Positions 1 to 64,000 of a DNA stretch of 64,000 nucleotides are shown piece after piece; positions within the stretch are counted from its first letter, which is position 1; every line of letters begins with the position of its first letter. This DNA comes from Candidatus Latescibacterota bacterium (GTDB lineage: Bacteria > JAAXHH01): NCBI GenBank assembly GCA_012270975.1, contig JAAXHH010000034.1, forward strand, positions 186,001 to 250,000, in the 5' to 3' direction. A model generated the notes under the pieces. That model saw only the letters and a list, made by a program, of their open reading frames with translations, ran no database searches and was not told the origin of the DNA. The position numbers and the translations under genes are program-made.

Positions 1-780
<780 letters not shown>

Positions 781-832
781 TCAGGTTCAACCGCAACCTG
801 ACCTCGGCTGCGGTTCATACACTGTCGGTTAT

Positions 833-1120
833 CTACGATACGATACCCAGGATGTCCTCTTCCCGCATCATGAGGTATTCGGTATCATCCAGATTGACTT
901 CCGTGCCGGAGTACTTGCCAAAGAGGATCTTGTCGCCGACCTTGACTTCCAGCCCCACGCGGTCGCCGTTGTCGCCGACGCGTCCCGGACCGGCCGCCAC
1001 GACCTCGCCCTGCTGCGGCTTTTCCTTGGCCGTATCGGGAATGATGATACCGCCGCGCTGTACCTCTTCCTCCTCGAGGCGCTTGACCAGGACCCGGTCG
1101 CCCAAAGGTTGTACGTTCAT
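833..1120 (-). CDS. groES: Co-chaperonin GroES (Hsp10)
   Basis: A 95-residue co-chaperonin that caps the GroEL ring. The N-terminus [19 protein letters not shown], the mobile-loop region ending in [16 protein letters not shown] and the C-terminal EEDILGIV are typical, and the length is normal for the family. AAAGGAG sits 9 bases before the ATG. First gene of the groESL operon. No CIRCE operator (TTAGCACTC-N9-GAGTGCTAA) was found upstream. Instead the leader carries a different perfect palindrome at 1153-1170. Confidence 0.97.
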
Positions 1121-1152
1121 TGCTTCCTGCTCCTTTCACTTGTGATAAGAAC

Positions 1153-1170
1153 GCTGATTTTTAAATCAGC
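1153..1170 (-). promoter_or_regulatory. Palindrome in the groESL leader
   Basis: GCTGATTT-TT-AAATCAGC is a perfect 8-bp inverted repeat 17 bases upstream of the groES Shine-Dalgarno sequence. It could be a repressor operator or a small hairpin next to the ribosome-binding site. It does not match CIRCE. Function is inferred from position only. Confidence 0.4.
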
Positions 1171-1401
1171 ATGATAATGAACGATTATCTCGTCCGCTTT
1201 CTTACGTGCAATTTCCGTGCCACCATGGGAAATACTGCCCACAAATCCCGGTAATTACAGTTTAAATAGTTGTTATTATAAGGTGTTATACACATTGCTG
1301 CGAAACGCCGGGGGGTATCGTCCCGCGCCTAGGTTTTCTGCCAATCTGTCACATACGCTGAATAGTGCCAATATGACCTTGCAAAAATAACGCAACAGGC
1401 C

Positions 1402-1430
1402 AATTTAGCCATGATATACTGGCGTGTCAA
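1402..1430 (-). promoter_or_regulatory. Candidate sigma-70 promoter for groESL
   Basis: On the minus strand TTGACA (1430-1425) is followed after 17 bases by TAAATT (1407-1402). It points towards groES but would leave a leader of about 275 bases, so a nearer promoter (for example around the TATAAT at 1280-1275, which lacks a clear -35 box) is also possible. Confidence 0.4.
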
Positions 1431-1487
1431 GGGCATTCGCAAATCTGATTGTATCGGTATGAAAACCCTGGACCGGTCCCTTTAACC

Positions 1488-1515
1488 AAAAACCCCGCTC
1501 CTGGAAGCGGGGTTT
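1488..1515 (-). terminator. Intrinsic terminator of the 52-residue ORF
   Basis: AAACCCCGCT (1490-1499) and AGCGGGGTTT (1506-1515) form a perfect 10-bp stem with a 6-base loop. Read on the minus strand the stem ends in TTTTTGG, so it terminates leftward transcription about 37 bases after the stop codon of the small ORF at 1552-1710. Confidence 0.75.
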
Positions 1516-1551
1516 GAGTTCCAGTTATAGTTGGATCACGGGCTTCAGGGA

Positions 1552-1710
1552 CTACCTGGGTTTGGGGGGTGGCTTCAGGGCGCTACCCACGTTGAGAGGT
1601 TTCGGATTCGCAGGTCTGTTCGGATTAGGTTTTGGTCTGAATCCCCGTGGGTTTATGTTCCTGCGAGTTGGCCCGTACCCTTTTTCTGGAGGTTGGGGTG
1701 TTTTTGACAT
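1552..1710 (-). CDS. Small proline-rich basic protein (52 aa), unknown function
   Basis: ATG at 1710-1708 opens a 52-codon frame ending at TAG 1554-1552. GAGGAG lies 7 bases upstream and an intrinsic terminator follows, so it looks like a complete single-gene transcription unit. About 15 of 52 residues are proline and 12 are Arg or Lys, with a single acidic residue. The N-terminus is MSKTPQPPEKGYGPTRRN and the end is LKPPPKPR. There is no signal peptide or membrane segment. The composition suggests a disordered, nucleic-acid- or ribosome-binding peptide, or a proline-rich antimicrobial-like peptide. Both are guesses. I do not recognise a family. Being divergent from the 2026 gene in an AT-richer gap also fits an acquired or fast-evolving gene. 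Confidence 0.6.
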   Translation of the reverse strand: MSKTPQPPEKGYGPTRRNINPRGFRPKPNPNRPANPKPLNVGSALKPPPKPR

Positions 1711-1812
1711 TTGACTGCTCCTCTTCCTTAATCGGAATGAATTCTACTGAAGAAATCTCCCCACTCGAAAGGAAAACACCACGACCCTGGGGAATCCAGT
1801 TATTCAGTCTCC

Positions 1813-1887
1813 ACTACTGATTGTGCCGCGTTGTTCCCTACCGATAGACAACATCGGGAATGGCATATATGTAATCAGTAGTTTTTG
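1813..1887. ncRNA. Possible structured RNA or leader element
   Basis: ACTACTGATT (1813-1822) pairs perfectly with AATCAGTAGT (1873-1882). Inside, GTGCC (1823-1827) can pair with GGCAT, and CCGAT pairs with ATCGG around a 7-base loop. On the plus strand the outer stem runs straight into TTTTT, like the end of a small RNA. On the minus strand the element would sit in the leader of the small ORF at 1552-1710. Strand and function are undecided. Confidence 0.3.
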
Positions 1888-2025
1888 GGCATGAGTTCTC
1901 GTATGTGGATTCGTTATTCTTTCCAATGCACCTATAGAAGACTATTTTCATCCATGGATTGAAAACGTGAGTTTTGTATCCACTTCCCACCCCGCCACGC
2001 TTACGGAAAACACAGGAGCTTCTCC

Positions 2026-3066
2026 ATGCCCGTAGTGCCCTTCGACAAGCTCAACAACCTGAGCCGCGCGATCTTCGAGGCGACCGGCATCCCGGTGGAA
2101 GACGCCCATATCCTTGCCGATCACCTGACGAACAGCAACCTGCTCGGGCACGATTCACATGGCGTGTGGTTCATGCCCCGCTACGTCCCGTCCCTGCAGT
2201 CGGATTACAAGCCCTGGGAAGACCATATCGTGGTGGTGGACCGTCCCGGTTTCGCGCAGATCGACGGGAACGGCGCCAACGGCATCGTGGCGGTGACGAA
2301 GGCCCTGTCCCTGGCGGTGGAAAAGGCGCGAACCGCCACGATCGGCATGATCGCCCTGCGGAACGTCTCCCACATCGGCCGGCTGGGCGACTTCCCCCCG
2401 CGGATCGCCGAACAGGGCATGATCGGCATGGTGGGCCTCAACGGCGGCGGCGAATTCGTGGCGCCCTACGGCAGCGCTGACCGGCGCCTCCGTCCCGAGC
2501 CCATCGCCTTCGCCGTGCCCCGCGCCAAGGGACCGCCCCTCATGCTGGACATGACGCTCAGCGTGGTCGCGGGCGGCAAGGTGGAACAGAAGATCGAGCG
2601 CGGCGAGCCGATGCCGGACGGCTGGCTGATCGACCAGCAGGGCCGCTACGTGAATGATGGAAGCCGGTATCACGACGAGCCGGACCAAGTGGCCGTGCTG
2701 CCCCTGGGCGGCCTGCAGTTCGGCCACAAGGGACACGGGCTGGCCATGATGATCGAGATGATCATCGGTCCCCTGTCGAACGCCGGGTGTACGGGCGGCA
2801 AGGGCGGCGGCGGGATCCTGATCGCCGCGATGGACATCGCTTCGTTCATGGACCCGGACGAATACAAAGCCGAAATCGAGGACCACGTCGCCTATGTGGG
2901 ATCGGCGAAACCCCTGCCGGGATTCGAGAAGGTCTATGCACCAGGTGAGATCGAGGAGGACGTCCGCCTAAAGCGGCTCGCCGAGGGCATCTACATTCCG
3001 GACAAGACCTGGAATACGATCTCGGAAACCGCCGCCGAACTTGGCGTGGAAATGCCGGTTGTATAG
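2026..3066 (+). CDS. Ldh_2-family malate/L-lactate-type dehydrogenase
   Basis: A 346-residue NAD(P)-dependent 2-hydroxyacid (malate, L-lactate, ureidoglycolate or similar) dehydrogenase of the Ldh_2 family, which is unrelated to classical LDH/MDH. Family hallmarks are LLGHDSHGV near residue 40, NVSHIGRLGDF near 113-123 and the central GGKVEQKIERGEPMPDGWL. The length is normal. ACAGGAG precedes the ATG. The gene lies 16 bases upstream of a Gfo/Idh oxidoreductase in the same direction, so the pair probably handles one hydroxy- or sugar-acid substrate. The substrate cannot be read from sequence. Confidence 0.88.
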   Translation: MPVVPFDKLNNLSRAIFEATGIPVEDAHILADHLTNSNLLGHDSHGVWFMPRYVPSLQSDYKPWEDHIVVVDRPGFAQIDGNGANGIVAVTKALSLAVEKARTATIGMIALRNVSHIGRLGDFPPRIAEQGMIGMVGLNGGGEFVAPYGSADRRLRPEPIAFAVPRAKGPPLMLDMTLSVVAGGKVEQKIERGEPMPDGWLIDQQGRYVNDGSRYHDEPDQVAVLPLGGLQFGHKGHGLAMMIEMIIGPLSNAGCTGGKGGGGILIAAMDIASFMDPDEYKAEIEDHVAYVGSAKPLPGFEKVYAPGEIEEDVRLKRLAEGIYIPDKTWNTISETAAELGVEMPVV

Positions 3067-3082
3067 CCAACAGGAGAACCTT

Positions 3083-4096
3083 ATGCCTACCAATCCCGTT
3101 CGCGTGGCCATCTACGGAACCGGCCGGTTTGCCCAGGCCACCCACCTGCCCAACCTGAGCCGGATCGACGGCGTCGAGATCGCGGCGCTGTGCGACATCA
3201 ATGAAGACGCCCTGCGCGAAGCAGCGACGCTGGTCGGAGGCGCCGCCCGCACCTACACGGACGCCCATGCAATGCTGGAAACCGAAGATCTCGACGCCCT
3301 CTGGTCCATCGTGCCGGCCTTCGCGCGCACCGATGTGGAAATCGCGGCGGCCAAACGCGGCATTCAGCTCTTCAGTGAGAAGCCCCAAGCGATGGATATG
3401 GCCCTGGCGAAGCGGATCGACGCGGCCGTTCAGAAGGGCGGTGTGATCAGCACGGTAGGCTTCCGGGAACGATACCGCCCGATATTCCAGGAGGCCCGCC
3501 GGCTGCTCCGGGACAAGCGCGTAGCGCATGTCCGCTTCCAGCAGATCTCGCATAACCCGAAACCGCCCGCCGCTGCCGGCAACGCCTGGTCGCAACAGGT
3601 GGAGAAAGGCGGTGTCCGTTTCTTCGACTGGGGCGTGCACGCCACGGACTACACCCGGTTCATGACGGGACAGGACGTCGTCCGGGCCCAGGCTTTCCTT
3701 TTCCATCCGGAAGGAAGCCATACGCCACTTTCTTCATCCTTCCATTACCAGTTGTCGGGCGGCGCCACGGCGACGCTGACCTTCATCGAGTGTGATCCGA
3801 CCGGTCCCGGCGAGGAACCCTATTTCAAAATCCACTTCGACGGCGGGAGGCTGGCCGTATTCGGTTACGAGCGGGTCGAGCTGAACGACGAGGTCGTCTA
3901 CGAGGCTGACCCCTTCGATCCCTGGCTCGCCCAGGACCGGGCTTTCGTGGAGGCGGTCCGGTCAAACGACCCCGGACACCTTCAAAGCGACTACCACGAC
4001 GGCCTCCGGTCGCTCGCGCCGATCCTGGCCAGTTGGGAATCGACCCGCAATGATGGGGTCTGCGTGGACGTGGAGCAATTCATCGAAGCGGCTTAA
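3083..4096 (+). CDS. Gfo/Idh/MocA-family oxidoreductase
   Basis: A 337-residue NAD(P)-dependent sugar, inositol or amino-sugar dehydrogenase-type protein. The Rossmann start RVAIYGTGRFAQATHLPNL and the catalytic-loop motif SEKPQAM (the EKP lysine) are present, followed by the C-terminal alpha/beta domain. The start at 3083 is chosen because AGGAG lies 7-8 bases upstream and the Rossmann fold begins at once; an earlier in-frame ATG at 3041 lies inside the preceding gene. Probably co-transcribed with the 2026 dehydrogenase. Substrate unknown. Confidence 0.88.
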   Translation: MPTNPVRVAIYGTGRFAQATHLPNLSRIDGVEIAALCDINEDALREAATLVGGAARTYTDAHAMLETEDLDALWSIVPAFARTDVEIAAAKRGIQLFSEKPQAMDMALAKRIDAAVQKGGVISTVGFRERYRPIFQEARRLLRDKRVAHVRFQQISHNPKPPAAAGNAWSQQVEKGGVRFFDWGVHATDYTRFMTGQDVVRAQAFLFHPEGSHTPLSSSFHYQLSGGATATLTFIECDPTGPGEEPYFKIHFDGGRLAVFGYERVELNDEVVYEADPFDPWLAQDRAFVEAVRSNDPGHLQSDYHDGLRSLAPILASWESTRNDGVCVDVEQFIEAA

Positions 4097-4150
4097 TCGA
4101 GGCGTGATTTACGCGAATTCAAGGGGCGCAATGCATCAGAGGAGACGACT

Positions 4151-4609
4151 ATGAACCTGAAAAGCATACGTTGCTTCGTTCTGGCCGCCCTGCTGTTGGC
4201 TGTGGGTTGCGGCGCACCGAAGGAAGATCTCACCCATCTTCTGGTTGCTGGTGAGCGGATCGCGGTCGCGGGGGAGAACGGACTGAGCGTTTCACTCAAT
4301 TCCAGGGAGAATGAACCGGTCGTGTGGCAGTTGACCCGATTCGGCGGCGAGATCGAATCGTGGGATTCAGAGGGCTTGAGAGTCGCCGTGGACGATGCCG
4401 ACGTGCCGGAAGGAATCCTTGATTCCTTTTCATCCGACCGCAACCGGCTCGTCGTCGACATCGCGCATGGCGGGGGCAGGAACAGGAGTCTCAACGTATC
4501 GTTCGAGCCTATCGGCGAATCCGGTCCCGGCGTAGTCGTCCGGATTGCCGGCGGCTTGGTAGAAGACGGCTTGCGGCAGACCGAGGATGGGTTGGAATTG
4601 AGGATTTAG
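4151..4609 (+). CDS. Small putative lipoprotein
   Basis: 152 residues with a lipoprotein signal: charged N-terminus MNLKSIR, a hydrophobic stretch and lipobox LAVGC at about residue 20, so it should be anchored in a membrane facing the periplasm. GAGGAG lies 6 bases before the ATG. The mature part is mostly beta-like and acidic, and I recognise no domain. It lies 54 bases after the Gfo/Idh gene and may belong to that unit. Confidence 0.7.
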   Translation: MNLKSIRCFVLAALLLAVGCGAPKEDLTHLLVAGERIAVAGENGLSVSLNSRENEPVVWQLTRFGGEIESWDSEGLRVAVDDADVPEGILDSFSSDRNRLVVDIAHGGGRNRSLNVSFEPIGESGPGVVVRIAGGLVEDGLRQTEDGLELRI

Positions 4610-4655
4610 TTGGCGCGGGTGGGCGACTGCGGAGAGTTGCACTTTGTTCTGTTGT

Positions 4656-5054
4656 TTACTCACCTACGCCCAGCGCTCCAGCAACTTCTCTTATTCGTGA
4701 CAGACGTGCGGAAGCATAGTCGGTCGCCTCGTACCGCTGTATTTGCTGCTCTTTCAAACCGAGACGCTCTGCCAAGTCTTTCTGGCTTAAGCCCTGGGCG
4801 ATTCTCGCTTTGATTAGTAAAATCGGTATTTCTTTGACGGTTTTAAGCTGATCCAGCTTGAATCTGCCCGCCTTCAATGATTCATATTCGCGTAAGTCTG
4901 CTTCCAAACCGGAAAGCTGGCTACGCACCGCTTCTTTCTGCGCCTTCAAGATAAGAGGATGTACACCCGCCTCTTCGTTCAAGCCTTCCAAGGTACGCAC
5001 GAATCGCGATACCTGCGCTTTGGTGATTAGATATTGCCTCTCGTTCTTAATCAA
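4656..5054 (-). CDS. XRE-family HTH protein, antitoxin-like
   Basis: 132 residues: a charged helical N-terminus (NERQYLITKAQVSRF), a probable coiled coil at about 30-62 and a HTH_3 domain at about 78-128 containing LSQKDLAERLGLKEQQIQRY. Start is TTG at 5054 with GGGAG six bases upstream; no in-frame ATG is available nearby. From memory this family usually follows a DUF6932-type gene, and the decayed remains of such a gene lie directly upstream (5051-5260), overlapping the TTG. It is therefore probably the surviving DNA-binding half of a toxin-antitoxin-like pair. The palindrome at 5262-5281 is a likely operator. Confidence 0.8.
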   Translation of the reverse strand: MIKNERQYLITKAQVSRFVRTLEGLNEEAGVHPLILKAQKEAVRSQLSGLEADLREYESLKAGRFKLDQLKTVKEIPILLIKARIAQGLSQKDLAERLGLKEQQIQRYEATDYASARLSRIREVAGALGVGE

Positions 5055-5260
5055 TCGAGATCTCCCAAATCCAGAGCGACAATCCCTTTCTATTCCCTGA
5101 GAGTTTGTCTATCGGGAAGAATTCATAAAATGAGATCCCGTCGGTACTCGCTGAAACTGATGCTGGAAACAACTCTCCCATATCTGGACGACACCTCTTC
5201 CCAAACGGACCAGTAAACACCTGGAGGAAGGTTGCCGGAACTGTCGAAAGCAGGAATCAT
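5051..5260 (-). pseudogene. Broken DUF6932-like gene (partner of the HTH gene)
   Basis: From ATG 5260 one frame reads MIPAFDSSGNLPPGVYW and SVWEEVSSRYG, the N-terminal signature I associate with DUF6932 proteins, then hits a stop. A second frame over the following bases reads GELFPASVSASTDGISFYEF and on to NRKG, and a third reads KGIVALDLGDLD before TGA at 5053-5051. These are the family's C-terminal motifs. The remains add up to about 70 codons, roughly half of what I recall for the family. This indicates an internal deletion joining the RYG and YGGELFP regions, plus a one-base loss near the GGG at 5086-5084. Non-functional. Family name is from memory. Confidence 0.62.
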
Positions 5261-5261
5261 T

Positions 5262-5281
5262 ACACAACATATTAATTGTGT
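5262..5281 (-). promoter_or_regulatory. Palindrome before the DUF6932/HTH pair
   Basis: ACACAA (5262-5267) and TTGTGT (5276-5281) form an inverted repeat ending one base before the ATG of the broken DUF6932 gene. Toxin-antitoxin operons are commonly autoregulated at such sites, so this is a plausible operator for the HTH protein at 4656-5054. Confidence 0.4.
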
Positions 5282-5361
5282 TGAAAATGTCAAATAGAAC
5301 CATTATTGTTGATTAGTCGTTGTCTGTAGACGAAGCTCGCAGGTTAAATACGGATAAGGCA

Positions 5362-6561
5362 TCACGCCACTGTGGTGTCAAGTTTGTCAGACCTTTTCCA
5401 CAGATCCTCCAGCATCGTCCATCTGGCCGAGATACTTTCCCTGTCGAGAATCCAATCTACGAGCCGAGGAAGGCTCGTTACCAGGTCTGCCGGCAACAAA
5501 TCAAATATCTGGGTTTCTTTGTGAGTCCATCTTGGCGTACTCAGAAATCGCCCATTTCTTATGTACAGCGCGATCAGCAAATCGTTTACGGCCTGGTTGG
5601 CCAGACAGTAGAGGTGGATTCGGTCGTCGGTGTCCTGTGCCGTTCGCCACTGGTCCCGAAACAGGGGCAACCGATTCTGTGCTTCACCGATCACCGCTTT
5701 CACCAACTCAGCAGGTAGCGCATCCAGTGCCGCTTTCCACTCGCCGAGCCGCCCATCCGAATCGACCAGTGAGTGGCAGTTCTGCAACTCCTCGGCGAGA
5801 ATCCGCTGCTCGGGCGGCCTGGGAAACGCCGCCAGCATATCTTCCACGGTCTGCCTGGTCCAGTAGCGGATGTGGACCATCGCCCCGTTAAGCACCACGC
5901 TGTCGCAGGCCGGCTCAATCAGGGGCCCGTGCCGTATGTCCGGCCAGACCGAGATCAACCGGCGGCGGTCGGCGTCACGGGGAATGTCCGGCCCGAAAAC
6001 GAGCAGGTCGATATCCGACTGGCGGTCGGCGAATCCTCTTTCCAGGGATCCGCCCAGGGCCATGGCGCTCGCTCCCTCGAGGAGCCGGATCCTCTCCGCG
6101 ATTTCGACGGCCAGGAGGTACAGTTCACCAGAATCCCGGGACTGATCCGGCTTGAAGGACTCTTCCTCGAATTCCCGATCCAACGCGCCATGTTCGTCAC
6201 CAAATTCGTTCAGCAAAGCCAGGGTATCCCGCATCAGCCCAGCCGCGGCCGCCCAGGCTTTCTCCGGCACTCGTTCGGTCGCCAGCGTCCACAGGGCATC
6301 GCCTGCGTTTTCCGGCGCCCGGGGCAACCCATTCAACTGGTTTCGCGCGCCTTCCAGCCGCGATGGATAGTACATGACTTCGGGAAGGCTGTTCATGCCG
6401 TAGAGTACGGTGGCGACTTGATGGATCATCAGGTAGAGGGCGTACCTGAAGCGGACGTGGTCGCCCCGGTCGATGAGGTTGGTCGGGGGAAGCCGCAGCC
6501 ACCATCTGAGCTGTGTCGCCGCTTCCGTCACATGGTTCGATAGGGGAAATCGTACGGGCAC
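5362..6561 (-). CDS. Nucleotidyltransferase-domain protein (DUF4037-like)
   Basis: 399 residues. A pol-beta-type nucleotidyltransferase core lies at about 165-190, with GGSLERGF and SDIDLLVF carrying the catalytic Asp pair (about residues 183 and 185). An alpha-helical C-terminal part spans about 315-350. The first 120 residues (YALYLMIHQVATVLYGMNSL and onward) resemble a second copy of that helical part but with no catalytic core before it. The start is GTG 6561 with no clear Shine-Dalgarno, and an in-frame TGA lies just upstream. The protein may therefore be the remnant of a two-domain ancestor. Substrate unknown. It is the last gene of the arg-cluster direction, 25 bases after the GNAT gene. 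Confidence 0.72.
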   Translation of the reverse strand: MPVRFPLSNHVTEAATQLRWWLRLPPTNLIDRGDHVRFRYALYLMIHQVATVLYGMNSLPEVMYYPSRLEGARNQLNGLPRAPENAGDALWTLATERVPEKAWAAAAGLMRDTLALLNEFGDEHGALDREFEEESFKPDQSRDSGELYLLAVEIAERIRLLEGASAMALGGSLERGFADRQSDIDLLVFGPDIPRDADRRRLISVWPDIRHGPLIEPACDSVVLNGAMVHIRYWTRQTVEDMLAAFPRPPEQRILAEELQNCHSLVDSDGRLGEWKAALDALPAELVKAVIGEAQNRLPLFRDQWRTAQDTDDRIHLYCLANQAVNDLLIALYIRNGRFLSTPRWTHKETQIFDLLPADLVTSLPRLVDWILDRESISARWTMLEDLWKRSDKLDTTVA

Positions 6562-6586
6562 GCTTAATCAGCCAGTCAAAGGCGAG

Positions 6587-7180
6587 TCACCTGGGAGCGG
6601 GAGAAGGCATGATCAGGGTGGGGTCCTGCTGCATGGCCGGCAGGGCCGGCTCCGGTTTCCGCTGGTCTTCGGGGATCAGCGTCCGGGCCATGGCGATCTC
6701 GTCGCAATGGGTGAAGCGGGCGCAGTAGGTGCAGTCCTTCCAGACCTTGTGCGGCAGGGTCTCGCGGTCGACCACCTCGAACCCGTGACGGCCGAAAAAG
6801 CTGGTCTCGTAGGTCAGGGCGAAGACCCGGGCGACGCCCAGTTCCTCCGCCTCCGCGATCAGTACGTCGACGATGCGCCCGCCGACGCCACCACCCTGGC
6901 ATCCTCGACGGACGGCCAGCGACCGGACCTCGGCCAGGTCGTGCCAAACGATCACGAGGGAACCGCAGCCGATCACCTGGCCGTCGCGCTCGCCTACGAC
7001 AAAGTACCGGATGTGCTCGAACAGGCGGTATACCGACACCGGAAGGAGGATGTCCTCCTCGATGTAAGGCTGGAGGATCTCCATGATCTCGGGGACGTCC
7101 CCGATCACGGCCGGACGGATGACGGTTTCGCTTCCATTCGATGCCGGCGTCATAGACGTGTCAGCTCTGTTCATGGCCAT
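6587..7180 (-). CDS. argA: GNAT N-acetyltransferase, probable N-acetylglutamate synthase
   Basis: 197 residues, GNAT fold. The acetyl-CoA loop is RRGCQGGGVGGRI and the C-terminal segment is FFGRHGFEVVDRETLPHKVW followed by KDCTYCARFTHCDE. That Cys-containing tail is typical of stand-alone ArgA-type acetyltransferases that make N-acetylglutamate, the first step of arginine synthesis. It is downstream of argH in an arg cluster, which supports the role. GGAG lies just before the ATG at 7180. The symbol is functional inference; it is not the long ArgA with an amino-acid kinase domain. Confidence 0.82.
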   Translation of the reverse strand: MAMNRADTSMTPASNGSETVIRPAVIGDVPEIMEILQPYIEEDILLPVSVYRLFEHIRYFVVGERDGQVIGCGSLVIVWHDLAEVRSLAVRRGCQGGGVGGRIVDVLIAEAEELGVARVFALTYETSFFGRHGFEVVDRETLPHKVWKDCTYCARFTHCDEIAMARTLIPEDQRKPEPALPAMQQDPTLIMPSPAPR

Positions 7181-7230
7181 TCTGCTCCATTACTACCTGC
7201 TTCGTTTATTCCTGCGCCTGACTTGCCGAT

Positions 7231-8595
7231 TCAACCGCATCTTATGATTTCACGCGCCTGTTCAATCTGCTGCTCGATCGAATCTTTGCCGGTGCCTCCG
7301 GGCAGGGCGCGCTTGTCGGCGCTGTCGTCGAACCTGAGCTGATTGATCGATGCTTCGTCGAAATTTTCCGAATGCTGCTGATACAGATCCAGCGGCAGGT
7401 CCCGCAGGCTGCAGCCCCTTTCTAAGGCCTCGTCCACGAGCGACGCTACGATGCCGTGTCCTTCGCGGAACGGCACACCGCATTGGGTCAGGTAGTCCGC
7501 CAGGTCCGTGGACAGCATCGCGTCGTCCATGCTTTCTTCAACCCGGTCGCCCCTTACCTCCAGCGTCTCCCAGATCGCCGTGAAGACCGTCAGTGCGACG
7601 GTCACCGTGTCGATGGCGTCGAAGAGCGGTTCCTTTTCATCCTGCATGTCCTTGTTGTATGTGTGGGGCAGGCCCTTGAGTATGGTGACGAGGGAGAACA
7701 GACTGCCCACGACACGGCCGGTCTTGCCCCGCAGCAGTTCGGCGGCGTCCGGATTCTTCTTCTGCGGCATGATGCTGCTGCCCGTGGCCAGCCGGGGATG
7801 CTGCGTGACGTACCCGAATTCCGTGGACGACCAGATGACCAGGTCCTCGCAGGCCCGGCTGATACGGATCATCAGCGTCGTGCAGGCGGCGAGGAACTCG
7901 ACGTTGAAGTCGCGGTCGCTCACCGCGTCGATGCTGTTGGGCGAGATGCCGTCGAAACCCAGTTCATCGGCCAGGAACGCGCGGTCGATCGGGAAGGCGC
8001 TGCCCGCCATCGCCCCGGCGCCGAGGGGCATGACGTTGATCCGCTTCCGGCAGTCCGCCAGACGCTCCCGGTCCCGCTGGAGCCCGAACAGGAGCGAAAG
8101 GGCGTAGTGGGCGAACCGGATCGGCTGCGCCTGCTGCAGGTGGGTATATCCGGGGAAGACGACATCCACGGTACGCTCGGCCAGCCCCAGCAGCGCTGCC
8201 TGGCAATCCCGGATCCGCCCGGAGACGTCGTCCACCACCTCGCGGAGATACATTCGCTCGTCCGTGGCGTTCTGGTCGTTGCGGCTGCGGCCCGTGTGCA
8301 GCTTGCCGCCCACGGGACCCACTTTCTCGATCAGCCGTTTCTCCACGGCCATGTGGATGTCTTCCAGGTCCCTGGTCAGCGTGTAGGCGCCGCTTGCGAT
8401 CTCGCCTTCGATCTCGCCCAGCGCCTCTTCGATCGTCCGGCCTTCCTCCGCGGTGAGCACGCCGATGCGCACCAGCCCGCGGGCATAGGCGATGCTGCCC
8501 CGGATGTCCACGCGGAACAGGCGGCGGTCCGCGTCGATGGATGCGTGGAAGTCGTCCATCAGTTGTTTGAGTGCCTGGTCCCGACTGTCGGTCAT
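7231..8595 (-). CDS. argH: Argininosuccinate lyase
   Basis: 454 residues, normal length. Cleaves argininosuccinate to arginine and fumarate, the last step of arginine synthesis, as a cytoplasmic tetramer. The fumarase/aspartase-superfamily signature GSSIMPQKKNPD is present with its catalytic serine, and GGKLHTGRSRNDQ is the ArgH-specific N-terminal motif. It lies about 100 bases after argD in the same direction. Confidence 0.96.
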   Translation of the reverse strand: MTDSRDQALKQLMDDFHASIDADRRLFRVDIRGSIAYARGLVRIGVLTAEEGRTIEEALGEIEGEIASGAYTLTRDLEDIHMAVEKRLIEKVGPVGGKLHTGRSRNDQNATDERMYLREVVDDVSGRIRDCQAALLGLAERTVDVVFPGYTHLQQAQPIRFAHYALSLLFGLQRDRERLADCRKRINVMPLGAGAMAGSAFPIDRAFLADELGFDGISPNSIDAVSDRDFNVEFLAACTTLMIRISRACEDLVIWSSTEFGYVTQHPRLATGSSIMPQKKNPDAAELLRGKTGRVVGSLFSLVTILKGLPHTYNKDMQDEKEPLFDAIDTVTVALTVFTAIWETLEVRGDRVEESMDDAMLSTDLADYLTQCGVPFREGHGIVASLVDEALERGCSLRDLPLDLYQQHSENFDEASINQLRFDDSADKRALPGGTGKDSIEQQIEQAREIIRCG

Positions 8596-8693
8596 GATGC
8601 TTCCATTCTTGTTATAGCGGTCACTTTAACGGCGGTCACTTTGCGCGAGTAGCTCCTCACGGTGCGGGCAGTTCCTCACTTTGCGCGGGCAAC

Positions 8694-9887
8694 TCACCGC
8701 GCGTCCAACACCCCACCAAGTATTCCGAGCGCCTCGTCCACGTGCTGCTGCTCGATCACCAGAGGCGGCGCGCAGCGGAGCACGTTGTCCCCGGCCGTTC
8801 CCACGATCAGGCCCGCCTCCCGGCAGGCGTGCACGACGTCACCAACCTTGTCTTCGAATTCCACACCGATCAACAGGCCCGCGCCCCGGACATCCTTGAT
8901 GTCCTTGTGGGTTTCGGCGAGCGTATTCAGTCCGGCGGTCAGTTTTCCGCCCATTTCCAGGGCCCGGTCCGCCAGCGCCTCGTCGATCATCTTGCTGACG
9001 ACGGCGTGGGCCACGTGACAGGCCACCGGGTTCGCCCCGAAGGTGGAACCGTGCATGCCCGGCTTGAGGACCTCGGCGATGTGGGATTTCATCATGACGG
9101 CGCCGATGGGCAGGCCGCCGGCCAGCGGCTTGGCCAGGGTCATCACGTCCGGCTCGATGCCGTGGTGCTGGTAGGCGAAGAGCTTGCCCGTGCGGCACAG
9201 GCCGCACTGGATTTCGTCGAAGATCAGGGCGACTTTGCGTTCATCGCACAACTGGCGCAGATGCTGCAGGAATTCCACGTGGGCGGGATTCACGCCGCCC
9301 TCTCCCTGGACGGGTTCCACCATGACGGCCGCGGTCTTCTCCGCCGATATCGCCTCTTCGAGGGGCTCGATTTCGTTGAGCGGCAGATAGACCATGCCCG
9401 GGAGCATGGGCTTGAATCCTTCGTGGTACTTGGGCTGGGCCGTGGCGCTGACGGCGCCGTAGGTCCGGCCGTGAAAGGCATTCTCGAAGGTAACGATCTC
9501 GTGTTTTGCTTCCCCGCCCGCTTCTGACGCCCACCGGCGCGTGAACTTCAGGGCCGCTTCGATGGATTCGGACCCGCTGTTGCAGAAGAAGATCCTGGCC
9601 GGGAAGGCGTTTTCTACCAGCAGCTTCGCGAGTTTCACATGCGGTTCCGTGTGGTACAGATTGGAGATGTGCATCAGCTTCGCGGCCTGCTGCGCCACGG
9701 CGCCGATGATCTCCGGCACCCCGTGGCCCAGGGAATTCACCGCGATGCCGCCCAGGAAATCGAGATACCGCTTGCCCTCGAGGTCGTAGACGTAGGCTCC
9801 GCTGCCCCGGTCGAACACGACAGGTGGACGCACGTAAGTCGGCGCGATGTACTCTTCCTCCAGGGCGATGATCTCTTCGGTAGTCAT
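8694..9887 (-). CDS. argD: Acetylornithine aminotransferase
   Basis: 397 residues, class-III PLP aminotransferase that converts N-acetylglutamate semialdehyde to N-acetylornithine. Visible are NSGSESIEAALKF, FDEIQCGLCRTGKLF and TLAKPLAGGLPIGA, which holds the PLP lysine. The length is standard. It sits between argB and argH. The same fold also covers ornithine and succinylornithine transaminases, but the operon makes ArgD the best call. Confidence 0.93.
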   Translation of the reverse strand: MTTEEIIALEEEYIAPTYVRPPVVFDRGSGAYVYDLEGKRYLDFLGGIAVNSLGHGVPEIIGAVAQQAAKLMHISNLYHTEPHVKLAKLLVENAFPARIFFCNSGSESIEAALKFTRRWASEAGGEAKHEIVTFENAFHGRTYGAVSATAQPKYHEGFKPMLPGMVYLPLNEIEPLEEAISAEKTAAVMVEPVQGEGGVNPAHVEFLQHLRQLCDERKVALIFDEIQCGLCRTGKLFAYQHHGIEPDVMTLAKPLAGGLPIGAVMMKSHIAEVLKPGMHGSTFGANPVACHVAHAVVSKMIDEALADRALEMGGKLTAGLNTLAETHKDIKDVRGAGLLIGVEFEDKVGDVVHACREAGLIVGTAGDNVLRCAPPLVIEQQHVDEALGILGGVLDAR

Positions 9888-9950
9888 GCTGATTCCTTTC
9901 TTCCGATACGTGTTGCTGACTTCTTCGTCTCGTCCGATAGCAACAAGGCG

Positions 9951-10739
9951 TTATCCCGTGGTCACTACCGTTCCAAAAACACTTTCTTCCGATGCCAGTT
10001 CCCCGCGCAGCGTTCCCGGACCCTGCCAGGCGATGATGCGGGCGCGATGAACGCCGTGCGACAGGCACTCCAGGGCGGAATGGACCTTGGGAATCATACC
10101 GCCCGTGATCTCGCCCTCTTCGATCAGCGAATCGGCGAATCCAGGGGTCAACTTTCGAACGGGCCGGCCGTCGGACCGGTAGATGCCGGCCACGTCTGAA
10201 ATGAACACGACGTCGTCACAGGCCACGGCACGGGCGATGTCCAGCGCGGCGTGGTCCGCGTTGACGTTGTAGGTCTCCCCGTTGACGCCCCCTGAAATGG
10301 GGGAGACCACGGGCGTGACGTGGTTCGACGCACAGAGATCGAACAGGGCGGTATTCACTTCGACGATTTCGCCGACAAAACCGATGTCCACGCCATCCTC
10401 CCGGTACTTCTCCGCCCGCAGCAGGCCCATGTCCTTCCCGCTGACGCCCAAGGCGTTCACCCCGCAATGCTGGAAGCGCGAGACCAGTTCCTTGTTGACC
10501 TTGCCCGACAGGACCATCTCCACGATTTCGACCATGTCGCCGTCCGTGACCCGAAGGCCGTTCACGAAGGTGAACTCCTTGCCGAGCAACTCCAGGTAAC
10601 GCCCGATCTCCGCACCGCCCCCGTGGACGATGATCGGGAAGACGTCCGGCATGTCCCTGAGGTCGGCGGCCAGTTCCTCGATCACGCCGTCCTGCTCAAT
10701 CGTCGCACCGCCCAGTTTTATCACAATGTTTCGTTCCAT
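9951..10739 (-). CDS. argB: Acetylglutamate kinase
   Basis: 262 residues, amino-acid kinase fold. Phosphorylates N-acetylglutamate. The N-terminus NIVIKLGGATIEQDGVI, the glycine loop IIVHGGGAEIGRYLELLG and NVNADHAALDIARA are diagnostic. At 262 residues it resembles the short, E. coli-like form without the extra N-terminal helix tied to arginine feedback, so feedback control may rest elsewhere. It is flanked by argC and argD. Confidence 0.94.
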   Translation of the reverse strand: MERNIVIKLGGATIEQDGVIEELAADLRDMPDVFPIIVHGGGAEIGRYLELLGKEFTFVNGLRVTDGDMVEIVEMVLSGKVNKELVSRFQHCGVNALGVSGKDMGLLRAEKYREDGVDIGFVGEIVEVNTALFDLCASNHVTPVVSPISGGVNGETYNVNADHAALDIARAVACDDVVFISDVAGIYRSDGRPVRKLTPGFADSLIEEGEITGGMIPKVHSALECLSHGVHRARIIAWQGPGTLRGELASEESVFGTVVTTG

Positions 10740-10823
10740 GGTGATTCCAATCGATCGTAATGCCGCGTTATGTCCTGGCCTGGCCTATCCTGGCGTGCCG
10801 CGTCGTGTCGTCTCTTGCTTTCC

Positions 10824-11843
10824 CTAGAGCAGTCCCGCAGTTTCGTCCAGGCCGCTCATGACGTTTACGTTCTGCAACGCCTGTCCGGCGGCACCCTTGA
10901 CCAGGTTGTCGATGGCGGACGTGACGATGGCGAAGTCCGATCCGTCCACACGGTCGATCCGCAGGTCGCAGTAGTTCGTCCAGGTCACAAAGCGCGTCTC
11001 GGGATAGCCCGACTGCGACAACCGGATAAAGGGCTCATCGCCATATCGCGCCTCGTACAGGGCCGCCAGGTCTCCATTGGTCGCGCCGTTCTTTACCCGT
11101 ACATAGGTCGTCGCCAGGATGCCCCGGCTCATGGGCGTAAGGTGGGGCGAAAAGACCACGTAGGACCGCTCGCCGGAGAATCTGGATAGTTCCTGTTCGA
11201 TTTCCCCCACGTGGCGATGCGAATGGCCGATGTTGTACGGCGTGATGCTGTCGTTCACCTCCACGTAGAGATTCCGCAGCTTCAAGCCCCGGCCCGCGCC
11301 GCTGACGCCCGACTTGGCGTCGACGATGATCTGCCCGGCGTCTATCACGCCCTCTTCGAGCAGCGGGGCCAATCCGAGAATCACCCCGGTGGGATAACAG
11401 CCGGGATTACCTACGAGATCGGCGGTCCGTATGCGGTCCCGGTTCAATTCGGGGATCCCGTATACCGCCGAATCGAGGAGCGACGGCGCGGTGTGCGGAC
11501 GGCTGTACCAGGACGTGTACACCTCCGGATCGTCGAACCGGAAATCGGAACTGACGTCCACGACGCGCATCCCCCGGTCCAGGAAGGCTCCGACCCGGTC
11601 CATGGCCACCCCGTCCGGCGTGCAGAAACACACCACGTCAGCCGGAGCTTCGGCAATATCGTCCAGTGATCTCAGCGTGATATCCCGGTCCGGATCGACC
11701 CGGGGAAAGACCTCGCCGAGCTTCTGGCCGCTGTACTGTTCCGACGTGGCGAACGCGATCTCGATGCCAGGATGCCGCGACGCCAACCGGTACAATTCCA
11801 TGCCCGTGTACCCCGTCGCGCCGATGATGCCCAGTCTAATCAT
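10824..11843 (-). CDS. argC: N-acetyl-gamma-glutamyl-phosphate reductase
   Basis: 339 residues. NADPH-dependent reduction of N-acetylglutamyl phosphate to the semialdehyde. Rossmann start RLGIIGATGYTGMELYRL and active-site segment VGNPGCYPTG with the catalytic Cys. Start chosen at ATG 11843 because the Rossmann fold begins there; the frame is open further upstream but that stretch overlaps argR in another frame. ATG overlaps the argR stop (ATGA), so argC is probably translationally coupled to argR. Confidence 0.95.
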   Translation of the reverse strand: MIRLGIIGATGYTGMELYRLASRHPGIEIAFATSEQYSGQKLGEVFPRVDPDRDITLRSLDDIAEAPADVVCFCTPDGVAMDRVGAFLDRGMRVVDVSSDFRFDDPEVYTSWYSRPHTAPSLLDSAVYGIPELNRDRIRTADLVGNPGCYPTGVILGLAPLLEEGVIDAGQIIVDAKSGVSGAGRGLKLRNLYVEVNDSITPYNIGHSHRHVGEIEQELSRFSGERSYVVFSPHLTPMSRGILATTYVRVKNGATNGDLAALYEARYGDEPFIRLSQSGYPETRFVTWTNYCDLRIDRVDGSDFAIVTSAIDNLVKGAAGQALQNVNVMSGLDETAGLL

Positions 11844-12316
11844 GCGCCTTCCCTCTTTTCCTTCATGATCCCCTTGACGCGCTGCAGCGTTTTCCTGGCC
11901 TGGGCAGTCGACTTCGTGACCAGGAGAATCGTATTCTCGCCCGCGACGCTGCCCACGATCTCCGGCCATTCAGCCTGGTCGATCGCTTCGCACACCCCGG
12001 ACGCGTGACCGGCGGAGGTCTGCAGGACGACCTGGTTCATCGCGTCGTCCGCGCTGACGACGAAATCCCGGATCTCCCGTTCGACCAGTTCGTCCTGGGT
12101 CTCTACCGAGTAGTAACGCGGCAATACGTACTTGTACTGTCCGTCCGCGAGGCGCGTCTTGATCACGTGCAGTTCCTTGAAATCCTTGGACAGCGTGCCC
12201 TGGTTGATGTCGATCCCTTCGGAGTGCAGGGCCGCGATCACCTCCTTGTGCGTATGGAAGTGCCCCCGCTCGATGAGTGATCGTATGGTGCCCTGGCGCT
12301 GATGCTTGGCGTTCAT
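11840..12316 (-). CDS. argR: Arginine repressor ArgR
   Basis: 158 residues: winged-helix DNA-binding domain (about 1-75, with NQGTLSKDFKELHVIKTR) and C-terminal arginine-binding hexamerisation domain (about 85-150, with GENTILLV). It represses arginine genes when arginine is bound. As first gene of argR-C-B-D-H-A it would control its own operon, and an ARG-box-like palindrome lies between its promoter and start codon. No good Shine-Dalgarno precedes the ATG. Confidence 0.93.
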   Translation of the reverse strand: MNAKHQRQGTIRSLIERGHFHTHKEVIAALHSEGIDINQGTLSKDFKELHVIKTRLADGQYKYVLPRYYSVETQDELVEREIRDFVVSADDAMNQVVLQTSAGHASGVCEAIDQAEWPEIVGSVAGENTILLVTKSTAQARKTLQRVKGIMKEKREGA

Positions 12317-12333
12317 GCTTGATCAAATAAATA

Positions 12334-12347
12334 TGAATTTATAAGCA
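12334..12347 (-). promoter_or_regulatory. ARG-box-like operator
   Basis: On the minus strand TGCTTATAAATTCA matches the ARG-box half-site pattern TGAAT-wwww-ATTCA at 12 of 14 positions. A weaker second copy (GGAATAATTATGC) adjoins it at about 12346-12358. It lies just downstream of the predicted argR transcription start, a normal position for repression. Confidence 0.6.
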
Positions 12348-12371
12348 TAATTATTCCAATAAACGCATTAC

Positions 12372-12399
12372 AATATATGGTCAGATCGCTTGCCGTCAA
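12372..12399 (-). promoter_or_regulatory. argR operon promoter
   Basis: TTGACG (12399-12394), 16-base spacer and TATATT (12377-12372) on the minus strand, with the ARG box immediately downstream and the argR ATG about 48 bases further. Confidence 0.6.
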
Positions 12400-12520
12400 G
12401 AAAAAAGACCCGCAAGTCAGGTTCGGCCGACATGGGGACGATAAAGTGAAGTACGAGAAACCTCAGCAAGACACCGACTAATATGAAAAGCTGATTCAGC
12501 AAGTACACCCTGGAGGCTGT

Positions 12521-12592
12521 ATGAAGATTTCCAAACGGGGGCAGATAACGATCCCTAAGCGGATGAGATACCGCTTTGGGATGAGTCCGGGC
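12521..12592 (+). pseudogene. Truncated AbrB/MazE-type antitoxin remnant
   Basis: After TGGAGG and a 5-base gap, ATG 12521 reads MKISKRGQITIPKRMRYRFG. This is the conserved N-terminal swapped-hairpin strand of AbrB/SpoVT-family antitoxins (consensus of the type KRGQITIPKxLRxRFGL). About 24 codons in, the homology stops exactly where the antisense of the moaC 3' end begins, so the rest of the gene and any toxin partner are lost. Non-functional fragment. Confidence 0.65.
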
Positions 12593-13083
12593 TACCCCGG
12601 ACCCTCCCACCCCGGCCTTTTGAACGTGCCCGATCTGCCGCCTTCCTTCTCCACCAGCAGGACGGATGCGATTTCCATGGTCCGGTCCACGGCCTTGCAC
12701 ATGTCGTAGATGGTCAGGGCGGCCACGGAAACGGCCGTCAGGGCCTCCATTTCCACGCCGGTCTTCCCGGACGCGACGGCCGTGGCCAGGAGTCCGATCC
12801 TGCCCTGGTCCTCGTTCAGGGTAATGTCGATATCCACGTGGGTCAGCGGGATGGGATGGCACATGGGGATGAGGTCGCCCGTCTTTTTGGCCGCCGAGAT
12901 GCCCGCGATCTTCGCCGTGGTCAGCACGTCCCCTTTGCCCATCTCGTCGGCGGAGATCTTCCGGATCGTCTCGGTCGCGGCCCGCACTTCGCCGTAGGCT
13001 ACCGCCCGTCTTTCCGTAACCGGTTTCTCCGTCACGTCCACCATGCGGACACGTCCTTTTTCATCGAGGTGCGAGAGGTCCAT
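12592..13083 (-). CDS. moaC: Cyclic pyranopterin monophosphate synthase accessory protein
   Basis: 163 residues. With MoaA it converts GTP to cyclic pyranopterin monophosphate in molybdenum-cofactor synthesis. Conserved MCHPIPLTHVDID and EMEALTAVSVAALTIYDMCK are present. Start ATG 13083 has GGAG 6 bases upstream; an alternative GTG at 13089 is two codons earlier. The start overlaps the end of the upstream ECF S-component gene, implying co-translation. No other moa gene is in the window. Confidence 0.94.
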   Translation of the reverse strand: MDLSHLDEKGRVRMVDVTEKPVTERRAVAYGEVRAATETIRKISADEMGKGDVLTTAKIAGISAAKKTGDLIPMCHPIPLTHVDIDITLNEDQGRIGLLATAVASGKTGVEMEALTAVSVAALTIYDMCKAVDRTMEIASVLLVEKEGGRSGTFKRPGWEGPG

Positions 13084-13669
13084 AATCACTCCGTTTCAAG
13101 GCGTTTCTCAACAGGACCGACAGGGGCAGGGCCACTACCACCGCCACACCGGCCTGCGTCAGGTTACCCGGGATCTCCGTCAGCGCGGCGACGCCTCCGA
13201 ACAACACCGATCCGGCCACGTAGTACCCGGATACCATCCAGGCGCCGCCCATCAATACCGCGGCGAAGGCCGCGATCCGACCGGGATGGCGACCACCCGG
13301 GGCGGCCGGCGCAGCGCCGGTGTCCAGTGCATCATGGGCGCTCTGGATGACCCGTCCGTCCCCGGCACCCCGGACACCCCAAAACGCGATCGTTCCGACC
13401 AGGATCCCTTCAATTCCCTTGATGACAAGCGTCCAGGGCGCCCAGATAAAGTAGCCTCCCAGCGCGTCGGCCAGCGCGGAACCGACCCCGCCTGCAAGCC
13501 CGCCGATACGCCAACCGAAGACCAGGGCGATGGTGAACAGCATCGCATCGCCGAGATTGATGTATCCCTGCGTGGCCGGATTGGGGATGCGTATGATCAC
13601 GGTCGCCAGCGTCACGAGTGCGATCGAGAGCGCGGCCAGCGTCAATCTGCGTACCGAAACAGCAGCCAT
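13061..13669 (-). CDS. ECF transporter S (substrate-binding) component
   Basis: 202 residues, about six membrane segments. The core NLGDAMLFTIALVFGWRIGG and ALADALGGYFIWAPWTLVIK fits the S-component family around PF07155 (riboflavin-type S proteins), which bind a vitamin or metal chelate and dock on an EcfA-EcfA-EcfT module. A hydrophilic insert at about 100-130 breaks the membrane pattern. It overlaps moaC by 23 bases. The only Ecf ATPase in the window is the fused gene at 31734-33530. Substrate unknown. Confidence 0.82.
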   Translation of the reverse strand: MAAVSVRRLTLAALSIALVTLATVIIRIPNPATQGYINLGDAMLFTIALVFGWRIGGLAGGVGSALADALGGYFIWAPWTLVIKGIEGILVGTIAFWGVRGAGDGRVIQSAHDALDTGAAPAAPGGRHPGRIAAFAAVLMGGAWMVSGYYVAGSVLFGGVAALTEIPGNLTQAGVAVVVALPLSVLLRNALKRSDYGPLAPR

Positions 13670-13678
13670 ATCAGGTAC

Positions 13679-14101
13679 CTATCCTTGCCATTGGTACAGC
13701 ATCAGGTACACCAGCACGCCGGTAACGGACACGTACAGCCAGATCGGCAGGGTCCAACGGGCCAGCGGCGCATGGCGCTCGAAACGTCCCTTCAGCGCGT
13801 GGCGCAGCGTCAGCACGACCATGGGCACGATGGCCGTGGCCAGGATCGTGTGGCTGATGAGGATGGTGAAATAGACGTAACGTGTCCATCCCTCGCCGGT
13901 GAAGGGCGTGCTTCCGTGGTTGAAGTGGTAAATCAGATAGGTGGTGAGAAACAGGACAGACGCCGCGACCGCACCCAGCATGCACGTCCTGTGCGCGGCG
14001 ACATTTCGTTTCCTGATGTTGATGTAGCCCGCGATCAGGAAAGCCGCGCTGGTCGAGTTCAGGCAGGCGTTCACCAGCGGCAGGTCGGAGATCTCCAGCA
14101 T
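13679..14101 (-). CDS. DUF420 membrane protein
   Basis: 140 residues, about four membrane helices, with conserved His residues (YLIYHFNHGSTPF, ILISHTILA). DUF420 proteins occur beside heme-copper oxidase assembly genes (CtaM-like). Here it sits directly downstream of heme O synthase, 3 bases away, which supports a part in cytochrome oxidase maturation. The precise function is unknown. Confidence 0.8.
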   Translation of the reverse strand: MLEISDLPLVNACLNSTSAAFLIAGYINIRKRNVAAHRTCMLGAVAASVLFLTTYLIYHFNHGSTPFTGEGWTRYVYFTILISHTILATAIVPMVVLTLRHALKGRFERHAPLARWTLPIWLYVSVTGVLVYLMLYQWQG

Positions 14102-14104
14102 GCT

Positions 14105-14950
14105 TTACACCTTGTCATAGGCCATCACGGAGAACTGGACCAGCAGGAAGACCAGCGACGCAAAAAACAGATTCCGTGCCGATGCCTGCGTCCGGGTCAC
14201 AGTCAGGTGGATAGCAAAAGCGAGCAGGCCCAGTCCGGCCGCGAAGGCCGCGTAGAAATAGATAATCCCCGAGATGCCCAGAATGGTCGGGACCAAGCTG
14301 AAGGCGGTCAGGGCCAGGCAGTTGATCAGGATCTGCACGCTCGTGAACCGGCCGTCGGGGTCGACGGCGGGCAGCAACTGAAAGCCGGCGCGGGCGTAGT
14401 CCTCACGGAAGAGCCAGGCCAGCGCCAGGGCGTGGGGCATCTGCCAGAGAAAGAGGATGGCGAACAGGACGCCGGCCTCCAGCCCCAGTTCGTTTCGGGC
14501 GGCCGCCCAGCCGGTCACCGGGGGCAATGCGCCCGGGACGGCGCCGAACACGGTCGACAGCGTGGTCCGGTGCTTGAGCGGCGTGTAGAGAAACAGGTAC
14601 GTGACGGTGATCAGGGCCGTGACCGCGCTGCTGAGCACGTTGACCACCAGCCCCAGGTAGAGCACGCCCGCCGCGGTGATGCCTACGCCGAACCATAACG
14701 CCCGACCCGGACTCACCCTGCCCGCGGGGAGCGGACGCCGCCGGGTCCGCTGCATCAACGCGTCCCGGTCTCTCTCCATGAACTGGTTGAGGGCGAGCGT
14801 TCCCCCGGCCGCCAGGGCGGTTCCGGCCAGCGTGTGAAGCAGACGCAGCCAGTCCACCGGTCCGTCGGAACCCAGGTAGAACCCGACGCAGGTGGTCAGC
14901 ACCAGCATGATGACCAGGCCGGGCTTGGTCAGGGCGATGAAGTCCTTCAT
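14105..14950 (-). CDS. ctaB: Protoheme IX farnesyltransferase (heme O synthase)
   Basis: 281 residues, UbiA prenyltransferase superfamily, about eight or nine membrane helices. Adds farnesyl to heme B to give heme O for terminal oxidases. The start FIALTKPGLVIMLVLTT, the Asp-rich loop NQFMERDRDALMQRT and the second loop (FLWQMPHALALAW, REDYARAG) are characteristic. It lies in a run CopD-like / ctaB / DUF420. No oxidase subunits are in the window. Also named cyoE. Confidence 0.93.
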   Translation of the reverse strand: MKDFIALTKPGLVIMLVLTTCVGFYLGSDGPVDWLRLLHTLAGTALAAGGTLALNQFMERDRDALMQRTRRRPLPAGRVSPGRALWFGVGITAAGVLYLGLVVNVLSSAVTALITVTYLFLYTPLKHRTTLSTVFGAVPGALPPVTGWAAARNELGLEAGVLFAILFLWQMPHALALAWLFREDYARAGFQLLPAVDPDGRFTSVQILINCLALTAFSLVPTILGISGIIYFYAAFAAGLGLLAFAIHLTVTRTQASARNLFFASLVFLLVQFSVMAYDKV

Positions 14951-14959
14951 GACGCTGAT

Positions 14960-15457
14960 TCAGACCGAGACGTTCATGGTCAGCAGGATCAGGCCCAGCA
15001 GCACCGCCGCCGCGAAGAGCACGGCGCCGACGATGCCCGACGCCCTGGACTTGAATCCGATACTGCCGTCTTCGAGGACCCGGGGTTCCAGGAGCCTGAC
15101 CGCATGATGTACGATCAACGCGATCACGATCAGGAGCTTGACGGTCATCAGGGCTTCGTACCCCGGGGGTAGCAGCGGGTAGAGCTCCGGCTGGGACGAC
15201 ATCGCCCGGGCGGCCACTCCATCCATGATCCGATTGTACAGACTGAACGAACCGCTAACGACCAGGATGATGATCGCCGTCCAGGATACCCGCCGGAATA
15301 TGGCGCCGGTCCTGCGCATGATCTCCACGCGCTCCTCCGAAGCCCTGCCCGACCGGAGCACCGGGGTAAGCGCGACCAGGACGTAGAAGAAACCGCCTGC
15401 CCAGAGTATGACGCCCAGGACATGCAGCCACATCCATAGAATCTTGGTATCCAACAT
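14960..15457 (-). CDS. CopD-like membrane protein
   Basis: 165 residues with four predicted membrane helices. Start ATG 15457 is chosen because GGAGGA lies 7-8 bases upstream and the first helix (LWMWLHVLGVILWAGG) follows; the frame is open upstream but reads as non-membrane sequence. WLHVLGVILWAGG with its histidine and HHAVRLLEPRVL resemble CopD/DUF2269-type proteins found with copper and heme-oxidase genes. It is 9 bases upstream of ctaB. Confidence 0.7.
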   Translation of the reverse strand: MLDTKILWMWLHVLGVILWAGGFFYVLVALTPVLRSGRASEERVEIMRRTGAIFRRVSWTAIIILVVSGSFSLYNRIMDGVAARAMSSQPELYPLLPPGYEALMTVKLLIVIALIVHHAVRLLEPRVLEDGSIGFKSRASGIVGAVLFAAAVLLGLILLTMNVSV

Positions 15458-15637
15458 ATGCCGTCCTCCTCCCATTCCAGAGCAGGCCGTGGAACGGCCG
15501 CGGATCCGTGCGTCGAGGCCATGACCGCCCATACCCTCAAGCGGTCTTTCGACTCCTGCCAAAATGCCCGGATCGGACGGTCGCTGTCAATCAGTTTTTG
15601 GCTGTCCGGAACAGCGTCGCAACCCGGCTGAAAGCAG

Positions 15638-15665
15638 TTGACACAAGCCGTCCGAGGACTATAAT
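15638..15665 (+). promoter_or_regulatory. Near-consensus sigma-70 promoter of the sugar-kinase operon
   Basis: TTGACA (15638-15643), 16-base spacer and TATAAT (15660-15665). The expected start of transcription, about 7 bases after the -10 box, falls on or next to the ATG at 15672, so the mRNA may be leaderless. It is divergent from the CopD-like operon, which has its own TTGACA on the other strand at 15590-15585. Confidence 0.8.
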
Positions 15666-15671
15666 ATCTGC

Positions 15672-16769
15672 ATGCTCTCCGGAAAGCCGGAAAGCGCCTG
15701 CGAAGCCCCGGGACTCATGCGCCGACCCGCGACTATGCCCCGGCCAGGATTGACTCTCCGACCCGCGACTATGCCCCAGCCAGATCGGAACGCTCCGTAC
15801 CTCCTTGGCCATGATATCGGCGGCACCAAGCTGGCCGTGGTCATCGCCGATCGGGACGGAAACATCCTGCACAAGGTCCGCAGGCCGACAGAAGCCGAAC
15901 GGGGACCGGAAGCCGTGGTGGCTTCCCTGGTGGACATGTCCCGCGAAGCCATGGCGCGCGCTTCGCTCGCTACCGCGGACCTCGCCGGCGTCGGAGTCAG
16001 CTGCGGCGGTCCACTGGACACGGGAACGGGCGTGGTCTACGCTCCGCCCAACCTGCCGGGCTGGGACGAGGTGCCGCTGAAGGCCTGGCTCGAAAGCGCG
16101 CTGTCGCTGCCGGTCCATGTTGAGAACGACGCCAACGCCAGCGCCCTGGCGGAGTGGTCCTTCGGGGCCGGCCGGGGCTTTCGCCACATGGTGTACATGA
16201 CCATGAGCACCGGGATTGGCGGCGGCATCATACTGGACGGCAGGCTCTACCGCGGTCCGAACGACACGGCCGGCGAAGTGGGGCATATGACCATCGTCGA
16301 AAACGGTCCGGCCTGCGGTTGTGGCAAGCACGGCTGCCTGGAGTCCCTTTGTTCGGGCCCATCGATCGCCAGGAGGGCCCGCGAGAAAACGCAGTCGGCG
16401 CCCGGCTCGCTCATGGTCGATCTGGCCGGCGGCGACCCGGCACGCATCACGGCGGAAACCGTCATGGCGGCGGCCAGGAAAAACGACCGGTGCGCGAGGG
16501 AAATCGTGGACGAAACGGCCCGTTACATGGCCGTCGGACTGGGAAACATCGTGAACATCCTGAACCCGGAGATCATCGTCATCGGCACCATCCTGGTCAA
16601 GGCACAGGATCTTCTGCTGGAACCCATCCGCGCGTACCTCCGGAGCGAAACCTGGCCGCGCGTCTTCGATACCGTACGGGTCGTGCCTGCCGGACTGGGA
16701 GACACCGTGGGCGACCTGGCCGCCATCGCCGTGATCCGGCAGGCGGTTCAAGCGGAAGGGAGCACGTAG
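15672..16769 (+). CDS. ROK-family sugar kinase (glucokinase-like)
   Basis: 365 residues. Phosphorylates glucose or a related hexose with ATP. ATP-binding DIGGTKLAVVI at about 48-58, sugar-binding VENDANASALAEW, and the ROK zinc site ACGCGKHGCLES are all present. The first 40 residues are extra and contain a 12-residue tandem repeat (RPATMPRPGLTL / RPATMPQPDR) from a 36-bp duplication. Later ATGs at 15735 and 15771 lie in each copy, but none has a Shine-Dalgarno, and the promoter position favours 15672 as a leaderless start. First gene of a pentose-phosphate run. Confidence 0.88.
   Translation: MLSGKPESACEAPGLMRRPATMPRPGLTLRPATMPQPDRNAPYLLGHDIGGTKLAVVIADRDGNILHKVRRPTEAERGPEAVVASLVDMSREAMARASLATADLAGVGVSCGGPLDTGTGVVYAPPNLPGWDEVPLKAWLESALSLPVHVENDANASALAEWSFGAGRGFRHMVYMTMSTGIGGGIILDGRLYRGPNDTAGEVGHMTIVENGPACGCGKHGCLESLCSGPSIARRAREKTQSAPGSLMVDLAGGDPARITAETVMAAARKNDRCAREIVDETARYMAVGLGNIVNILNPEIIVIGTILVKAQDLLLEPIRAYLRSETWPRVFDTVRVVPAGLGDTVGDLAAIAVIRQAVQAEGST
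15723..15786 (+). repeat. 36-bp tandem duplication at the kinase N-terminus
   Basis: CGACCCGCGACTATGCCCC begins at 15723 and again at 15759, a period of 36 bp. It is in frame and gives a repeated RPATMP motif. Each copy carries an in-frame ATG, so start-site choice may be affected. Confidence 0.85.
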
Positions 16770-16773
16770 TACA

Positions 16774-18087
16774 TTGGACTGGAACGCGTTGGGGCGTGAA
16801 GCCGTACAACTGCTGAGCGAATACCTGCGAATCGACACGACGAATCCCCCCGGGAACGAAGATCGCGCGACCGCCTTCCTCAGCCGCATCCTCTCCGAAG
16901 AAGGCATCGACTGCCAGGTTTACGAGTCCGCCCCGGGACGCTCCAATCTCTACGCGAGGCTGGAAGGGGACGGTTCGAAGCGGGCCGTGGTGCTGCTGAG
17001 TCACAGCGACGTGGTTCCCGCCGACCGCCGTTTCTGGTCCGTCAATCCCTTCGGCGGCGTGGTCCGGGACGGCTACATCTGGGGGCGGGGCGCCCTCGAC
17101 ATGAAGAACCTGGGCATCGCGGAGCTGGTGGTCTTCCTCGCGCTGCACAGGAATCGTTTTCCATTGAAGCGGGACGTGATTTTACTTGTCACCGCCGACG
17201 AGGAGGCCGGCGGGGCGGCCGGCGCCCGATGGATCACCCGGAACCGTCCGGAACTCGTCTCGGACGCGGAATTCCTGATCAACGAGAGCGGCAAGGGACG
17301 CCTGGAGAACGGCAGGGCCGTCTATTCCATCGACATCACCGAAAAGTCGCCTTGCTGGATACGCCTGATCGCCCGCGGCGAACCCGGCCATGGTTCCCGC
17401 CCCAAGCCCCATTCCGCCGTGAACCGGCTCATCCGGGCCCTGCACGCGATCATGCAATACACGCCGCCGATCAAGGTGACGGACGCGGCCGCGTGCTACT
17501 TCGCAGGCATAGCGCATCTGCAGAAAGACGGATACCGCAAACGCTTCGAACGCATCCGAGAATCCGTTCGGGACAAGGGGTTCCTTGACGATCTGCTTCG
17601 GAACCAGCATCACGCGGCGATGCTCCGGAACACCATCTCGATAACCATGTTGCAGGGCAGCGAGAAAATCAATATCATACCTCAGGCGGCGACGGCCGAA
17701 CTGGATTGCAGGCTGCTGCCGGGGGAAAGACCGGAAGACTTCGTCCGGGAGTTGAAAAAGGTGGTCGACGACGACGGGATCGAAATAGAGACGACGCTGA
17801 ACTTCGGAAATTCGTCATCGCCCTTCGATTCCCCCCTCGTGGACGCCGTAAGGGAGGTCGTCTCCCGGTACCATGGGCATGTGGAGGTCGTACCGAACAT
17901 GCTCTCTGGCTTCACGGACAGCCATTACTTCCGCGACCTGGGGATTCATTGCTACGGATTCATGCCCTTTCTGCTGGTCGATGAAGAACTTCGCCGAATC
18001 CACGGCAACGACGAGCGCATCTCCGTGGAAAACATGGAACGGGGGCCTCGGATTCTCTACGAAGTGATCGAAAAACTCTGCGGTTGA
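16774..18087 (+). CDS. M20-family metallopeptidase/deacylase
   Basis: 437 residues. Zinc-dependent amino-acid or peptide hydrolase of the M20/M25/M40 (ArgE/DapE/carboxypeptidase G2) type. Metal ligands visible: LLSHSDVVPA (His, then Asp), GRGALDMKN (bridging Asp) and VTADEEAGG (catalytic Glu and metal Glu). A lid/dimerisation domain lies at about 205-330. The start is TTG, 4 bases after the kinase stop. Substrate unknown; its place among sugar-phosphate genes is unexplained. Confidence 0.87.
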   Translation: MDWNALGREAVQLLSEYLRIDTTNPPGNEDRATAFLSRILSEEGIDCQVYESAPGRSNLYARLEGDGSKRAVVLLSHSDVVPADRRFWSVNPFGGVVRDGYIWGRGALDMKNLGIAELVVFLALHRNRFPLKRDVILLVTADEEAGGAAGARWITRNRPELVSDAEFLINESGKGRLENGRAVYSIDITEKSPCWIRLIARGEPGHGSRPKPHSAVNRLIRALHAIMQYTPPIKVTDAAACYFAGIAHLQKDGYRKRFERIRESVRDKGFLDDLLRNQHHAAMLRNTISITMLQGSEKINIIPQAATAELDCRLLPGERPEDFVRELKKVVDDDGIEIETTLNFGNSSSPFDSPLVDAVREVVSRYHGHVEVVPNMLSGFTDSHYFRDLGIHCYGFMPFLLVDEELRRIHGNDERISVENMERGPRILYEVIEKLCG

Positions 18088-18108
18088 TGCTGAATTGAGG
18101 AGACGTAT

Positions 18109-19071
18109 ATGGAAGCGATTCGAATTCACGAGTTCGGTGAACCGGGCGTGATGAAACTCGAGACCTGCCCGGATCTCCAGGTAGGCGGCGGGCAGATCCT
18201 GGTGGACATACGGGCCGCCGGCGTGAACCCGGTGGACACCTACATACGGGCGGGGACTTATGCCATGAAACCCGACCTGCCCTACACGCCGGGCATGGAC
18301 GGCGCCGGCACCGTCGCCGCAGTCGGCGACGAAACGGCCCATGTCTCCGTGGGCGACCGCGTATACCTGGCCGGTGCGCTGACCGGCTCATACGCGTCCC
18401 AGGCGCTCTGCTCCGCGAGCCAGGTACAACCGCTGCCCGACAATGTTTCCTTCGGGCAAGGCGCGGGGGTATACATTCCATACGCTACTGCCTGGCGCGG
18501 CCTCTTCCAGCGCGCGGAAGGCCGGGCCGGCGAAACGGTACTCGTTCACGGCGCCAGCGGCGGCGTGGGTATCGCGGCCGTGCAACTCGCGCGGGCTGCC
18601 GGCATGACGGTCATCGGCACCGCCGGTTCGGACCGGGGCGCGGCCCTGGTGGCGGAACAGGGCGCCCATTACGTGGTCAACCACCATGACGCCGACTACA
18701 CGGATCAGATCATGGATCTAACCGGTGGCCTGGGCGTCGACGTGATCATGGAAATGCTGGCCAATGTCAACCTGGACAAGGACCTGAATATGCTGGCCTA
18801 TGGCGGGCGAGTGGTCGTCATAGGCAACAGGGGCGTCATCGAGATCAATCCCCGGGACGCCATGGCGCGCGACGCCAGCATCCTGGGCATGGTCCTGCTT
18901 CTGGCTTCGCCGGAGGACCTGGCCGCCATCCACGCCGGGTTGCACGCCGGACTGGAGAACGGAACGCTCAATCCGGTGGTGGGAACGGAGTTTCCCCTCG
19001 GCGATGCGGCGCAGGCCCACGTCGCCGTGATGGAACCGGGCGCTTACGGAAAGATCGTGCTGGTCCCGTGA
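18109..19071 (+). CDS. Quinone oxidoreductase (zeta-crystallin-like MDR)
   Basis: 320 residues, zinc-free medium-chain dehydrogenase that reduces quinones or enones with NADPH. GroES-like domain (AAGVNPVDTYIRAGTY) followed by a nucleotide-binding fold with VLVHGASGGVGIAAVQLA. GAGGAG sits 8 bases before the ATG. In line with the M20 gene (21-base gap) and transaldolase. Confidence 0.87.
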   Translation: MEAIRIHEFGEPGVMKLETCPDLQVGGGQILVDIRAAGVNPVDTYIRAGTYAMKPDLPYTPGMDGAGTVAAVGDETAHVSVGDRVYLAGALTGSYASQALCSASQVQPLPDNVSFGQGAGVYIPYATAWRGLFQRAEGRAGETVLVHGASGGVGIAAVQLARAAGMTVIGTAGSDRGAALVAEQGAHYVVNHHDADYTDQIMDLTGGLGVDVIMEMLANVNLDKDLNMLAYGGRVVVIGNRGVIEINPRDAMARDASILGMVLLLASPEDLAAIHAGLHAGLENGTLNPVVGTEFPLGDAAQAHVAVMEPGAYGKIVLVP

Positions 19072-19173
19072 ACCTTCGCTCAAACCGCGCTTTAACGGCC
19101 CGCGAACCGCGTGTTCATAAACCGGCTCATACCGCGAGCTTGCGCCGCTGCCCGGCGCACAAAGGAATCCGCC

Positions 19174-20301
19174 ATGGCTAATCCGCTCATCCAACTCGCA
19201 CGACACGGCCAGAGTTTCTGGCTCGACAACATCAGCCGCGATCTGATCTCTTCGGGCCGATTGAGGAGACTGATCGAGGAAGACGGGTTGAAGGGCATGA
19301 CCTCTAACCCGGCCATTTTTGAAAAAGCCATCACCGGCAGCACGGACTACGACGCCGACATCGGGCTTATGGCGGCGCAGGACCGGAACGCCGTGGAGAT
19401 CTACGAAACCCTGGCGATTTCTGATATCCGGGAGGCCGCCGATCTGCTGGCAGCGGTCCATGACGCCACCGATGGCGCCGACGGTTACGTGAGCCTGGAG
19501 GTATCGCCGGAACTGGCGGATGACACAGCCGGTACCATCGCGGAGGCCAGGCGGCTGTGGAAGGCGGTGGACCGCGGGAACGTCATGATCAAGGTACCGG
19601 CGACCCGGGCGGGCATTCCGGCCATCCGGCAGTTGATCGGCGAGGGACTGAACGTCAACGTGACGCTGCTGTTTTCCAGGGACGTGTACGAAGAGGTGGC
19701 CGAAGCCTATATCGGCGGGTTGGAAGACCGGCTCGCGGCCGGAGAGCGGATCGGCGGGATCGCCAGCGTGGCCAGTTTCTTCATCAGCAGAATAGACACG
19801 CTGGTCGACGCCTTGCTCGCCGAACGCGCGGTACGGGCAGCCGATCCGGCGGAACGCGCCATGTACATGGACCTGGTCGGGAAAACAGCCATCGCCAACG
19901 GAAAGACGACCTACCAGCGGTACAAGGCGCTGTACGCGACACCGCGCTGGAAGTCGCTGGCGCGGAAGGGCGCCAGGACCCAGCGGTTGCTGTGGGCCAG
20001 CACGAGTACGAAGAACCCGGACTACCGGGACGTGTTGTACGTGGAAGAGCTGATCGGCAGGGACACTATCAATACGCTGCCCGATGAAACGCTGGACGCC
20101 TTCCGCGATCACGGGCGCCTTTCCGACACGCTGGAGGCGGATATCGGCGAAGCCGGGTCGATCATGGCCAGCGTCGAAAAAGCCGGGATTTCGATGAACC
20201 GGGTCGCGGACCAACTCGTCGAAGAAGGGGTGAAGAAATTCGTGGACCCCTTCATGAAACTGATAGACGCCATCGAAAAGAAACGGTTGCAGCCGGCCTA
20301 G
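19174..20301 (+). CDS. tal: Transaldolase
   Basis: 375 residues, the longer TalAB form. Transfers dihydroxyacetone between sugar phosphates in the non-oxidative pentose-phosphate pathway. GMTSNPAIFEKAI and the Schiff-base lysine in VMIKVPAT are present. Start ATG 19174 follows AAAGGA and is in front of NPLIQLARHGQSFW; the longer open frame from 19111 has no ribosome site. Followed by gnd and rpe. Confidence 0.94.
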   Translation: MANPLIQLARHGQSFWLDNISRDLISSGRLRRLIEEDGLKGMTSNPAIFEKAITGSTDYDADIGLMAAQDRNAVEIYETLAISDIREAADLLAAVHDATDGADGYVSLEVSPELADDTAGTIAEARRLWKAVDRGNVMIKVPATRAGIPAIRQLIGEGLNVNVTLLFSRDVYEEVAEAYIGGLEDRLAAGERIGGIASVASFFISRIDTLVDALLAERAVRAADPAERAMYMDLVGKTAIANGKTTYQRYKALYATPRWKSLARKGARTQRLLWASTSTKNPDYRDVLYVEELIGRDTINTLPDETLDAFRDHGRLSDTLEADIGEAGSIMASVEKAGISMNRVADQLVEEGVKKFVDPFMKLIDAIEKKRLQPA

Positions 20302-20379
20302 GTTACGGCTGGACCGACGCGGGGGAAACCCGTATCTCCCGGCCGAACCGCGCGTTCGCCGGCGTCCGGGGAGGAATGC

Positions 20380-21390
20380 ATGCAGTTGGGCATGGTCGGA
20401 CTCGGTCGGATGGGCGGCAATATGACGCGCAGGCTGTTGCGGGGCGGTCACCACGTTATCGTTTACGACCGCAACAGCAAGGCGGTCGACGAGGTGATCA
20501 GGGACGGCGCCATAGGTTCACCGACCCTTTGTGATCTCGTGGCCGGCCTCGAAGCGCCTCGTACGGTCTGGGTCATGGTACCGGCCGGTGACGCCACGGA
20601 GGAAGCCATTGGCGAACTGGCCGGCCTGCTGTCTCCGGGCGATACCGTCATCGACGGCGGGAACACCTATTTCAAGGACGACGTCGCCCGCGCGGAGAAA
20701 CTGGCTGCCGGGAATCTGCATTATGTCGACGTAGGCACCAGCGGCGGCGTATGGGGCCTGGAGAGAGGCTACTGCATGACCATCGGGGGTCCCGCGGAGA
20801 TCGTCGAACGCCTGGATCCGCTGTTCGAGACGCTGGCGCCCGGTCCCGGGAAGGATGACGCGACGCAGAGGCGCGACGCGCCAGGTTCGGTCGATCTTTC
20901 AGGTTCCAATGCCCGTAAAGGTTACGTGCACGTGGGGCCGGCGGGCGCGGGGCACTTCGTCAAGATGATCCACAACGGGATCGAATACGGCATGATGCAG
21001 GCCTTCGCCGAGGGACTCGAGATTCTGCGCGAATCGGGGTCCGACCGCGTGGACCCGCGCCATCGATACGACCTGGGCCTGCACGACATAGCCGAAGTCT
21101 GGCGGCACGGAAGCGTGGTCAGTTCCTGGCTGCTGGACCTGCTCGAAATCGCCCTGCGGGAGGACCGGGACCTGTCGGCCTTTTCCGGGTACGTGCAGGA
21201 TTCGGGGGAGGGTCGGTGGACGGTGCAGACGGCCATCGAGGAAGACGTGCCCGCCCACGTGCTCACGGCCTCGCTCTTCACGCGGTTCCAGTCGCGGCAG
21301 GACGAATCTTACGCCATGCGGGTACTTTCCGCCCTGCGCCACCAGTTCGGCGGCCACGTGGAACAGAACAAGAACGGGGGACAGTCATGA
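20380..21390 (+). CDS. gnd: 6-phosphogluconate dehydrogenase, decarboxylating (short form)
   Basis: 336 residues. Oxidises 6-phosphogluconate to ribulose 5-phosphate. Rossmann start MQLGMVGLGRMGGNMTRRL, substrate motif VGTSGGVWGLERGYCMTIGG and catalytic GAGHFVKMIHNGIEYGMM. This is the short bacterial type (about 300 residues is usual), here with an insertion of some 20 residues before the catalytic motif. GGGGAGG precedes the ATG; its stop overlaps the rpe start. Confidence 0.92.
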   Translation: MQLGMVGLGRMGGNMTRRLLRGGHHVIVYDRNSKAVDEVIRDGAIGSPTLCDLVAGLEAPRTVWVMVPAGDATEEAIGELAGLLSPGDTVIDGGNTYFKDDVARAEKLAAGNLHYVDVGTSGGVWGLERGYCMTIGGPAEIVERLDPLFETLAPGPGKDDATQRRDAPGSVDLSGSNARKGYVHVGPAGAGHFVKMIHNGIEYGMMQAFAEGLEILRESGSDRVDPRHRYDLGLHDIAEVWRHGSVVSSWLLDLLEIALREDRDLSAFSGYVQDSGEGRWTVQTAIEEDVPAHVLTASLFTRFQSRQDESYAMRVLSALRHQFGGHVEQNKNGGQS

Positions 21391-22040
21391 TCCAGATCGC
21401 TCCATCCATCCTGTCCGCGGACTTCACCCGCCTGGCCGATGAGGTCCGGGCCGTGGAACAGGCCGGGGCGGACCGGATACACATCGACGTCATGGATGGG
21501 CGCTTCGTTCCCAACATTTCCATGGGCCCCTTCATTGTGGAGGCCATCAACTCCCTCACGGAACTGCCGCTGGAAGCCCACTTGATGATCGAGGAACCGG
21601 ACCGGTATATCAATGTCTTCATGGAAGCCGGGGCGGACGTGATCATCGTGCACCAGGAAAACACGACCCATCTCCACCGCGTGGTGCAGTCCATCCGGGA
21701 GCAGGGCAAACAGGCTGGAGTCGCCTTGAATCCGGCTACGCCCGCCCACGTCCTCGACGGAATCATCGACGAACTCGATCTCGTCCTGGTCATGTCCGTC
21801 AACCCGGGATTCTCGGGACAGCGGTTCATTGAATCCGTGCTGCCGAAGATCCGCGAGATTCGAGACACCATTACGGACCGGGAAATCACCTGCGACCTGG
21901 AGGTGGACGGCGGCGTGAACGCCGACACCGCGCCGGCCGCCGTAACGGCGGGCGTGAACATCCTGGTGGCCGCCACGGCCGTCTTCAAGCATCCGGACGG
22001 CGTCGCCGAAGGCATCCGGATACTTCGCGGACACGCCTGA
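21387..22040 (+). CDS. rpe: Ribulose-phosphate 3-epimerase
   Basis: 217 residues, TIM barrel; interconverts ribulose 5-phosphate and xylulose 5-phosphate. IAPSILSADFTRLADEV, HIDVMDGRFVPNISMG and LVMSVNPGFSGQRF are diagnostic. The ATG overlaps the gnd stop (ATGA) and GGGGGA lies 6 bases upstream, so the two are coupled. Last gene of the plus-strand run; it converges on the MATE gene with no clear terminator between. Confidence 0.96.
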   Translation: MIQIAPSILSADFTRLADEVRAVEQAGADRIHIDVMDGRFVPNISMGPFIVEAINSLTELPLEAHLMIEEPDRYINVFMEAGADVIIVHQENTTHLHRVVQSIREQGKQAGVALNPATPAHVLDGIIDELDLVLVMSVNPGFSGQRFIESVLPKIREIRDTITDREITCDLEVDGGVNADTAPAAVTAGVNILVAATAVFKHPDGVAEGIRILRGHA

Positions 22041-22062
22041 TCCGCAGAAACCGGCCTCTCCG

Positions 22063-23448
22063 TCAGATCACCGCCCTTTTCCAGGTACCCTTGAAAAAGC
22101 GCCTGAGCGTGAGCAGTCCCTGCAACATGGCCGCTGCAAGCCAGGCGATCCAGATGCCCGTCACGTCCAGCCCGAGCGGAAAGGCCAGTACGTAGGCGAA
22201 CACCAGCATGATTCCCCACTGGGAGATCAGCGTGTAGTAGAGGGAAGGCCGGGTCTCGCCGCCGCCGGCCAGCACGCCGCTGGCCACGATGGACAGCGCG
22301 GAGAAAACCTGGGCGATGGCGAAGAAGCGCAGCATGACGGAGCTGATGCCGAGGACCGTTTCGTCCGTCGTGAAAACGGCCGAGATCGCGTTGGCGAAAA
22401 ACCAGATCAAACCCGAGCCGGCCGCGATCAGGACCATGCAGAGCAAGATGGTCTGTCCCCCGTACTGCTCCGCCGAACGGACCTGGCGGCCGCCGAGTCT
22501 TTGCCCGACCAGGGAATTCGCCGCGACCGAGAAGGCGAGCGCGGGCATGATTGCGAAGAGCCGGATCTGAAACCCCATGGTCAGAGCCGCGATGGCGGCC
22601 GTCGGGCGGTTTACGCCCGATACGACGCGGTAGAGGAGCACGCGCGCGCCATTGCGGAAGAAACCGGACGCGCCGGAGGGAAGACCGATATCGAGCATGC
22701 GGGACATGATGCGCCAGTCCGGTTTGACACGCCAATTGCGGGGAAGGCGCACCTGGCCGTGTCCCCGGACCAGGATCGCGAGGCCGATGACGCACCCGGC
22801 CAGCCGGGACACGATCATGCCCACGGCCGCGCCGGCCACGCCCAGCGCGGGCAGTCCCCAGGCGCCGAAGATGAAAACGTACGAGGTCACGCATTTCAGG
22901 ATAATGACGATTACGGAGATCTTCAGCGGGGTGCGGGTATCGCCGACGCCCCCGAAGATTGCGCTCATGACGTAGTTCAGGATCATGAAAACCATGCCGG
23001 CGAAGTAGAGCCTCAGGAAGAGGATGCCGTGGTCCAGCACTTCGTCGGGGGCGCCGAGGAGGACCAGCGCGGGCCTGGTGAGTACGATACTGACGCCTGC
23101 GAGACCCAGGGCCAGGCAGGTGCCCATCAGGAGGGCCTGCTGGCCGGTCCGGCTGACGTCCCCGTGCCTGTCGGCCCCGTAGTACTGCGCCACCAGCGTC
23201 CGCGTGCCGCCCGTGATCGAAATGGCCATGACCATGACGATAAACACGATCTGCCGACTCATTCCGATGGCGGAAATCGCCGCGGGACCGAGGAATCCCA
23301 CGAAATAAATGTCAACCAGACCTTCGGTGGCGTCGATCAGCGAAGCGACGACGACGGGCCAGGCGATGGCCCAGACGTGGCGGAGAACCTGGGAGGGCGG
23401 AACATCGTTGTCGGCCGGTTTCGAGGAAACGGCATCAGGGTCGTGCAT
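22063..23448 (-). CDS. MATE-family efflux transporter
   Basis: 461 residues, 12 membrane helices in two related halves. Exports organic cations or metabolites using a Na+ or H+ gradient across the inner membrane. VWAIAWPVVVASLIDATEGL starts helix 1, and the internal VGDTRTPLKISV is typical of the family. Start ATG 23448 is preferred; an in-frame TTG at 23484 would add 12 residues, and neither has a convincing Shine-Dalgarno. Confidence 0.9.
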   Translation of the reverse strand: MHDPDAVSSKPADNDVPPSQVLRHVWAIAWPVVVASLIDATEGLVDIYFVGFLGPAAISAIGMSRQIVFIVMVMAISITGGTRTLVAQYYGADRHGDVSRTGQQALLMGTCLALGLAGVSIVLTRPALVLLGAPDEVLDHGILFLRLYFAGMVFMILNYVMSAIFGGVGDTRTPLKISVIVIILKCVTSYVFIFGAWGLPALGVAGAAVGMIVSRLAGCVIGLAILVRGHGQVRLPRNWRVKPDWRIMSRMLDIGLPSGASGFFRNGARVLLYRVVSGVNRPTAAIAALTMGFQIRLFAIMPALAFSVAANSLVGQRLGGRQVRSAEQYGGQTILLCMVLIAAGSGLIWFFANAISAVFTTDETVLGISSVMLRFFAIAQVFSALSIVASGVLAGGGETRPSLYYTLISQWGIMLVFAYVLAFPLGLDVTGIWIAWLAAAMLQGLLTLRRFFKGTWKRAVI

Positions 23449-23582
23449 GGCGTTCAATGTATGCCCGTCGGAACGAAGCGGCAAGGCAATTCAGCGGTAG
23501 GGCGATGTACGCCCAAGTTGTTGTCTGCGCGACAGATAAGAAAAGGGATGACAGGATAAACGGCACGCTGTATATCTACTTT

Positions 23583-23598
23583 GTTGCGAGTCCGCAAC
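23583..23598 (+). promoter_or_regulatory. Small hairpin upstream of the binding-protein gene
   Basis: GTTGCG-AGTC-CGCAAC forms a perfect 6-bp stem about 40 bases before the Shine-Dalgarno of the 23652 gene. Role unknown. Confidence 0.3.
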
Positions 23599-23651
23599 GC
23601 GGAATCGGATCCACTTGACGGGACGGGCTGTGTCGAGCAGGAGGCATGAAT

Positions 23652-24938
23652 ATGCGAGGAATACCGGGAAAGTTCTTCTCTACGGGATCATGGCTGGCTA
23701 TCGGCCTGGCACTCACGGTACTGGCGGCGTGCGGCAAGGATGACCCGGTATCGCCGGAGCCGACCGAGCCGCCCGAACCAGTCGAACGGCCCGCACTCAA
23801 GATCGGACTGTTGATCGACCTATCGGAGGGTGGATCGGAACACGGTATACTCATGCGCCGGGGATTCGAAATGGCGATCGAGCATGTCAATGAGGCGGGC
23901 GTGCTCGGGGAGCCTGTCGTGGGCGAGGTGGCCGATACGGAGTTGGACGCCGAAAGGGCGGTATCCGAGGCGATGGATCTGGTCGAGAAGGATGGTGTCC
24001 ACGCGATTGTGGGCGCCTGGGCGAGTTCTTCAACGCTCGCCGTCGTGGAGGAAGTGGTCGCGGATGCCGGCATTCCTATGATCTCTCCGGCCTCTTCTTC
24101 TCCCACGCTGACGAACGCCATGGATAACGATTTCCTGTTTCGCACCACCTTGTCCGACCGCGACCAGGGTCCGGTCCTCGCGAAGATCACGCTGGAACTG
24201 GGATTCGGCAACGTGGGCATGATCTACCGCGACGACGTCTGGGGCCGGGGCATCGCGGACGCTTTCGAGAACGCATGGGAAGGTAAGCTCGTACGGGTTG
24301 CGGCGGATCCCGAAAAGACGACCCTTGTAGAGGAACTGCGAGAAAGCAAAGGTGTCCTCGAAGACACCCAGGCGCTGATCGTCCTCGCTTTTCAACCCCA
24401 GCAGGAAACCATCGTACGCGAAGCGCTGGACAACGGCCTGTACGAAGTATTCGTCTTCGGCCCCACCGGCCGCAGCCTGGACCTGGTCCGTTCAATCGGT
24501 CCGGAGCGCCTCGCCGGTATGATCGGCACTTCGCCCGGATCCGCGCAGGACACGCCTTCAGCGCTGGCCTGGGAAAACGGATACAAAAGCGCCTACGGCA
24601 GCAGCCCTCCACCCTTCCCCTACGTGAAACAGACCTATGACGCAACCGTGGCCCTGGCCCTGGCGGCCCAGGCGGCGGGCAGCCTGGAGGGATCGGCCAT
24701 CCGGGACCAGCTGCGAACCATCGGCACGCCTCCCGGAGAACTGGTCATCGCCGAGGCGAGCAGCATCGCGAACGGCTTGCGCATCCTGGCCGACGGCGGC
24801 GCGATCAACTACGAAGGCGCGGCCATGCCGCTGGACTGGGACGAGAACGGCGATCTCGCCACGGGATTCGTAGCGGTCTGGCAATTCACCCCGGCCGGGA
24901 CCATCGAAGTCATCCGGACTGTTCCCTTCGTCCATTGA
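23652..24938 (+). CDS. Branched-chain amino-acid-type ABC substrate-binding lipoprotein
   Basis: 428 residues. Lipoprotein signal with lipobox LAAC at about residues 24-27, then a Pro/Glu-rich spacer and a Peripla_BP_6 (LivJ/Leu-Ile-Val receptor) fold with KIGLLIDLSEGGSEHGILM and NDFLFRTTLSDRDQGPVLA. Start ATG 23652 is chosen over ATG 23646 because AGGAGG (23639-23644) is 7 bases away rather than 1. No permease or ATPase genes adjoin, so it may be an orphan binding protein or sensor. Confidence 0.88.
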   Translation: MRGIPGKFFSTGSWLAIGLALTVLAACGKDDPVSPEPTEPPEPVERPALKIGLLIDLSEGGSEHGILMRRGFEMAIEHVNEAGVLGEPVVGEVADTELDAERAVSEAMDLVEKDGVHAIVGAWASSSTLAVVEEVVADAGIPMISPASSSPTLTNAMDNDFLFRTTLSDRDQGPVLAKITLELGFGNVGMIYRDDVWGRGIADAFENAWEGKLVRVAADPEKTTLVEELRESKGVLEDTQALIVLAFQPQQETIVREALDNGLYEVFVFGPTGRSLDLVRSIGPERLAGMIGTSPGSAQDTPSALAWENGYKSAYGSSPPPFPYVKQTYDATVALALAAQAAGSLEGSAIRDQLRTIGTPPGELVIAEASSIANGLRILADGGAINYEGAAMPLDWDENGDLATGFVAVWQFTPAGTIEVIRTVPFVH

Positions 24939-24960
24939 CGATGCCGGGCGGCATGGAATG

Positions 24961-24992
24961 AAAAAAGGGATTGCGCATTCACGCAACCCCTT
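24961..24992 (-). terminator. Terminator after tRNA-Glu
   Basis: Minus strand AAGGGGTTGCG-TGAATG-CGCAATCCCTT followed by TTTT: an 11-bp stem with one G-T pair, just 3' of the tRNA. Confidence 0.75.
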
Positions 24993-25015
24993 CTGCTATC
25001 CCCGGTTATGGCGTA

Positions 25016-25090
25016 TGACCCCAACGGGATTTGAACCCGTGTTGCCGCCGTGAAAGGGCGGTGTCCTTGGCCAGGCTAGACGATGGGGTC
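25016..25090 (-). tRNA. tRNA-Glu (anticodon TTC)
   Basis: The minus strand folds as a cloverleaf: acceptor GACCCCA / TGGGGTC, anticodon stem CCGCC/GGCGG with loop CTTTCAC (anticodon TTC), and T-arm ACGGG-TTCAAAT-CCCGT. The CCA end is not encoded. It stands alone between two protein genes and has its own terminator. Confidence 0.93.
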
Positions 25091-25104
25091 GCGCTCCTTC
25101 AAAA

Positions 25105-25125
25105 CCGTCCTAAAATACCGGACGG
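25105..25125 (-). terminator. Probable terminator after the 25148 gene
   Basis: Minus strand CCGTCC-GGTATTTTA-GGACGG followed by TTTT, between the Gfo/Idh stop and the tRNA. Confidence 0.5.
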
Positions 25126-25147
25126 ACCCTCGAAACGCAAGCCTTTT

Positions 25148-26389
25148 TTACCCATCGTAACCCATATCCTTCCATAGGCGCCGGGCGTACGGGATGTGCT
25201 CAGGATCCGGCTCGCGACGGCCGAGAATGCTGGGCGGAGGCTGTCCCGGTCCGGCATGCTTTGGCCAGGGTGACCAGTGGTCATTCTCCCAGGACTTCCG
25301 GGCACCCTCGTCCCTGAAATCGGGCACCTCGAAAGGTCGCCCGTCTTCCAGCGCGCTCTTCCAGGCCAGGATGCCTACCGATGACATGGCCACGCCGCGG
25401 TACACATCCAGGAAGGGCTGTTCGCCCGACCGGATGGCGCGGGCGAAATGGAAACTGGTCCAGAAGTCGCCGCCGCCGTGTCCGGCCTGACGGGCGAGAT
25501 CGCCGTGCTCCGGCCAGTCCGGCTTGTAGACCCGTTCCGCCTCCTCGCCGGGTTCCAGGTTCCACGGCTCATGCCACACCCGCACCTCTCCCGGTCCGAA
25601 GTACCCCGGTCCCCGGGTGATCTCCATGGCGCCCCGTTCGCCATGCACGCGATACCAGTTGCTGTGTCCGGGCAGCCCGAGTCCGAAGAGCCGGAAGACC
25701 GCGCCGTTGTCCATGCGGCAGAGGATAACTGAGCCGGGATCTCCCCTCCGAAGCGTGAGGGTGCGCTCGGGCCGCGAGATGGCCAGGGCGTTGACACTGA
25801 CCGGCCGCGTATCGGTAATGTAGACCAGCGGGGCCAGCGCGTGGGTGCAGTAGTAGGTGGACGGAATCCATGCCCGCCAGTGGTCGAATCCTGGTGAAAG
25901 ACGCAGGCTGTCGTCCCGGGACATGGGGTGGTTGTACTCTCCCTCGGCGTAGGTGACTTTGCCGATCTCCCCCTCATGGTAGAGCCGGTGCATCTCCTGG
26001 TTGAAGACCGTGTAGGGGTAGTTCTCGGCCAGCATGTAGATCCGGCCGGATTCCTCCACGGCGCGGCAGAGAGCGACCCCCTCCGCGAGCGTGCCGTTGC
26101 AGGCCGTTTCGCTCATGACGTGCTTGCCCGCCCGCAGGGCCTTTATGGCGAACGGCGCGTGCTCGTGGAAGTAGTTGGCCAGGACCACGGCGTCCATGTC
26201 GTGGGTGAGGAATTCGTCGAAGTCGGTGTACGCGGCGACGGAGAGTTCGCCGGCCAGCTCGCGCAGCCGCTCCTCCCAGGTATCGCAAAGGGCAACGAGC
26301 TCCATGCCCACGGCGCCCGACGCGCTATGGGCGAAACTCTTTCCGCGTCCCACGCCCACCACGCCGACGCGGACCGGCTGGTTGCTCAT
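25148..26389 (-). CDS. Gfo/Idh/MocA-family oxidoreductase
   Basis: 413 residues. Rossmann start VRVGVVGVGRGKSFAHSA, then the dinucleotide-binding core and a long C-terminal domain. The usual EKP catalytic-loop motif reads SETACNG here, so the lysine normally contacting substrate is absent and the chemistry may differ (for example structural or hydrolytic use of NAD). Start ATG 26389 has GAGGA 6-7 bases upstream. Lies 77 bases after the HAD gene. Confidence 0.85.
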   Translation of the reverse strand: MSNQPVRVGVVGVGRGKSFAHSASGAVGMELVALCDTWEERLRELAGELSVAAYTDFDEFLTHDMDAVVLANYFHEHAPFAIKALRAGKHVMSETACNGTLAEGVALCRAVEESGRIYMLAENYPYTVFNQEMHRLYHEGEIGKVTYAEGEYNHPMSRDDSLRLSPGFDHWRAWIPSTYYCTHALAPLVYITDTRPVSVNALAISRPERTLTLRRGDPGSVILCRMDNGAVFRLFGLGLPGHSNWYRVHGERGAMEITRGPGYFGPGEVRVWHEPWNLEPGEEAERVYKPDWPEHGDLARQAGHGGGDFWTSFHFARAIRSGEQPFLDVYRGVAMSSVGILAWKSALEDGRPFEVPDFRDEGARKSWENDHWSPWPKHAGPGQPPPSILGRREPDPEHIPYARRLWKDMGYDG

Positions 26390-26466
26390 GAATCGTCCTC
26401 GTTCTCTATGCGTCCCATTTGCCATGGGGGCCTGTTTCCGACGCGTACCCGTTCATGTCACATCCC

Positions 26467-27171
26467 TCACGAAATCCCGATCAGCCCGGGGACGTCCGTC
26501 AGTTGCCGGATGGAGGGAAGCCGGTAGCGTCCGTACTTGTCATATCGGTCGATGAGGAGGGCGTCCAGGTCGACGCGCTCGGCCGGCAGGATGTCCTCCT
26601 CCGGGTAGTCCCCGATGTACAGGATGCGGTCGATGGGCGTTTCCGCCCGGTCGACGGCCAACTGGAAGATCTGCTCGTCGGGCTTTTCGCAACCGGCTTC
26701 GGCGGAAACGACGAGAAAGGAGAAGTACCGGTCCAGGCTGTGCCGCTCGAGCACGAGAGAGAGGTGTTCCGACCAGTTTGACAGCACGCCCAGGCGCACG
26801 CCGCGGTCCTTCAGTTTTTCCAGCGTGGGCCGGACGTCGCCGTACACGTCCAGATACCTGCCGTCCTGAAACCGATCGTAGTACTTCTGCAGTCCGGGCA
26901 GCAGGTCGCCCTCGATACCCGCCGTTTTAAACACGTGGGCATAGAGATCCAGAAAGTACCGCCGCGTCTGCTCCGGCGTGCTCATGCGGCCGTCGCGCTT
27001 GCGGAACCGGGGTTCCTCCATGGCCTTTGAAAGCGCCGCCTTCACCTGGTCCAGCGTGATCGCGGCTCCGAGCTCACCGGCCGCGACGACGAAGAGCTCC
27101 TCGAAGAAATCAGGGGAATCCCGGCCGACGAGGGTACCCGCCGCGTCGAAGATCACGGTGTCGTAGAACAT
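26467..27171 (-). CDS. HAD-superfamily hydrolase
   Basis: 234 residues, subfamily IA with cap domain. Motif I is DTVIFDAAGTLVG: the second Asp of the usual DxDGT is Ala, as in phosphonatase-, dehalogenase- and REG-2-like members. Motif II LGVLSNWSE, motif III lysine in CEKPDEQIFQ and motif IV YIGDYPEEDILPA follow. Start ATG 27171 precedes motif I; the open frame further upstream is Gly/Arg filler. Small-molecule phosphatase or dehalogenase; substrate unknown. Confidence 0.85.
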   Translation of the reverse strand: MFYDTVIFDAAGTLVGRDSPDFFEELFVVAAGELGAAITLDQVKAALSKAMEEPRFRKRDGRMSTPEQTRRYFLDLYAHVFKTAGIEGDLLPGLQKYYDRFQDGRYLDVYGDVRPTLEKLKDRGVRLGVLSNWSEHLSLVLERHSLDRYFSFLVVSAEAGCEKPDEQIFQLAVDRAETPIDRILYIGDYPEEDILPAERVDLDALLIDRYDKYGRYRLPSIRQLTDVPGLIGIS

Positions 27172-27220
27172 GGCGAATCCGTACCGGCGCCCCTTTCCGC
27201 TACCGCCGCCGTACACCCGG

Positions 27221-28231
27221 TCACTCTGCGGGCATGCCCCACTTTTCGGCGGCGACTGGTTTCACGGCGGGGTTTACGAGGCCATCTTCGGGCCAGCGGC
27301 CGCTGAGGATGGTGACCAGTTGCCGGCCGGCTTTTTTGAAACGCTCGATGCCGCCCCGCACCGATGCCGAAGCGTAGTGCGGCGTGAGCACCACCTGTTC
27401 CATCGACCGCAGCGGGTTGTCCGGGGCGGGCGGCTCCTGTTCCTGCACGTCCAGCCCGGCGCCGGCGAGCCACCCTTCACGCAGCGCCTTGATCAGGGCC
27501 TTCTCATCCACGACCTTGCCCCGGCCCGTATTGATGAAGTAGGCGGAAGGCTTCATGTTCCGGAAATCCCGCTCCCCGATGAGATGATAGGTTCCCGGTC
27601 CCAGGGGCACGTGGCAGGAAACGAAGTCCGACTCCCTGAACAGCGTTTCCTGGTCCACCATGGTCACGCCCCAGGGGTCGGCGTCGGCCTGGGTGACGAA
27701 GGGGTCGCAGGCGATGACGCGGAGATCGAATCCGGCGGCGATCTTCGCCATGGCCCGGCCGATGTTCCCGAAGGAGACCAGGCCGAGGGTCTGCTCGTAG
27801 ATGGGCTGAATGGTGCCGCGGCTGATAGGCGTTCCCTCCAGCATGGACCGGTTGATGATCATCAGCCGGCGGGCGCAGGCGAGCAGCAGCATCATGGCGT
27901 GCTGGGCGACTTCGCGTTCGAATACGCCCTGGATGTTGTACACGATGATGCCCCGTTCCGTGGCCGCCTCCACGTCGATGAAATCCACGCCGATCCCGCC
28001 CGCGCCGACCACGCGTATGCGCTCGGGCAGTCGCTCTACGTCTTCCCTCGTAAAGGTCAGGCCGCCCTGGGTGAATCCATCCACGTCCCGGGCTTCTTCG
28101 AGCATCTCTTCGACTGTTCGGAACGACCGGATCCTGAGCTCGGCGCCAATGGTCTTCAGTTCATCACGTATATATTGATTGGGGCCGGGGTTATCTGGAT
28201 TACCGGGCGCGAGGATAGTAAAACCAGCCAT
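27221..28231 (-). CDS. D-isomer-specific 2-hydroxyacid dehydrogenase
   Basis: 336 residues, NAD-dependent reduction of 2-keto acids to D-hydroxy acids. NAD-binding LGLVSFGNIGRAMAKIA and the catalytic triad in INTGRGKVVDE (Arg), LDVQEQEPP (Glu) and LTPHYASAS (His) are complete. Start ATG 28231 has AAGGAG 7 bases upstream. First gene of the three-gene minus run and divergent from the larBC operon, whose cofactor serves 2-hydroxyacid racemases. Confidence 0.92.
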   Translation of the reverse strand: MAGFTILAPGNPDNPGPNQYIRDELKTIGAELRIRSFRTVEEMLEEARDVDGFTQGGLTFTREDVERLPERIRVVGAGGIGVDFIDVEAATERGIIVYNIQGVFEREVAQHAMMLLLACARRLMIINRSMLEGTPISRGTIQPIYEQTLGLVSFGNIGRAMAKIAAGFDLRVIACDPFVTQADADPWGVTMVDQETLFRESDFVSCHVPLGPGTYHLIGERDFRNMKPSAYFINTGRGKVVDEKALIKALREGWLAGAGLDVQEQEPPAPDNPLRSMEQVVLTPHYASASVRGGIERFKKAGRQLVTILSGRWPEDGLVNPAVKPVAAEKWGMPAE

Positions 28232-28559
28232 GCAGACTCCTTCGGATGGGGATACCGGGTGATTGCGACCAGTGAAAAGTAAACCGGGGCGGCGGGATTG
28301 GCAATATGAGAATTCGATGGTGGTTCGATGCCGTTTCGTACCATGCCTGACGGGACCATCGCAAACTTCCAAGACGGCGGGAAGCCAGCGGTCAGGGCAT
28401 CCAATAATCCCTTGCCCTGATCTGAATATCGTTAATTTTAGAGGAGATCGACCCCTTCGGAACCGGGTCGGTTTGATTCCCGGATTCTCCTGCGCAATGA
28501 AAGTTCGATCCTGCGCCAATCAGAAACGACCAGCGACGCCGCGCCGTCCCGGAGGAACC
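28232..28559. other. Divergent intergenic region, no gene seen
   Basis: 328 bases between the D-hydroxyacid dehydrogenase (-) and the dipeptidase (+). It should hold both promoters, but I see no convincing -35/-10 pair, hairpin or short ORF. Confidence 0.5.
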
Positions 28560-29828
28560 ATGCACTCATTCGCCCTGCTCCTGACCAGCCTCTGTTTCAT
28601 CGCGCTGACCGCCGCGTGTACGCCGGCGGAAGAACCCATGCCCGAGGATCCCGTCGAACGCGCAAAGTCACTGCACGCGAAAGTCCCGCTGATCGACGGC
28701 CACAACGACCTGCCCTGGCAGATTCGCAGGAAGGCGAACCGGGACGTTTGGTCGATCGATATCGACCAGCCCCAGCCCGATTTCCATACCGACATCCCCC
28801 GCCTGCGCGAGGGCATGCTGGGCGCCCAGTTCTGGTCGGTCTACGTACCCGCGTCCATGCAGGGCAAGGAAGCGACACGGGCCACCATGGAAGAAATCGA
28901 CATCGTGTACGAGATGATCGAACGGTATCCGGACACGTTTCAACTGGCCACCACGGCCGATGAAGTGGAAGCAGCCTTCGCGGCGGGAAGGATCGCGTCC
29001 ATGATGGGTATCGAAGGAGGCCATTCCATCGATTCATCCCTCGGCGCGCTCCGCATGTTTCACCGGCTGGGCGTGGGATACATGACCCTGACGCACAGCC
29101 GGAATATACCTTGGGCCGATTCGGCGACGGATACCATGGCGGTCGACGGCCTGACGGAATTCGGGAAAGAAGTGGTCCGGGAGATGAACCGCCTGGGCAT
29201 GCTGGTGGATCTGTCCCACGTTTCCCCGGCGACCATGCACGACGCCCTGGACGTGACGGAGGCCCCGGTCATCTTCAGCCATTCCTCGTCCTTTGCCATG
29301 TGCAACCACGTGCGCAATGTCCCCGATGACGTCCTGGTGCGACTGGCCGAAAACAACGGCGTGATCATGGTCACCTTCGTTCCGGGCTATATCTCGGAAG
29401 AAACCCGCCTGCACGGCGTGAAGCGCAACGAAGAACGCGAGCGGCTCGCGTCTGTGCCGGGCAGTACGGATGAATCGGTGGCGGAAGGCATAGCCGCCTG
29501 GAACGAGGCCAATCCCACGCCGCCCGCCACCCTGGCCCAGGTGGCCGACCATATCGACCACATCCGGCAGGTGATCGGCATAGATTACATCGGCATCGGC
29601 GGGGATTACGACGGCATTTCCAGTTTGCCGGTGGGACTGGAGGACGTCTCTACCTACCCCATGCTGACGGCCGAACTCGTCCGGCGGGGATACTCGGACG
29701 AGGACATCTTGAATATCCTCGGACGCAATGTGCTGCGCGTGATGCGCGAAGCGGAGGCGGTGGCGGCCCGTCTGCAGCAGGAGCGCCATGCTTCGGGCGC
29801 GCGCATCGAAGTCCTGGACGGTGAATAG
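28560..29828 (+). CDS. Membrane dipeptidase (peptidase M19), lipoprotein
   Basis: 422 residues. Zinc dipeptidase of the renal-dipeptidase/M19 family. Lipobox LTAAC at about residue 20, so it is anchored facing the periplasm. Metal ligands: [10 protein letters not shown] (HxD), MGIEGGHS (bridging Glu), DLSHVS (His), FSHSS (His), and GIGGDYDG near the end. GGAGG lies 4-5 bases before the ATG at 28560. The larB start follows 3 bases after its stop, so it leads the lar operon. M19 enzymes can also act on D-amino-acid-containing dipeptides. Confidence 0.9.
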
Positions 29829-29831
29829 CCA

Positions 29832-30584
29832 GTGAACGAAACGCAGATCAGGCAACTGCTCGAGCAGGTCCGATCGAGGGAGCTGACGGTGGACGACGCT
29901 TCCGCTCGGTTGCGCTCCATGCCTTTCGAGGACCTGGGGTTCGCGCATGTAGACCACCACAGGGCGCTGCGATGCGGGTTCCCCGAGGTGATCTTCTGTA
30001 CGGGGAAGACCGACGAACAGGTAGCCGCGATCGCGGAACGCATCGTCGCCTCGGGCAGCGACCTGCTCGCCACGCGGGCGACCCCGGCCATGTACGAGGC
30101 CGTGACGGCGCGGTGTCCCTCCGCGGAGTACCACGAGGAGGCACGGGCGATCGTGGTCCAGGATGCCTGGCGGGACATGGGAATCGGCGAGGTTCTGGTC
30201 GTCTCGGCGGGCACCAGCGACATCCCCGTGGCCGAAGAGGCCGCGGTGACCGCCCGGGTCCTGGGCAACCGGGTGGAACGCGTTTTCGACGTCGGCGTGG
30301 CCGGCATCCACCGCCTCCTTTCCCATCGTGAGGCCATCATGAACGCGTCGGTGCTCATCGTCGTGGCGGGCATGGAAGGCGCCCTGCCCAGTGTGGTTGG
30401 CGGGATGGTCTCTCGCCCGGTGATCGCCGTGCCGACCAGCGTGGGATACGGCGCAAGTTTCGGCGGGCTGGCGGCGCTCCTGGCCATGCTGAACAGCTGT
30501 GCGTCGGGCGTCACGGTGGTGAACATCGACGGCGGGTTCAACGCCGGATACGCGGCGGGCCTCATCAACCGGAAGCACGAATAG
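29832..30584 (+). CDS. larB: LarB, pyridinium-3,5-biscarboxylic acid mononucleotide synthase
   Basis: 250 residues. LarB carboxylates nicotinic acid adenine dinucleotide and releases AMP, the first step to the nickel-pincer nucleotide cofactor of lactate racemase. Family motifs: [36 protein letters not shown] and the PurE-like core with [20 protein letters not shown]. The length is normal. GTG start, 3 bases after the dipeptidase stop. Confidence 0.92.
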
Positions 30585-30597
30585 GACGGCGGATCCA

Positions 30598-31737
30598 ATG
30601 GCGGTGGCGGGTTATTTCGACCAGTTATCCGGATTCAGCGCGGACATGCTGCTTGGTGCGCTGATCGGCGCGGGCTCGGACCCGAACGCCCTCGAAGCGG
30701 CCTTGAAACGCCACCATGGCGTGGACTGCGAGATCAACGTCACCCAGGGGCGGGTCGATGGGACGCAGGTGACGTACGCCTCCGTGTCGCACGTCGAGGC
30801 TTCCGTGCCGGAAACCTACCGGGCCATACCGGATGGCGGAGCGGGCACGCCGGCCGGCGTACTCATTGGCCGGGTGATCGGCCATCTCGAAAACAACGTG
30901 AACGAGCTTTGGGAGTCCGGGGACCCGGCACCGGCGGAGGAAGCACTGGGCGGCCGCCACGCGGCCCTGCGCATCCTCGTCCTGTGCAACGCCCTGCGTC
31001 TTCACGGGATCGACGCCCTCTACCACGAGGCGCTGCCCTTCGCCGCGGGGATCGACTCCACGCCTCCCCTGCTGGCCGCCCTGATGCGGGGCGCAATCGT
31101 ACGGCCCGTCGACCGCGCCGCCGTCGACCTGGCGGGTTGCGCCGTTTTGACCGCGCTTTCCGCGGGATCGATGCACGGGTCCGGCTTTACGCTGCGGACG
31201 GTGGGCTACGGGGGTAACAGCGCCGACTCTGATCATGGGGACTTCACCCGGCTATGCACGGGTGAAGTCGCCCAACCGGTCGATACGGAATCCGTGCAGG
31301 TCCTGGAAACCCAGATTGACGACATGAATCCGCAGTTCTACGGCCACGTCCTGGACCTGCTGCTCGAAGCAGGTGCGCTGGACGCGTTCCTTACGCCCGT
31401 GACCATGAAGAAAAGCAGGCCGGGCGTGCTGCTCACCGTGCTGGCGCCCACCGCCCTGGCCGGCCGGCTGTCCGACGTGATTTTCAGGGAAACGACGACG
31501 ATCGGCCTCAGAAGCTACCCCGTCTCCCGAAGCGTTCTGCCCCGCAGTGAAGCAACCGTCGATACCCCGTACGGCGCCATCCGGATCAAGATCGTGCGGC
31601 GCGGTGATTCACGGCGATACACCCCTGAATACGAGGATTGCCGCGAGGCCGCCATTAAGTCCGGAATTCCACTCGCCGACGTGTACGCGGCCGTCCACGA
31701 GGCCGCCGGCCGCCTGGATCTGGATCACCTGCCGTGA
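30598..31737 (+). CDS. larC: LarC, nickel-insertion protein for the pincer cofactor
   Basis: 379 residues. LarC inserts nickel into the pincer nucleotide in a CTP-dependent reaction. Both halves are in one reading frame: N-terminal GFSADMLLGALIGAG and C-terminal ETQIDDMNPQFYGHVLDLLL, DAFLTPVTMKKSRPGVLLTV. In some lactobacilli larC needs a ribosomal frameshift between these halves; none is needed here. The first motif reads YFDQLSGFSADM where I recall YFDCFSGISGDM, so a conserved Cys and Gly are changed. 13 bases after larB; overlaps the next gene by 4 bases. Confidence 0.9.
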   Translation: MAVAGYFDQLSGFSADMLLGALIGAGSDPNALEAALKRHHGVDCEINVTQGRVDGTQVTYASVSHVEASVPETYRAIPDGGAGTPAGVLIGRVIGHLENNVNELWESGDPAPAEEALGGRHAALRILVLCNALRLHGIDALYHEALPFAAGIDSTPPLLAALMRGAIVRPVDRAAVDLAGCAVLTALSAGSMHGSGFTLRTVGYGGNSADSDHGDFTRLCTGEVAQPVDTESVQVLETQIDDMNPQFYGHVLDLLLEAGALDAFLTPVTMKKSRPGVLLTVLAPTALAGRLSDVIFRETTTIGLRSYPVSRSVLPRSEATVDTPYGAIRIKIVRRGDSRRYTPEYEDCREAAIKSGIPLADVYAAVHEAAGRLDLDHLP

Positions 31738-33530
31738 TCGTCGCCGAGGACGTGACCTTCAGTTACCGCCTGCCGTCGGGGAACGAGGTCCCCACGCTGC
31801 GAGGCCTGTCCATCGAGATCGCCGAATCCGAATGCGTGGCCGTGATCGGTCCCAACGGCTCCGGGAAGAGCACCCTCGCCCGCTGTCTCAACGGGTTGAT
31901 CGTCCCCCGATCAGGCCGGATCCTGGTGGACGGCCTGGATACGGCCGATCCCGCGAACAAGTGGAAAATCCACCAGCTGGCCGGGATGATCTTCCAGAAT
32001 CCGGACAATCAACTGGTGTCGACCACGGTGGAACGGGAAGTGGCCTTCGGGCTCGAAAACCTCGGCCTGCCTTCCCGGGAGATTCACCAGCGCGTCGCGT
32101 GGACGCTAGACCGGTTCCGCCTGACCAAATACCGCCAAAACCCGCCCCACAAGTTATCGGGCGGTGAAAAACAACGGCTGGCCATCGCTTCCGTGGCGGC
32201 GATGCGTCCCCGGTATCTCATTTGTGACGAACCCACCTCCTCCCTGGACCCCGGCGACCGGCGGGACATCCTGGACCTCCTGATGGCCATGGTGAATGAA
32301 TACCGGCTGAGCGTGGTGTTCATCACGCAGTCTCCCGAGGAAGCCGCCCGGATGGACCGCATCGCGCTGGTGGCGGACGGGGATGTCGTCGCGGCTGGAA
32401 CTCCGGAAGAAGTATACCGGGACGCCGAACGCCTCTCGGCGCACGGACTCGAGGCGCCGCTGGCCAAGCGGCTGGCAGATTCCCTGCGCGCCCGCGGCGT
32501 TGACGTGCCTGCCGGAACCGTCCATACCGAATCCCTGGTACGGTGGATATCGGAGCGGCACCCGGCTTCGCCGGCAGAGGGGAAGCCGGTCTCGCCATCG
32601 GGAGGGAAACCGGGGGAATACACTCCACCGGCCGCCGGACCGCCTATCATCGAGTTTGACCGGGTGTGCCATACCTACTCCCCCGGTACTTCCCTGGAGA
32701 TCCGGGCGTTGCGCGATGTGACCACGAGGGTTTTCCCCGGGGAGTGCATCGCGCTGACCGGGCCGAACGGATCCGGAAAGTCCACGATGATCCAGCACCT
32801 CAACCGCCTGCTGAAAGCGGATTCGGGCACGGTTCGGGTCGAGGGCGGGGATGTATCTTCCCCGGAGACCGACCTGGGGAAGCTGCGCAGGAAGGTAGGG
32901 CTGGTCTTCCAGTTTCCCGAGGCCCAGTTGTTCGAGGAAACCGTGTTCGACGACGTGGCCTTCGGCCCCCGGCAGATGGGTGCTGCGGAATCGGAAATCC
33001 CCGGCATGGTGAACCGGGCGCTCGAGCGGGTCGGCCTTGATCCGGCTCACTTTTCACACCGACATCCCCTGTCGCTGAGCGGCGGAGAAAAACGCAGGGC
33101 CGCCATCGCCGGAATCCTCGTCATGGAGCCTGCCGTACTCGCCCTCGACGAGCCCACGTCCGGTCTCGATCCGCAAAGTGCCGGACAGGTCGAGGCGATT
33201 TTCAAAGGCTACAGCGATACGGGGGCGACCCTTTTCCTGATCACCCATGACATGGACCTGATATCCCGCCTGGCCGACCGGATCCTGGTCATGGAAAACG
33301 GCGGCATCGCGGCGGACACCACGCCGGGCCGCCTGTTCGCCATGGAGGACGGCGTCGATTCGTGGTCGCCGGGACGGCCCGGGCTGTGCAACCTGCTGAC
33401 CGCCGTCGGCGAAGCCGGAATCCCCGTCGATCCCGGCTGTTTCGACCTGGAAGAAGCGGCGGACACGATCAGCGCGAGCGTGCTCAAGGGCAACCATCAC
33501 TCCAACCCCGGAGAATGCGATCCATGCTAG
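31734..33530 (+). CDS. Fused EcfA-EcfA' ATPase of an ECF-type transporter
   Basis: 598 residues with two complete ABC ATPase domains. Domain 1: Walker A GPNGSGKST (39-47), LSGGEKQR (141-148), Walker B LICDEPT. Domain 2: Walker A 343-351, LSGGEKRR (448-455), LALDEPT. The H-loop His is present in domain 2 (ITHDMD) but is Gln in domain 1 (ITQSPEE), so one ATP site may be slow or inactive. A Pro/Gly/Ser linker (about 275-303) joins the domains and a 50-residue tail follows. GTG start overlaps larC. No EcfT gene is in the window. Likely energises uptake of nickel, niacin or another vitamin. Confidence 0.9.
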   Translation: MIVAEDVTFSYRLPSGNEVPTLRGLSIEIAESECVAVIGPNGSGKSTLARCLNGLIVPRSGRILVDGLDTADPANKWKIHQLAGMIFQNPDNQLVSTTVEREVAFGLENLGLPSREIHQRVAWTLDRFRLTKYRQNPPHKLSGGEKQRLAIASVAAMRPRYLICDEPTSSLDPGDRRDILDLLMAMVNEYRLSVVFITQSPEEAARMDRIALVADGDVVAAGTPEEVYRDAERLSAHGLEAPLAKRLADSLRARGVDVPAGTVHTESLVRWISERHPASPAEGKPVSPSGGKPGEYTPPAAGPPIIEFDRVCHTYSPGTSLEIRALRDVTTRVFPGECIALTGPNGSGKSTMIQHLNRLLKADSGTVRVEGGDVSSPETDLGKLRRKVGLVFQFPEAQLFEETVFDDVAFGPRQMGAAESEIPGMVNRALERVGLDPAHFSHRHPLSLSGGEKRRAAIAGILVMEPAVLALDEPTSGLDPQSAGQVEAIFKGYSDTGATLFLITHDMDLISRLADRILVMENGGIAADTTPGRLFAMEDGVDSWSPGRPGLCNLLTAVGEAGIPVDPGCFDLEEAADTISASVLKGNHHSNPGECDPC

Positions 33531-34417
33531 TCGACATCCATACCAACCTGATGTGGTACCCGGATCATATGTCCGACGAATTCGTGGAATTCGCCTACGC
33601 CGCGAAGAAAGCCAAGATGCGGCTGTCGGAGGACGTATACTACGCCGGCCACGAGGACCGGTACAAGAACGCCTTCGATTCCACGCCCGATTCGCTCCTG
33701 CAGGCGACCGAAGACTGCGACAGGGTGGTGGTGTTCGGGCTGAAAGCACCCTATTGCGGGGTGGACGTGCCCCAGGAGCTCGTCGCCGGATTCGTGGCGG
33801 AACACGCGGACCGTTTCATCGGCTGGTGTTCCGTCGACCCGAACGACGAAGACGCCGTGGAACAACTCGAATACAATGTCGAAACGCTCGGCCTGCGCGG
33901 ACTGAAGGTCGCCCCGATCTACCAGCACTTCGATCCGCAGGACCCGGCGCATCTTCCCCTGTTCAAGAAGGCGGAGGCGCTGGACATCCCCGTGATCTGG
34001 CACCAGGGCACTTCCTTCGTGCGGCCGGGCCCGCTCAAATGGGCCAATCCGATCCAACTGGAGGACATCGCGGTAGCCTGCCCGGACCTTCGGATGATGA
34101 TCGCCCACATGGGCCATCCGTGGGAAGACGAATGCGTCGTCCTGATCCGGAAGCATCCGAACCTTTACGCGGACATATCGGCCCTGCACTACCGCCCGCT
34201 TCGGCATTACATGGCCTTCATGTCCGCCCTGGAGTACGGCGTGGAGCACAAGCTGATCTTCGGCTCCGATTTTCCCTCTGCCACGCCGGCGCAGGTCATA
34301 GCGGGGCAGTGGAAGGTGAACGACGTCGTACGGAATACGTCCCTGCCCGTGTTTCCGGAAGAGGCCATCCACAACATGATCTATGAAAACTGGAAGCCGT
34401 TTCTCGGAGAGCTGTAA
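33524..34417 (+). CDS. Amidohydrolase-2-family metal-dependent hydrolase
   Basis: 297 residues, TIM-barrel hydrolase or decarboxylase of the Amidohydro_2 type. Visible: MLVDIHTNLMW at the start, where the usual HxH reads HTN, so one metal ligand is missing; IWHQGTSF; MMIAHMGHPWEDE; and IFGSDFPSATP with the catalytic Asp. Start ATG 33524 has GGAG 10 bases upstream and overlaps the Ecf ATPase stop by 7 bases, making it the fifth gene of the operon. Members of this family decarboxylate or hydrolyse aromatic or ring acids. Confidence 0.83.
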   Translation: MLVDIHTNLMWYPDHMSDEFVEFAYAAKKAKMRLSEDVYYAGHEDRYKNAFDSTPDSLLQATEDCDRVVVFGLKAPYCGVDVPQELVAGFVAEHADRFIGWCSVDPNDEDAVEQLEYNVETLGLRGLKVAPIYQHFDPQDPAHLPLFKKAEALDIPVIWHQGTSFVRPGPLKWANPIQLEDIAVACPDLRMMIAHMGHPWEDECVVLIRKHPNLYADISALHYRPLRHYMAFMSALEYGVEHKLIFGSDFPSATPAQVIAGQWKVNDVVRNTSLPVFPEEAIHNMIYENWKPFLGEL

Positions 34418-34420
34418 TAA

Positions 34421-34449
34421 AAAAGGGGCGACCGATAGTGGCCGCCCCT
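34421..34449. terminator. Terminator between convergent lar and tol-pal operons
   Basis: AGGGGCG (34424-34430) pairs with CGCCCCT (34443-34449) around a 12-base loop. On the minus strand it is followed by TTTTTTATT, a good end for pal. On the plus strand it lies 7 bases after the amidohydrolase stop without a U-run. Confidence 0.75.
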
Positions 34450-34486
34450 GTCCTGTAACGGTACGGGTGATGTGATGGAAGCAGGC

Positions 34487-35140
34487 CTACTTGCGCTTCA
34501 ACTCCACGCGCCGGTTCTGCGCCAGGGCGTTTTCGTCACTGCCCGTGACCGACTGCCGCTCTTCACCGTAACTGACGGTCTCGATGCGGTCTTCCGCCAC
34601 GCCGGCATCCACGAGGTACGCCTTGACCGCCTCGGCGCGCCGTTCACCCAGCGCCAGGTTGTATTCGATCGTGCCCCGTTCATCGGTATGGCCTTCGACC
34701 ACCACCCTGTCTTCGGTCTGGTACTCCCGCAGCTTGCGGGCGTTTTCATCCAGGACCGAACGCTGGTCCTCCCGGACGTCCGACCGGTCGTAGTCGAAGT
34801 AGATGGTGGCCAGGGACGTCATTTCCTGGTGCAGGGCCTCGGCCGCCCTTCGGGCTTCCTCTTCGGCGGCCAGGCGCCGGGCTTCTTCCTCGGCCGCGAG
34901 ACGGGCCTGCTCTTCGGCGGCCAGGCGCCGGGCTTCTTCCTCAGCCGCGAGACGGGCTTCCTCTTCGGCCTGTACCGCTCTGAGCGAATCCGCTATGGCC
35001 CGCTGACGCTCCGCCTCCATCGCCGCCAGTTCTTCCGCGGAAGGCCCCCGGGTTACGGCGCAGCAGGCGCCCATCCACACGGGAGCGGCGACCAAAACAC
35101 AGAGCGCCAGTACAGAAGCCGCATTGCTCCATTGTTTCAT
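34487..35140 (-). CDS. Pal-type peptidoglycan-associated lipoprotein, copy 1
   Basis: 217 residues. Lipobox-like MGAC near residue 26, then a long charged helix at about 35-105 made of EEEARRLA-type repeats, then an OmpA C-terminal domain with [15 protein letters not shown] and [12 protein letters not shown], which binds peptidoglycan diaminopimelate. Links the outer membrane to the wall and to TolB. Start ATG 35140 with AAGGAG 6 bases upstream. Copy 2 lies 11 bases away and is nearly identical, so this is a tandem duplication. Confidence 0.9.
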
Positions 35141-35151
35141 GAACAACTCCT

Positions 35152-35793
35152 TTACTTGCGCTTCAACTCCGCGCGCCGGTTCTGCGCCCAGGCGCTTTCG
35201 TCGCCACCCATGACCGCCGGTTGTTCTTCACCGAAACTGACCGTTTCGATACGTCCATCCGCCACGCCGGCATCCACGAGGTAGGTCTTGACCGCCTGGG
35301 CACGCTGCTCACCCAGCGCCAGGTTGTATTCGATCGTACCCCGTTCATCGCAGTGGCCCTCGACCACCACCATGTCCTCGGACTGGTACTCCCGCAGCTT
35401 GCGGGCGTTTTCATCCAGGGCCGAACGCTGGTCTTCCCGGACGTTTGACATGTCGTAATCAAAGTAGATAGTGGCCAGTGACATCATCTCCATGTGCAGA
35501 GCTTCGGCGGCCCTGCGGGCTTCCTCTTCGGCCAGACGGCGGGCTTCTTCCTCGGCCGCGAGACGGGCTTCCTCTTCGGCCAGGCGACGGGCTTCTTCTT
35601 CGGCCGCGAGACGGGCTTCCTCTTCAGCGCGTACCGCTCTGAGCGAATCCGCTATGGCCTGTTGACGCGCGGCCTCCATCGCGGCCAGTTCTTCCGCGGA
35701 AGGGCCCCTGGCACAGGCGGCACCCATCCACGCGGAAGCGGCGACCATCAAACAGAGCGCCAGGACCGAATACGTGCTGCGCCATCTTTTCAT
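35152..35793 (-). CDS. pal: Pal-type peptidoglycan-associated lipoprotein, copy 2
   Basis: 213 residues, same layout as its neighbour: lipobox MGAAC, repeated EEEARRLA helix, OmpA domain. The peptidoglycan-binding motif reads [12 protein letters not shown], with Cys replacing the usual Thr. AAAGGAG lies 7-8 bases before the ATG. It is nearer the tol genes than copy 1, so is the more likely primary Pal; which copy works with TolB cannot be told from sequence. Confidence 0.9.
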
Positions 35794-35958
35794 TATAGCA
35801 CTCCTTTCACGTGGGTGCGTTACTCATCCATCACTGAGCGGCAGGCATATGGACACCTTCTCGACCTCACCGTGTTTTTCGATGCGTGGGTCAAACCGGC
35901 ACATCCACACTTAAAATCTCCATTTGGCGGCGAAAGTAAAGTAAAAAGTCAGCCTTCC

Positions 35959-36762
35959 TCAGTCCTCCGGCATCAGGTCCAGTCTCATCCTCGCGAGCTG
36001 GGCCTCCTCGGTATCCGGGAATTCACCGATGACCCGTTCCAGGAAGGACCGCGCCTCGGACTGTTCCTTCCGGGCCACCTTGATGAAGGCGATCTTCAAC
36101 AGGGTGGCCGGCACCTTGTTTCCATCCGGATAAGCGTCCAACACCATCTCGTAGGCATCGAGCGCCTGGGTGTACAGGCTCTGGGTATAGTAGCAGTCGC
36201 CGATATAGAACTGCGCGTCGTCTGCCAGGTCCGAGTCAGGGAAGTACTCGATGTACTGGGTAAACTGCCGGACCGCCACGTCGTAGCTGCCCCGCTGGTA
36301 GTCCCCCAGCGCCAGGTCGTACAGTTCACCCGGATCGAATAACCCGGACGGCAGAGCGGACGTATCCGGCCTTGCCGGCGCGCTCAGCTGGACCTGCAGG
36401 CTCTCCAGCCTGCGTACCAGGGCCGAAAACTGACGGTCGCTTTCCGTGATGCGTGTGGTAAGTACCAGCAACCGGTTTTCCACGCCGCTGACCCGCTGCC
36501 CCATGTCGGCCCGCATGCGCAGCAACTCGTCCATCTGGTCCCGCACGAGGGCTTCCAGCCGCTCGATGTGCACTTTCAGCGAGTCAATGTCCTCCTGAAG
36601 GGCGATCTCCTCGCGCATGACCTGCATTTGGGCCCGCAGATGCGTCGTGTCGTTCTTCAGGTTGGTCAGGTCGGACTGGACACCGCAAGCGCTTATAACG
36701 AGCAGGACGACGACCGCCGGCAGCACGCCCCGGCCGAGGTGTTTCAAGGTCCTTTCTTTCAT
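35959..36762 (-). CDS. cpoB: Tol-Pal system coordinator CpoB (YbgF)
   Basis: 267 residues. Begins with a hydrophobic stretch and VISACG, so here it appears to be a lipoprotein rather than a free periplasmic protein. A coiled coil follows (about 30-125) with heptads of Leu/Met, then TPR repeats (about 145-260; DLALGDYQRGSYDVAVRQF and following). CpoB links Tol-Pal to cell-wall synthesis at the division site. It lies between tolB and the pal pair; the usual order has it after pal. Confidence 0.88.
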   Translation of the reverse strand: MKERTLKHLGRGVLPAVVVLLVISACGVQSDLTNLKNDTTHLRAQMQVMREEIALQEDIDSLKVHIERLEALVRDQMDELLRMRADMGQRVSGVENRLLVLTTRITESDRQFSALVRRLESLQVQLSAPARPDTSALPSGLFDPGELYDLALGDYQRGSYDVAVRQFTQYIEYFPDSDLADDAQFYIGDCYYTQSLYTQALDAYEMVLDAYPDGNKVPATLLKIAFIKVARKEQSEARSFLERVIGEFPDTEEAQLARMRLDLMPED

Positions 36763-36784
36763 TTCTCCTCAATCCACTTCGATT

Positions 36785-38224
36785 TCATTCGGGCCTGGGT
36801 CCCCAGCCGGGTTGCCGGTTGTTGCCCGCCGTGATGACGGGATGGACATCTCCTCCGTTCCAGGACATCCGGTAGATATGGTACTCTCCCCTGCGGGCCC
36901 GGTCGGAACCGAAGAGTATATGCAATCCGTCCGGGGACCAGGTCGGGTTCACATTGTCTCCTTCCGGTCCGCGGACACCCGTGAGTTTCACCAGGTTGTT
37001 GCCGTTGACATCGCAGGTGTAAATGTTGAAGACCCGCCTGGAGCCTCCCCGGCGCCCCGGCGCCATATCACCGCCCACGAAGGCGATGCGGTCGCCCCGG
37101 GGCGACCAGGACGGCGATCCGTTGTAGCCGCCCTCGAAGGTGATGCGATGATCATTCGAGCCATCGATATTAATAACGTACAGGTGCTTCTGTGTCAATC
37201 GGTCCGACATATATACCACCTGGTCGCCCCGCGGTGACCAGGACGGTGAAACGTTGATCCCGTAACCGGTCGCCAGCGGCACCAGTCTGCTTCCGTCCAA
37301 CGTGCTGATGTAAAGCTTGGACATCCCCTCCGTGACCAGGGCCACGATCAGGTGGCGGCCGTCGGGAGACCAGCGCGGTGAGAGCACCGTTCTCCCTTTG
37401 AAAGAGACCTTGCTGGTTTCCCCGCTCCGCAAGTCGAGCAGATACAGTTCGTGAGGCCCGTCCCGGTAGGAAGTGTAGGCGATCCTGGTGCCGTCCGGGG
37501 ACCAGGCCGGCGAGTATTTCCGTGCGCCGTCCCGGGTCAGCTGGCGGACATTGAACCCGTCGTAGTCCGATGTATACAGTTCCGGGGCGCCGCTGCGCCG
37601 GGAGATGAAGACGACACGGGTCTGCGCGATGCCCCGGTCCCCGGTCAGCTGGAACACGATGTCGTCGGCCATGAGATGCACAATCCTTCTCAGGGTCAGA
37701 CCGAATGCGGCGTACCCCTTTTCCAGGATCGTTCGCCGGGTGCCCACGTCGGTGAGACGCACGGTGATTTCCACCTGGGATCCCGTAACTTCATACGTTC
37801 CCGACACCATGACCTGTACGGACAGCTTGCGAAGCAGCTCCAGGTCCACTTCTCCGGCGGCGTCCAGAAACACGTAGGTGGTATCGCCGGCGCTGTCCGT
37901 CAGAACCTGAGAACCATCGTCCGCTCCGACCCGGGCCGGAATGGAAAGGTCCCGTACGGCAAATACGCCGGAGAACGACAGGTCCCGCTTAAGCACCTGG
38001 TTGACGGTGTCCTGCACTGCGGCGTCGAATGCCGTTCCGTCCCGGGGGCCAAAGGGCTTGAAGGCGATCGGTATGCGGGGGGAGACACGGGCCTGAACGC
38101 TGAGATTGACCTCGTCCTGGGCCGACGCGGACCGCGCGCCGAGCAGGGACAGGACGCAGGCCGCCAGCAAAATCCTCAGCGGCCAGACACTCCGAATCGG
38201 CCAGGCACTCCGCTGTTCTATCAT
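36785..38224 (-). CDS. tolB: Tol-Pal system protein TolB
   Basis: 479 residues. Signal peptide ending near SASAQ, an N-terminal TolB domain (about 30-180) and a six-blade PD40 propeller with repeated YSPAWSPDGTRIAYTS, LSPRWSPDGRHLI and PSWSPRGDQVVYMS. It shuttles between TolA and Pal in the periplasm. Start ATG 38224 has GGAAGG about 7 bases upstream; an ATG ten codons earlier (38254) is possible. Confidence 0.93.
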   Translation of the reverse strand: MIEQRSAWPIRSVWPLRILLAACVLSLLGARSASAQDEVNLSVQARVSPRIPIAFKPFGPRDGTAFDAAVQDTVNQVLKRDLSFSGVFAVRDLSIPARVGADDGSQVLTDSAGDTTYVFLDAAGEVDLELLRKLSVQVMVSGTYEVTGSQVEITVRLTDVGTRRTILEKGYAAFGLTLRRIVHLMADDIVFQLTGDRGIAQTRVVFISRRSGAPELYTSDYDGFNVRQLTRDGARKYSPAWSPDGTRIAYTSYRDGPHELYLLDLRSGETSKVSFKGRTVLSPRWSPDGRHLIVALVTEGMSKLYISTLDGSRLVPLATGYGINVSPSWSPRGDQVVYMSDRLTQKHLYVINIDGSNDHRITFEGGYNGSPSWSPRGDRIAFVGGDMAPGRRGGSRRVFNIYTCDVNGNNLVKLTGVRGPEGDNVNPTWSPDGLHILFGSDRARRGEYHIYRMSWNGGDVHPVITAGNNRQPGWGPRPE

Positions 38225-38291
38225 TTCAGGCCTTCCGTGATGAAAACCGATCATGGCCTCGGGTTTGGTATCGTGTGCAAACGCTTCTGCT

Positions 38292-38915
38292 TCACAACGC
38301 GTACTGGAAGGCGAAATGCACGCCCAGGTAGGACTTCCTGTAACCTTCCGGCAGCGGCGGCAGCGGATCGGCCGCGTTCAGCGCCCGTTGCGCCGCCAGG
38401 TCGAATACCGGGTTGGAAGACGAGCGCTCCATGACGACGCCGGTAATCCGGCCCGACCGGACCACGCGAAAATAGATGACCGTCTCGAGGCGCGTTACGC
38501 CGAGCATCCTGGGCACGTTGAAATGCTGTTGTATCTTACGCTGCATTATGCCCAGGTAGTACGGGAATTCGAAATCCCGCTCGTCCAGGCGGATTTCCGG
38601 AGAATCGGTCTCAAAGGTCTGAGGCGCTTCCGGTCCGGGGTCCGGTTCTTCAGAGACCAGGCGCGGCGTCCGTTCCAGCGCCAGGGCCGCCTCTTCCTGC
38701 GGCGCGGCGGCCTCCTTCTTCGAGACGACTTCGTACGCCTCGTCTATCAAGGGCGGACGTCGAATCGACGGGCTTTCGTTCAACGTTACGAGATCGACCC
38801 GGTAGACCTGCTGGTCCAGCGATGACGCCGGCGTAGGCCACCAGGTGTTCAAACCGATCAACCCGGCGATAACCGCGATATGCAGGAATCCGGAAGCCCA
38901 GATCATGCGTGTCAT
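38292..38915 (-). CDS. tolA: TolA/TonB-family energy transducer
   Basis: 207 residues. One N-terminal membrane helix (LHIAVIAGLIGLN), an acidic/Ala-rich spacer (about 50-110) and a TonB/TolA C-terminal domain at about 118-195 (YYLGIMQRKIQQHFNVPRML and onward). Much shorter than E. coli TolA, closer to TonB in size. It follows tolR with a one-base overlap (TAATG), so TolA is the better name; it could also serve the two TonB-dependent receptors at 46-52 kb. Confidence 0.85.
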   Translation of the reverse strand: MTRMIWASGFLHIAVIAGLIGLNTWWPTPASSLDQQVYRVDLVTLNESPSIRRPPLIDEAYEVVSKKEAAAPQEEAALALERTPRLVSEEPDPGPEAPQTFETDSPEIRLDERDFEFPYYLGIMQRKIQQHFNVPRMLGVTRLETVIYFRVVRSGRITGVVMERSSSNPVFDLAAQRALNAADPLPPLPEGYRKSYLGVHFAFQYAL

Positions 38916-39334
38916 TATCGTGACGGTCTCAGACTGGTCGCCAGTCCTATCTGGGTTACGCCGTGCTCCTTGAGTTTATCGAGCACGGCAATGACGGTGC
39001 CGTAGGGCACCTGTTCGTCTCCGCGGATAAATACCGGTTTATCCTGCTGTTCCTCGAATATCTCCCTGAACACCCCGTCGAACTGGGCGATCGAAAGCTG
39101 CCGGTCTTCCAGGTAGAGCGTCCCTTCGCTCGTTATCGTAATGACGAGGCCCTCGCCGAGATCCGGTGCGGCCGCGCTCGCCCTCGGCAGATCCACCTGG
39201 ACGCCGCTCTGGATCATCGGCGTGGTGATCATGAAGATGATCAGGAGCACGGTCATGACGTCGACCAGCGCCGTGACCCTGATTTCCGAAAGGACGCGGG
39301 GCGAACCCGCGCTATTGAAATCAAACGAATTCAT
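38915..39334 (-). CDS. tolR: TolR/ExbD biopolymer transport protein
   Basis: 139 residues. Single membrane helix at about 20-42 (ALVDVMTVLLIIFMITTPM) containing the proton-path Asp, then a periplasmic domain ending GVTQIGLAT. Works with TolQ to turn proton flow into force on TolA. ATG overlaps the tolQ stop (ATGA). Confidence 0.93.
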   Translation of the reverse strand: MNSFDFNSAGSPRVLSEIRVTALVDVMTVLLIIFMITTPMIQSGVQVDLPRASAAAPDLGEGLVITITSEGTLYLEDRQLSIAQFDGVFREIFEEQQDKPVFIRGDEQVPYGTVIAVLDKLKEHGVTQIGLATSLRPSR

Positions 39335-40029
39335 GACGTCCCCGCAACTGCCCGCGACTGGAGGATGTTCATGACCGCGGTGGCCAGGTCCTCAAGTTCC
39401 AGGCCCAGTTCCCGCGACCGCTGCACGAAGTAGTTGTACGCCACCATGGCCGGGATCGCCACGGCCAGGCCCGCGATCGTCGTGATCAGGGCTTCCGCGA
39501 TACCGGGCGCCACGACCACGATGTTGGTGGAGCCCTGGGTACTGATGTCCAGAAAAGCGGTCATGACCCCCCACACCGTTCCGAACAGGCCCAGAAACGG
39601 GCACACGCTTCCCGCGGTGGCCAGTATGGGCAGCCGTCGTTCGAACCGGGCCAGTTCCCGGTGGGCGGCCAGCCGCAGGTCGCGAAAGACGGATTCCACC
39701 ACGTCCTGGCCGATCTCCTTCGACCGGTCTTCCGTGCCGCCTGGAGGGGAGAAGGCCGACTCGTGCTTCTGGTATACCTCTCGAAAGACGACTGCGGCGG
39801 GACTGCAGGGCCACTTCGAAGCGACGGCATAAACCTGGTCGCAGTCGCGCTGATTTTGGAAGAAAGCCAGGAAACGCCGGGACTGCGCCTGGGCCCGGCG
39901 GAAGTACCGCCAGCGCTCCGCCATAATCGCCCACGAAACGATCGAGAAGATCAGCAGGACGATGATAACGGACTTGGCGACGGCGCCCGAATCCAGAATC
40001 AGATTCAGGATACTGATTTCGGATGACAA
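39331..40029 (-). CDS. tolQ: TolQ/ExbB proton-channel protein
   Basis: 232 residues with three membrane helices: one near 20-38 and two in the MotA/TolQ/ExbB domain (LFGTVWGVMTAFLDI, ITTIAGLAVAIPAMVAYNYF). First gene of tolQRAB-cpoB-pal-pal. The start is TTG 40029, taken because no ATG is in range and AAAGGG lies upstream. Confidence 0.93.
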   Translation of the reverse strand: MSSEISILNLILDSGAVAKSVIIVLLIFSIVSWAIMAERWRYFRRAQAQSRRFLAFFQNQRDCDQVYAVASKWPCSPAAVVFREVYQKHESAFSPPGGTEDRSKEIGQDVVESVFRDLRLAAHRELARFERRLPILATAGSVCPFLGLFGTVWGVMTAFLDISTQGSTNIVVVAPGIAEALITTIAGLAVAIPAMVAYNYFVQRSRELGLELEDLATAVMNILQSRAVAGTS

Positions 40030-40079
40030 AGTGCTTTCTTACCCTTTCGACCTATGTCGTGTCCCTGTACGGCGGCTTG

Positions 40080-40109
40080 AAAGTAAAAACCCGGAAGCGG
40101 GGGTGTCAA
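40080..40109 (-). promoter_or_regulatory. Weak candidate promoter of the tol-pal operon
   Basis: TTGACA (40109-40104), 18-base spacer, TACTTT (40085-40080) on the minus strand, about 50 bases before the tolQ TTG. The spacer also contains CCCG-CTTC-CGGG plus TTTTT, a possible weak terminator of the 40140 gene. Confidence 0.35.
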
Positions 40110-40139
40110 GTACCATGGGAATCCCGGACATCGCCGGTC

Positions 40140-41093
40140 CTACGCCCTGATCAGCGCGACTTCGACGGCCAGGTTCGGATGCCCGTCGATCAGTTCGAGG
40201 GCTTCGGCAATGCGATGCACGGGGAACACATGGGACAGCAGGGGACGCAGTCTGACCGCGCCGATGCCGACGAGCTTCAACCCTCGTTCGAGCAGGTAGG
40301 CGGTTTCGAACGGCTGTTCCCGGCCCATGATCAGTTGCAGCGATCGTTCCGACCAGGCCTGCATTTCGATGGATACGGAGCGTGTAACGGGTTTGAGGAC
40401 GACGAGCTTCCCGCCCGGACGCAGCATCGCCGCGCATTGAAAAAAGGAAGACTCGTTGCCGGCGCATTCGAGACAGACATCCACACCCATACCGCCGGTC
40501 TGGTCCATGACGCGCCGTTGGGCGTCCTCCGTGGAGACGTTGATCACGGTGTCCGCGCCCGCGTCCCGCGCACGCTGCAGGCGCTTCGCGTGCAGGTCCG
40601 CCGCGATTACCGTCGCAGCCCCCGATATGCGCGCGATCTGCGTACTCAGCAGGCCGGTGGTCCCCGCACCGCTGATGAAAACCGACCTGCCTTTCACCTG
40701 GGCGCATTCCATTCCGTTCAGGACCGTCGGCATCAGGGCGGCTATGGCGCCCTCTTCAAAACTGATGCCCATCGGCAACTTTACGACGTGGTACGCGGGT
40801 ACGCTGTGGTATTCAGCAAAACCGCCGTCGGTATGGAAGGCAACGACCCGGTCGCCCGGTGCGAGCGCCTCCACGCGCCCCCCGGCTTTCTCGATGATTC
40901 CCGTGAAACACCGGCCCAACGACAGATGGCGGCCGTTGGCGGCCGATACGGGCGTGTCCCCGGCATCGGCAACGCCCCGTCGGGACAGGACACACGCCCG
41001 CGCCTTGAGCAGCACTTCCGCGTCGCTGCAGGAAGGCACGGGTCCGCTGGATACCTCGGGATTGCCATCCGTATCCAGCGTAAGTTTCTGCAT
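40140..41093 (-). CDS. Medium-chain dehydrogenase/reductase (Zn-ADH-like)
   Basis: 317 residues. GroES-like N-terminal domain with PGDRVVAFHTDGGFAEY, and a Rossmann domain with SVFISGAGTTGLLSTQIA. The usual catalytic-zinc ligands and the four-Cys structural zinc loop are not evident, and the N-terminal domain is short. Start ATG 41093 is a best guess; the open frame extends to 41186. Substrate unknown; resembles threonine/sorbitol-type MDRs. Confidence 0.78.
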   Translation of the reverse strand: MQKLTLDTDGNPEVSSGPVPSCSDAEVLLKARACVLSRRGVADAGDTPVSAANGRHLSLGRCFTGIIEKAGGRVEALAPGDRVVAFHTDGGFAEYHSVPAYHVVKLPMGISFEEGAIAALMPTVLNGMECAQVKGRSVFISGAGTTGLLSTQIARISGAATVIAADLHAKRLQRARDAGADTVINVSTEDAQRRVMDQTGGMGVDVCLECAGNESSFFQCAAMLRPGGKLVVLKPVTRSVSIEMQAWSERSLQLIMGREQPFETAYLLERGLKLVGIGAVRLRPLLSHVFPVHRIAEALELIDGHPNLAVEVALIRA

Positions 41094-41202
41094 GGCGGCC
41101 TCTTCGTCGCACAGATCGCGACCGGATCCGGCGCTTCGCATGGCCGGGAGACCCGGGAGGCGGGCTGCTTGTTTATCTTGACGCAAACCGTCCGGCCTCC
41201 GG

Positions 41203-42135
41203 CTACCAGTATTCTTCGAAGTGAATGTTTCCCTTGTCCCTTCGATGATCCGCCTTGAATCCGCGCGACTCGAGCAGCTCGACCATACCGGTGGGCGAGG
41301 GATAGGACTTGTCTCCCTCCCTGGTGTACTTGGGCACGCCGATCATGTCGGGGTTTCCACAGATGTACACGTGCGTCCTGTCCGGGTCCAGGACGATACC
41401 GGTCCTTTCTTCCAGTTCCCCTGTACTTACGAGGTCCTGTATATACACCTTGCGGTCGAGATTGTGCGCTTCCCGGGTGGTGAGCGTGATGTAGTGGTAG
41501 TTCGGGTGAAGCTCCTCCAGCCGCTCGTTGGTATCCTGGTAGCCCAGGTCCCGGGCGTACCGTACGCACACCACCGATATGATGTCGGGCTCGTGGCCGT
41601 TACGCATCAGATCGGCGATCATGCAGTTGTGGGGCGCCTCTCCGGTGCCCGTGGCCGCGAAAATGACCTGGTCGCCCGGCCCCACGTGCTCCAGGGTGTA
41701 ATGCCCCGTCACCTTGGGCCCCATCCAGAGCCGGTCGCCCTCCTTCAGCATCCAGAGCCTGGGCGTGAGGGAGGGGTCCTGGCCCTCTTCGCCGTCACGA
41801 GCCACGAGCGTAATGTAGAACTCGTAGTAATCCATGTCCCCCGGTTCCAGCAATTGGCCGGGGTCGTCCTCATACATGGGAAAGGACATGGAATAGGCAC
41901 GGCGGACCAGCTTCGTCTTGAGATTCTCGTTTACGTCCTCGTTGTGGGCCGGATCGTTGGTGGGTTCCCAGTCGCCCAGGCCGAGGGTCGTGTACTGCCC
42001 GGGCACGTACGGCGGGAGTTCGTCGTCCGGTTTCACCCGGATGATCCACAGTTCGGGGTTCAGCTCATGGATTTCGGTAAGTGTGGCGTTGTAATGTTGC
42101 TCCCTTAAGGCCCTGATCTCTTCTGACGTATGCAT
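41203..42135 (-). CDS. Ferredoxin-NADP reductase-like flavoprotein
   Basis: 310 residues. FAD-binding domain with PPYVPGQYTTLGL and RRAYSMSFPMY (the RxYS flavin motif), then an NADP domain with IFAATGTGEAPHNCM and HVYICGNPDMIGVP. It ends in GNIHFEEYW; the C-terminal aromatic stacks on FAD in this family. Cytoplasmic transfer of electrons between NADPH and ferredoxin or flavodoxin. Start ATG 42135 with AGG 7 bases upstream; an in-frame TTG at 42177 is less likely. Confidence 0.85.
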   Translation of the reverse strand: MHTSEEIRALREQHYNATLTEIHELNPELWIIRVKPDDELPPYVPGQYTTLGLGDWEPTNDPAHNEDVNENLKTKLVRRAYSMSFPMYEDDPGQLLEPGDMDYYEFYITLVARDGEEGQDPSLTPRLWMLKEGDRLWMGPKVTGHYTLEHVGPGDQVIFAATGTGEAPHNCMIADLMRNGHEPDIISVVCVRYARDLGYQDTNERLEELHPNYHYITLTTREAHNLDRKVYIQDLVSTGELEERTGIVLDPDRTHVYICGNPDMIGVPKYTREGDKSYPSPTGMVELLESRGFKADHRRDKGNIHFEEYW

Positions 42136-42232
42136 GTATACCTGCCGTATCTCCGTGTCTGGGCATTGGTGAATCAACGGGTCTACGCCGACCGCCGGAC
42201 CGCCGTTTAATGAGTATCCCGGAAAACGGCGC

Positions 42233-45200
42233 CTAGAAATCGGCGCCTATCGTGAAGAAGAACTGGGTATCGTTCAACGCACTCCGCAGACGGTACGAAC
42301 GCGTACCCGGGAACTCGGATTCCAGTCCCTGGGGCACGTTGGGGAGGTTTTCGTCGTTGTACCATGACGGACGCCTTCCCAGGTCGAACTGGCGGGCGAT
42401 GTCGAACTTCAGAATCAGGAAGCCGACGCGCGCCCGGGCGCCGATCCCGTAGGCCACGGCGATCGGCCCTCCCGCGAGTTCTTCCATCGTACCGGGTCCC
42501 AGCCCGTTGTTCCGGACGAGCCTGCCGTCGACGAAATCACCCACGTTGGGGTAGCCTGCGTACTGATTGGCCTGCACGGCGCTGGTGTTCTGGTCCCACG
42601 CGCTTCCCGCGTCGACGAACAGCGAGCCCCGGATCTGCTGGAAGGCGAGCGGAAGCGGCCAGCCCATGGCCAGCACATCGATCAGGGGAAACCGGAATTC
42701 CGCGTTGACCATCGCGACCTTGCTCCCCCAGGCGGACCAGTAGTTGGCGCCCCGGAAGTCGTACGGGCCTCCGAAGGGATAGAGTTCCTGGTCGCGCCCC
42801 TCGCTGGCCAGTCCGAACAGGCGGAATGCAAAGGCGTAGCGCTGCAGCACATTGAAGTACGTACGGTAATCGATGAAGGCGCGGGTATACTCCAACTCCC
42901 CGAAGGTCGGTGTCACCTCCACGCGGCCCCGGGCTCCGGCGATCGGACCGGTAACGCCGTAGAGGGTATGATCGGTGACCAGGGCGATGCTGGGCTGAAT
43001 GAAGTTCACGCTGCCGAGGCTTCCGCGCCGGGTCCGACGGATACCGAAGTAATTCCAACTCACATCCACCAGTTGACGGCTTCGATGCACCCCCTGGACA
43101 CCCAGCTCAATGCGGCTGAACTGGCTGAATGGCCGGCTTACGAAGAAATGAACGCCGCGGTTGACCTGGGTCGTCACCTGAGTAAGAATGGGGCTCTGGT
43201 AGTTGTAGAACAGGTCGTAGCTGTACTGGAACGCCGCTACGCTCCAGTTGACGCGCCGGGTCAGATTGGTGTACTGGAGCAGCAGGTTCGCGTCCGTCAG
43301 GGATCCGAAAACGTTGGCGCCGACGAGGATCTTGTGATTGTTCAGGATATCGCTGAAGGACAGGAGGGAACTGCCCACCAGGCCGAATTGCGTCGAGTAA
43401 CCGGCATTCCCCCCGATGTAGTCCAGGCCGAAACGGGGAGAGTACTTCCTCTTCTTGAACGTGCCATCGATCCAGGCGGTCGTATCCGGCAGCTCGCCCC
43501 CCGGCCCGATCCCTCGCAGGACGGGTGCGAAAGGAAACTCCGGTTCCTGAAGGAGTTCGGTACTCTCGGTCTCCTCGGGCGCCTCGTCCGGCGGTGCCGC
43601 TTCCGTGGCGGACGTCGTATCGGGAGGCGCCGTAAGTACGGTCCGGACCGTGGTTGCTTTTTCCCGCCCGGATTCGGAACTCGATTGTCCTTCCCGGGGC
43701 GCGGCCTCCGGCGGCGTGGTCAGGGGATCGGCGATCGTCACGGCGGCATCCGGCGAAGCCCCGTCTCCTTCGCCCGGGGCAGGACTTTCTTCGGAAGGTT
43801 CGGTTCTCAGGGGCGGGGCGAGTTGCTGCGCCACCGGCGCCGCGCCGGGCGTCGCCGCCTTGGCGTGATCATAGGGCTCCTTCATCAACGACGCCGGGTC
43901 GGTGATGGCGAACAGGTCGAATCCTCCCCAGGACAGGGAGGAAAAGACCAGGCGGTCCGCCTTCTGCGCCCAGGTGATGGCGGGACCCGCGGCCGTAACG
44001 TTGGTCACTCCGGTCAGGACATTGGTAATCTGGTAGGTCTCCCTGGAATTCATGTCCCAGATGAAGATGTTGGAAATGCCGGTGCGGTCCGATATGAAGG
44101 CGATCTTCTCACCATCGGCGGACCACTGCGGCGAAATGCTTTTGCCGATCTGATCCGGGATCTTCTCGATCTCTCCCGTGGCCAGGTCGTAGAGCGCGAG
44201 TTGCTGGTACCCGAAGGTGAGCGTCCTGAAATTGGTCACATCGCCCCGGTCCGTGGAAAAGGCGATCTTCCTGCCGTCCGGCGACCACACTGGATCCCGG
44301 TCGGTGTACCGGTCCCGGGTCAGCGCCGTCAGATTGCCTCCCGTGGCGTCCACCACGTACAGGTCCGACTGTCCGCCCTGGAGACCGACGAAAACCAGCT
44401 TCTTGCCATCCGGCGACCAGTTCGGCGACGTGGCGCCGTCCAGGTCGACCTTGATGCGCCTGATCACGTTTCGCTCCCTGACGTCCATGACGTACAGGGC
44501 GTCCCGCGCCCCCACCTTGGCCGGAAAGGCGATATGCCGCTCGTCGGGCGACCAGGAAATGGAAGTGGAAAAAAACCGGAGGGACTCGAAATCGGCCGAG
44601 CGCTCGCCCTCGACGAGCTTGGAAATGACTTCGCCGTTGATGGCGGAGGCAAGGTAGATATCGTTGTAGAGGCTTTTGTTGGAGATGAAAACGAGCTTGT
44701 CGCCCCGCGGCGAGATCGCGGGAGCGAGGTGCAGCCCCGCGCGGGATTCCCGGACGTCGGTCAGCTGCCGGGCAAAGGCATCGGGCTTGTCGTAGTCCTT
44801 GATCTGCGGCAGGTACGTCTTGCGCACATGCTCGTTCCACTCGTCGGACAGCTTCTCGATATCCTTGCCGATGGAGGAACGAAAGGCCTCGTTTACGTTC
44901 CGCATGCGGCCCGTCTTGCGGAGGATCTCGCCGATCTTGCGGTCACCGTACCGGTCGCCGATGTAGGCGAAGAGGGCCTGGCCGAACCGGTATACGCCGA
45001 AACTGTAGTCCATGGACGGTATGGTCGGTGGAAGGTAACCCTGCAGTGCGGCGTCCCGAAGCCACATATGGGTATACGCGTCGATACCGCCCAGGGACAG
45101 GTATTCCGCCATGCCCTCCATGAACCAGAGGGGCGCGACGAAGGCCATGGGATTCAGGATGGATACGCCGGGGCCCGCGCCGTACAGCACGTCTCCCTGG

Positions 45201-45634
45201 AAGGCGTGAACGAGCTCATGGGTGAGCACGTGCTCCAGTTCCGCGTACGACCCGGTAAAGGGAAGCAATATGCGGTTCTTGTTGAACTCCGTTACGCCGC
45301 CGGTGCCCTCGCTGATGAATCCGGACAGGACGTTGGTCTGCTGGAAGTCGGTATGAGAGGCGTAGAAGATGATCGGGACCTTGTCGCTGAACCGGTGCTG
45401 GAGAATCCGGCTCAGGCGGTTATACGACCGCTCGGCCATCCTCGCGGCATCGTAGGCGGCTTCTTCTTCCCCCTGGTAGTAATAGATTTCGAAGTGGGGC
45501 GTGGATATGATCTCCCACTTGAAGTCGCGGTACTGGACCTTGTTCCGCCCGAAGTAGTCTCCCTGTGCGGGTACTACCGTCGGCGTGGCCAGCAGGCACA
45601 AGACCGCCAGCATATACCTGATCCAATGTGGCAT
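42233..45634 (-). CDS. Secreted metalloprotease / PD40 propeller / Omp85-barrel fusion
   Basis: 1133 residues. Signal peptide (about 1-23, VVPAQG), gluzincin-like peptidase segment with HEXXH at 129-133 (HVLTHELVHAFQGD) and EGMAEYLS at 163-170, a WD40-like PD40/TolB propeller at about 290-600 (SPNWSPDGKKLVFVG, DPVWSPDGRKIAFST), a Pro/Ala/Glu/Ser-rich linker (about 625-715), then a BamA/TamA-type 16-strand barrel (about 735-1133) with YPFGGPYDFRGANYW and a C-terminal Phe. It would place a protease-propeller module at the outer membrane. Start ATG 45634 has AAGGAG 8 bases upstream. Confidence 0.85.
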   Translation of the reverse strand: MPHWIRYMLAVLCLLATPTVVPAQGDYFGRNKVQYRDFKWEIISTPHFEIYYYQGEEEAAYDAARMAERSYNRLSRILQHRFSDKVPIIFYASHTDFQQTNVLSGFISEGTGGVTEFNKNRILLPFTGSYAELEHVLTHELVHAFQGDVLYGAGPGVSILNPMAFVAPLWFMEGMAEYLSLGGIDAYTHMWLRDAALQGYLPPTIPSMDYSFGVYRFGQALFAYIGDRYGDRKIGEILRKTGRMRNVNEAFRSSIGKDIEKLSDEWNEHVRKTYLPQIKDYDKPDAFARQLTDVRESRAGLHLAPAISPRGDKLVFISNKSLYNDIYLASAINGEVISKLVEGERSADFESLRFFSTSISWSPDERHIAFPAKVGARDALYVMDVRERNVIRRIKVDLDGATSPNWSPDGKKLVFVGLQGGQSDLYVVDATGGNLTALTRDRYTDRDPVWSPDGRKIAFSTDRGDVTNFRTLTFGYQQLALYDLATGEIEKIPDQIGKSISPQWSADGEKIAFISDRTGISNIFIWDMNSRETYQITNVLTGVTNVTAAGPAITWAQKADRLVFSSLSWGGFDLFAITDPASLMKEPYDHAKAATPGAAPVAQQLAPPLRTEPSEESPAPGEGDGASPDAAVTIADPLTTPPEAAPREGQSSSESGREKATTVRTVLTAPPDTTSATEAAPPDEAPEETESTELLQEPEFPFAPVLRGIGPGGELPDTTAWIDGTFKKRKYSPRFGLDYIGGNAGYSTQFGLVGSSLLSFSDILNNHKILVGANVFGSLTDANLLLQYTNLTRRVNWSVAAFQYSYDLFYNYQSPILTQVTTQVNRGVHFFVSRPFSQFSRIELGVQGVHRSRQLVDVSWNYFGIRRTRRGSLGSVNFIQPSIALVTDHTLYGVTGPIAGARGRVEVTPTFGELEYTRAFIDYRTYFNVLQRYAFAFRLFGLASEGRDQELYPFGGPYDFRGANYWSAWGSKVAMVNAEFRFPLIDVLAMGWPLPLAFQQIRGSLFVDAGSAWDQNTSAVQANQYAGYPNVGDFVDGRLVRNNGLGPGTMEELAGGPIAVAYGIGARARVGFLILKFDIARQFDLGRRPSWYNDENLPNVPQGLESEFPGTRSYRLRSALNDTQFFFTIGADF

Positions 45635-45659
45635 CCGGAGTCTCCTTGAAGATGGACCC

Positions 45660-45688
45660 ATCTTACCGTCCGGCTTTCCCCGTGTCAA
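45660..45688 (-). promoter_or_regulatory. Promoter of the 42233-45634 gene
   Basis: TTGACA (45688-45683), 17-base spacer, TAAGAT (45665-45660) on the minus strand; expected start about 20 bases before the ATG, leaving room for the AAGGAG. Confidence 0.65.
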
Positions 45689-45884
45689 GCCAATTTGGGC
45701 CATTCGCGCACCCGTGCCGCGGGACACACGTTGGTCATTCGGAACCCGCCTATATTCATTGCACGAAAATCCGCCGGCGGAGTTCGATTTAAAAGTGATC
45801 GGCGGTACTCGAGCCCGGGGCTGGAAGGCGGCGGTTTACCGTTAGACCCGGGAGGACGGGATGTTATTCCCGAAAACCGGGCAA

Positions 45885-45916
45885 AATGAAGAAGGCGGAC
45901 CCGGAAAAGGCCCGCC
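45885..45916 (-). terminator. Probable terminator of the 45977 receptor gene
   Basis: Minus strand GGCGG-G-CC-TTTTCCG-GG-T-CCGCC followed by TTCTTCATTTT, 60 bases past the receptor stop. The T-run is interrupted. The rest of 45635-45976 shows no gene. Confidence 0.5.
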
Positions 45917-45976
45917 GTCCTGTCTGACCGCCGATGCGCGACGCAGCCCGGAAACAGACGTTCCGGGCAGGTTCCG

Positions 45977-48751
45977 TCAGAACCGAACGGCCACGCCGGC
46001 GGAAAGCAGCCGGCCGATTTCCGGGGCGCCGACGAAGGCGCGGTACTTCTTGTTCAGCAGGTTGCTGGCTTCCACGCTTAAGGTAATCGCGGAAAACTCG
46101 TAGGCGACGTTGGCGTCGAACACGGCGTAGGAATCGACCGGGCCCGCGTACACGCCGTCCAGCATCGGGAAGAAGCCGCGGTAGCTGACCTTGCCGCCCA
46201 GGGTCAGAGGCATCGACGCGGGGCGGAACGTAACGCCTCCGCTGAACTTGTGCTTCGGGGAATTCAAGGGGACGTCGCCGAGGTTCTCCACGTTCTCGAA
46301 CAGGTTCCGGTGTATATACGAGTAACTGCCCGTAATGTGCCACGACCGGGAGGGGAACCAGGAGAACCCCAGGTCGGCGCCGTAGACCGTGACGTCGCCG
46401 AAATTCCGATAGGTCAGGGCGACCGCCGTCGGATCGGAAGCCTGCTCGGGCGTCACCGTGCCGAAGGGAATCATCGCGGTGCCTTCCGCGATCTCGTCAA
46501 TGTACCGGTCGACCTCGTCCGTGTAGTCGCCGTTCCCGTTGCCGCCGAAAGCGGCCGTGTCGAGAAACCTGATCAGGGTGGCCAGCTGTGCGTTCGCCGG
46601 GTCCGCCAGATAGTCGGCGATGCCCTGGCTCAAGGCGCTTCGGAGGGACCCTTCGTCGATAAACACCGAGGGCGTGACGATCCAGAGCGGCAGGGTGTAA
46701 TCGTTCATCTGCGTACGGTAGAAATCGGCCGCGAGGACCAGCTTGTTCCGGACAATGCCCTTGTACCCGAACTCGAGGGTCTGCGTGATGGTCGGCCGTA
46801 TCTTGTCGATGTCCTGGACCGCCGAGACGTCGTACGGATCGAAACCCTGGGTTTCGGGGTTGAGCAGTTGCAGGGTGTTCGTCAGGCCGTGGAGTTTCTC
46901 GGGTATCACGCCGGTGAATTGGGCAGCCAGTTCGGGGGTCACGAGTCCGCCGCTATCGTTACCCAGTTGCGTGACCAACTCCGTGACCACGAGTTCCCTG
47001 GCCGCACTCCAAAGCATGTCATTGGCTGCCGGATCGTCGAGACGGAGGTAGGTATCCCTGGAGAGCCCCGCCACGGTGGCGAAGGGCGACCGGTACGTGG
47101 GCCTGCCGCTCTCGTCGCGGCGGAAGGTAAAGGGATTGCGCGCGCCGTACGACCGGATATCGATGGTGTTGTCCGGTCCCAGGCCCAATCCTCCGAACAG
47201 GTCGGCGAATCCGAATGCGTCGGTAACCGCCCTGATGTCCAGCGATAAAGTGGTCACCGTTGGCGTGTTGAACGCCCTGTTGTAGGTGACCCTGAACGTA
47301 TTTTCCGGACTGGGCTTCATCACTACCGCCGCGCGCGGAGAGAATACCGGGTTGTCCAGCCTGCTGTGCCGGTCCAGGCGACCGGCGAGCATCAGGCTCA
47401 CCTGGTCGGTGAACCGGGTCTCGCTCTGGAGGTAGACCCCGTATTCGTTGGTGTCGTCATCGTCCTCGTACGCACCATGGATGGTCCCTTCGGTCCGTGG
47501 CCGGGTAAGCAGCAGGTCCACGCCGTAAACGAACTGCTGGCGCCGGCCGATGTCCGAGGTGTTCTGCAACTGCAACACGGTCAGCGACGACTTGTCCACC
47601 ACGTCGTCGCCGGTGCGGAGCAACTGGGTTTCCCCCGCGTCGCTCTTGTTGTAGAAAAACTGGCCGAACCAGCCCTTGTACAACATCCGGCCCTGGAAGT
47701 AGCCGTACACCCAGTCCCTGCCCTGGGCCGACCCCTGGCCCGTCATCTGGATGCTGGAGCTCTTGGAATACCCCGCCGAACCGATGAACGTCAGCTCCTC
47801 CGACGGACGGACGTCGACCCTGATCTCTCCGTACTGGCCCCCGACGTCGAGATTGCGCGGCACGACCTCGGCGGGATCGTGGTGCTCCCAGTCCCGGGCC
47901 TTCAGGTATTTGCCCGAAATCTTGAGTCCGATCATGTCGTTGACGCTGCTGGCGTGCCGGAAGGACGCCTTCCGCAGACCGCGTTCGCCCCCGGAGAGGG
48001 ACACGAAGTTGCCTTCCGATCCGAAGGGGGACCGGGAAATGATATGCATCACGCCGTTGGAGCTGTTGGGACCGTAGAGCGCCGAACCGGGACCGCGGAC
48101 GATCTCTATCCGTTCGATGTCCTCGCTGGTGATGGGAATGATGTGGAAGGAATTGATCCGCAGCGACGGGATCCGCGCGAGGCGGTTGTCCACCATCGTG
48201 AGCAGGAGGCCCGACAGCACTTTGTTGAAGCCGCGGATCACCGTGCTGGCCTGTACGATCCCCGTCTTCGCGTGGTCCACACCGCTGAGGTTCTTGATGT
48301 GTTCGTCGACGGACAGCGCCTGGGAATCCCGGATATCCTTCATATCGACCACTTCGACGGATGCCGGGGCGTCCAGCGCTTTTTCCCTCTTGCGGGAAGC
48401 GGACACCACGACCTGCTGGCCCACGAGCGTCGTGGCGGCAAGGATGAAATCCCTTACCGTATGCCCGCCGAACCTGATGGCGACGTGGTCGGCGGTGACC
48501 GTCTCGTAACCCAGGAAGGAAACGGTGACGTCGTACTCGCCGGCGGGAAGGCCATCTATGCGGTACATGCCCCGGTCATCGCTCGTCGTGCCGCGCAACG
48601 CCTCGATCGCGGGCCCTTTGACGACGATGTTGGCACCGAAGAGGCCGTCACCGGCCTCCGATACCACCTTTCCCGTCAGACTGCCCGGATTCTGTGCCGA
48701 TGCCGGGAGTACGCAGAGCAACAGGAAAAGAAAAACGACAACCCGTCGCAT
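45977..48751 (-). CDS. TonB-dependent receptor, copy A
   Basis: 924 residues. Signal peptide (MRRVVVFLFLLLCVLPASAQ), a carboxypeptidase-regulatory-like domain (about 24-105), a plug domain (about 115-235, with TSEDIERIEIVRGPGSALYG) and a 22-strand barrel ending in Phe. Imports a chelate, vitamin, peptide or sugar across the outer membrane using ExbB/TonB energy. AAGGAGG precedes the ATG. Tandem paralog of copy B; both keep RGPGSALYGPNSxNGVMHI. Ligand unknown. Confidence 0.92.
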   Translation of the reverse strand: MRRVVVFLFLLLCVLPASAQNPGSLTGKVVSEAGDGLFGANIVVKGPAIEALRGTTSDDRGMYRIDGLPAGEYDVTVSFLGYETVTADHVAIRFGGHTVRDFILAATTLVGQQVVVSASRKREKALDAPASVEVVDMKDIRDSQALSVDEHIKNLSGVDHAKTGIVQASTVIRGFNKVLSGLLLTMVDNRLARIPSLRINSFHIIPITSEDIERIEIVRGPGSALYGPNSSNGVMHIISRSPFGSEGNFVSLSGGERGLRKASFRHASSVNDMIGLKISGKYLKARDWEHHDPAEVVPRNLDVGGQYGEIRVDVRPSEELTFIGSAGYSKSSSIQMTGQGSAQGRDWVYGYFQGRMLYKGWFGQFFYNKSDAGETQLLRTGDDVVDKSSLTVLQLQNTSDIGRRQQFVYGVDLLLTRPRTEGTIHGAYEDDDDTNEYGVYLQSETRFTDQVSLMLAGRLDRHSRLDNPVFSPRAAVVMKPSPENTFRVTYNRAFNTPTVTTLSLDIRAVTDAFGFADLFGGLGLGPDNTIDIRSYGARNPFTFRRDESGRPTYRSPFATVAGLSRDTYLRLDDPAANDMLWSAARELVVTELVTQLGNDSGGLVTPELAAQFTGVIPEKLHGLTNTLQLLNPETQGFDPYDVSAVQDIDKIRPTITQTLEFGYKGIVRNKLVLAADFYRTQMNDYTLPLWIVTPSVFIDEGSLRSALSQGIADYLADPANAQLATLIRFLDTAAFGGNGNGDYTDEVDRYIDEIAEGTAMIPFGTVTPEQASDPTAVALTYRNFGDVTVYGADLGFSWFPSRSWHITGSYSYIHRNLFENVENLGDVPLNSPKHKFSGGVTFRPASMPLTLGGKVSYRGFFPMLDGVYAGPVDSYAVFDANVAYEFSAITLSVEASNLLNKKYRAFVGAPEIGRLLSAGVAVRF

Positions 48752-48763
48752 TCAGGCCTCCTT

Positions 48764-48784
48764 CCCGCGGGATTCACCCGCGGG
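48764..48784 (-). promoter_or_regulatory. GC hairpin abutting the receptor ribosome site
   Basis: CCCGCGGG (48764-48771) is repeated at 48777-48784 with 5 bases between. Since each copy is self-complementary they pair as an 8-bp stem, ending right beside the AAGGAGG of the copy A receptor. It could control translation. Confidence 0.45.
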
Positions 48785-48875
48785 TGTGCCGGTTCGTGCG
48801 CCACCTTTTACGATTGGGAACGCGAATTCAAGTCCGTTCGGGAACGCTTGATCGGTCTTTCGCAGGATTGATATA

Positions 48876-48903
48876 AGTATATGCGAAAACAAGACTTTGT
48901 CAA
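48876..48903 (-). promoter_or_regulatory. Promoter of TonB-dependent receptor copy A
   Basis: TTGACA (48903-48898), 16-base spacer, TATACT (48881-48876) on the minus strand. Predicted leader is about 118 bases and contains the 48764-48784 hairpin. Confidence 0.75.
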
Positions 48904-48926
48904 GCTGTTTGTCTCCATCCGGTCCG

Positions 48927-51761
48927 TCAGAAGCGCACCGCCAGACCCGCCATGACCAGGCGCCCGATCATCGGCGCACCGACGAAGGCCTGGTACTGCT
49001 TGTCGAGCAGATTGCTGGCCTCCACGCTGAACGTAACTTTCGAGAAATCATAGGAAGCGCTCACGTCTACGACGGTATGGGATTCCACGTCGCCGACGTA
49101 GACGCCGTCGGCCATTTCAAAAGCGCCGCGGTAGCGCATGCGGGCGCCGAGGTTGAGCGGCAGGCCGGACGGCTTCAGGCCGAGCGCCAGGGACAGCTTG
49201 TGCTTTGGCGCGTTCAATGGAATGTCGTCGATGCCGTCCACTTTCTCGAACAGGTTCTCGTTGATGAAGGAATAGCTGCCCGACAGGTTCCAGATATCGT
49301 TGGGATAATAGGAGAACCCGAGATCCGTGCCGTAGTACGAAACTTCACCGGAATTGCGGTAGGTCAGCATCACGGCGTTGGGGTCGGTGGCTTCCTCCGG
49401 GGTCACCGTGCCGTAGGGGATCGCGGCCGCCGTGCTCACGAAGATCCGGGTCAGCTCGTCTACCGGCGACCCGTTTCCGTCGCCGCCCACGCCGGTGGCC
49501 GGATCATCGATCACCGCGAGCGCTCCGGCCAGCTGCGCGTTCTCCGGCAGGGCCAGTTGCTGCGCGATACCGGCACCCAGGGCCGAAGCCAGCGGGCCGG
49601 GATCCAGGAACACGTTGGGGGTCACGATGTGTATGGAACTGATGAAATCGTGGATCTTGTTCCGGTAGAAATCCGCGGTCAGCACCAGCTTGTTGCCGAC
49701 GACGCCCTTGTAACCTACTTCAAACGTCTCGGTAATGGACGGTCTCATCGGGTCGACGTCTCTGACCGATGCCGGGTCGACGGGATTGAATGTACCCGTC
49801 CCCGTGTCCAGTACGCCCAGTGCATTCGTGAGCCCCGGCAGGGCGGACGGGATGACGCCCGGGAACGCGGCGGCCAACCCTGCCGCCTGCTGGGCCGCGA
49901 GCTGCGCGGCGTTCGGTGCCGGAAGACCGAGCGAAATCAGGTACTGCGTGATGATGGGGACCGCCAGCCCCTGGAGCTGCGGCGTAAGCTGCGCCAGCAC
50001 GGCCCCGCGGGCCACGCCCCAGAGGAGATTGGTACTGGCCGGATCGTTCATGGGCAGATAGGTGTCCGCGGGCAGCCCCGCCACGGGGGCGAAGGGCGAC
50101 CGGTACATGGGCAGGCCGTTGTCTCCGCGCCGAAACGTGAACTGCGAATTGACGCCCTGCGTGCGCAGATCGATGGTGCGGTCCGGCCCCAAGCCGAGGG
50201 CGGCGAAATTGGCGCCCAGGCCGAACGGATCGGAACCCGCGATCAGATCGAGGAAGTAATGCACGGAACTGGGCGTGCCGAAGGCCCGGTTGTACGTCAG
50301 CCTGAGCGTACTCTCCGGCGAAGGCTTGATCACCAGGGCCGCCCGGGGCGAGAACACCGGGTCCTCGATCTTGCTGTGCTCGTCCAGCCGGCCGGCCAGC
50401 ATCAGGCTGACCTGGTCGTTCAAGGTCGTTTCGCTCTGCACGTACAGCCCGTATTCGTCCAGGTTGTCGCGGTCTTCGAATTGTCCGTGGGTCGTGTTCC
50501 CGGTGTTGGGCCGGGTCAGCAGCACGTCCGCTCCATAGGTGAACTGTTGCCGGGCGCCCACCGCGAGGTTGTGCTGGAGTTGCATTACGGTCAGTCTCGA
50601 GGTGTCCACGATCGGCTGGGTGGTCCGGAGGAGCTTGGTATCGCCCGCGTCGTTCATGTTGAGAAAGATCTGCGCGAACCATCCCTTGTACTGCGAGCGG
50701 GCCTGAAAGAACCGGGTGGACCAGTCGACGGCCTGGGCCGCGCCCTGCCCGGTCATCTGGATGGCCTTGATCCGGGAATACCCCGCCGACCCGATGATGG
50801 ACAGGTCGTCGGTCGGACGCAGGTCGATCCGGACTTCTCCGAGCAGGCGTTCGTTGTCGTTGTCTCGGGCGATGACCTCCGCGGGGTCTTCGTATGCCCA
50901 CTCCCGGGCCTTCGAGTATTCGCCGGAAACCTTGAACCCGATCTTGCCGTCGACGCTGCTGGCGTGCCGGAAGGTCGCCTTGCGCAGACTGCGTTCGCCG
51001 CCGTACAGCGAGACGGCGTTGCCCTCCGAACCGATGGGCGAGCGGGTCACGATGTGCATCACCCCGTTCGCGCTGTTGGGGCCGTAGAGGGCGGAACCCG
51101 GCCCGCGGACGACCTCGATGCGCTGGATATCCTCGCTCGTCAAGGGGATTGCGCTGCCCATGTTGAGCCGGAGCGAGGCGATGCGCGCGATCCGGTTGTC
51201 CACCATCTGCAATAGGGATCCGGTGAAGGTGCGGTTGAATCCCCGGATCACGGTGGAGCTCTGGGAAACGCCGACCTTGGCCTGGTCCACGCCGCCCAGG
51301 TCCTTGATATAGTCGGTTACCGACAGGGCGGGGCGGTCCATGATCTCGTCCAGTTCCACCACGGATATGGAAGCCGGCGCGTCGAGCAGCTTCTCCTGCT
51401 TGCGCGACGCGGAAACCACCACCTGCTCGCCGATCAGCGTCGTAGCCGCCAGGCCGACGTCCAGCGTGGTGGTCTGGCCGCCGCGGATCATCACGCCGGC
51501 CGTGGTGACCGATTCGTAGCCGAGAAAGGACACGGTGACCTCGTAGTCCCCCGGCGGCAGGCCATCGATGCTGTACGCCCCGTCGTCTCCTGCCGTCGTG
51601 CCCCGCAGTGCTTCGATCGCGGTCCCGCTGACGACGATGTTGGCGCCGGGCAACGCCGTTCCGTCTTCGGCGGCCACCCTGCCCGCCAGGCCGCCGGTTT
51701 CCTGGGCAGCCGCGGGCCCTACGCTGAACAGTATGAGCAGAATCACGCTTGCGATTCGCAT
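48927..51761 (-). CDS. TonB-dependent receptor, copy B
   Basis: 944 residues. Signal peptide MRIASVILLILFSVGPAAAQ, regulatory-like domain, plug with RGPGSALYGPNSANGVMHI and a barrel ending AGLAVRF. Close paralog of copy A throughout, with an Ala/Gln-rich insertion around residues 630-665 (AAQLAAQQAAGLAAAFPG) that copy A lacks. Start ATG 51761 has GAGGAGG 8 bases upstream. Its own promoter is not obvious; a 14-bp tandem repeat lies at 51812-51843. Confidence 0.92.
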   Translation of the reverse strand: MRIASVILLILFSVGPAAAQETGGLAGRVAAEDGTALPGANIVVSGTAIEALRGTTAGDDGAYSIDGLPPGDYEVTVSFLGYESVTTAGVMIRGGQTTTLDVGLAATTLIGEQVVVSASRKQEKLLDAPASISVVELDEIMDRPALSVTDYIKDLGGVDQAKVGVSQSSTVIRGFNRTFTGSLLQMVDNRIARIASLRLNMGSAIPLTSEDIQRIEVVRGPGSALYGPNSANGVMHIVTRSPIGSEGNAVSLYGGERSLRKATFRHASSVDGKIGFKVSGEYSKAREWAYEDPAEVIARDNDNERLLGEVRIDLRPTDDLSIIGSAGYSRIKAIQMTGQGAAQAVDWSTRFFQARSQYKGWFAQIFLNMNDAGDTKLLRTTQPIVDTSRLTVMQLQHNLAVGARQQFTYGADVLLTRPNTGNTTHGQFEDRDNLDEYGLYVQSETTLNDQVSLMLAGRLDEHSKIEDPVFSPRAALVIKPSPESTLRLTYNRAFGTPSSVHYFLDLIAGSDPFGLGANFAALGLGPDRTIDLRTQGVNSQFTFRRGDNGLPMYRSPFAPVAGLPADTYLPMNDPASTNLLWGVARGAVLAQLTPQLQGLAVPIITQYLISLGLPAPNAAQLAAQQAAGLAAAFPGVIPSALPGLTNALGVLDTGTGTFNPVDPASVRDVDPMRPSITETFEVGYKGVVGNKLVLTADFYRNKIHDFISSIHIVTPNVFLDPGPLASALGAGIAQQLALPENAQLAGALAVIDDPATGVGGDGNGSPVDELTRIFVSTAAAIPYGTVTPEEATDPNAVMLTYRNSGEVSYYGTDLGFSYYPNDIWNLSGSYSFINENLFEKVDGIDDIPLNAPKHKLSLALGLKPSGLPLNLGARMRYRGAFEMADGVYVGDVESHTVVDVSASYDFSKVTFSVEASNLLDKQYQAFVGAPMIGRLVMAGLAVRF

Positions 51762-51811
51762 GATGAGAACCTCCTCACGAGATCTGGTTATGATTGAAGA
51801 CCATTGGTGCG

Positions 51812-51843
51812 GGCCTGTGAATTTTGGCCTGTGAATTCTGGCC
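51812..51843. repeat. 14-bp tandem repeat between permease and receptor genes
   Basis: GGCCTGTGAATTTT (51812-51825) and GGCCTGTGAATTCT (51826-51839), followed by a third GGCC. It spaces GGCC every 14 bp, about 60 bases upstream of receptor copy B; a possible binding site. Confidence 0.6.
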
Positions 51844-51845
51844 AT

Positions 51846-53159
51846 CTATGACAAGAACACGTATCGTGCGATAAAGACAAGGGCCAGCACATCGATGAGC
51901 GGATGCACTTCGCTTCCCCTGCCGCTTAGTCGCTTGATAATCGGGTAAGCGACGAATCCCACGGCCAGGCCGTCGGCGATGCTGAAAGTCAACGGAATCG
52001 ATATCAGCGTCAGGAAGACCGGAACCGCCTCCGATGCGTCGCTCCACTTGACCTGCGCGGCCGAGGCCATCATCAGCACGCCCGTCACGACCAGGGCGGG
52101 CGCGGTGGCAAAGACCGGTATCGATTCCACCAGGGGCGTCAGAAACAGGGCGCCGAGGAACAGGACGGCGACGACCAGGCTGGCGAATCCCGACCGGGCC
52201 CCCGATGATATCCCCGTGGCGCTCTCGATGTAGGTCGTCACGGTCGATGAACCCAGGACGCTGCCGAAAACCGTCCCGACGGAATCCGCGAGAAGCGCGC
52301 GGTTGGCCCGGGGCAGCCGGCCCTGGGCGTCCAAGTAACCCGAACGTTCCGAAAGCCCGACCAACGTGCCCATGGTATCGAACAGGTCTACGAAAAGAAG
52401 GGCGAACACGAGATGCAGTATGGCCGAGTTCAATGTCAAAGGCAGGTTGACGACGGCTTCGCCGAAGAGGGTCGCGGGCCAGACGGGAAGGCTGACGACG
52501 CCGGCCGGCCACGGCGCCACCCCGGCGATCATGGCCAGCAGCGCGACGCCGGCTACGCCCAGCAGGATGGCCCCGCGTACACCCCGCGCAAGCATCACGC
52601 CGGTGCCCAGCAATCCGGCCAGCGTCAGTCCCACCGTCCATGAGCGTACGTCGCCCAGGCCGACCAGCGTGGCCGGATCGTCCACGATGATGCCCGCGTT
52701 CCTGAGCCCGATAAAGGCGATGAACAGTCCGATGCCCGCGGCCGTCGCGCGTTTCAGCGGTTCCGGGACCGCCGAAATGATCGCTTCCCGCACCCGCAGC
52801 ACGGTCAGCAAAAGGAACAGGAGTCCCGAGGCCAGCACCACGGCGAGGGCAAGACGCCAGTCCACGCCCATCCCCTGCACGATCGTGTACGTAAAAAAGG
52901 CGTTGAGTCCCATGCCGGGCGCCAGGGCAAAGGGATAGTTCGCCAGGAGCGCCATCAGCAACGTGCCGGCCGCCGCGGACGCGCACGTCGCGAAGAGCAG
53001 TTCCCCGAACAGCGCCTCGCCTATTGCTTCCGAAAGCATGCCCGGGTTCACCACCACGATGTAAGCCATCGTCATGAACGTCGTCAGGCCGCCGGTCGCC
53101 TCGGCGCGCCAGTTCGTGTTCAGCTCGTCAAATCTGAAGTAGGTCGCGATCCTGTTCAT
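51846..53159 (-). CDS. NCS2-family purine permease (AzgA-like)
   Basis: 437 residues, about 12-14 membrane segments. Proton-coupled import of adenine, guanine or hypoxanthine. The AzgA-subfamily marks TTFMTMAYIVVVNPGMLS, LAPGMGLNAFFTYTI and LFVDLFDTMGTLVGL are clear. Length is normal. Lies 59 bases downstream of tsaD in the same direction. Confidence 0.91.
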   Translation of the reverse strand: MNRIATYFRFDELNTNWRAEATGGLTTFMTMAYIVVVNPGMLSEAIGEALFGELLFATCASAAAGTLLMALLANYPFALAPGMGLNAFFTYTIVQGMGVDWRLALAVVLASGLLFLLLTVLRVREAIISAVPEPLKRATAAGIGLFIAFIGLRNAGIIVDDPATLVGLGDVRSWTVGLTLAGLLGTGVMLARGVRGAILLGVAGVALLAMIAGVAPWPAGVVSLPVWPATLFGEAVVNLPLTLNSAILHLVFALLFVDLFDTMGTLVGLSERSGYLDAQGRLPRANRALLADSVGTVFGSVLGSSTVTTYIESATGISSGARSGFASLVVAVLFLGALFLTPLVESIPVFATAPALVVTGVLMMASAAQVKWSDASEAVPVFLTLISIPLTFSIADGLAVGFVAYPIIKRLSGRGSEVHPLIDVLALVFIARYVFLS

Positions 53160-53218
53160 GGGCAGGTTTCACGGTCTCCGAAATGACTTTCGATACGACC
53201 GGAATCGTAATGTCCGGG

Positions 53219-54247
53219 TCAGGCGGCCGCCCCATTAGAATTCGTGTCGCACAGGCGCGCCCGTGGATGAACGGAAAGCGACAGGCCGTCCCGTTGTCCC
53301 TTCCCGAAACGATAGGCTCCGGCCGCCGCGATCATGGCGCCGTTGTCCGTGCACAGGATGGGCGGAGGATAGATCACCCGGATTCCCCGCTCGGCGCCCT
53401 TTTCGGTCATCCGCTCGCGCAGGCGGCTGTTGCAGGCCACTCCGCCAGTGATCAATATGGTATCCGCATCCACGGCCCGGGCGGCGGCGGCGGACTTGTC
53501 GACCAGGACGTCCACGACGGCTTCCTGGAAGGCGGCGGCGATATGCGCCTGGTCGCGGTCTATTTCATCCTCGGACCGTTTGGACAGGTACATGCGTACC
53601 GCGTTCTTGAGGCCGCTGAAACTGAACTCGAACCCCTGCGGGTCCAGGTACGTCCGGGGAAAGTCCAGGAACCCGGGATCGCCGTTCCGAGACAGCCGGT
53701 CGATGACCGGACCGCCGGGATACCCGATCCTCATCAGCCTGGCGACCTTGTCGAAGGCCTCGCCGGCCGCGTCATCGCGGGTATTGCCCAGGATACGGTA
53801 GCGGCCCCAGCGCTCGACGTGCACAAGCTGGGTATGGCCACCGGAAACTACGAGCGCGATGAAAGGCGGGTCGAGGCCGGTGTCCACCAGGCGCCCGGCG
53901 AACACGTGGCCTTCGATGTGGTTCACGCCTACCAGCGGTTTATCGAGCGCCAGCGCGATGGATTTGACGGTGGAAAGTCCGATCAGCAGGCATCCCGAGA
54001 GGCCGGGACCGTAAGTCACGGCCAGGGCGTCCAGGTCGTCCGGACCGCAGGAAGCCTGTTGCAGGGCGGATTCGATAGCGGGCAACAGCAGGGTCAGGTG
54101 CGCTCGGGAGGCCAGTTCAGGCACGACGCCGCCATACTCCTGGTGTATGCCCTGCGAGGAAATGACATTGGACAGGACGGTCGTCTCATCGCGCAGGACG
54201 GCGGCCGCGGTTTCGTCACAGGAAGTATCGATTCCGAGGATGAGCAC
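53219..54247 (-). CDS. tsaD: tRNA N6-adenosine threonylcarbamoyltransferase
   Basis: 342 residues. Transfers threonylcarbamoyl to A37 of ANN-decoding tRNAs with TsaB/TsaE. ASKHA fold with LILGIDTSCDETAAAVL, metal-binding NHIEGHVFAG (HxxxH) and the C-terminal GGVACNSRLRERM. GTG start, 15 bases after the zinc-ribbon gene, sharing its promoter. Confidence 0.96.
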   Translation of the reverse strand: MLILGIDTSCDETAAAVLRDETTVLSNVISSQGIHQEYGGVVPELASRAHLTLLLPAIESALQQASCGPDDLDALAVTYGPGLSGCLLIGLSTVKSIALALDKPLVGVNHIEGHVFAGRLVDTGLDPPFIALVVSGGHTQLVHVERWGRYRILGNTRDDAAGEAFDKVARLMRIGYPGGPVIDRLSRNGDPGFLDFPRTYLDPQGFEFSFSGLKNAVRMYLSKRSEDEIDRDQAHIAAAFQEAVVDVLVDKSAAAARAVDADTILITGGVACNSRLRERMTEKGAERGIRVIYPPPILCTDNGAMIAAAGAYRFGKGQRDGLSLSVHPRARLCDTNSNGAAA

Positions 54248-54262
54248 GGCACCCCCATCTGC

Positions 54263-54454
54263 TTACTTGTGAGACTGCGTCATGGGTCTTCCGTAACTGA
54301 TATCGCCGTTGTCGATGCGAATGTTGAAACCGCATTCCGGATTGGAACACGCCCAGGCCTTGTACTCGATCGTCGCGCCGTCCCGGCCATAGTCGGAGAG
54401 CGGAATCAACACGCCCACCTTGCATTTCTGGCACAACGGAAATGTCAGGTCCAT
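54263..54454 (-). CDS. Small zinc-ribbon protein
   Basis: 63 residues with two Cys pairs, CQKC (8-11) and CSNPEC (36-41), about 25 residues apart, forming a probable zinc ribbon. Between them is a polar beta-type segment. GGGAG lies 10 bases before ATG 54454; an alternative GTG is one codon earlier. Its tight link to tsaD suggests a translation- or RNA-related role, but I recognise no named family. Confidence 0.75.
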   Translation of the reverse strand: MDLTFPLCQKCKVGVLIPLSDYGRDGATIEYKAWACSNPECGFNIRIDNGDISYGRPMTQSHK

Positions 54455-54524
54455 CACGAATGCATCTCCCGTCCAGGGGTTGACTCGATGAAACGAAGGC
54501 CCATCTGTCGCGTTTGGTTTTCAG

Positions 54525-54554
54525 ATTATGATGCAACACCGGCGGCGTTGTCAA
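54525..54554 (-). promoter_or_regulatory. Promoter of the zinc-ribbon/tsaD operon
   Basis: TTGACA (54554-54549), 18-base spacer, CATAAT (54530-54525) on the minus strand, about 70 bases before the first ATG. Confidence 0.65.
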
Positions 54555-54580
54555 TGATTATACCGCGTATCGTGCCGAGC

Positions 54581-54625
54581 GGTCAGCACGGACCGTGCTG
54601 TCCATGCTGACCGTGCTGTCTATGC
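54581..54625. repeat. Nested inverted and direct repeats upstream of the tsaD promoter
   Basis: CAGCACGG-A-CCGTGCTG (54584-54600) is a perfect 8-bp palindrome. It is nested in GGTCAGCA (54581-54588)/TGCTGACC (54605-54612). GACCGTGCTGTCCATGC (54591) recurs at 54609 with one change, period 18. The block ends 27 bases upstream of the -35 box. The rest of 54455-54794 shows no gene. Confidence 0.6.
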
Positions 54626-54794
54626 GGACTGCAATATGTCGCGGCGCCGCGGACTTGTGGTGCCCGGGTAGGGGATCGGGACGTCGTGCGGCCGGGTTGT
54701 GACGGAGGGCTCCATGATCCGGCGTGGATGACAGGGTATGAATTTCAGGGCGAATCGGGTAAACAGCGTGCGAATCGAAACCGGAGTAACCGGA

Positions 54795-55664
54795 CTACCA
54801 ATCGCTTTTTCTCAACCGGAATCTGGTGTGATCGCCGCGGAGTTCGAGCAACGAGCCGCCTCCGTTGATCGTACCGGCTATGATGCCTTCGTCGCGCCTG
54901 AAAACACGGGTCGATATCTCGAAATCGGAGTCCAGGTCGCTTTGGTGGCTGACATCGGAGTATAGGTCGAGTCCCTGATAGCGGGGCAGGTACAGTACCG
55001 TCTGGCCCCTGTGCGCGCGTATTCGCGTGTCGCCGCTGAGTTGCGTAGCTTCCATACGCACGTCCGTGTGCCTGGCGTCCAGTTCGACGGAGCCTTCCAG
55101 CTCAGTCAGCCGAAGCGAGCCATGATCCATGTCGAGGCGCACCGGACCCGACCACTCCGTGCCCGTTATCGTGCTGTAATGCGCGTGGACACGTATCGCG
55201 CCTTCCACGTCCCGGATCTTCGTATCCGTATGGCGGACCTCAAGCGCCAGATGGATGCGGCGCGGCGCTCGTATTTCGTAGTGGACATAGGGGAGGTTCC
55301 GGATCGTGAGGAACCATCGTTTGTAGCTGGGAATATCGTCGTAGTCGGACCGGATCCGCAACGATCGTCCGGATCCTTCCACTTCTATTCGCAACGCCGT
55401 TACGATTTCACGGGCGTAATCAGGATCGATGTCGACGGGCGACTCGATACGGGCAACGACTTCCACCTCGTTACGGTCCCATGACGAAAGTTCAAGACTG
55501 CCCCTTCCGGTTTCTATGTCCAGGTGGCCGCCCGGTTCGAATGCGACCGACTTGGCGTAATGCCTGACCTCTGCGAAAGCGTCCCGGGGAAAACCCGTCA
55601 GGTCGCCGGGCAGCAGAATGAGTACGGTGGCAGCGGCAAGGACCCTGTACGTGAGCGTAAACAT
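54795..55664 (-). CDS. Secreted DUF4097-like beta-repeat protein
   Basis: 289 residues. Hydrophobic N-terminus (VLAAATVLILLPGDL) as signal peptide. The mature part has DUF4097-type repeats of short beta strands such as FEPGGHLDIETGRGSLELSS, KIRDVEGAIRVHAHYS, RLDMDHGSLRLTELEG and DGIIAGTINGGGSLLELRG-like turns, suggesting a beta-helix. Start ATG 55664 has GGGAGG 6 bases upstream; the frame is open further back only as antisense of the next gene. Probably periplasmic; function unknown. Confidence 0.75.
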   Translation of the reverse strand: MFTLTYRVLAAATVLILLPGDLTGFPRDAFAEVRHYAKSVAFEPGGHLDIETGRGSLELSSWDRNEVEVVARIESPVDIDPDYAREIVTALRIEVEGSGRSLRIRSDYDDIPSYKRWFLTIRNLPYVHYEIRAPRRIHLALEVRHTDTKIRDVEGAIRVHAHYSTITGTEWSGPVRLDMDHGSLRLTELEGSVELDARHTDVRMEATQLSGDTRIRAHRGQTVLYLPRYQGLDLYSDVSHQSDLDSDFEISTRVFRRDEGIIAGTINGGGSLLELRGDHTRFRLRKSDW

Positions 55665-55830
55665 AAAGCACCTCCCATCCAATAAACTGAAGGTTCCTTG
55701 CGATGGACCCCGGAACGAAGATTGCGAGGTCATCGCGCCCACCACTTTAGACTTCGTATGGGAGGTATATGTTACCGCGAAAGGAGGGGATCGGAACAAA
55801 CGCCCCGCTTGACTGGACCGGGAACCTGTC

Positions 55831-56679
55831 TCAGCGTCTGACCAGGTTTCGCAGGACGAACCATACGTTTTCCTTGCGCTCCCGGAGCCGCCGGTAGAAA
55901 TAGGGCATCCACTCCGTACCGAAGGGCACGTAGATCCGCATCCGGTAGCCCTGCCTGCGCATATCCTTCTGGTACCGGGGCCGCAGTCCGTACAGCATCT
56001 GGAACTCGAAACCGTCCCTTGGAACATCCAGACGCTCGGCGTATCTTGCGACACCCTCGATCAGGTAATCGTCGTGCGTAGCGAAAGCGGGAAAGCGGCC
56101 GTCCCGCAGAAGCTGTTCCGCCATCGAAAGAAACGCGCCGCGGATGTTGGGCATCCGCTGCAGGGCCAAGTCGGAGGGTTCCCGGTAGGATCCCTTGCAC
56201 AGCCGCACGCGGGCCCCGATCTTGTTGAGCACGAAGATGTCGTGGGGACTGCGCAGCAGCATGGCCTGGATCACCACGCCCGTGTTCCTGTTGCTGTCGT
56301 ACAGACTGTAAAAGATGTCGAGGGTCTGCTGCGTATAGGGCGATCCTTCCATGTCCAGCCGGATGAAGACGTCCTTCTCCCTCGCGGCTTCCAGGATCCG
56401 GCACAGGTTGTCCACGCAGTATGCTTCGTCTATATCCAGGCCCAGGTGGGTGAGCTTGACGGAGATATTGGCCTGGAACGCGCCGTCCCGGATCAGGTCC
56501 AGCATGACGAGATACTGCCGGACCGCCTCCTCGGCCCTGGTCCGCTCACGGGTACCTTCGCCGAGCATGTTCAGCGTGACGTCGAGCCCCGCGTCGTTCA
56601 ACTCCCGGACTACTTCGACCGCGGCTTCGAGGGATTCCCCCGCGACGAATCTCCTGGCGAGGAAGAAGAACCGGCTCAT
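55831..56679 (-). CDS. Proline dehydrogenase (monofunctional PutA domain)
   Basis: 282 residues, FAD-dependent TIM barrel that oxidises proline to pyrroline-5-carboxylate. ARRFVAGESLEAAVEVVREL at the start, VFIRLDMEGSPYT, RLCKGSYREP and DGFEFQMLYGLRPRYQ are the family's FAD and substrate motifs. Start ATG 56679 follows GGGAGG by 4 bases. No P5C dehydrogenase is adjacent. Confidence 0.92.
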   Translation of the reverse strand: MSRFFFLARRFVAGESLEAAVEVVRELNDAGLDVTLNMLGEGTRERTRAEEAVRQYLVMLDLIRDGAFQANISVKLTHLGLDIDEAYCVDNLCRILEAAREKDVFIRLDMEGSPYTQQTLDIFYSLYDSNRNTGVVIQAMLLRSPHDIFVLNKIGARVRLCKGSYREPSDLALQRMPNIRGAFLSMAEQLLRDGRFPAFATHDDYLIEGVARYAERLDVPRDGFEFQMLYGLRPRYQKDMRRQGYRMRIYVPFGTEWMPYFYRRLRERKENVWFVLRNLVRR

Positions 56680-56710
56680 TTCGCCTCCCGCACGCCGTAC
56701 GGCGGATGGG

Positions 56711-58288
<1,578 letters not shown>

Positions 58289-58717
58289 GTGGGATCTCCG
58301 CGTACCGCGGGGTGCGGGCGCAGCGGAATATACCCGCCGAAACCCGGTCTGCGCGTCCTGTACGACATTGGTAATATGCAGCCGTATCGCTGTTAAGGCA
58401 AAAGCATATTCCGCGGGCTTATTCCACAGCGGACGCAGGCTCCCGCTGCGAATGCCGCGGGCAGGGCGGACCGGCGGACCGTCGGACCAGGCGGACCAGG
58501 CGGGCCAGGTGGATTGGTGCATCCATCCCGGAGAATACGTGGAAAGGTTTTGTGAATAGAGACTTCCTCGAGGGTGTATGAATAAAGCCCGAAGACGAAA
58601 AACCCGGGTGGAAGTTCGACACGAAAAAACGCAACCATTCGCGCGGGTCTCAAGTCATAGAAGCAGCAAGTTCATGAGCGTTTCCAGACGGGCAGGAAGA
58701 CAGCAGGAGGCAGCAGG
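58289..58717. other. Divergent intergenic region with GGACCAGGC repeats
   Basis: 429 bases between the sulfatase (-) and the DUF5916 gene (+). At about 58464-58512 it holds GGACC(A/G)GGC-type repeats resembling the sulfatase coding repeat. No ORF with a ribosome site and no clear promoter was found. Confidence 0.5.
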
Positions 58718-61390
58718 TTGCATATGACAAGACTGATTCGGTGGATTACGGCCCTTTCAATCGTATCCTTACTCGCATCGGCGGAATCGGCGGCACGCCA
58801 GCCCGCGCCGGAAAAACGGGTGTACAACACACGTCACATCACGTCGCAGGCCCCGGCCATCGACGGCAGGGGCGACGATCAAGCCTGGGACGACGTGGAG
58901 TGGTCCGGCGACTTTACGCAGCTGGATCCCGACGACGGCGGGGAACCTACGCAGCAGACGGCATTCAAGATCCTTTTCGACGATCACAACCTCTACGTTC
59001 TGATCCGTGCCTTTGATACCGAACCGGACCGGATTACCAACCGTGTAACCCGGCGGGACGACTGGGACAACGACTGGGTGGAGATCCACTTCGACAGCTA
59101 TCACGACAAGCGCACGGCGTTTTCCTTTACGCTGACCGCCTCCGGCGGCCGGGGCGACGAAGCCATATCGAACGACGGCAATGACTGGGACGCCAGCTGG
59201 GATCCCGTATGGTACGGCGCGTCCACCATCGACGAAGAGGGGTGGCTCGCCGAGATGCGCATACCGCTGAGCCAGTTGCGGTTCTCCGGCGAGGCCGGAC
59301 AGGTGTGGGGCCTCCAGGTACAGCGAAGGCTCTACCGCCGCGAGGAGCGTTCGGGCTGGCAGCACATCCATCGGAATTCACCGGGCTGGGTCAGCCTGTT
59401 CGGAGAACTGCGCGGACTGGAAGGTATCGAGTCTTCCCACCGGATCGAAGTATTGCCCTACGTGGTCGGTGACCTCAACCGGTTCCAGGCCGAAGCGCAG
59501 AATCCCTTCCGCGACGGACAAAGCGCCGCCGGACGCATCGGACTGGACGGCAAGATCGGGCTTGCCGGCAATCTCACCATAGATCTGGCCGTGAACCCCG
59601 ACTTCGGCCAGGTCGAGGCGGATCCTTCGCGAGTCAACCTGTCGGCCTTCGAGCTGTTCTTCGAAGAACGCCGCCCCCTTTTCGTTGAAGGGAAGAACAT
59701 TACCGAGTTCGGTGTCGGCGGCGGCGGTCCGTTCCGGAACGACCAGTTGTTCTACTCGCGGCGTATCGGCCGGTCCCCCCAGCGAAGCCCGGATCTCTCC
59801 GACGGCCAGACCATGGACATGCCCCGGAACACACCCATACTCGCCGCCGCCAAGATCACCGGCAAGACGCCCGGCGGGCTGTCCATCGGCATCGTGGAAG
59901 CGGTCACCGCGGAGACCGCCGCCCGGATAGACACGAAGGGCGCGCGGAGCGAGGAATCCGTGGAACCGCTGACCAACTACCTGGTCGCGCGCCTGCAGCA
60001 GGACTTCAACGACGGGGGCTCGTCGCTGGGTACGATGCTTACGGCGACCAACCGGAACAACAACAGGGCCCACTTCGATTTCCTCAACCGGGCGGCCTAC
60101 ACGGGCGGGATCGATTTCCGCCATCAGTGGAGCGACCGGACCTACTGGCTCAACGCGAGCCTGTCGTTCAGCCACATCCGGGGCGAGCCGGAAGCGATTA
60201 CCCGCGTGCAGCGCAATTCCGCACGATACTACCAGCGTCCCGACGCCGGCTACGTAGCGCTCGACTCGACGCTGACCGCCCTGAGCGGCCATGGCGGCAG
60301 TTTCGGCATAGGCCGTTCGGGAAACAGCCCGTGGAACATGGGGATCTCCGGGACCTGGCGTTCACCGGGGCTCGAACTGAACGACGTGGGATTCCTGCGC
60401 CAGGCCGACGTATTCATGCAGAACAGCTGGATCGGCTACCGGTCGGAGAAACCGAACCGGATCTTCCGCGAGTACAACATTTTCCTGAACCAGTGGCAGG
60501 GGTTCAACTTCGGCCGGGAGCGGAAGTTCCTGGGCGGCAACGTCAACGGGGGCGGCCAGTTCAACAACTACTGGTGGGTGTGGTTCAACATGATGTCGGA
60601 GATAACCGGCCTGTCCACCACCGCACTGCGCGGCGGACCCGCCCTGAAAACACCGGGCAACGTGGAATTCAACCTCGATGTGGACACCGATGGGCGCAAG
60701 CCGGTCAGTTTCGGCATTGGACTGGGGCACAACCGGTTCCGCGACGACGCGGGGCGCGGTAGCTGGGTATACCTGTCCATGCGGTACCGGCCGAGCAACG
60801 CCATGAACATCCGCATCAACCCGTTTTTCGACACCGAACGGAACGAATTGCAGTACGTGTCCAACAAAACGTTCGGCGACGCGGAACAGGCCGACCAGGC
60901 GGACCGCTACCTGCTGGGCCGCGTCAACCAGAAGACGCTTGGGATCGGCATCCGGCTGAACTACAGCATCACCAACAACATGTCCATCCAGTACTACGGC
61001 CAGCCTTTCGTGTCGGCCGGCCACTACGACCGGTTCAAGCGTGTAACCGACCCGCGGGCCGACCGGTTTGGCGACCGGTTCGCCATGCTGTCCGACGGCC
61101 AGTTGACCTACGACGATTCAGACGGAGCCTATAGCGTGGATGAGAATATGGATGGGCGGACCGACTACACCTTCGACGATCCCGACTTCAATTTCCGCCA
61201 GTTCCGATCGAACCTGGTTCTGCGGTGGGAGTATACGCCGGGCTCGACGCTGTTCCTCGTATGGCAGCAGCAACGCAGCCGCTCGGGCGGCACGGGCGAG
61301 TTTGCCGCGGGGCAGGACCTGAACGACCTGTTCGACACCTATCCCTCGAACATCTTCCTGCTGAAATTCAACTACTGGTTTTCGCTCTAG
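58718..61390 (+). CDS. CBM9 / DUF5916 outer-membrane protein
   Basis: 890 residues. Signal peptide (LIRWITALSIVSLLASAESA), an N-terminal CBM9-like beta-sandwich (about 40-230, with APAIDGRGDDQAWDDVEWS and WLAEMRIPLSQLRFSG), then a DUF5916 domain (about 240-890) with VNPDFGQVEADPSRVNLSAF and FFEERRPLFVEG, rich in barrel-type strands and ending FNYWFSL. Start TTG 58718 is chosen because AGGAGG (58705-58710) is 7 bases away; ATG 58724 two codons later is the alternative. Role unknown; proposed carbohydrate handling. Its stop overlaps the convergent UxuA stop. Confidence 0.85.
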   Translation: MHMTRLIRWITALSIVSLLASAESAARQPAPEKRVYNTRHITSQAPAIDGRGDDQAWDDVEWSGDFTQLDPDDGGEPTQQTAFKILFDDHNLYVLIRAFDTEPDRITNRVTRRDDWDNDWVEIHFDSYHDKRTAFSFTLTASGGRGDEAISNDGNDWDASWDPVWYGASTIDEEGWLAEMRIPLSQLRFSGEAGQVWGLQVQRRLYRREERSGWQHIHRNSPGWVSLFGELRGLEGIESSHRIEVLPYVVGDLNRFQAEAQNPFRDGQSAAGRIGLDGKIGLAGNLTIDLAVNPDFGQVEADPSRVNLSAFELFFEERRPLFVEGKNITEFGVGGGGPFRNDQLFYSRRIGRSPQRSPDLSDGQTMDMPRNTPILAAAKITGKTPGGLSIGIVEAVTAETAARIDTKGARSEESVEPLTNYLVARLQQDFNDGGSSLGTMLTATNRNNNRAHFDFLNRAAYTGGIDFRHQWSDRTYWLNASLSFSHIRGEPEAITRVQRNSARYYQRPDAGYVALDSTLTALSGHGGSFGIGRSGNSPWNMGISGTWRSPGLELNDVGFLRQADVFMQNSWIGYRSEKPNRIFREYNIFLNQWQGFNFGRERKFLGGNVNGGGQFNNYWWVWFNMMSEITGLSTTALRGGPALKTPGNVEFNLDVDTDGRKPVSFGIGLGHNRFRDDAGRGSWVYLSMRYRPSNAMNIRINPFFDTERNELQYVSNKTFGDAEQADQADRYLLGRVNQKTLGIGIRLNYSITNNMSIQYYGQPFVSAGHYDRFKRVTDPRADRFGDRFAMLSDGQLTYDDSDGAYSVDENMDGRTDYTFDDPDFNFRQFRSNLVLRWEYTPGSTLFLVWQQQRSRSGGTGEFAAGQDLNDLFDTYPSNIFLLKFNYWFSL

Positions 61391-62373
61391 ACAGGTGACG
61401 GCTGCAGCTTGTTCACTATCTCCAGCATGGCGGTCATGTAGCCTATGGCGTAGGCGCGTCCCCGGTGATTCCAGTCGGTGTCATCGACGAAATGGGGCAC
61501 GTGATCGGTGATCATAAACCCGGTGAACCCGACCTCCTTCAGCGTCCGCATGACCTCGTAGGGGTCGACGTTGCCCTCATTGATGAAGCACTCGTTGAAA
61601 CAGGGGACGTTGCCCTGCACGTCGCGGAAATGGACGTAGATGATCTTGCCCGCTCCGCCGAAGTGCCGCACGGCCTTGAGTACGTAATCGTGCCCACCCA
61701 TTTCCGACCAGCATCCCATGCAGAAATCCAGTCCGTGAAAGGGGCTGTCGAACGTATCCATGGCCCGCTTGAAGCCTTCAAAGCTGCTGAAAATCCGCGC
61801 CACACCGCCCAACATGGGGATGGGCGGGTCGTCGGGATGCAGGGCGAGCTTGACGTTGCTTTCCTCGGCGACCGGCAGGACCCGTGACATGTAGTAGGTA
61901 TAGTTGTCCCACATCTCGTCGGCCGTGAATATCCTGCCGTGGGTGGGTTCGACGTCCCGGTGGGCCTCGAAATCGAACCGCGTGGCCGTCGCTCTGCCGC
62001 GAAGGACCGCAGGGTCCGGGGTGCGCCACACGCCGCTGGGTATCCAGTGGTACCCCAGGATGGGTATGCCGGCCCGACCCATGTTCCGGATCGTGTACTT
62101 CATATTCTCGATCTGATCGTCACGGCCCGGCAGCCCCAGCATGGCCTTGTCGTAGAAGGGGATGGGCACGTTCTCCAGGGCCATCAGGCGCAGTTCGGCG
62201 TTGTCTGCCCGCTTCTTAAGGTCGACCAGGTCCTCCAGTTCCCAGCGCTTCTCGCCCGGCAGTTTCGGCGTGTTCATGAGGAAGTCGTCGGCGCCGAGCT
62301 GCTTGATGTAGGCCAGTTTCTCGTCGGTGAGCACGTTGAACTGTCCCAGGCCGATGCGCATTTCCAGTGTCAT
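61387..62373 (-). CDS. Mannonate dehydratase-family protein (UxuA-like)
   Basis: 328 residues, TIM barrel. UxuA dehydrates D-mannonate to 2-keto-3-deoxygluconate in glucuronate breakdown. Seen: ALHPDDPPIPMLGGVARIFS, HGLDFCMGCWSEMGG, IIYVHFRDVQGNV and ITDHVPHFVDDTDW with metal-binding His, Cys and Asp. It is shorter than the E. coli enzyme (about 390) but typical of the group found beside Gfo/Idh genes. Start ATG 62373, just after the topoisomerase stop; overlapping stops with the DUF5916 gene at 61387-61390. Confidence 0.87.
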   Translation of the reverse strand: MTLEMRIGLGQFNVLTDEKLAYIKQLGADDFLMNTPKLPGEKRWELEDLVDLKKRADNAELRLMALENVPIPFYDKAMLGLPGRDDQIENMKYTIRNMGRAGIPILGYHWIPSGVWRTPDPAVLRGRATATRFDFEAHRDVEPTHGRIFTADEMWDNYTYYMSRVLPVAEESNVKLALHPDDPPIPMLGGVARIFSSFEGFKRAMDTFDSPFHGLDFCMGCWSEMGGHDYVLKAVRHFGGAGKIIYVHFRDVQGNVPCFNECFINEGNVDPYEVMRTLKEVGFTGFMITDHVPHFVDDTDWNHRGRAYAIGYMTAMLEIVNKLQPSPV

Positions 62374-62374
62374 T

Positions 62375-64000
62375 TCAGTCCGTTCCTTCCGCGGAATCGC
62401 CTGAAGGGGCGTCAGGTTCCGGTCCATTCGGGATCGCCGGGCGGTCGGTTTGCCCCGGCGCATCTGTTTGGCCGGACGCTTCCGACTCTTCCTGCTTCCT
62501 GGACAGCTTCACACTCTTGAGCGCCTTGGGAGCCAGGCGGATGCCCTTGGCCCGGTTCCCCCGCACGGGGAAGAGGGAAAGGTCGAAATCCTCCTCGAAG
62601 ACCCGCATGCGCGGCGTGGGCTTGTAGATGACGGTCGCCACGACGTCGGGATCCGTGGTCAACTGGAGGATGCGGCAACCCTCGGGCACGAGTTCGTATC
62701 CCCTGTTCAGGATGAACTTCTCCAGCTTGCAGCGCTTGACGAAGGGGTGACTGTTCCGGTCCCTGTAGACCATCGTGAATACCAGGTCCGGATCGACGAA
62801 TCCGCAATACAGCATGCCCTTGTCCACGAAAAGCCGTTCGATCTCGTCGTGGAGCGCATAGGCGCCGGACTTGCGGATCACGAGGACCCGGTCATAGGGC
62901 GACACGTCGAATAGGGTGTCTCCGCTGCTCAATTCGTACCCCAGGTACCCGGTGTTCCGGTCGTACTTGAGCGCGAGATTCCGCTGCGCCGCCTCCCGGG
63001 CATCGACCCGCTTGAAGGAAGTAATGGTCGTCCTGCGCTGAAAAGCCTCGCGGTACTGCCCGATAAGCCCTTCCAGGAGCGTGATCGCGTAGTCCGAAAG
63101 ATTTCCCAGGTGATCCCTGATCTCCCGCAGGCGGTTCCGGATGCCCTTCATCTCCTCGTTGGCGCGGTTGATGTCGTACAGGGAAATCCGCCGGATAGGC
63201 ACCTTGAGCAGGGTATCTATATCCTCGGAAGTCAGTTCCTTCACTTTGGACTCGAAAGGTTCGAATCCCGCCCGGATTTCCTCGTGGATCTTTTCCTGTT
63301 CCCGGACTTCCTCGATGCGCTTGTAGATCCGCTCCTTGATGAAGAGCTGTTCCAGCGTCTTTGCGCGCAGCTTCGCGTGCAACTGTTTCCGTTCGATCTT
63401 CAATTCCGCTTCGAGGACCTCCAGGAGCCGCTGCGTGTTGTGCCTGAGCAGGTCGGATACGGGCAGGATGCAGGGATGGCCCGTTCGGATGACCAGCACG
63501 TTGGTGGAGATGGAAGACTCGCAGTCTGTGAAGGCGTAAAGTGCGTCCACGGTTTCGTCTGAATGTACGCCCCGGGCGAGCCGGATTTCGATCTCCACTT
63601 CGTCCGCCGTGAAGTCGGAGATGCCGGCGATCTTCAGCTTGTTCTTCTTCGCCGCCGCCTCGATGGAAGCGATCAGGCTTTCGGTGGTCGAACCGAAGGG
63701 CAACTGCCGGATGACGATGCGCTTGGGATCCCTCACGTCCAGGTGGGCACGGACCATCACCTTCCCGTTGCCGTCGTTGTATTCCGAGACATCCACCAGA
63801 CCCCCCGTGGGGAAATCGGGCAGTACCTCGAAGGGCTCGTCCCGAAGGCAGGCGATCTGGGCCTCCATGAGCTCGATGAGATTGTGAGGCAGTATGCGGG
63901 TCGCCATGCTCGAGGCGATGCCCTCGGCACCCATGGCGAGGAGCACGGGGATCTTCGCCGGAAAGGCCACGGGTTCCCTGTTGCGGCCGTCGTAGGAATC
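62375..64000 (-). CDS. parC: DNA topoisomerase IV subunit A, 3' part (gene runs off the right edge)
   Basis: The last 541 codons of a GyrA/ParC-type subunit. The first residues in the window, YDGRNREPVAFPAKIPVLLA, then GAEGIASSMATRILPHNLIE, are the tower/DNA-gate region beyond the catalytic tyrosine. A coiled coil (about 200-240) and a short C-terminal segment follow. Six GyrA beta-pinwheel blades are not visible, so ParC-like (topo IV of the Bacteroidota type) fits better than GyrA. The usual GAEGIAVGMAT reads GAEGIASSMAT. The tail is Asp/Glu/Pro-rich. Confidence 0.88.
   Translation of the reverse strand, partial: DSYDGRNREPVAFPAKIPVLLAMGAEGIASSMATRILPHNLIELMEAQIACLRDEPFEVLPDFPTGGLVDVSEYNDGNGKVMVRAHLDVRDPKRIVIRQLPFGSTTESLIASIEAAAKKNKLKIAGISDFTADEVEIEIRLARGVHSDETVDALYAFTDCESSISTNVLVIRTGHPCILPVSDLLRHNTQRLLEVLEAELKIERKQLHAKLRAKTLEQLFIKERIYKRIEEVREQEKIHEEIRAGFEPFESKVKELTSEDIDTLLKVPIRRISLYDINRANEEMKGIRNRLREIRDHLGNLSDYAITLLEGLIGQYREAFQRRTTITSFKRVDAREAAQRNLALKYDRNTGYLGYELSSGDTLFDVSPYDRVLVIRKSGAYALHDEIERLFVDKGMLYCGFVDPDLVFTMVYRDRNSHPFVKRCKLEKFILNRGYELVPEGCRILQLTTDPDVVATVIYKPTPRMRVFEEDFDLSLFPVRGNRAKGIRLAPKALKSVKLSRKQEESEASGQTDAPGQTDRPAIPNGPEPDAPSGDSAEGTD

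Follow-up and report, generated by a model that had tools for sequence, protein, structure and literature searches.

A conserved gene run in Latescibacterota encodes a LarC protein with a degenerate LarC1-like half, accompanied by an unlinked stand-alone LarC1

In a 64,000-nucleotide stretch of a Candidatus Latescibacterota genome (contig JAAXHH010000034.1 of assembly GCA_012270975.1; hereafter the window), larB and larC lie in a tight gene run with a fused ECF ATPase and two hydrolases. Do these genes form a unit that makes the nickel-pincer nucleotide (NPN) and imports nickel or a pyridine precursor for it, as a sequence-only reading had proposed? The five genes of the run were taken from the list of open reading frames and a family scan. 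The features discussed below are as follows.

13061-13669, minus strand: ECF S component PF07155 (125.2 bits), a candidate ECF client outside the unit, about 15 kb away
27221-28231, minus strand: D-2-hydroxyacid dehydrogenase family protein, divergent (PF02826, 198.4 bits; start codon by eye)
28560-29828, plus strand: M19 membrane dipeptidase
29832-30584, plus strand: larB, GTG start
30598-31737, plus strand: larC
30598-31287, plus strand: degenerate LarC1-like half of larC, residues 1-230 (conserved-column count)
31288-31737, plus strand: canonical LarC2 half of larC, residues 231-379 (NF052512, column count, Foldseek)
31734-33530, plus strand: fused EcfA1-EcfA2, GTG start, predicted energizing ATPases of an ECF transporter (TIGR04520 and TIGR04521 above cut-off)
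33524-34417, plus strand: PF04909 amidohydrolase
34424-34449, minus strand: terminator-like hairpin

Recomputing the layout returned the same five same-strand genes that had been described, with gaps of 3 and 13 bases and overlaps of 4 and 7, and the five genes presumably lie on one shared transcript. A promoter scan of the region returned 1 site, with 1.3 expected. Terminator-like hairpins numbered 7, compared with 4.0 expected from shuffling; the one listed above separates the unit from pal, a convergent gene, and its T run is placed to serve pal.

We compared the run across 16 genomes (a phylum-level search gave the same 16 as the class), which are incomplete drafts; the window genome itself comprises 160 contigs with 5.7% contamination. 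Fifteen of them carry a LarC with a degenerate LarC1-like half, here called dLarC. In all 15 (the window genome and 14 relatives, from three families), larB, larC, ecfA and the amidohydrolase gene are contiguous. The 4-base overlap of larC with ecfA is kept in 14 of these genomes, and that of 7 bases between ecfA and the amidohydrolase gene in all 12 genomes from the genus. The proposed five-gene order thus holds as a four-gene core, and the dipeptidase is a looser member: 14 of the 16 genomes have it next to larB (one of them cut by a contig end), 9 of the 12 in the genus at the 3-base spacing, and in the two other families (G014 and G015) it is not next to larB. The D-2-hydroxyacid dehydrogenase gene, found divergent at 27221 as reported, is a neighbour of these genes in 14 of the 16.

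Two members of the run are hydrolases by family. The amidohydrolase matches PF04909 with 119.8 bits, and its nearest solved relatives are the uncharacterised BB4693 and one protein named 'amidohydrolase'. It is the most constrained among the genes compared (median dN/dS 0.047), with 83-86% identity in the other genus and two other families. The dipeptidase (PF01244, 404.6 bits; PDB 3id7, E 2e-118) carries a lipoprotein-like signal, with the lipobox read by eye.

The neighbour genes are kept together more than by chance. One explanation, which we take seriously while rating it somewhat short of even, is that the neighbours are inherited synteny in a slowly rearranging lineage, with no functional link, and that LarB and dLarC alone matter. 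The genes upstream of the unit vary from family to family, in line with this explanation, and the adjoining Pal/Tol genes are equally kept in relatives, so that part of the gene-order conservation is general synteny. Against it stand the persistence of both overlaps and the genome G015, in which the upstream side is wholly different and the four-gene core intact. Since this explanation concerns the neighbours only, it is compatible with a split LarC, and the likelihoods attached to the readings in this text are not additive to one.

The two halves of dLarC differ. Conserved columns were defined on GTDB LarC proteins from the best 80 of at least 583 confirmed loci (at least 591 listed stretches), of which a start-motif filter left 65. 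This filter would also exclude dLarC-like proteins, and all 80 loci were rechecked without it by scoring LarC1 against the degenerate half; the stand-alone LarC1 described below scored higher in 80 of 80. The window protein retains 11 of 35 conserved LarC1 columns (range 9-18 across the 15 dLarC), and 20 of the 35, each at least 95% conserved in the 65 GTDB proteins, survive in no more than 10% of the 15 dLarC; the lost columns include parts of the HxHE and TPTGA motifs. No match of TIGR00299, the LarC1 model, to the window LarC was listed in the profile scan. In the LarC2 half, all 19 conserved columns are intact, both in the window protein and in each of the 15 dLarC; this half of the window protein scores 152.6 bits against NF052512 (cut-off 50) and matches the LarC2 structure 6bwo in Foldseek (E 9e-16). 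A Foldseek search with the dLarC model returned LarC2 structures, with no LarC1 structure and no PDB 12bi among the 50 matches listed. This model, like that of LarC1, is a single chain (built from 15 and 14 sequences, respectively), with pLDDT above 80 over residues 11-140 and mostly 56-83 over residues 141-230.

Median dN/dS, taken over 66 same-genus pairs for each half, is 0.335 for the LarC1-like half and 0.181 for the LarC2 half, making the former about twice as relaxed. Since both values lie below 1, we ruled out dLarC as a pseudogene, and the LarC1-like half, still constrained, may serve a separate function. In a tree, the LarC2 halves of dLarC form one clade (support 100/99). Decay is far less advanced in G015, with 18 of 35 LarC1 columns and a full-length Pfam match of 326 bits. 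At the end of contig C143 of G013, a LarC2-like frame of 22 codons runs from a GTG 8 bases past the larB stop; in this genome LarC2 seems to follow larB immediately, without the N half, although an assembly fault could give the same picture. No protein of the dLarC type from other phyla was found among the best 80 of at least 583 confirmed GTDB loci, in a scan whose patterns lie in LarC2 and which may lack records closely related to the window genome.

A canonical stand-alone LarC1 is encoded on another contig of the window genome (C105; TIGR00299, 204.3 bits, cut-off 90). It has 258 residues and ends before LarC2, and genes for HPS and PHI (assigned by eye) come next. It aligns to PDB 12bi over chain residues 21-254 (E 3e-62), and its structure model has low confidence at residues 165-206 (mean pLDDT 70). 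A stand-alone LarC1 lies on a contig other than that of larC in all 16 genomes (the G013 copy being a contig-edge fragment), hence in all 15 with dLarC, where the pattern recurs despite the draft assemblies. All 15 stand-alone LarC1 examined retain 34 of the 35 conserved columns.

The sequence-only reading had assigned NPN synthesis to LarB and LarC together. Its LarB part is borne out: the window protein (NF033503, 297.1 bits, cut-off 175) is the sole LarB above cut-off in its genome, as is exactly one protein in each of the 16 genomes, and it is colinear with PDB 7mj0 over residues 5-245 (E 5e-71). Synthesis by the window LarC alone is unsupported, because its LarC1 half is decayed and an intact LarC1 lies elsewhere. 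The absence of larE and larA from the window was correctly noted, since LarE, LarA-family and EcfT genes were found on other contigs. LarE exceeds its cut-off in 16 of 16 genomes (contig C90 in the window genome), as does the LarA family (PF09861; contigs C104, C96 and C95). The C104 protein resembles PDB 9eid/9eia ('broad-substrate spectrum lactate racemase A'; 448 bits), which we take to be the Isosphaera pallida enzyme; His and Lys positions align by eye, the protein stays under the NCBI LarA cut-off (404.8 versus 460), and its gene is unlinked to the biosynthetic genes. From these matches, the NPN pathway looks complete in this lineage. With the unit conserved and LarE and LarA-family genes elsewhere in the genome, neither random neighbours in relatives nor a genome devoid of larE and LarA homologs, the two outcomes named against the original proposal, was found.

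We consider it probable that the nickel insertase of this lineage is split over unlinked genes and acts in trans, with a LarC1-like domain decaying within the fusion and an ATPase of the vitamin type. The window would then hold two genes of a scattered NPN pathway, in which LarB would yield the dicarboxylate, LarE would carry out thiolation and the split LarC would insert nickel. The stand-alone LarC1 would supply the N-terminal function in trans and dLarC the CTP-dependent LarC2 domain, the LarC1-derived domain of dLarC probably aiding folding or docking only. The NPN cofactor would then pass to the LarA-type isomerases encoded elsewhere, and EcfA1A2 in the gene run would represent an old conserved linkage without nickel import. 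A more specific version, which we offer tentatively and regard as doubtful, is a two-chain insertase from unlinked loci in which the former LarC1 domain, no longer catalytic, would serve the true LarC1 as a docking or control subunit, the LarC1 and CTP-using LarC2 steps could be regulated separately, and one genus would have dropped the pseudo-domain.

Conversely, dLarC could be a complete, fast-evolving nickel insertase, with the stand-alone LarC1 serving as a nickel store or in another role. The helix and strand order of its N half is similar to that of the LarC1 model by eye, the N half weakly matches the stand-alone LarC1 (26% identity, E 2e-9, one pair), and both its dN/dS below 1 and the columns retained in G015 fit such an enzyme. 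We nevertheless find this unlikely given the loss of many conserved columns, some of them in the HxHE and TPTGA motifs, the seeming absence of the N half in G013 and the retention of LarC1 in every genome.

In L. plantarum, larC1 and larC2 are translated together via a frameshift. Excerpts of PMC9283937 and PMC11796402 describe NPN synthesis in Lactiplantibacillus plantarum as LarB, LarE and LarC steps, and this lineage has the three steps in common. The legend to a comparison of the lar regions of L. casei BD-II and L. plantarum names larC1 and larC2 as separate genes and also lists a cobalt-type cbiM (PMC3496567), so that coupling lar genes to transport is in itself nothing new. In lactobacilli the two larC genes are drawn in one cluster; in the window genome, LarC1 is encoded on a different contig from the LarC2 gene, which retains a degenerate LarC1-like domain. 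In Anaerobutyricum, where lar genes are scattered, larC1 and larC2 carry adjacent locus numbers, unlike the unlinked genes here; the EC number given to its 'larC2' belongs to the LarB step, and the pair may therefore be something other than a split LarC. To the full-length LarC nickel insertase PDB 12bi, dLarC aligns over residues 5-371 (E 1e-40), yet it differs from such proteins in the 20 LarC1 columns that dLarC rarely keep. Lactobacilli already have larC1 and larC2 named as separate genes; a degenerate fusion conserved together with an unlinked LarC1 is a new variation on this, and no description of such a fusion was found in the literature searched, which did not extend to the primary LarC papers.

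The fused ATPase carries both Walker A and LSGG signatures (by eye). Neither of the two EcfT genes of the window genome lies on the contig of the unit: EcfT1 adjoins truA in 15 of 15 loci, with no fused-ATPase match alongside, and EcfT2 adjoins its own fused ATPase in 15 of 15. By elimination, EcfT1 would be the partner, and the fused EcfA1A2 most likely energizes a general vitamin ECF module, the EcfT of which lies beside truA. A vitamin-type EcfA-EcfA'-EcfT module shares with it A1 and A2 above cut-off and an EcfT beside truA; in excerpts of PMC4993169, EcfA, EcfA', EcfT and TruA of JCVI-syn3 bear the consecutive numbers 0643-0640. The arrangement here differs in that A1 and A2 are fused and stand among lar genes, away from ecfT-truA. 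Two S components were identified in the window genome, BioY and the PF07155 protein, the latter located via a PF12822 search and under the PF12822 cut-off (23.4 versus 30.7). The proposed dedicated importer of nickel or a pyridine precursor, for which the conserved overlapping gene order and the lactobacillar cbiM may be cited, is very improbable, and nickel import was rejected as the main reading of the ATPase, given CbiM (PF01891) in 0 of 16 genomes (the control matched in 3 of 14 named genomes), the placement of EcfT, the S components found and the occurrence of amidohydrolase or fused-ATPase neighbours at none of the best 80 of at least 583 GTDB LarC loci, 11 of which have single-domain ABC neighbour matches only (77-112 bits). 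An S component for a pyridine precursor may nonetheless exist.

These results carry a warning for annotation: taken whole, the window LarC lies above the cut-off of the Pfam LarC profile (220.2 bits, cut-off 22.1) and could be called a full LarC, although half of it does not qualify as LarC1. The split LarC lends itself to testing in the E. coli Duet system published for NPN (PMC11796402). A LarC2 fused to a decayed LarC1, together with a sound separate LarC1, constitutes a natural domain-separation experiment, which bears on the division of labour between LarC1 and LarC2 in Ni-C bond formation.

The five genes that the sequence-only reading proposed as one operon lie on the plus strand of the window (contig C116, 186001-250000), part of a 4.06 Mb genome in 160 contigs, and recomputing their spacing confirmed the 3- and 13-base gaps and the 4- and 7-base overlaps. 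Family scans identify the members of the unit, which is followed by genes on the opposite strand:

28560-34417, plus strand: M19 dipeptidase, LarB, LarC-like protein, fused EcfA1-EcfA2 ATPase and PF04909 amidohydrolase
34487-35793, minus strand: two tandem Pal-like genes, then Tol genes up to 40029

For comparison we used 16 genomes of the class, and a phylum-wide search gives the identical 16. Gene order, the proposed check on the operon, is kept in relatives: larB, larC, ecfA and the amidohydrolase gene are contiguous in all 15 genomes (the window genome counted) that encode a window-type LarC, here called dLarC, with a degenerate LarC1-like N half and a canonical LarC2 half. These genomes cover three families, and identity to the window dLarC falls from 85% to 37%. 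The 4-base larC/ecfA overlap is kept in 14 of the 15 (G015 has a 68-base gap) and the 7-base ecfA/amidohydrolase overlap in 12/12 genomes of the genus, the remaining three having gaps of 22-24 bases. The dipeptidase gene adjoins larB, and the divergent dehydrogenase gene adjoins the unit, in 14/16 genomes each; G015 has neither at the unit, G014 lacks the dipeptidase there, and in G006 the contig end falls inside the dipeptidase. At least one of the two Pal-like genes lies 3' of the unit in 15/15, which speaks against giving every neighbour a functional role. In the top 80 GTDB LarC loci, the available flanking DNA (many contigs are short) held no amidohydrolase or dipeptidase match, and ATPase matches were found near 11, all single-domain ABC proteins at 77-112 bits. 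The unit is real and conserved.

Only one half of the window LarC is canonical in sequence. Two separate pieces of it match the Pfam LarC profile, the NCBI LarC2 model exceeds its cut-off (152.6 vs 50), and the family scan listed no match to the NCBI LarC1 model. Our conservation standard comprised 65 GTDB LarC sequences, a filter having removed 15 of 80 loci, with 35 columns in the LarC1 half and 19 in the LarC2 half conserved at 95% or more. The window LarC retains 11/35 and 19/19 of these, and the 15 dLarC proteins 9-18/35 (G015 being least decayed) and 19/19. Foldseek with a dLarC structure model returned solved LarC2 structures, and a sequence search matched dLarC to the full-length LarC structure PDB 12bi. 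The 15 LarC2 halves form one clade (100/99) in a tree of 80 rows with few columns and an unsettled bootstrap.

A separate protein of 258 residues, encoded on contig C105 of the window genome, is LarC1 only and stops before LarC2; it scores 204.3 bits with TIGR00299 (cut-off 90) and aligns with residues 21-254 of PDB 12bi. Stand-alone LarC1 is present in 16/16 genomes (the G013 copy is a fragment at a contig edge), and all 15 complete copies retain 34/35 LarC1 columns, whereas the dLarC N half retains 9-18; the lineage thus encodes an intact LarC1 alongside a protein with a decayed LarC1 half. Stand-alone LarC1 also outscores the dLarC N half in 80/80 of the best GTDB LarC loci, taken unfiltered. 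At locus L009 (C105, 6759-8799, minus strand), the genes next to LarC1 on its 3' side read by eye as hexulose-6-phosphate synthase and isomerase. This linkage is seen in 6/7 LarC1 loci with flanks (all six of the genus); the seventh (G001) showed no match in the 0.57 kb remaining to the contig end.

Over 66 same-genus pairs per gene or half, median dN/dS was 0.335 for the dLarC N half, which is therefore relaxed yet not free of constraint. Its LarC2 half gave 0.181, stand-alone LarC1 0.162 and LarB 0.128. The amidohydrolase (0.047) is the most constrained of the compared genes, beyond LarB. The nearest solved relatives of this protein (33524-34417, plus strand) are uncharacterised or merely termed amidohydrolase. 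In G013, where a protein search found no dLarC, the N half seems to have been dropped: larB lies at one end of contig C143, and the frame 3' of it reads as LarC2 from a GTG 8 bases after the larB stop, with only ~34 codons of open frame available ahead of the LarC2 part, too short for LarC1. As it amounts to 22 codons at a contig end, this is a pointer to N-half loss and not proof.

The fused ATPase passes both the EcfA1 and EcfA2 models. Two EcfT proteins were found in 14/16 genomes and one in the other two. One EcfT gene adjoins truA in 15/15 loci, and the 0.7-1.5 kb examined on its opposite side contains no match to the fused ATPase; the second adjoins its own fused ATPase in 15/15 loci. 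In JCVI-syn3, an excerpt of PMC4993169 numbers EcfA, EcfA', EcfT and TruA consecutively, and by that numbering the truA-linked EcfT is without precisely the ATPase pair that the window provides. Further ECF genes of the window genome are:

L011 (contig C96), 8100-10584, minus strand: the second EcfT and fused ATPase unit, with no S component noticed among the neighbouring ORFs
window 13061-13669, minus strand: PF07155 S component, overlapping moaC by 29 bases
window 12592-13089, minus strand: moaC

The odd PF07155/moaC pairing may hint at the substrate of this S component. Nickel import by the unit's ATPase, as earlier suggested, is not borne out: CbiM was found in 0/16 genomes, the EcfT lacking an adjacent fused-ATPase match is truA-linked, and the window genome yielded BioY and the PF07155 protein as S components, with genome-wide S-family searches covering CbiM and PF12822.

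The remaining genes for the nickel-pincer nucleotide (NPN), which the sequence-only reading proposed to seek elsewhere in the genome, are present. LarE and LarA-family proteins are each over cut-off in 16/16 genomes, and LarB is over cut-off exactly once in each. The window genome encodes three candidate NPN isomerases: a LarA near PDB 9eid (448 bits; 404.8 vs the NCBI LarA cut-off of 460), a LarAH14/15/16-type protein under cut-off (508.4 vs 740) and a group-22 isomerase over cut-off (520.6 vs 400). The gene of the second (L012, C96, 7205-8794, minus strand) lies ~10 kb from the BioY gene, and several relatives have LarA-family and PF12822 matches on one contig at similar spacing.

The chemistry of the NPN steps is taken from passages of PMC9283937 and PMC11796402. 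The finding that emerges is a nickel insertase whose two parts are encoded by unlinked genes, the LarC2 chain still carrying a degenerate LarC1 domain; we infer that LarC1 and dLarC would work in trans. Since larC1 and larC2 are already named as separate genes in lactobacilli in a passage of PMC3496567, the split LarC of this lineage would be a variant.
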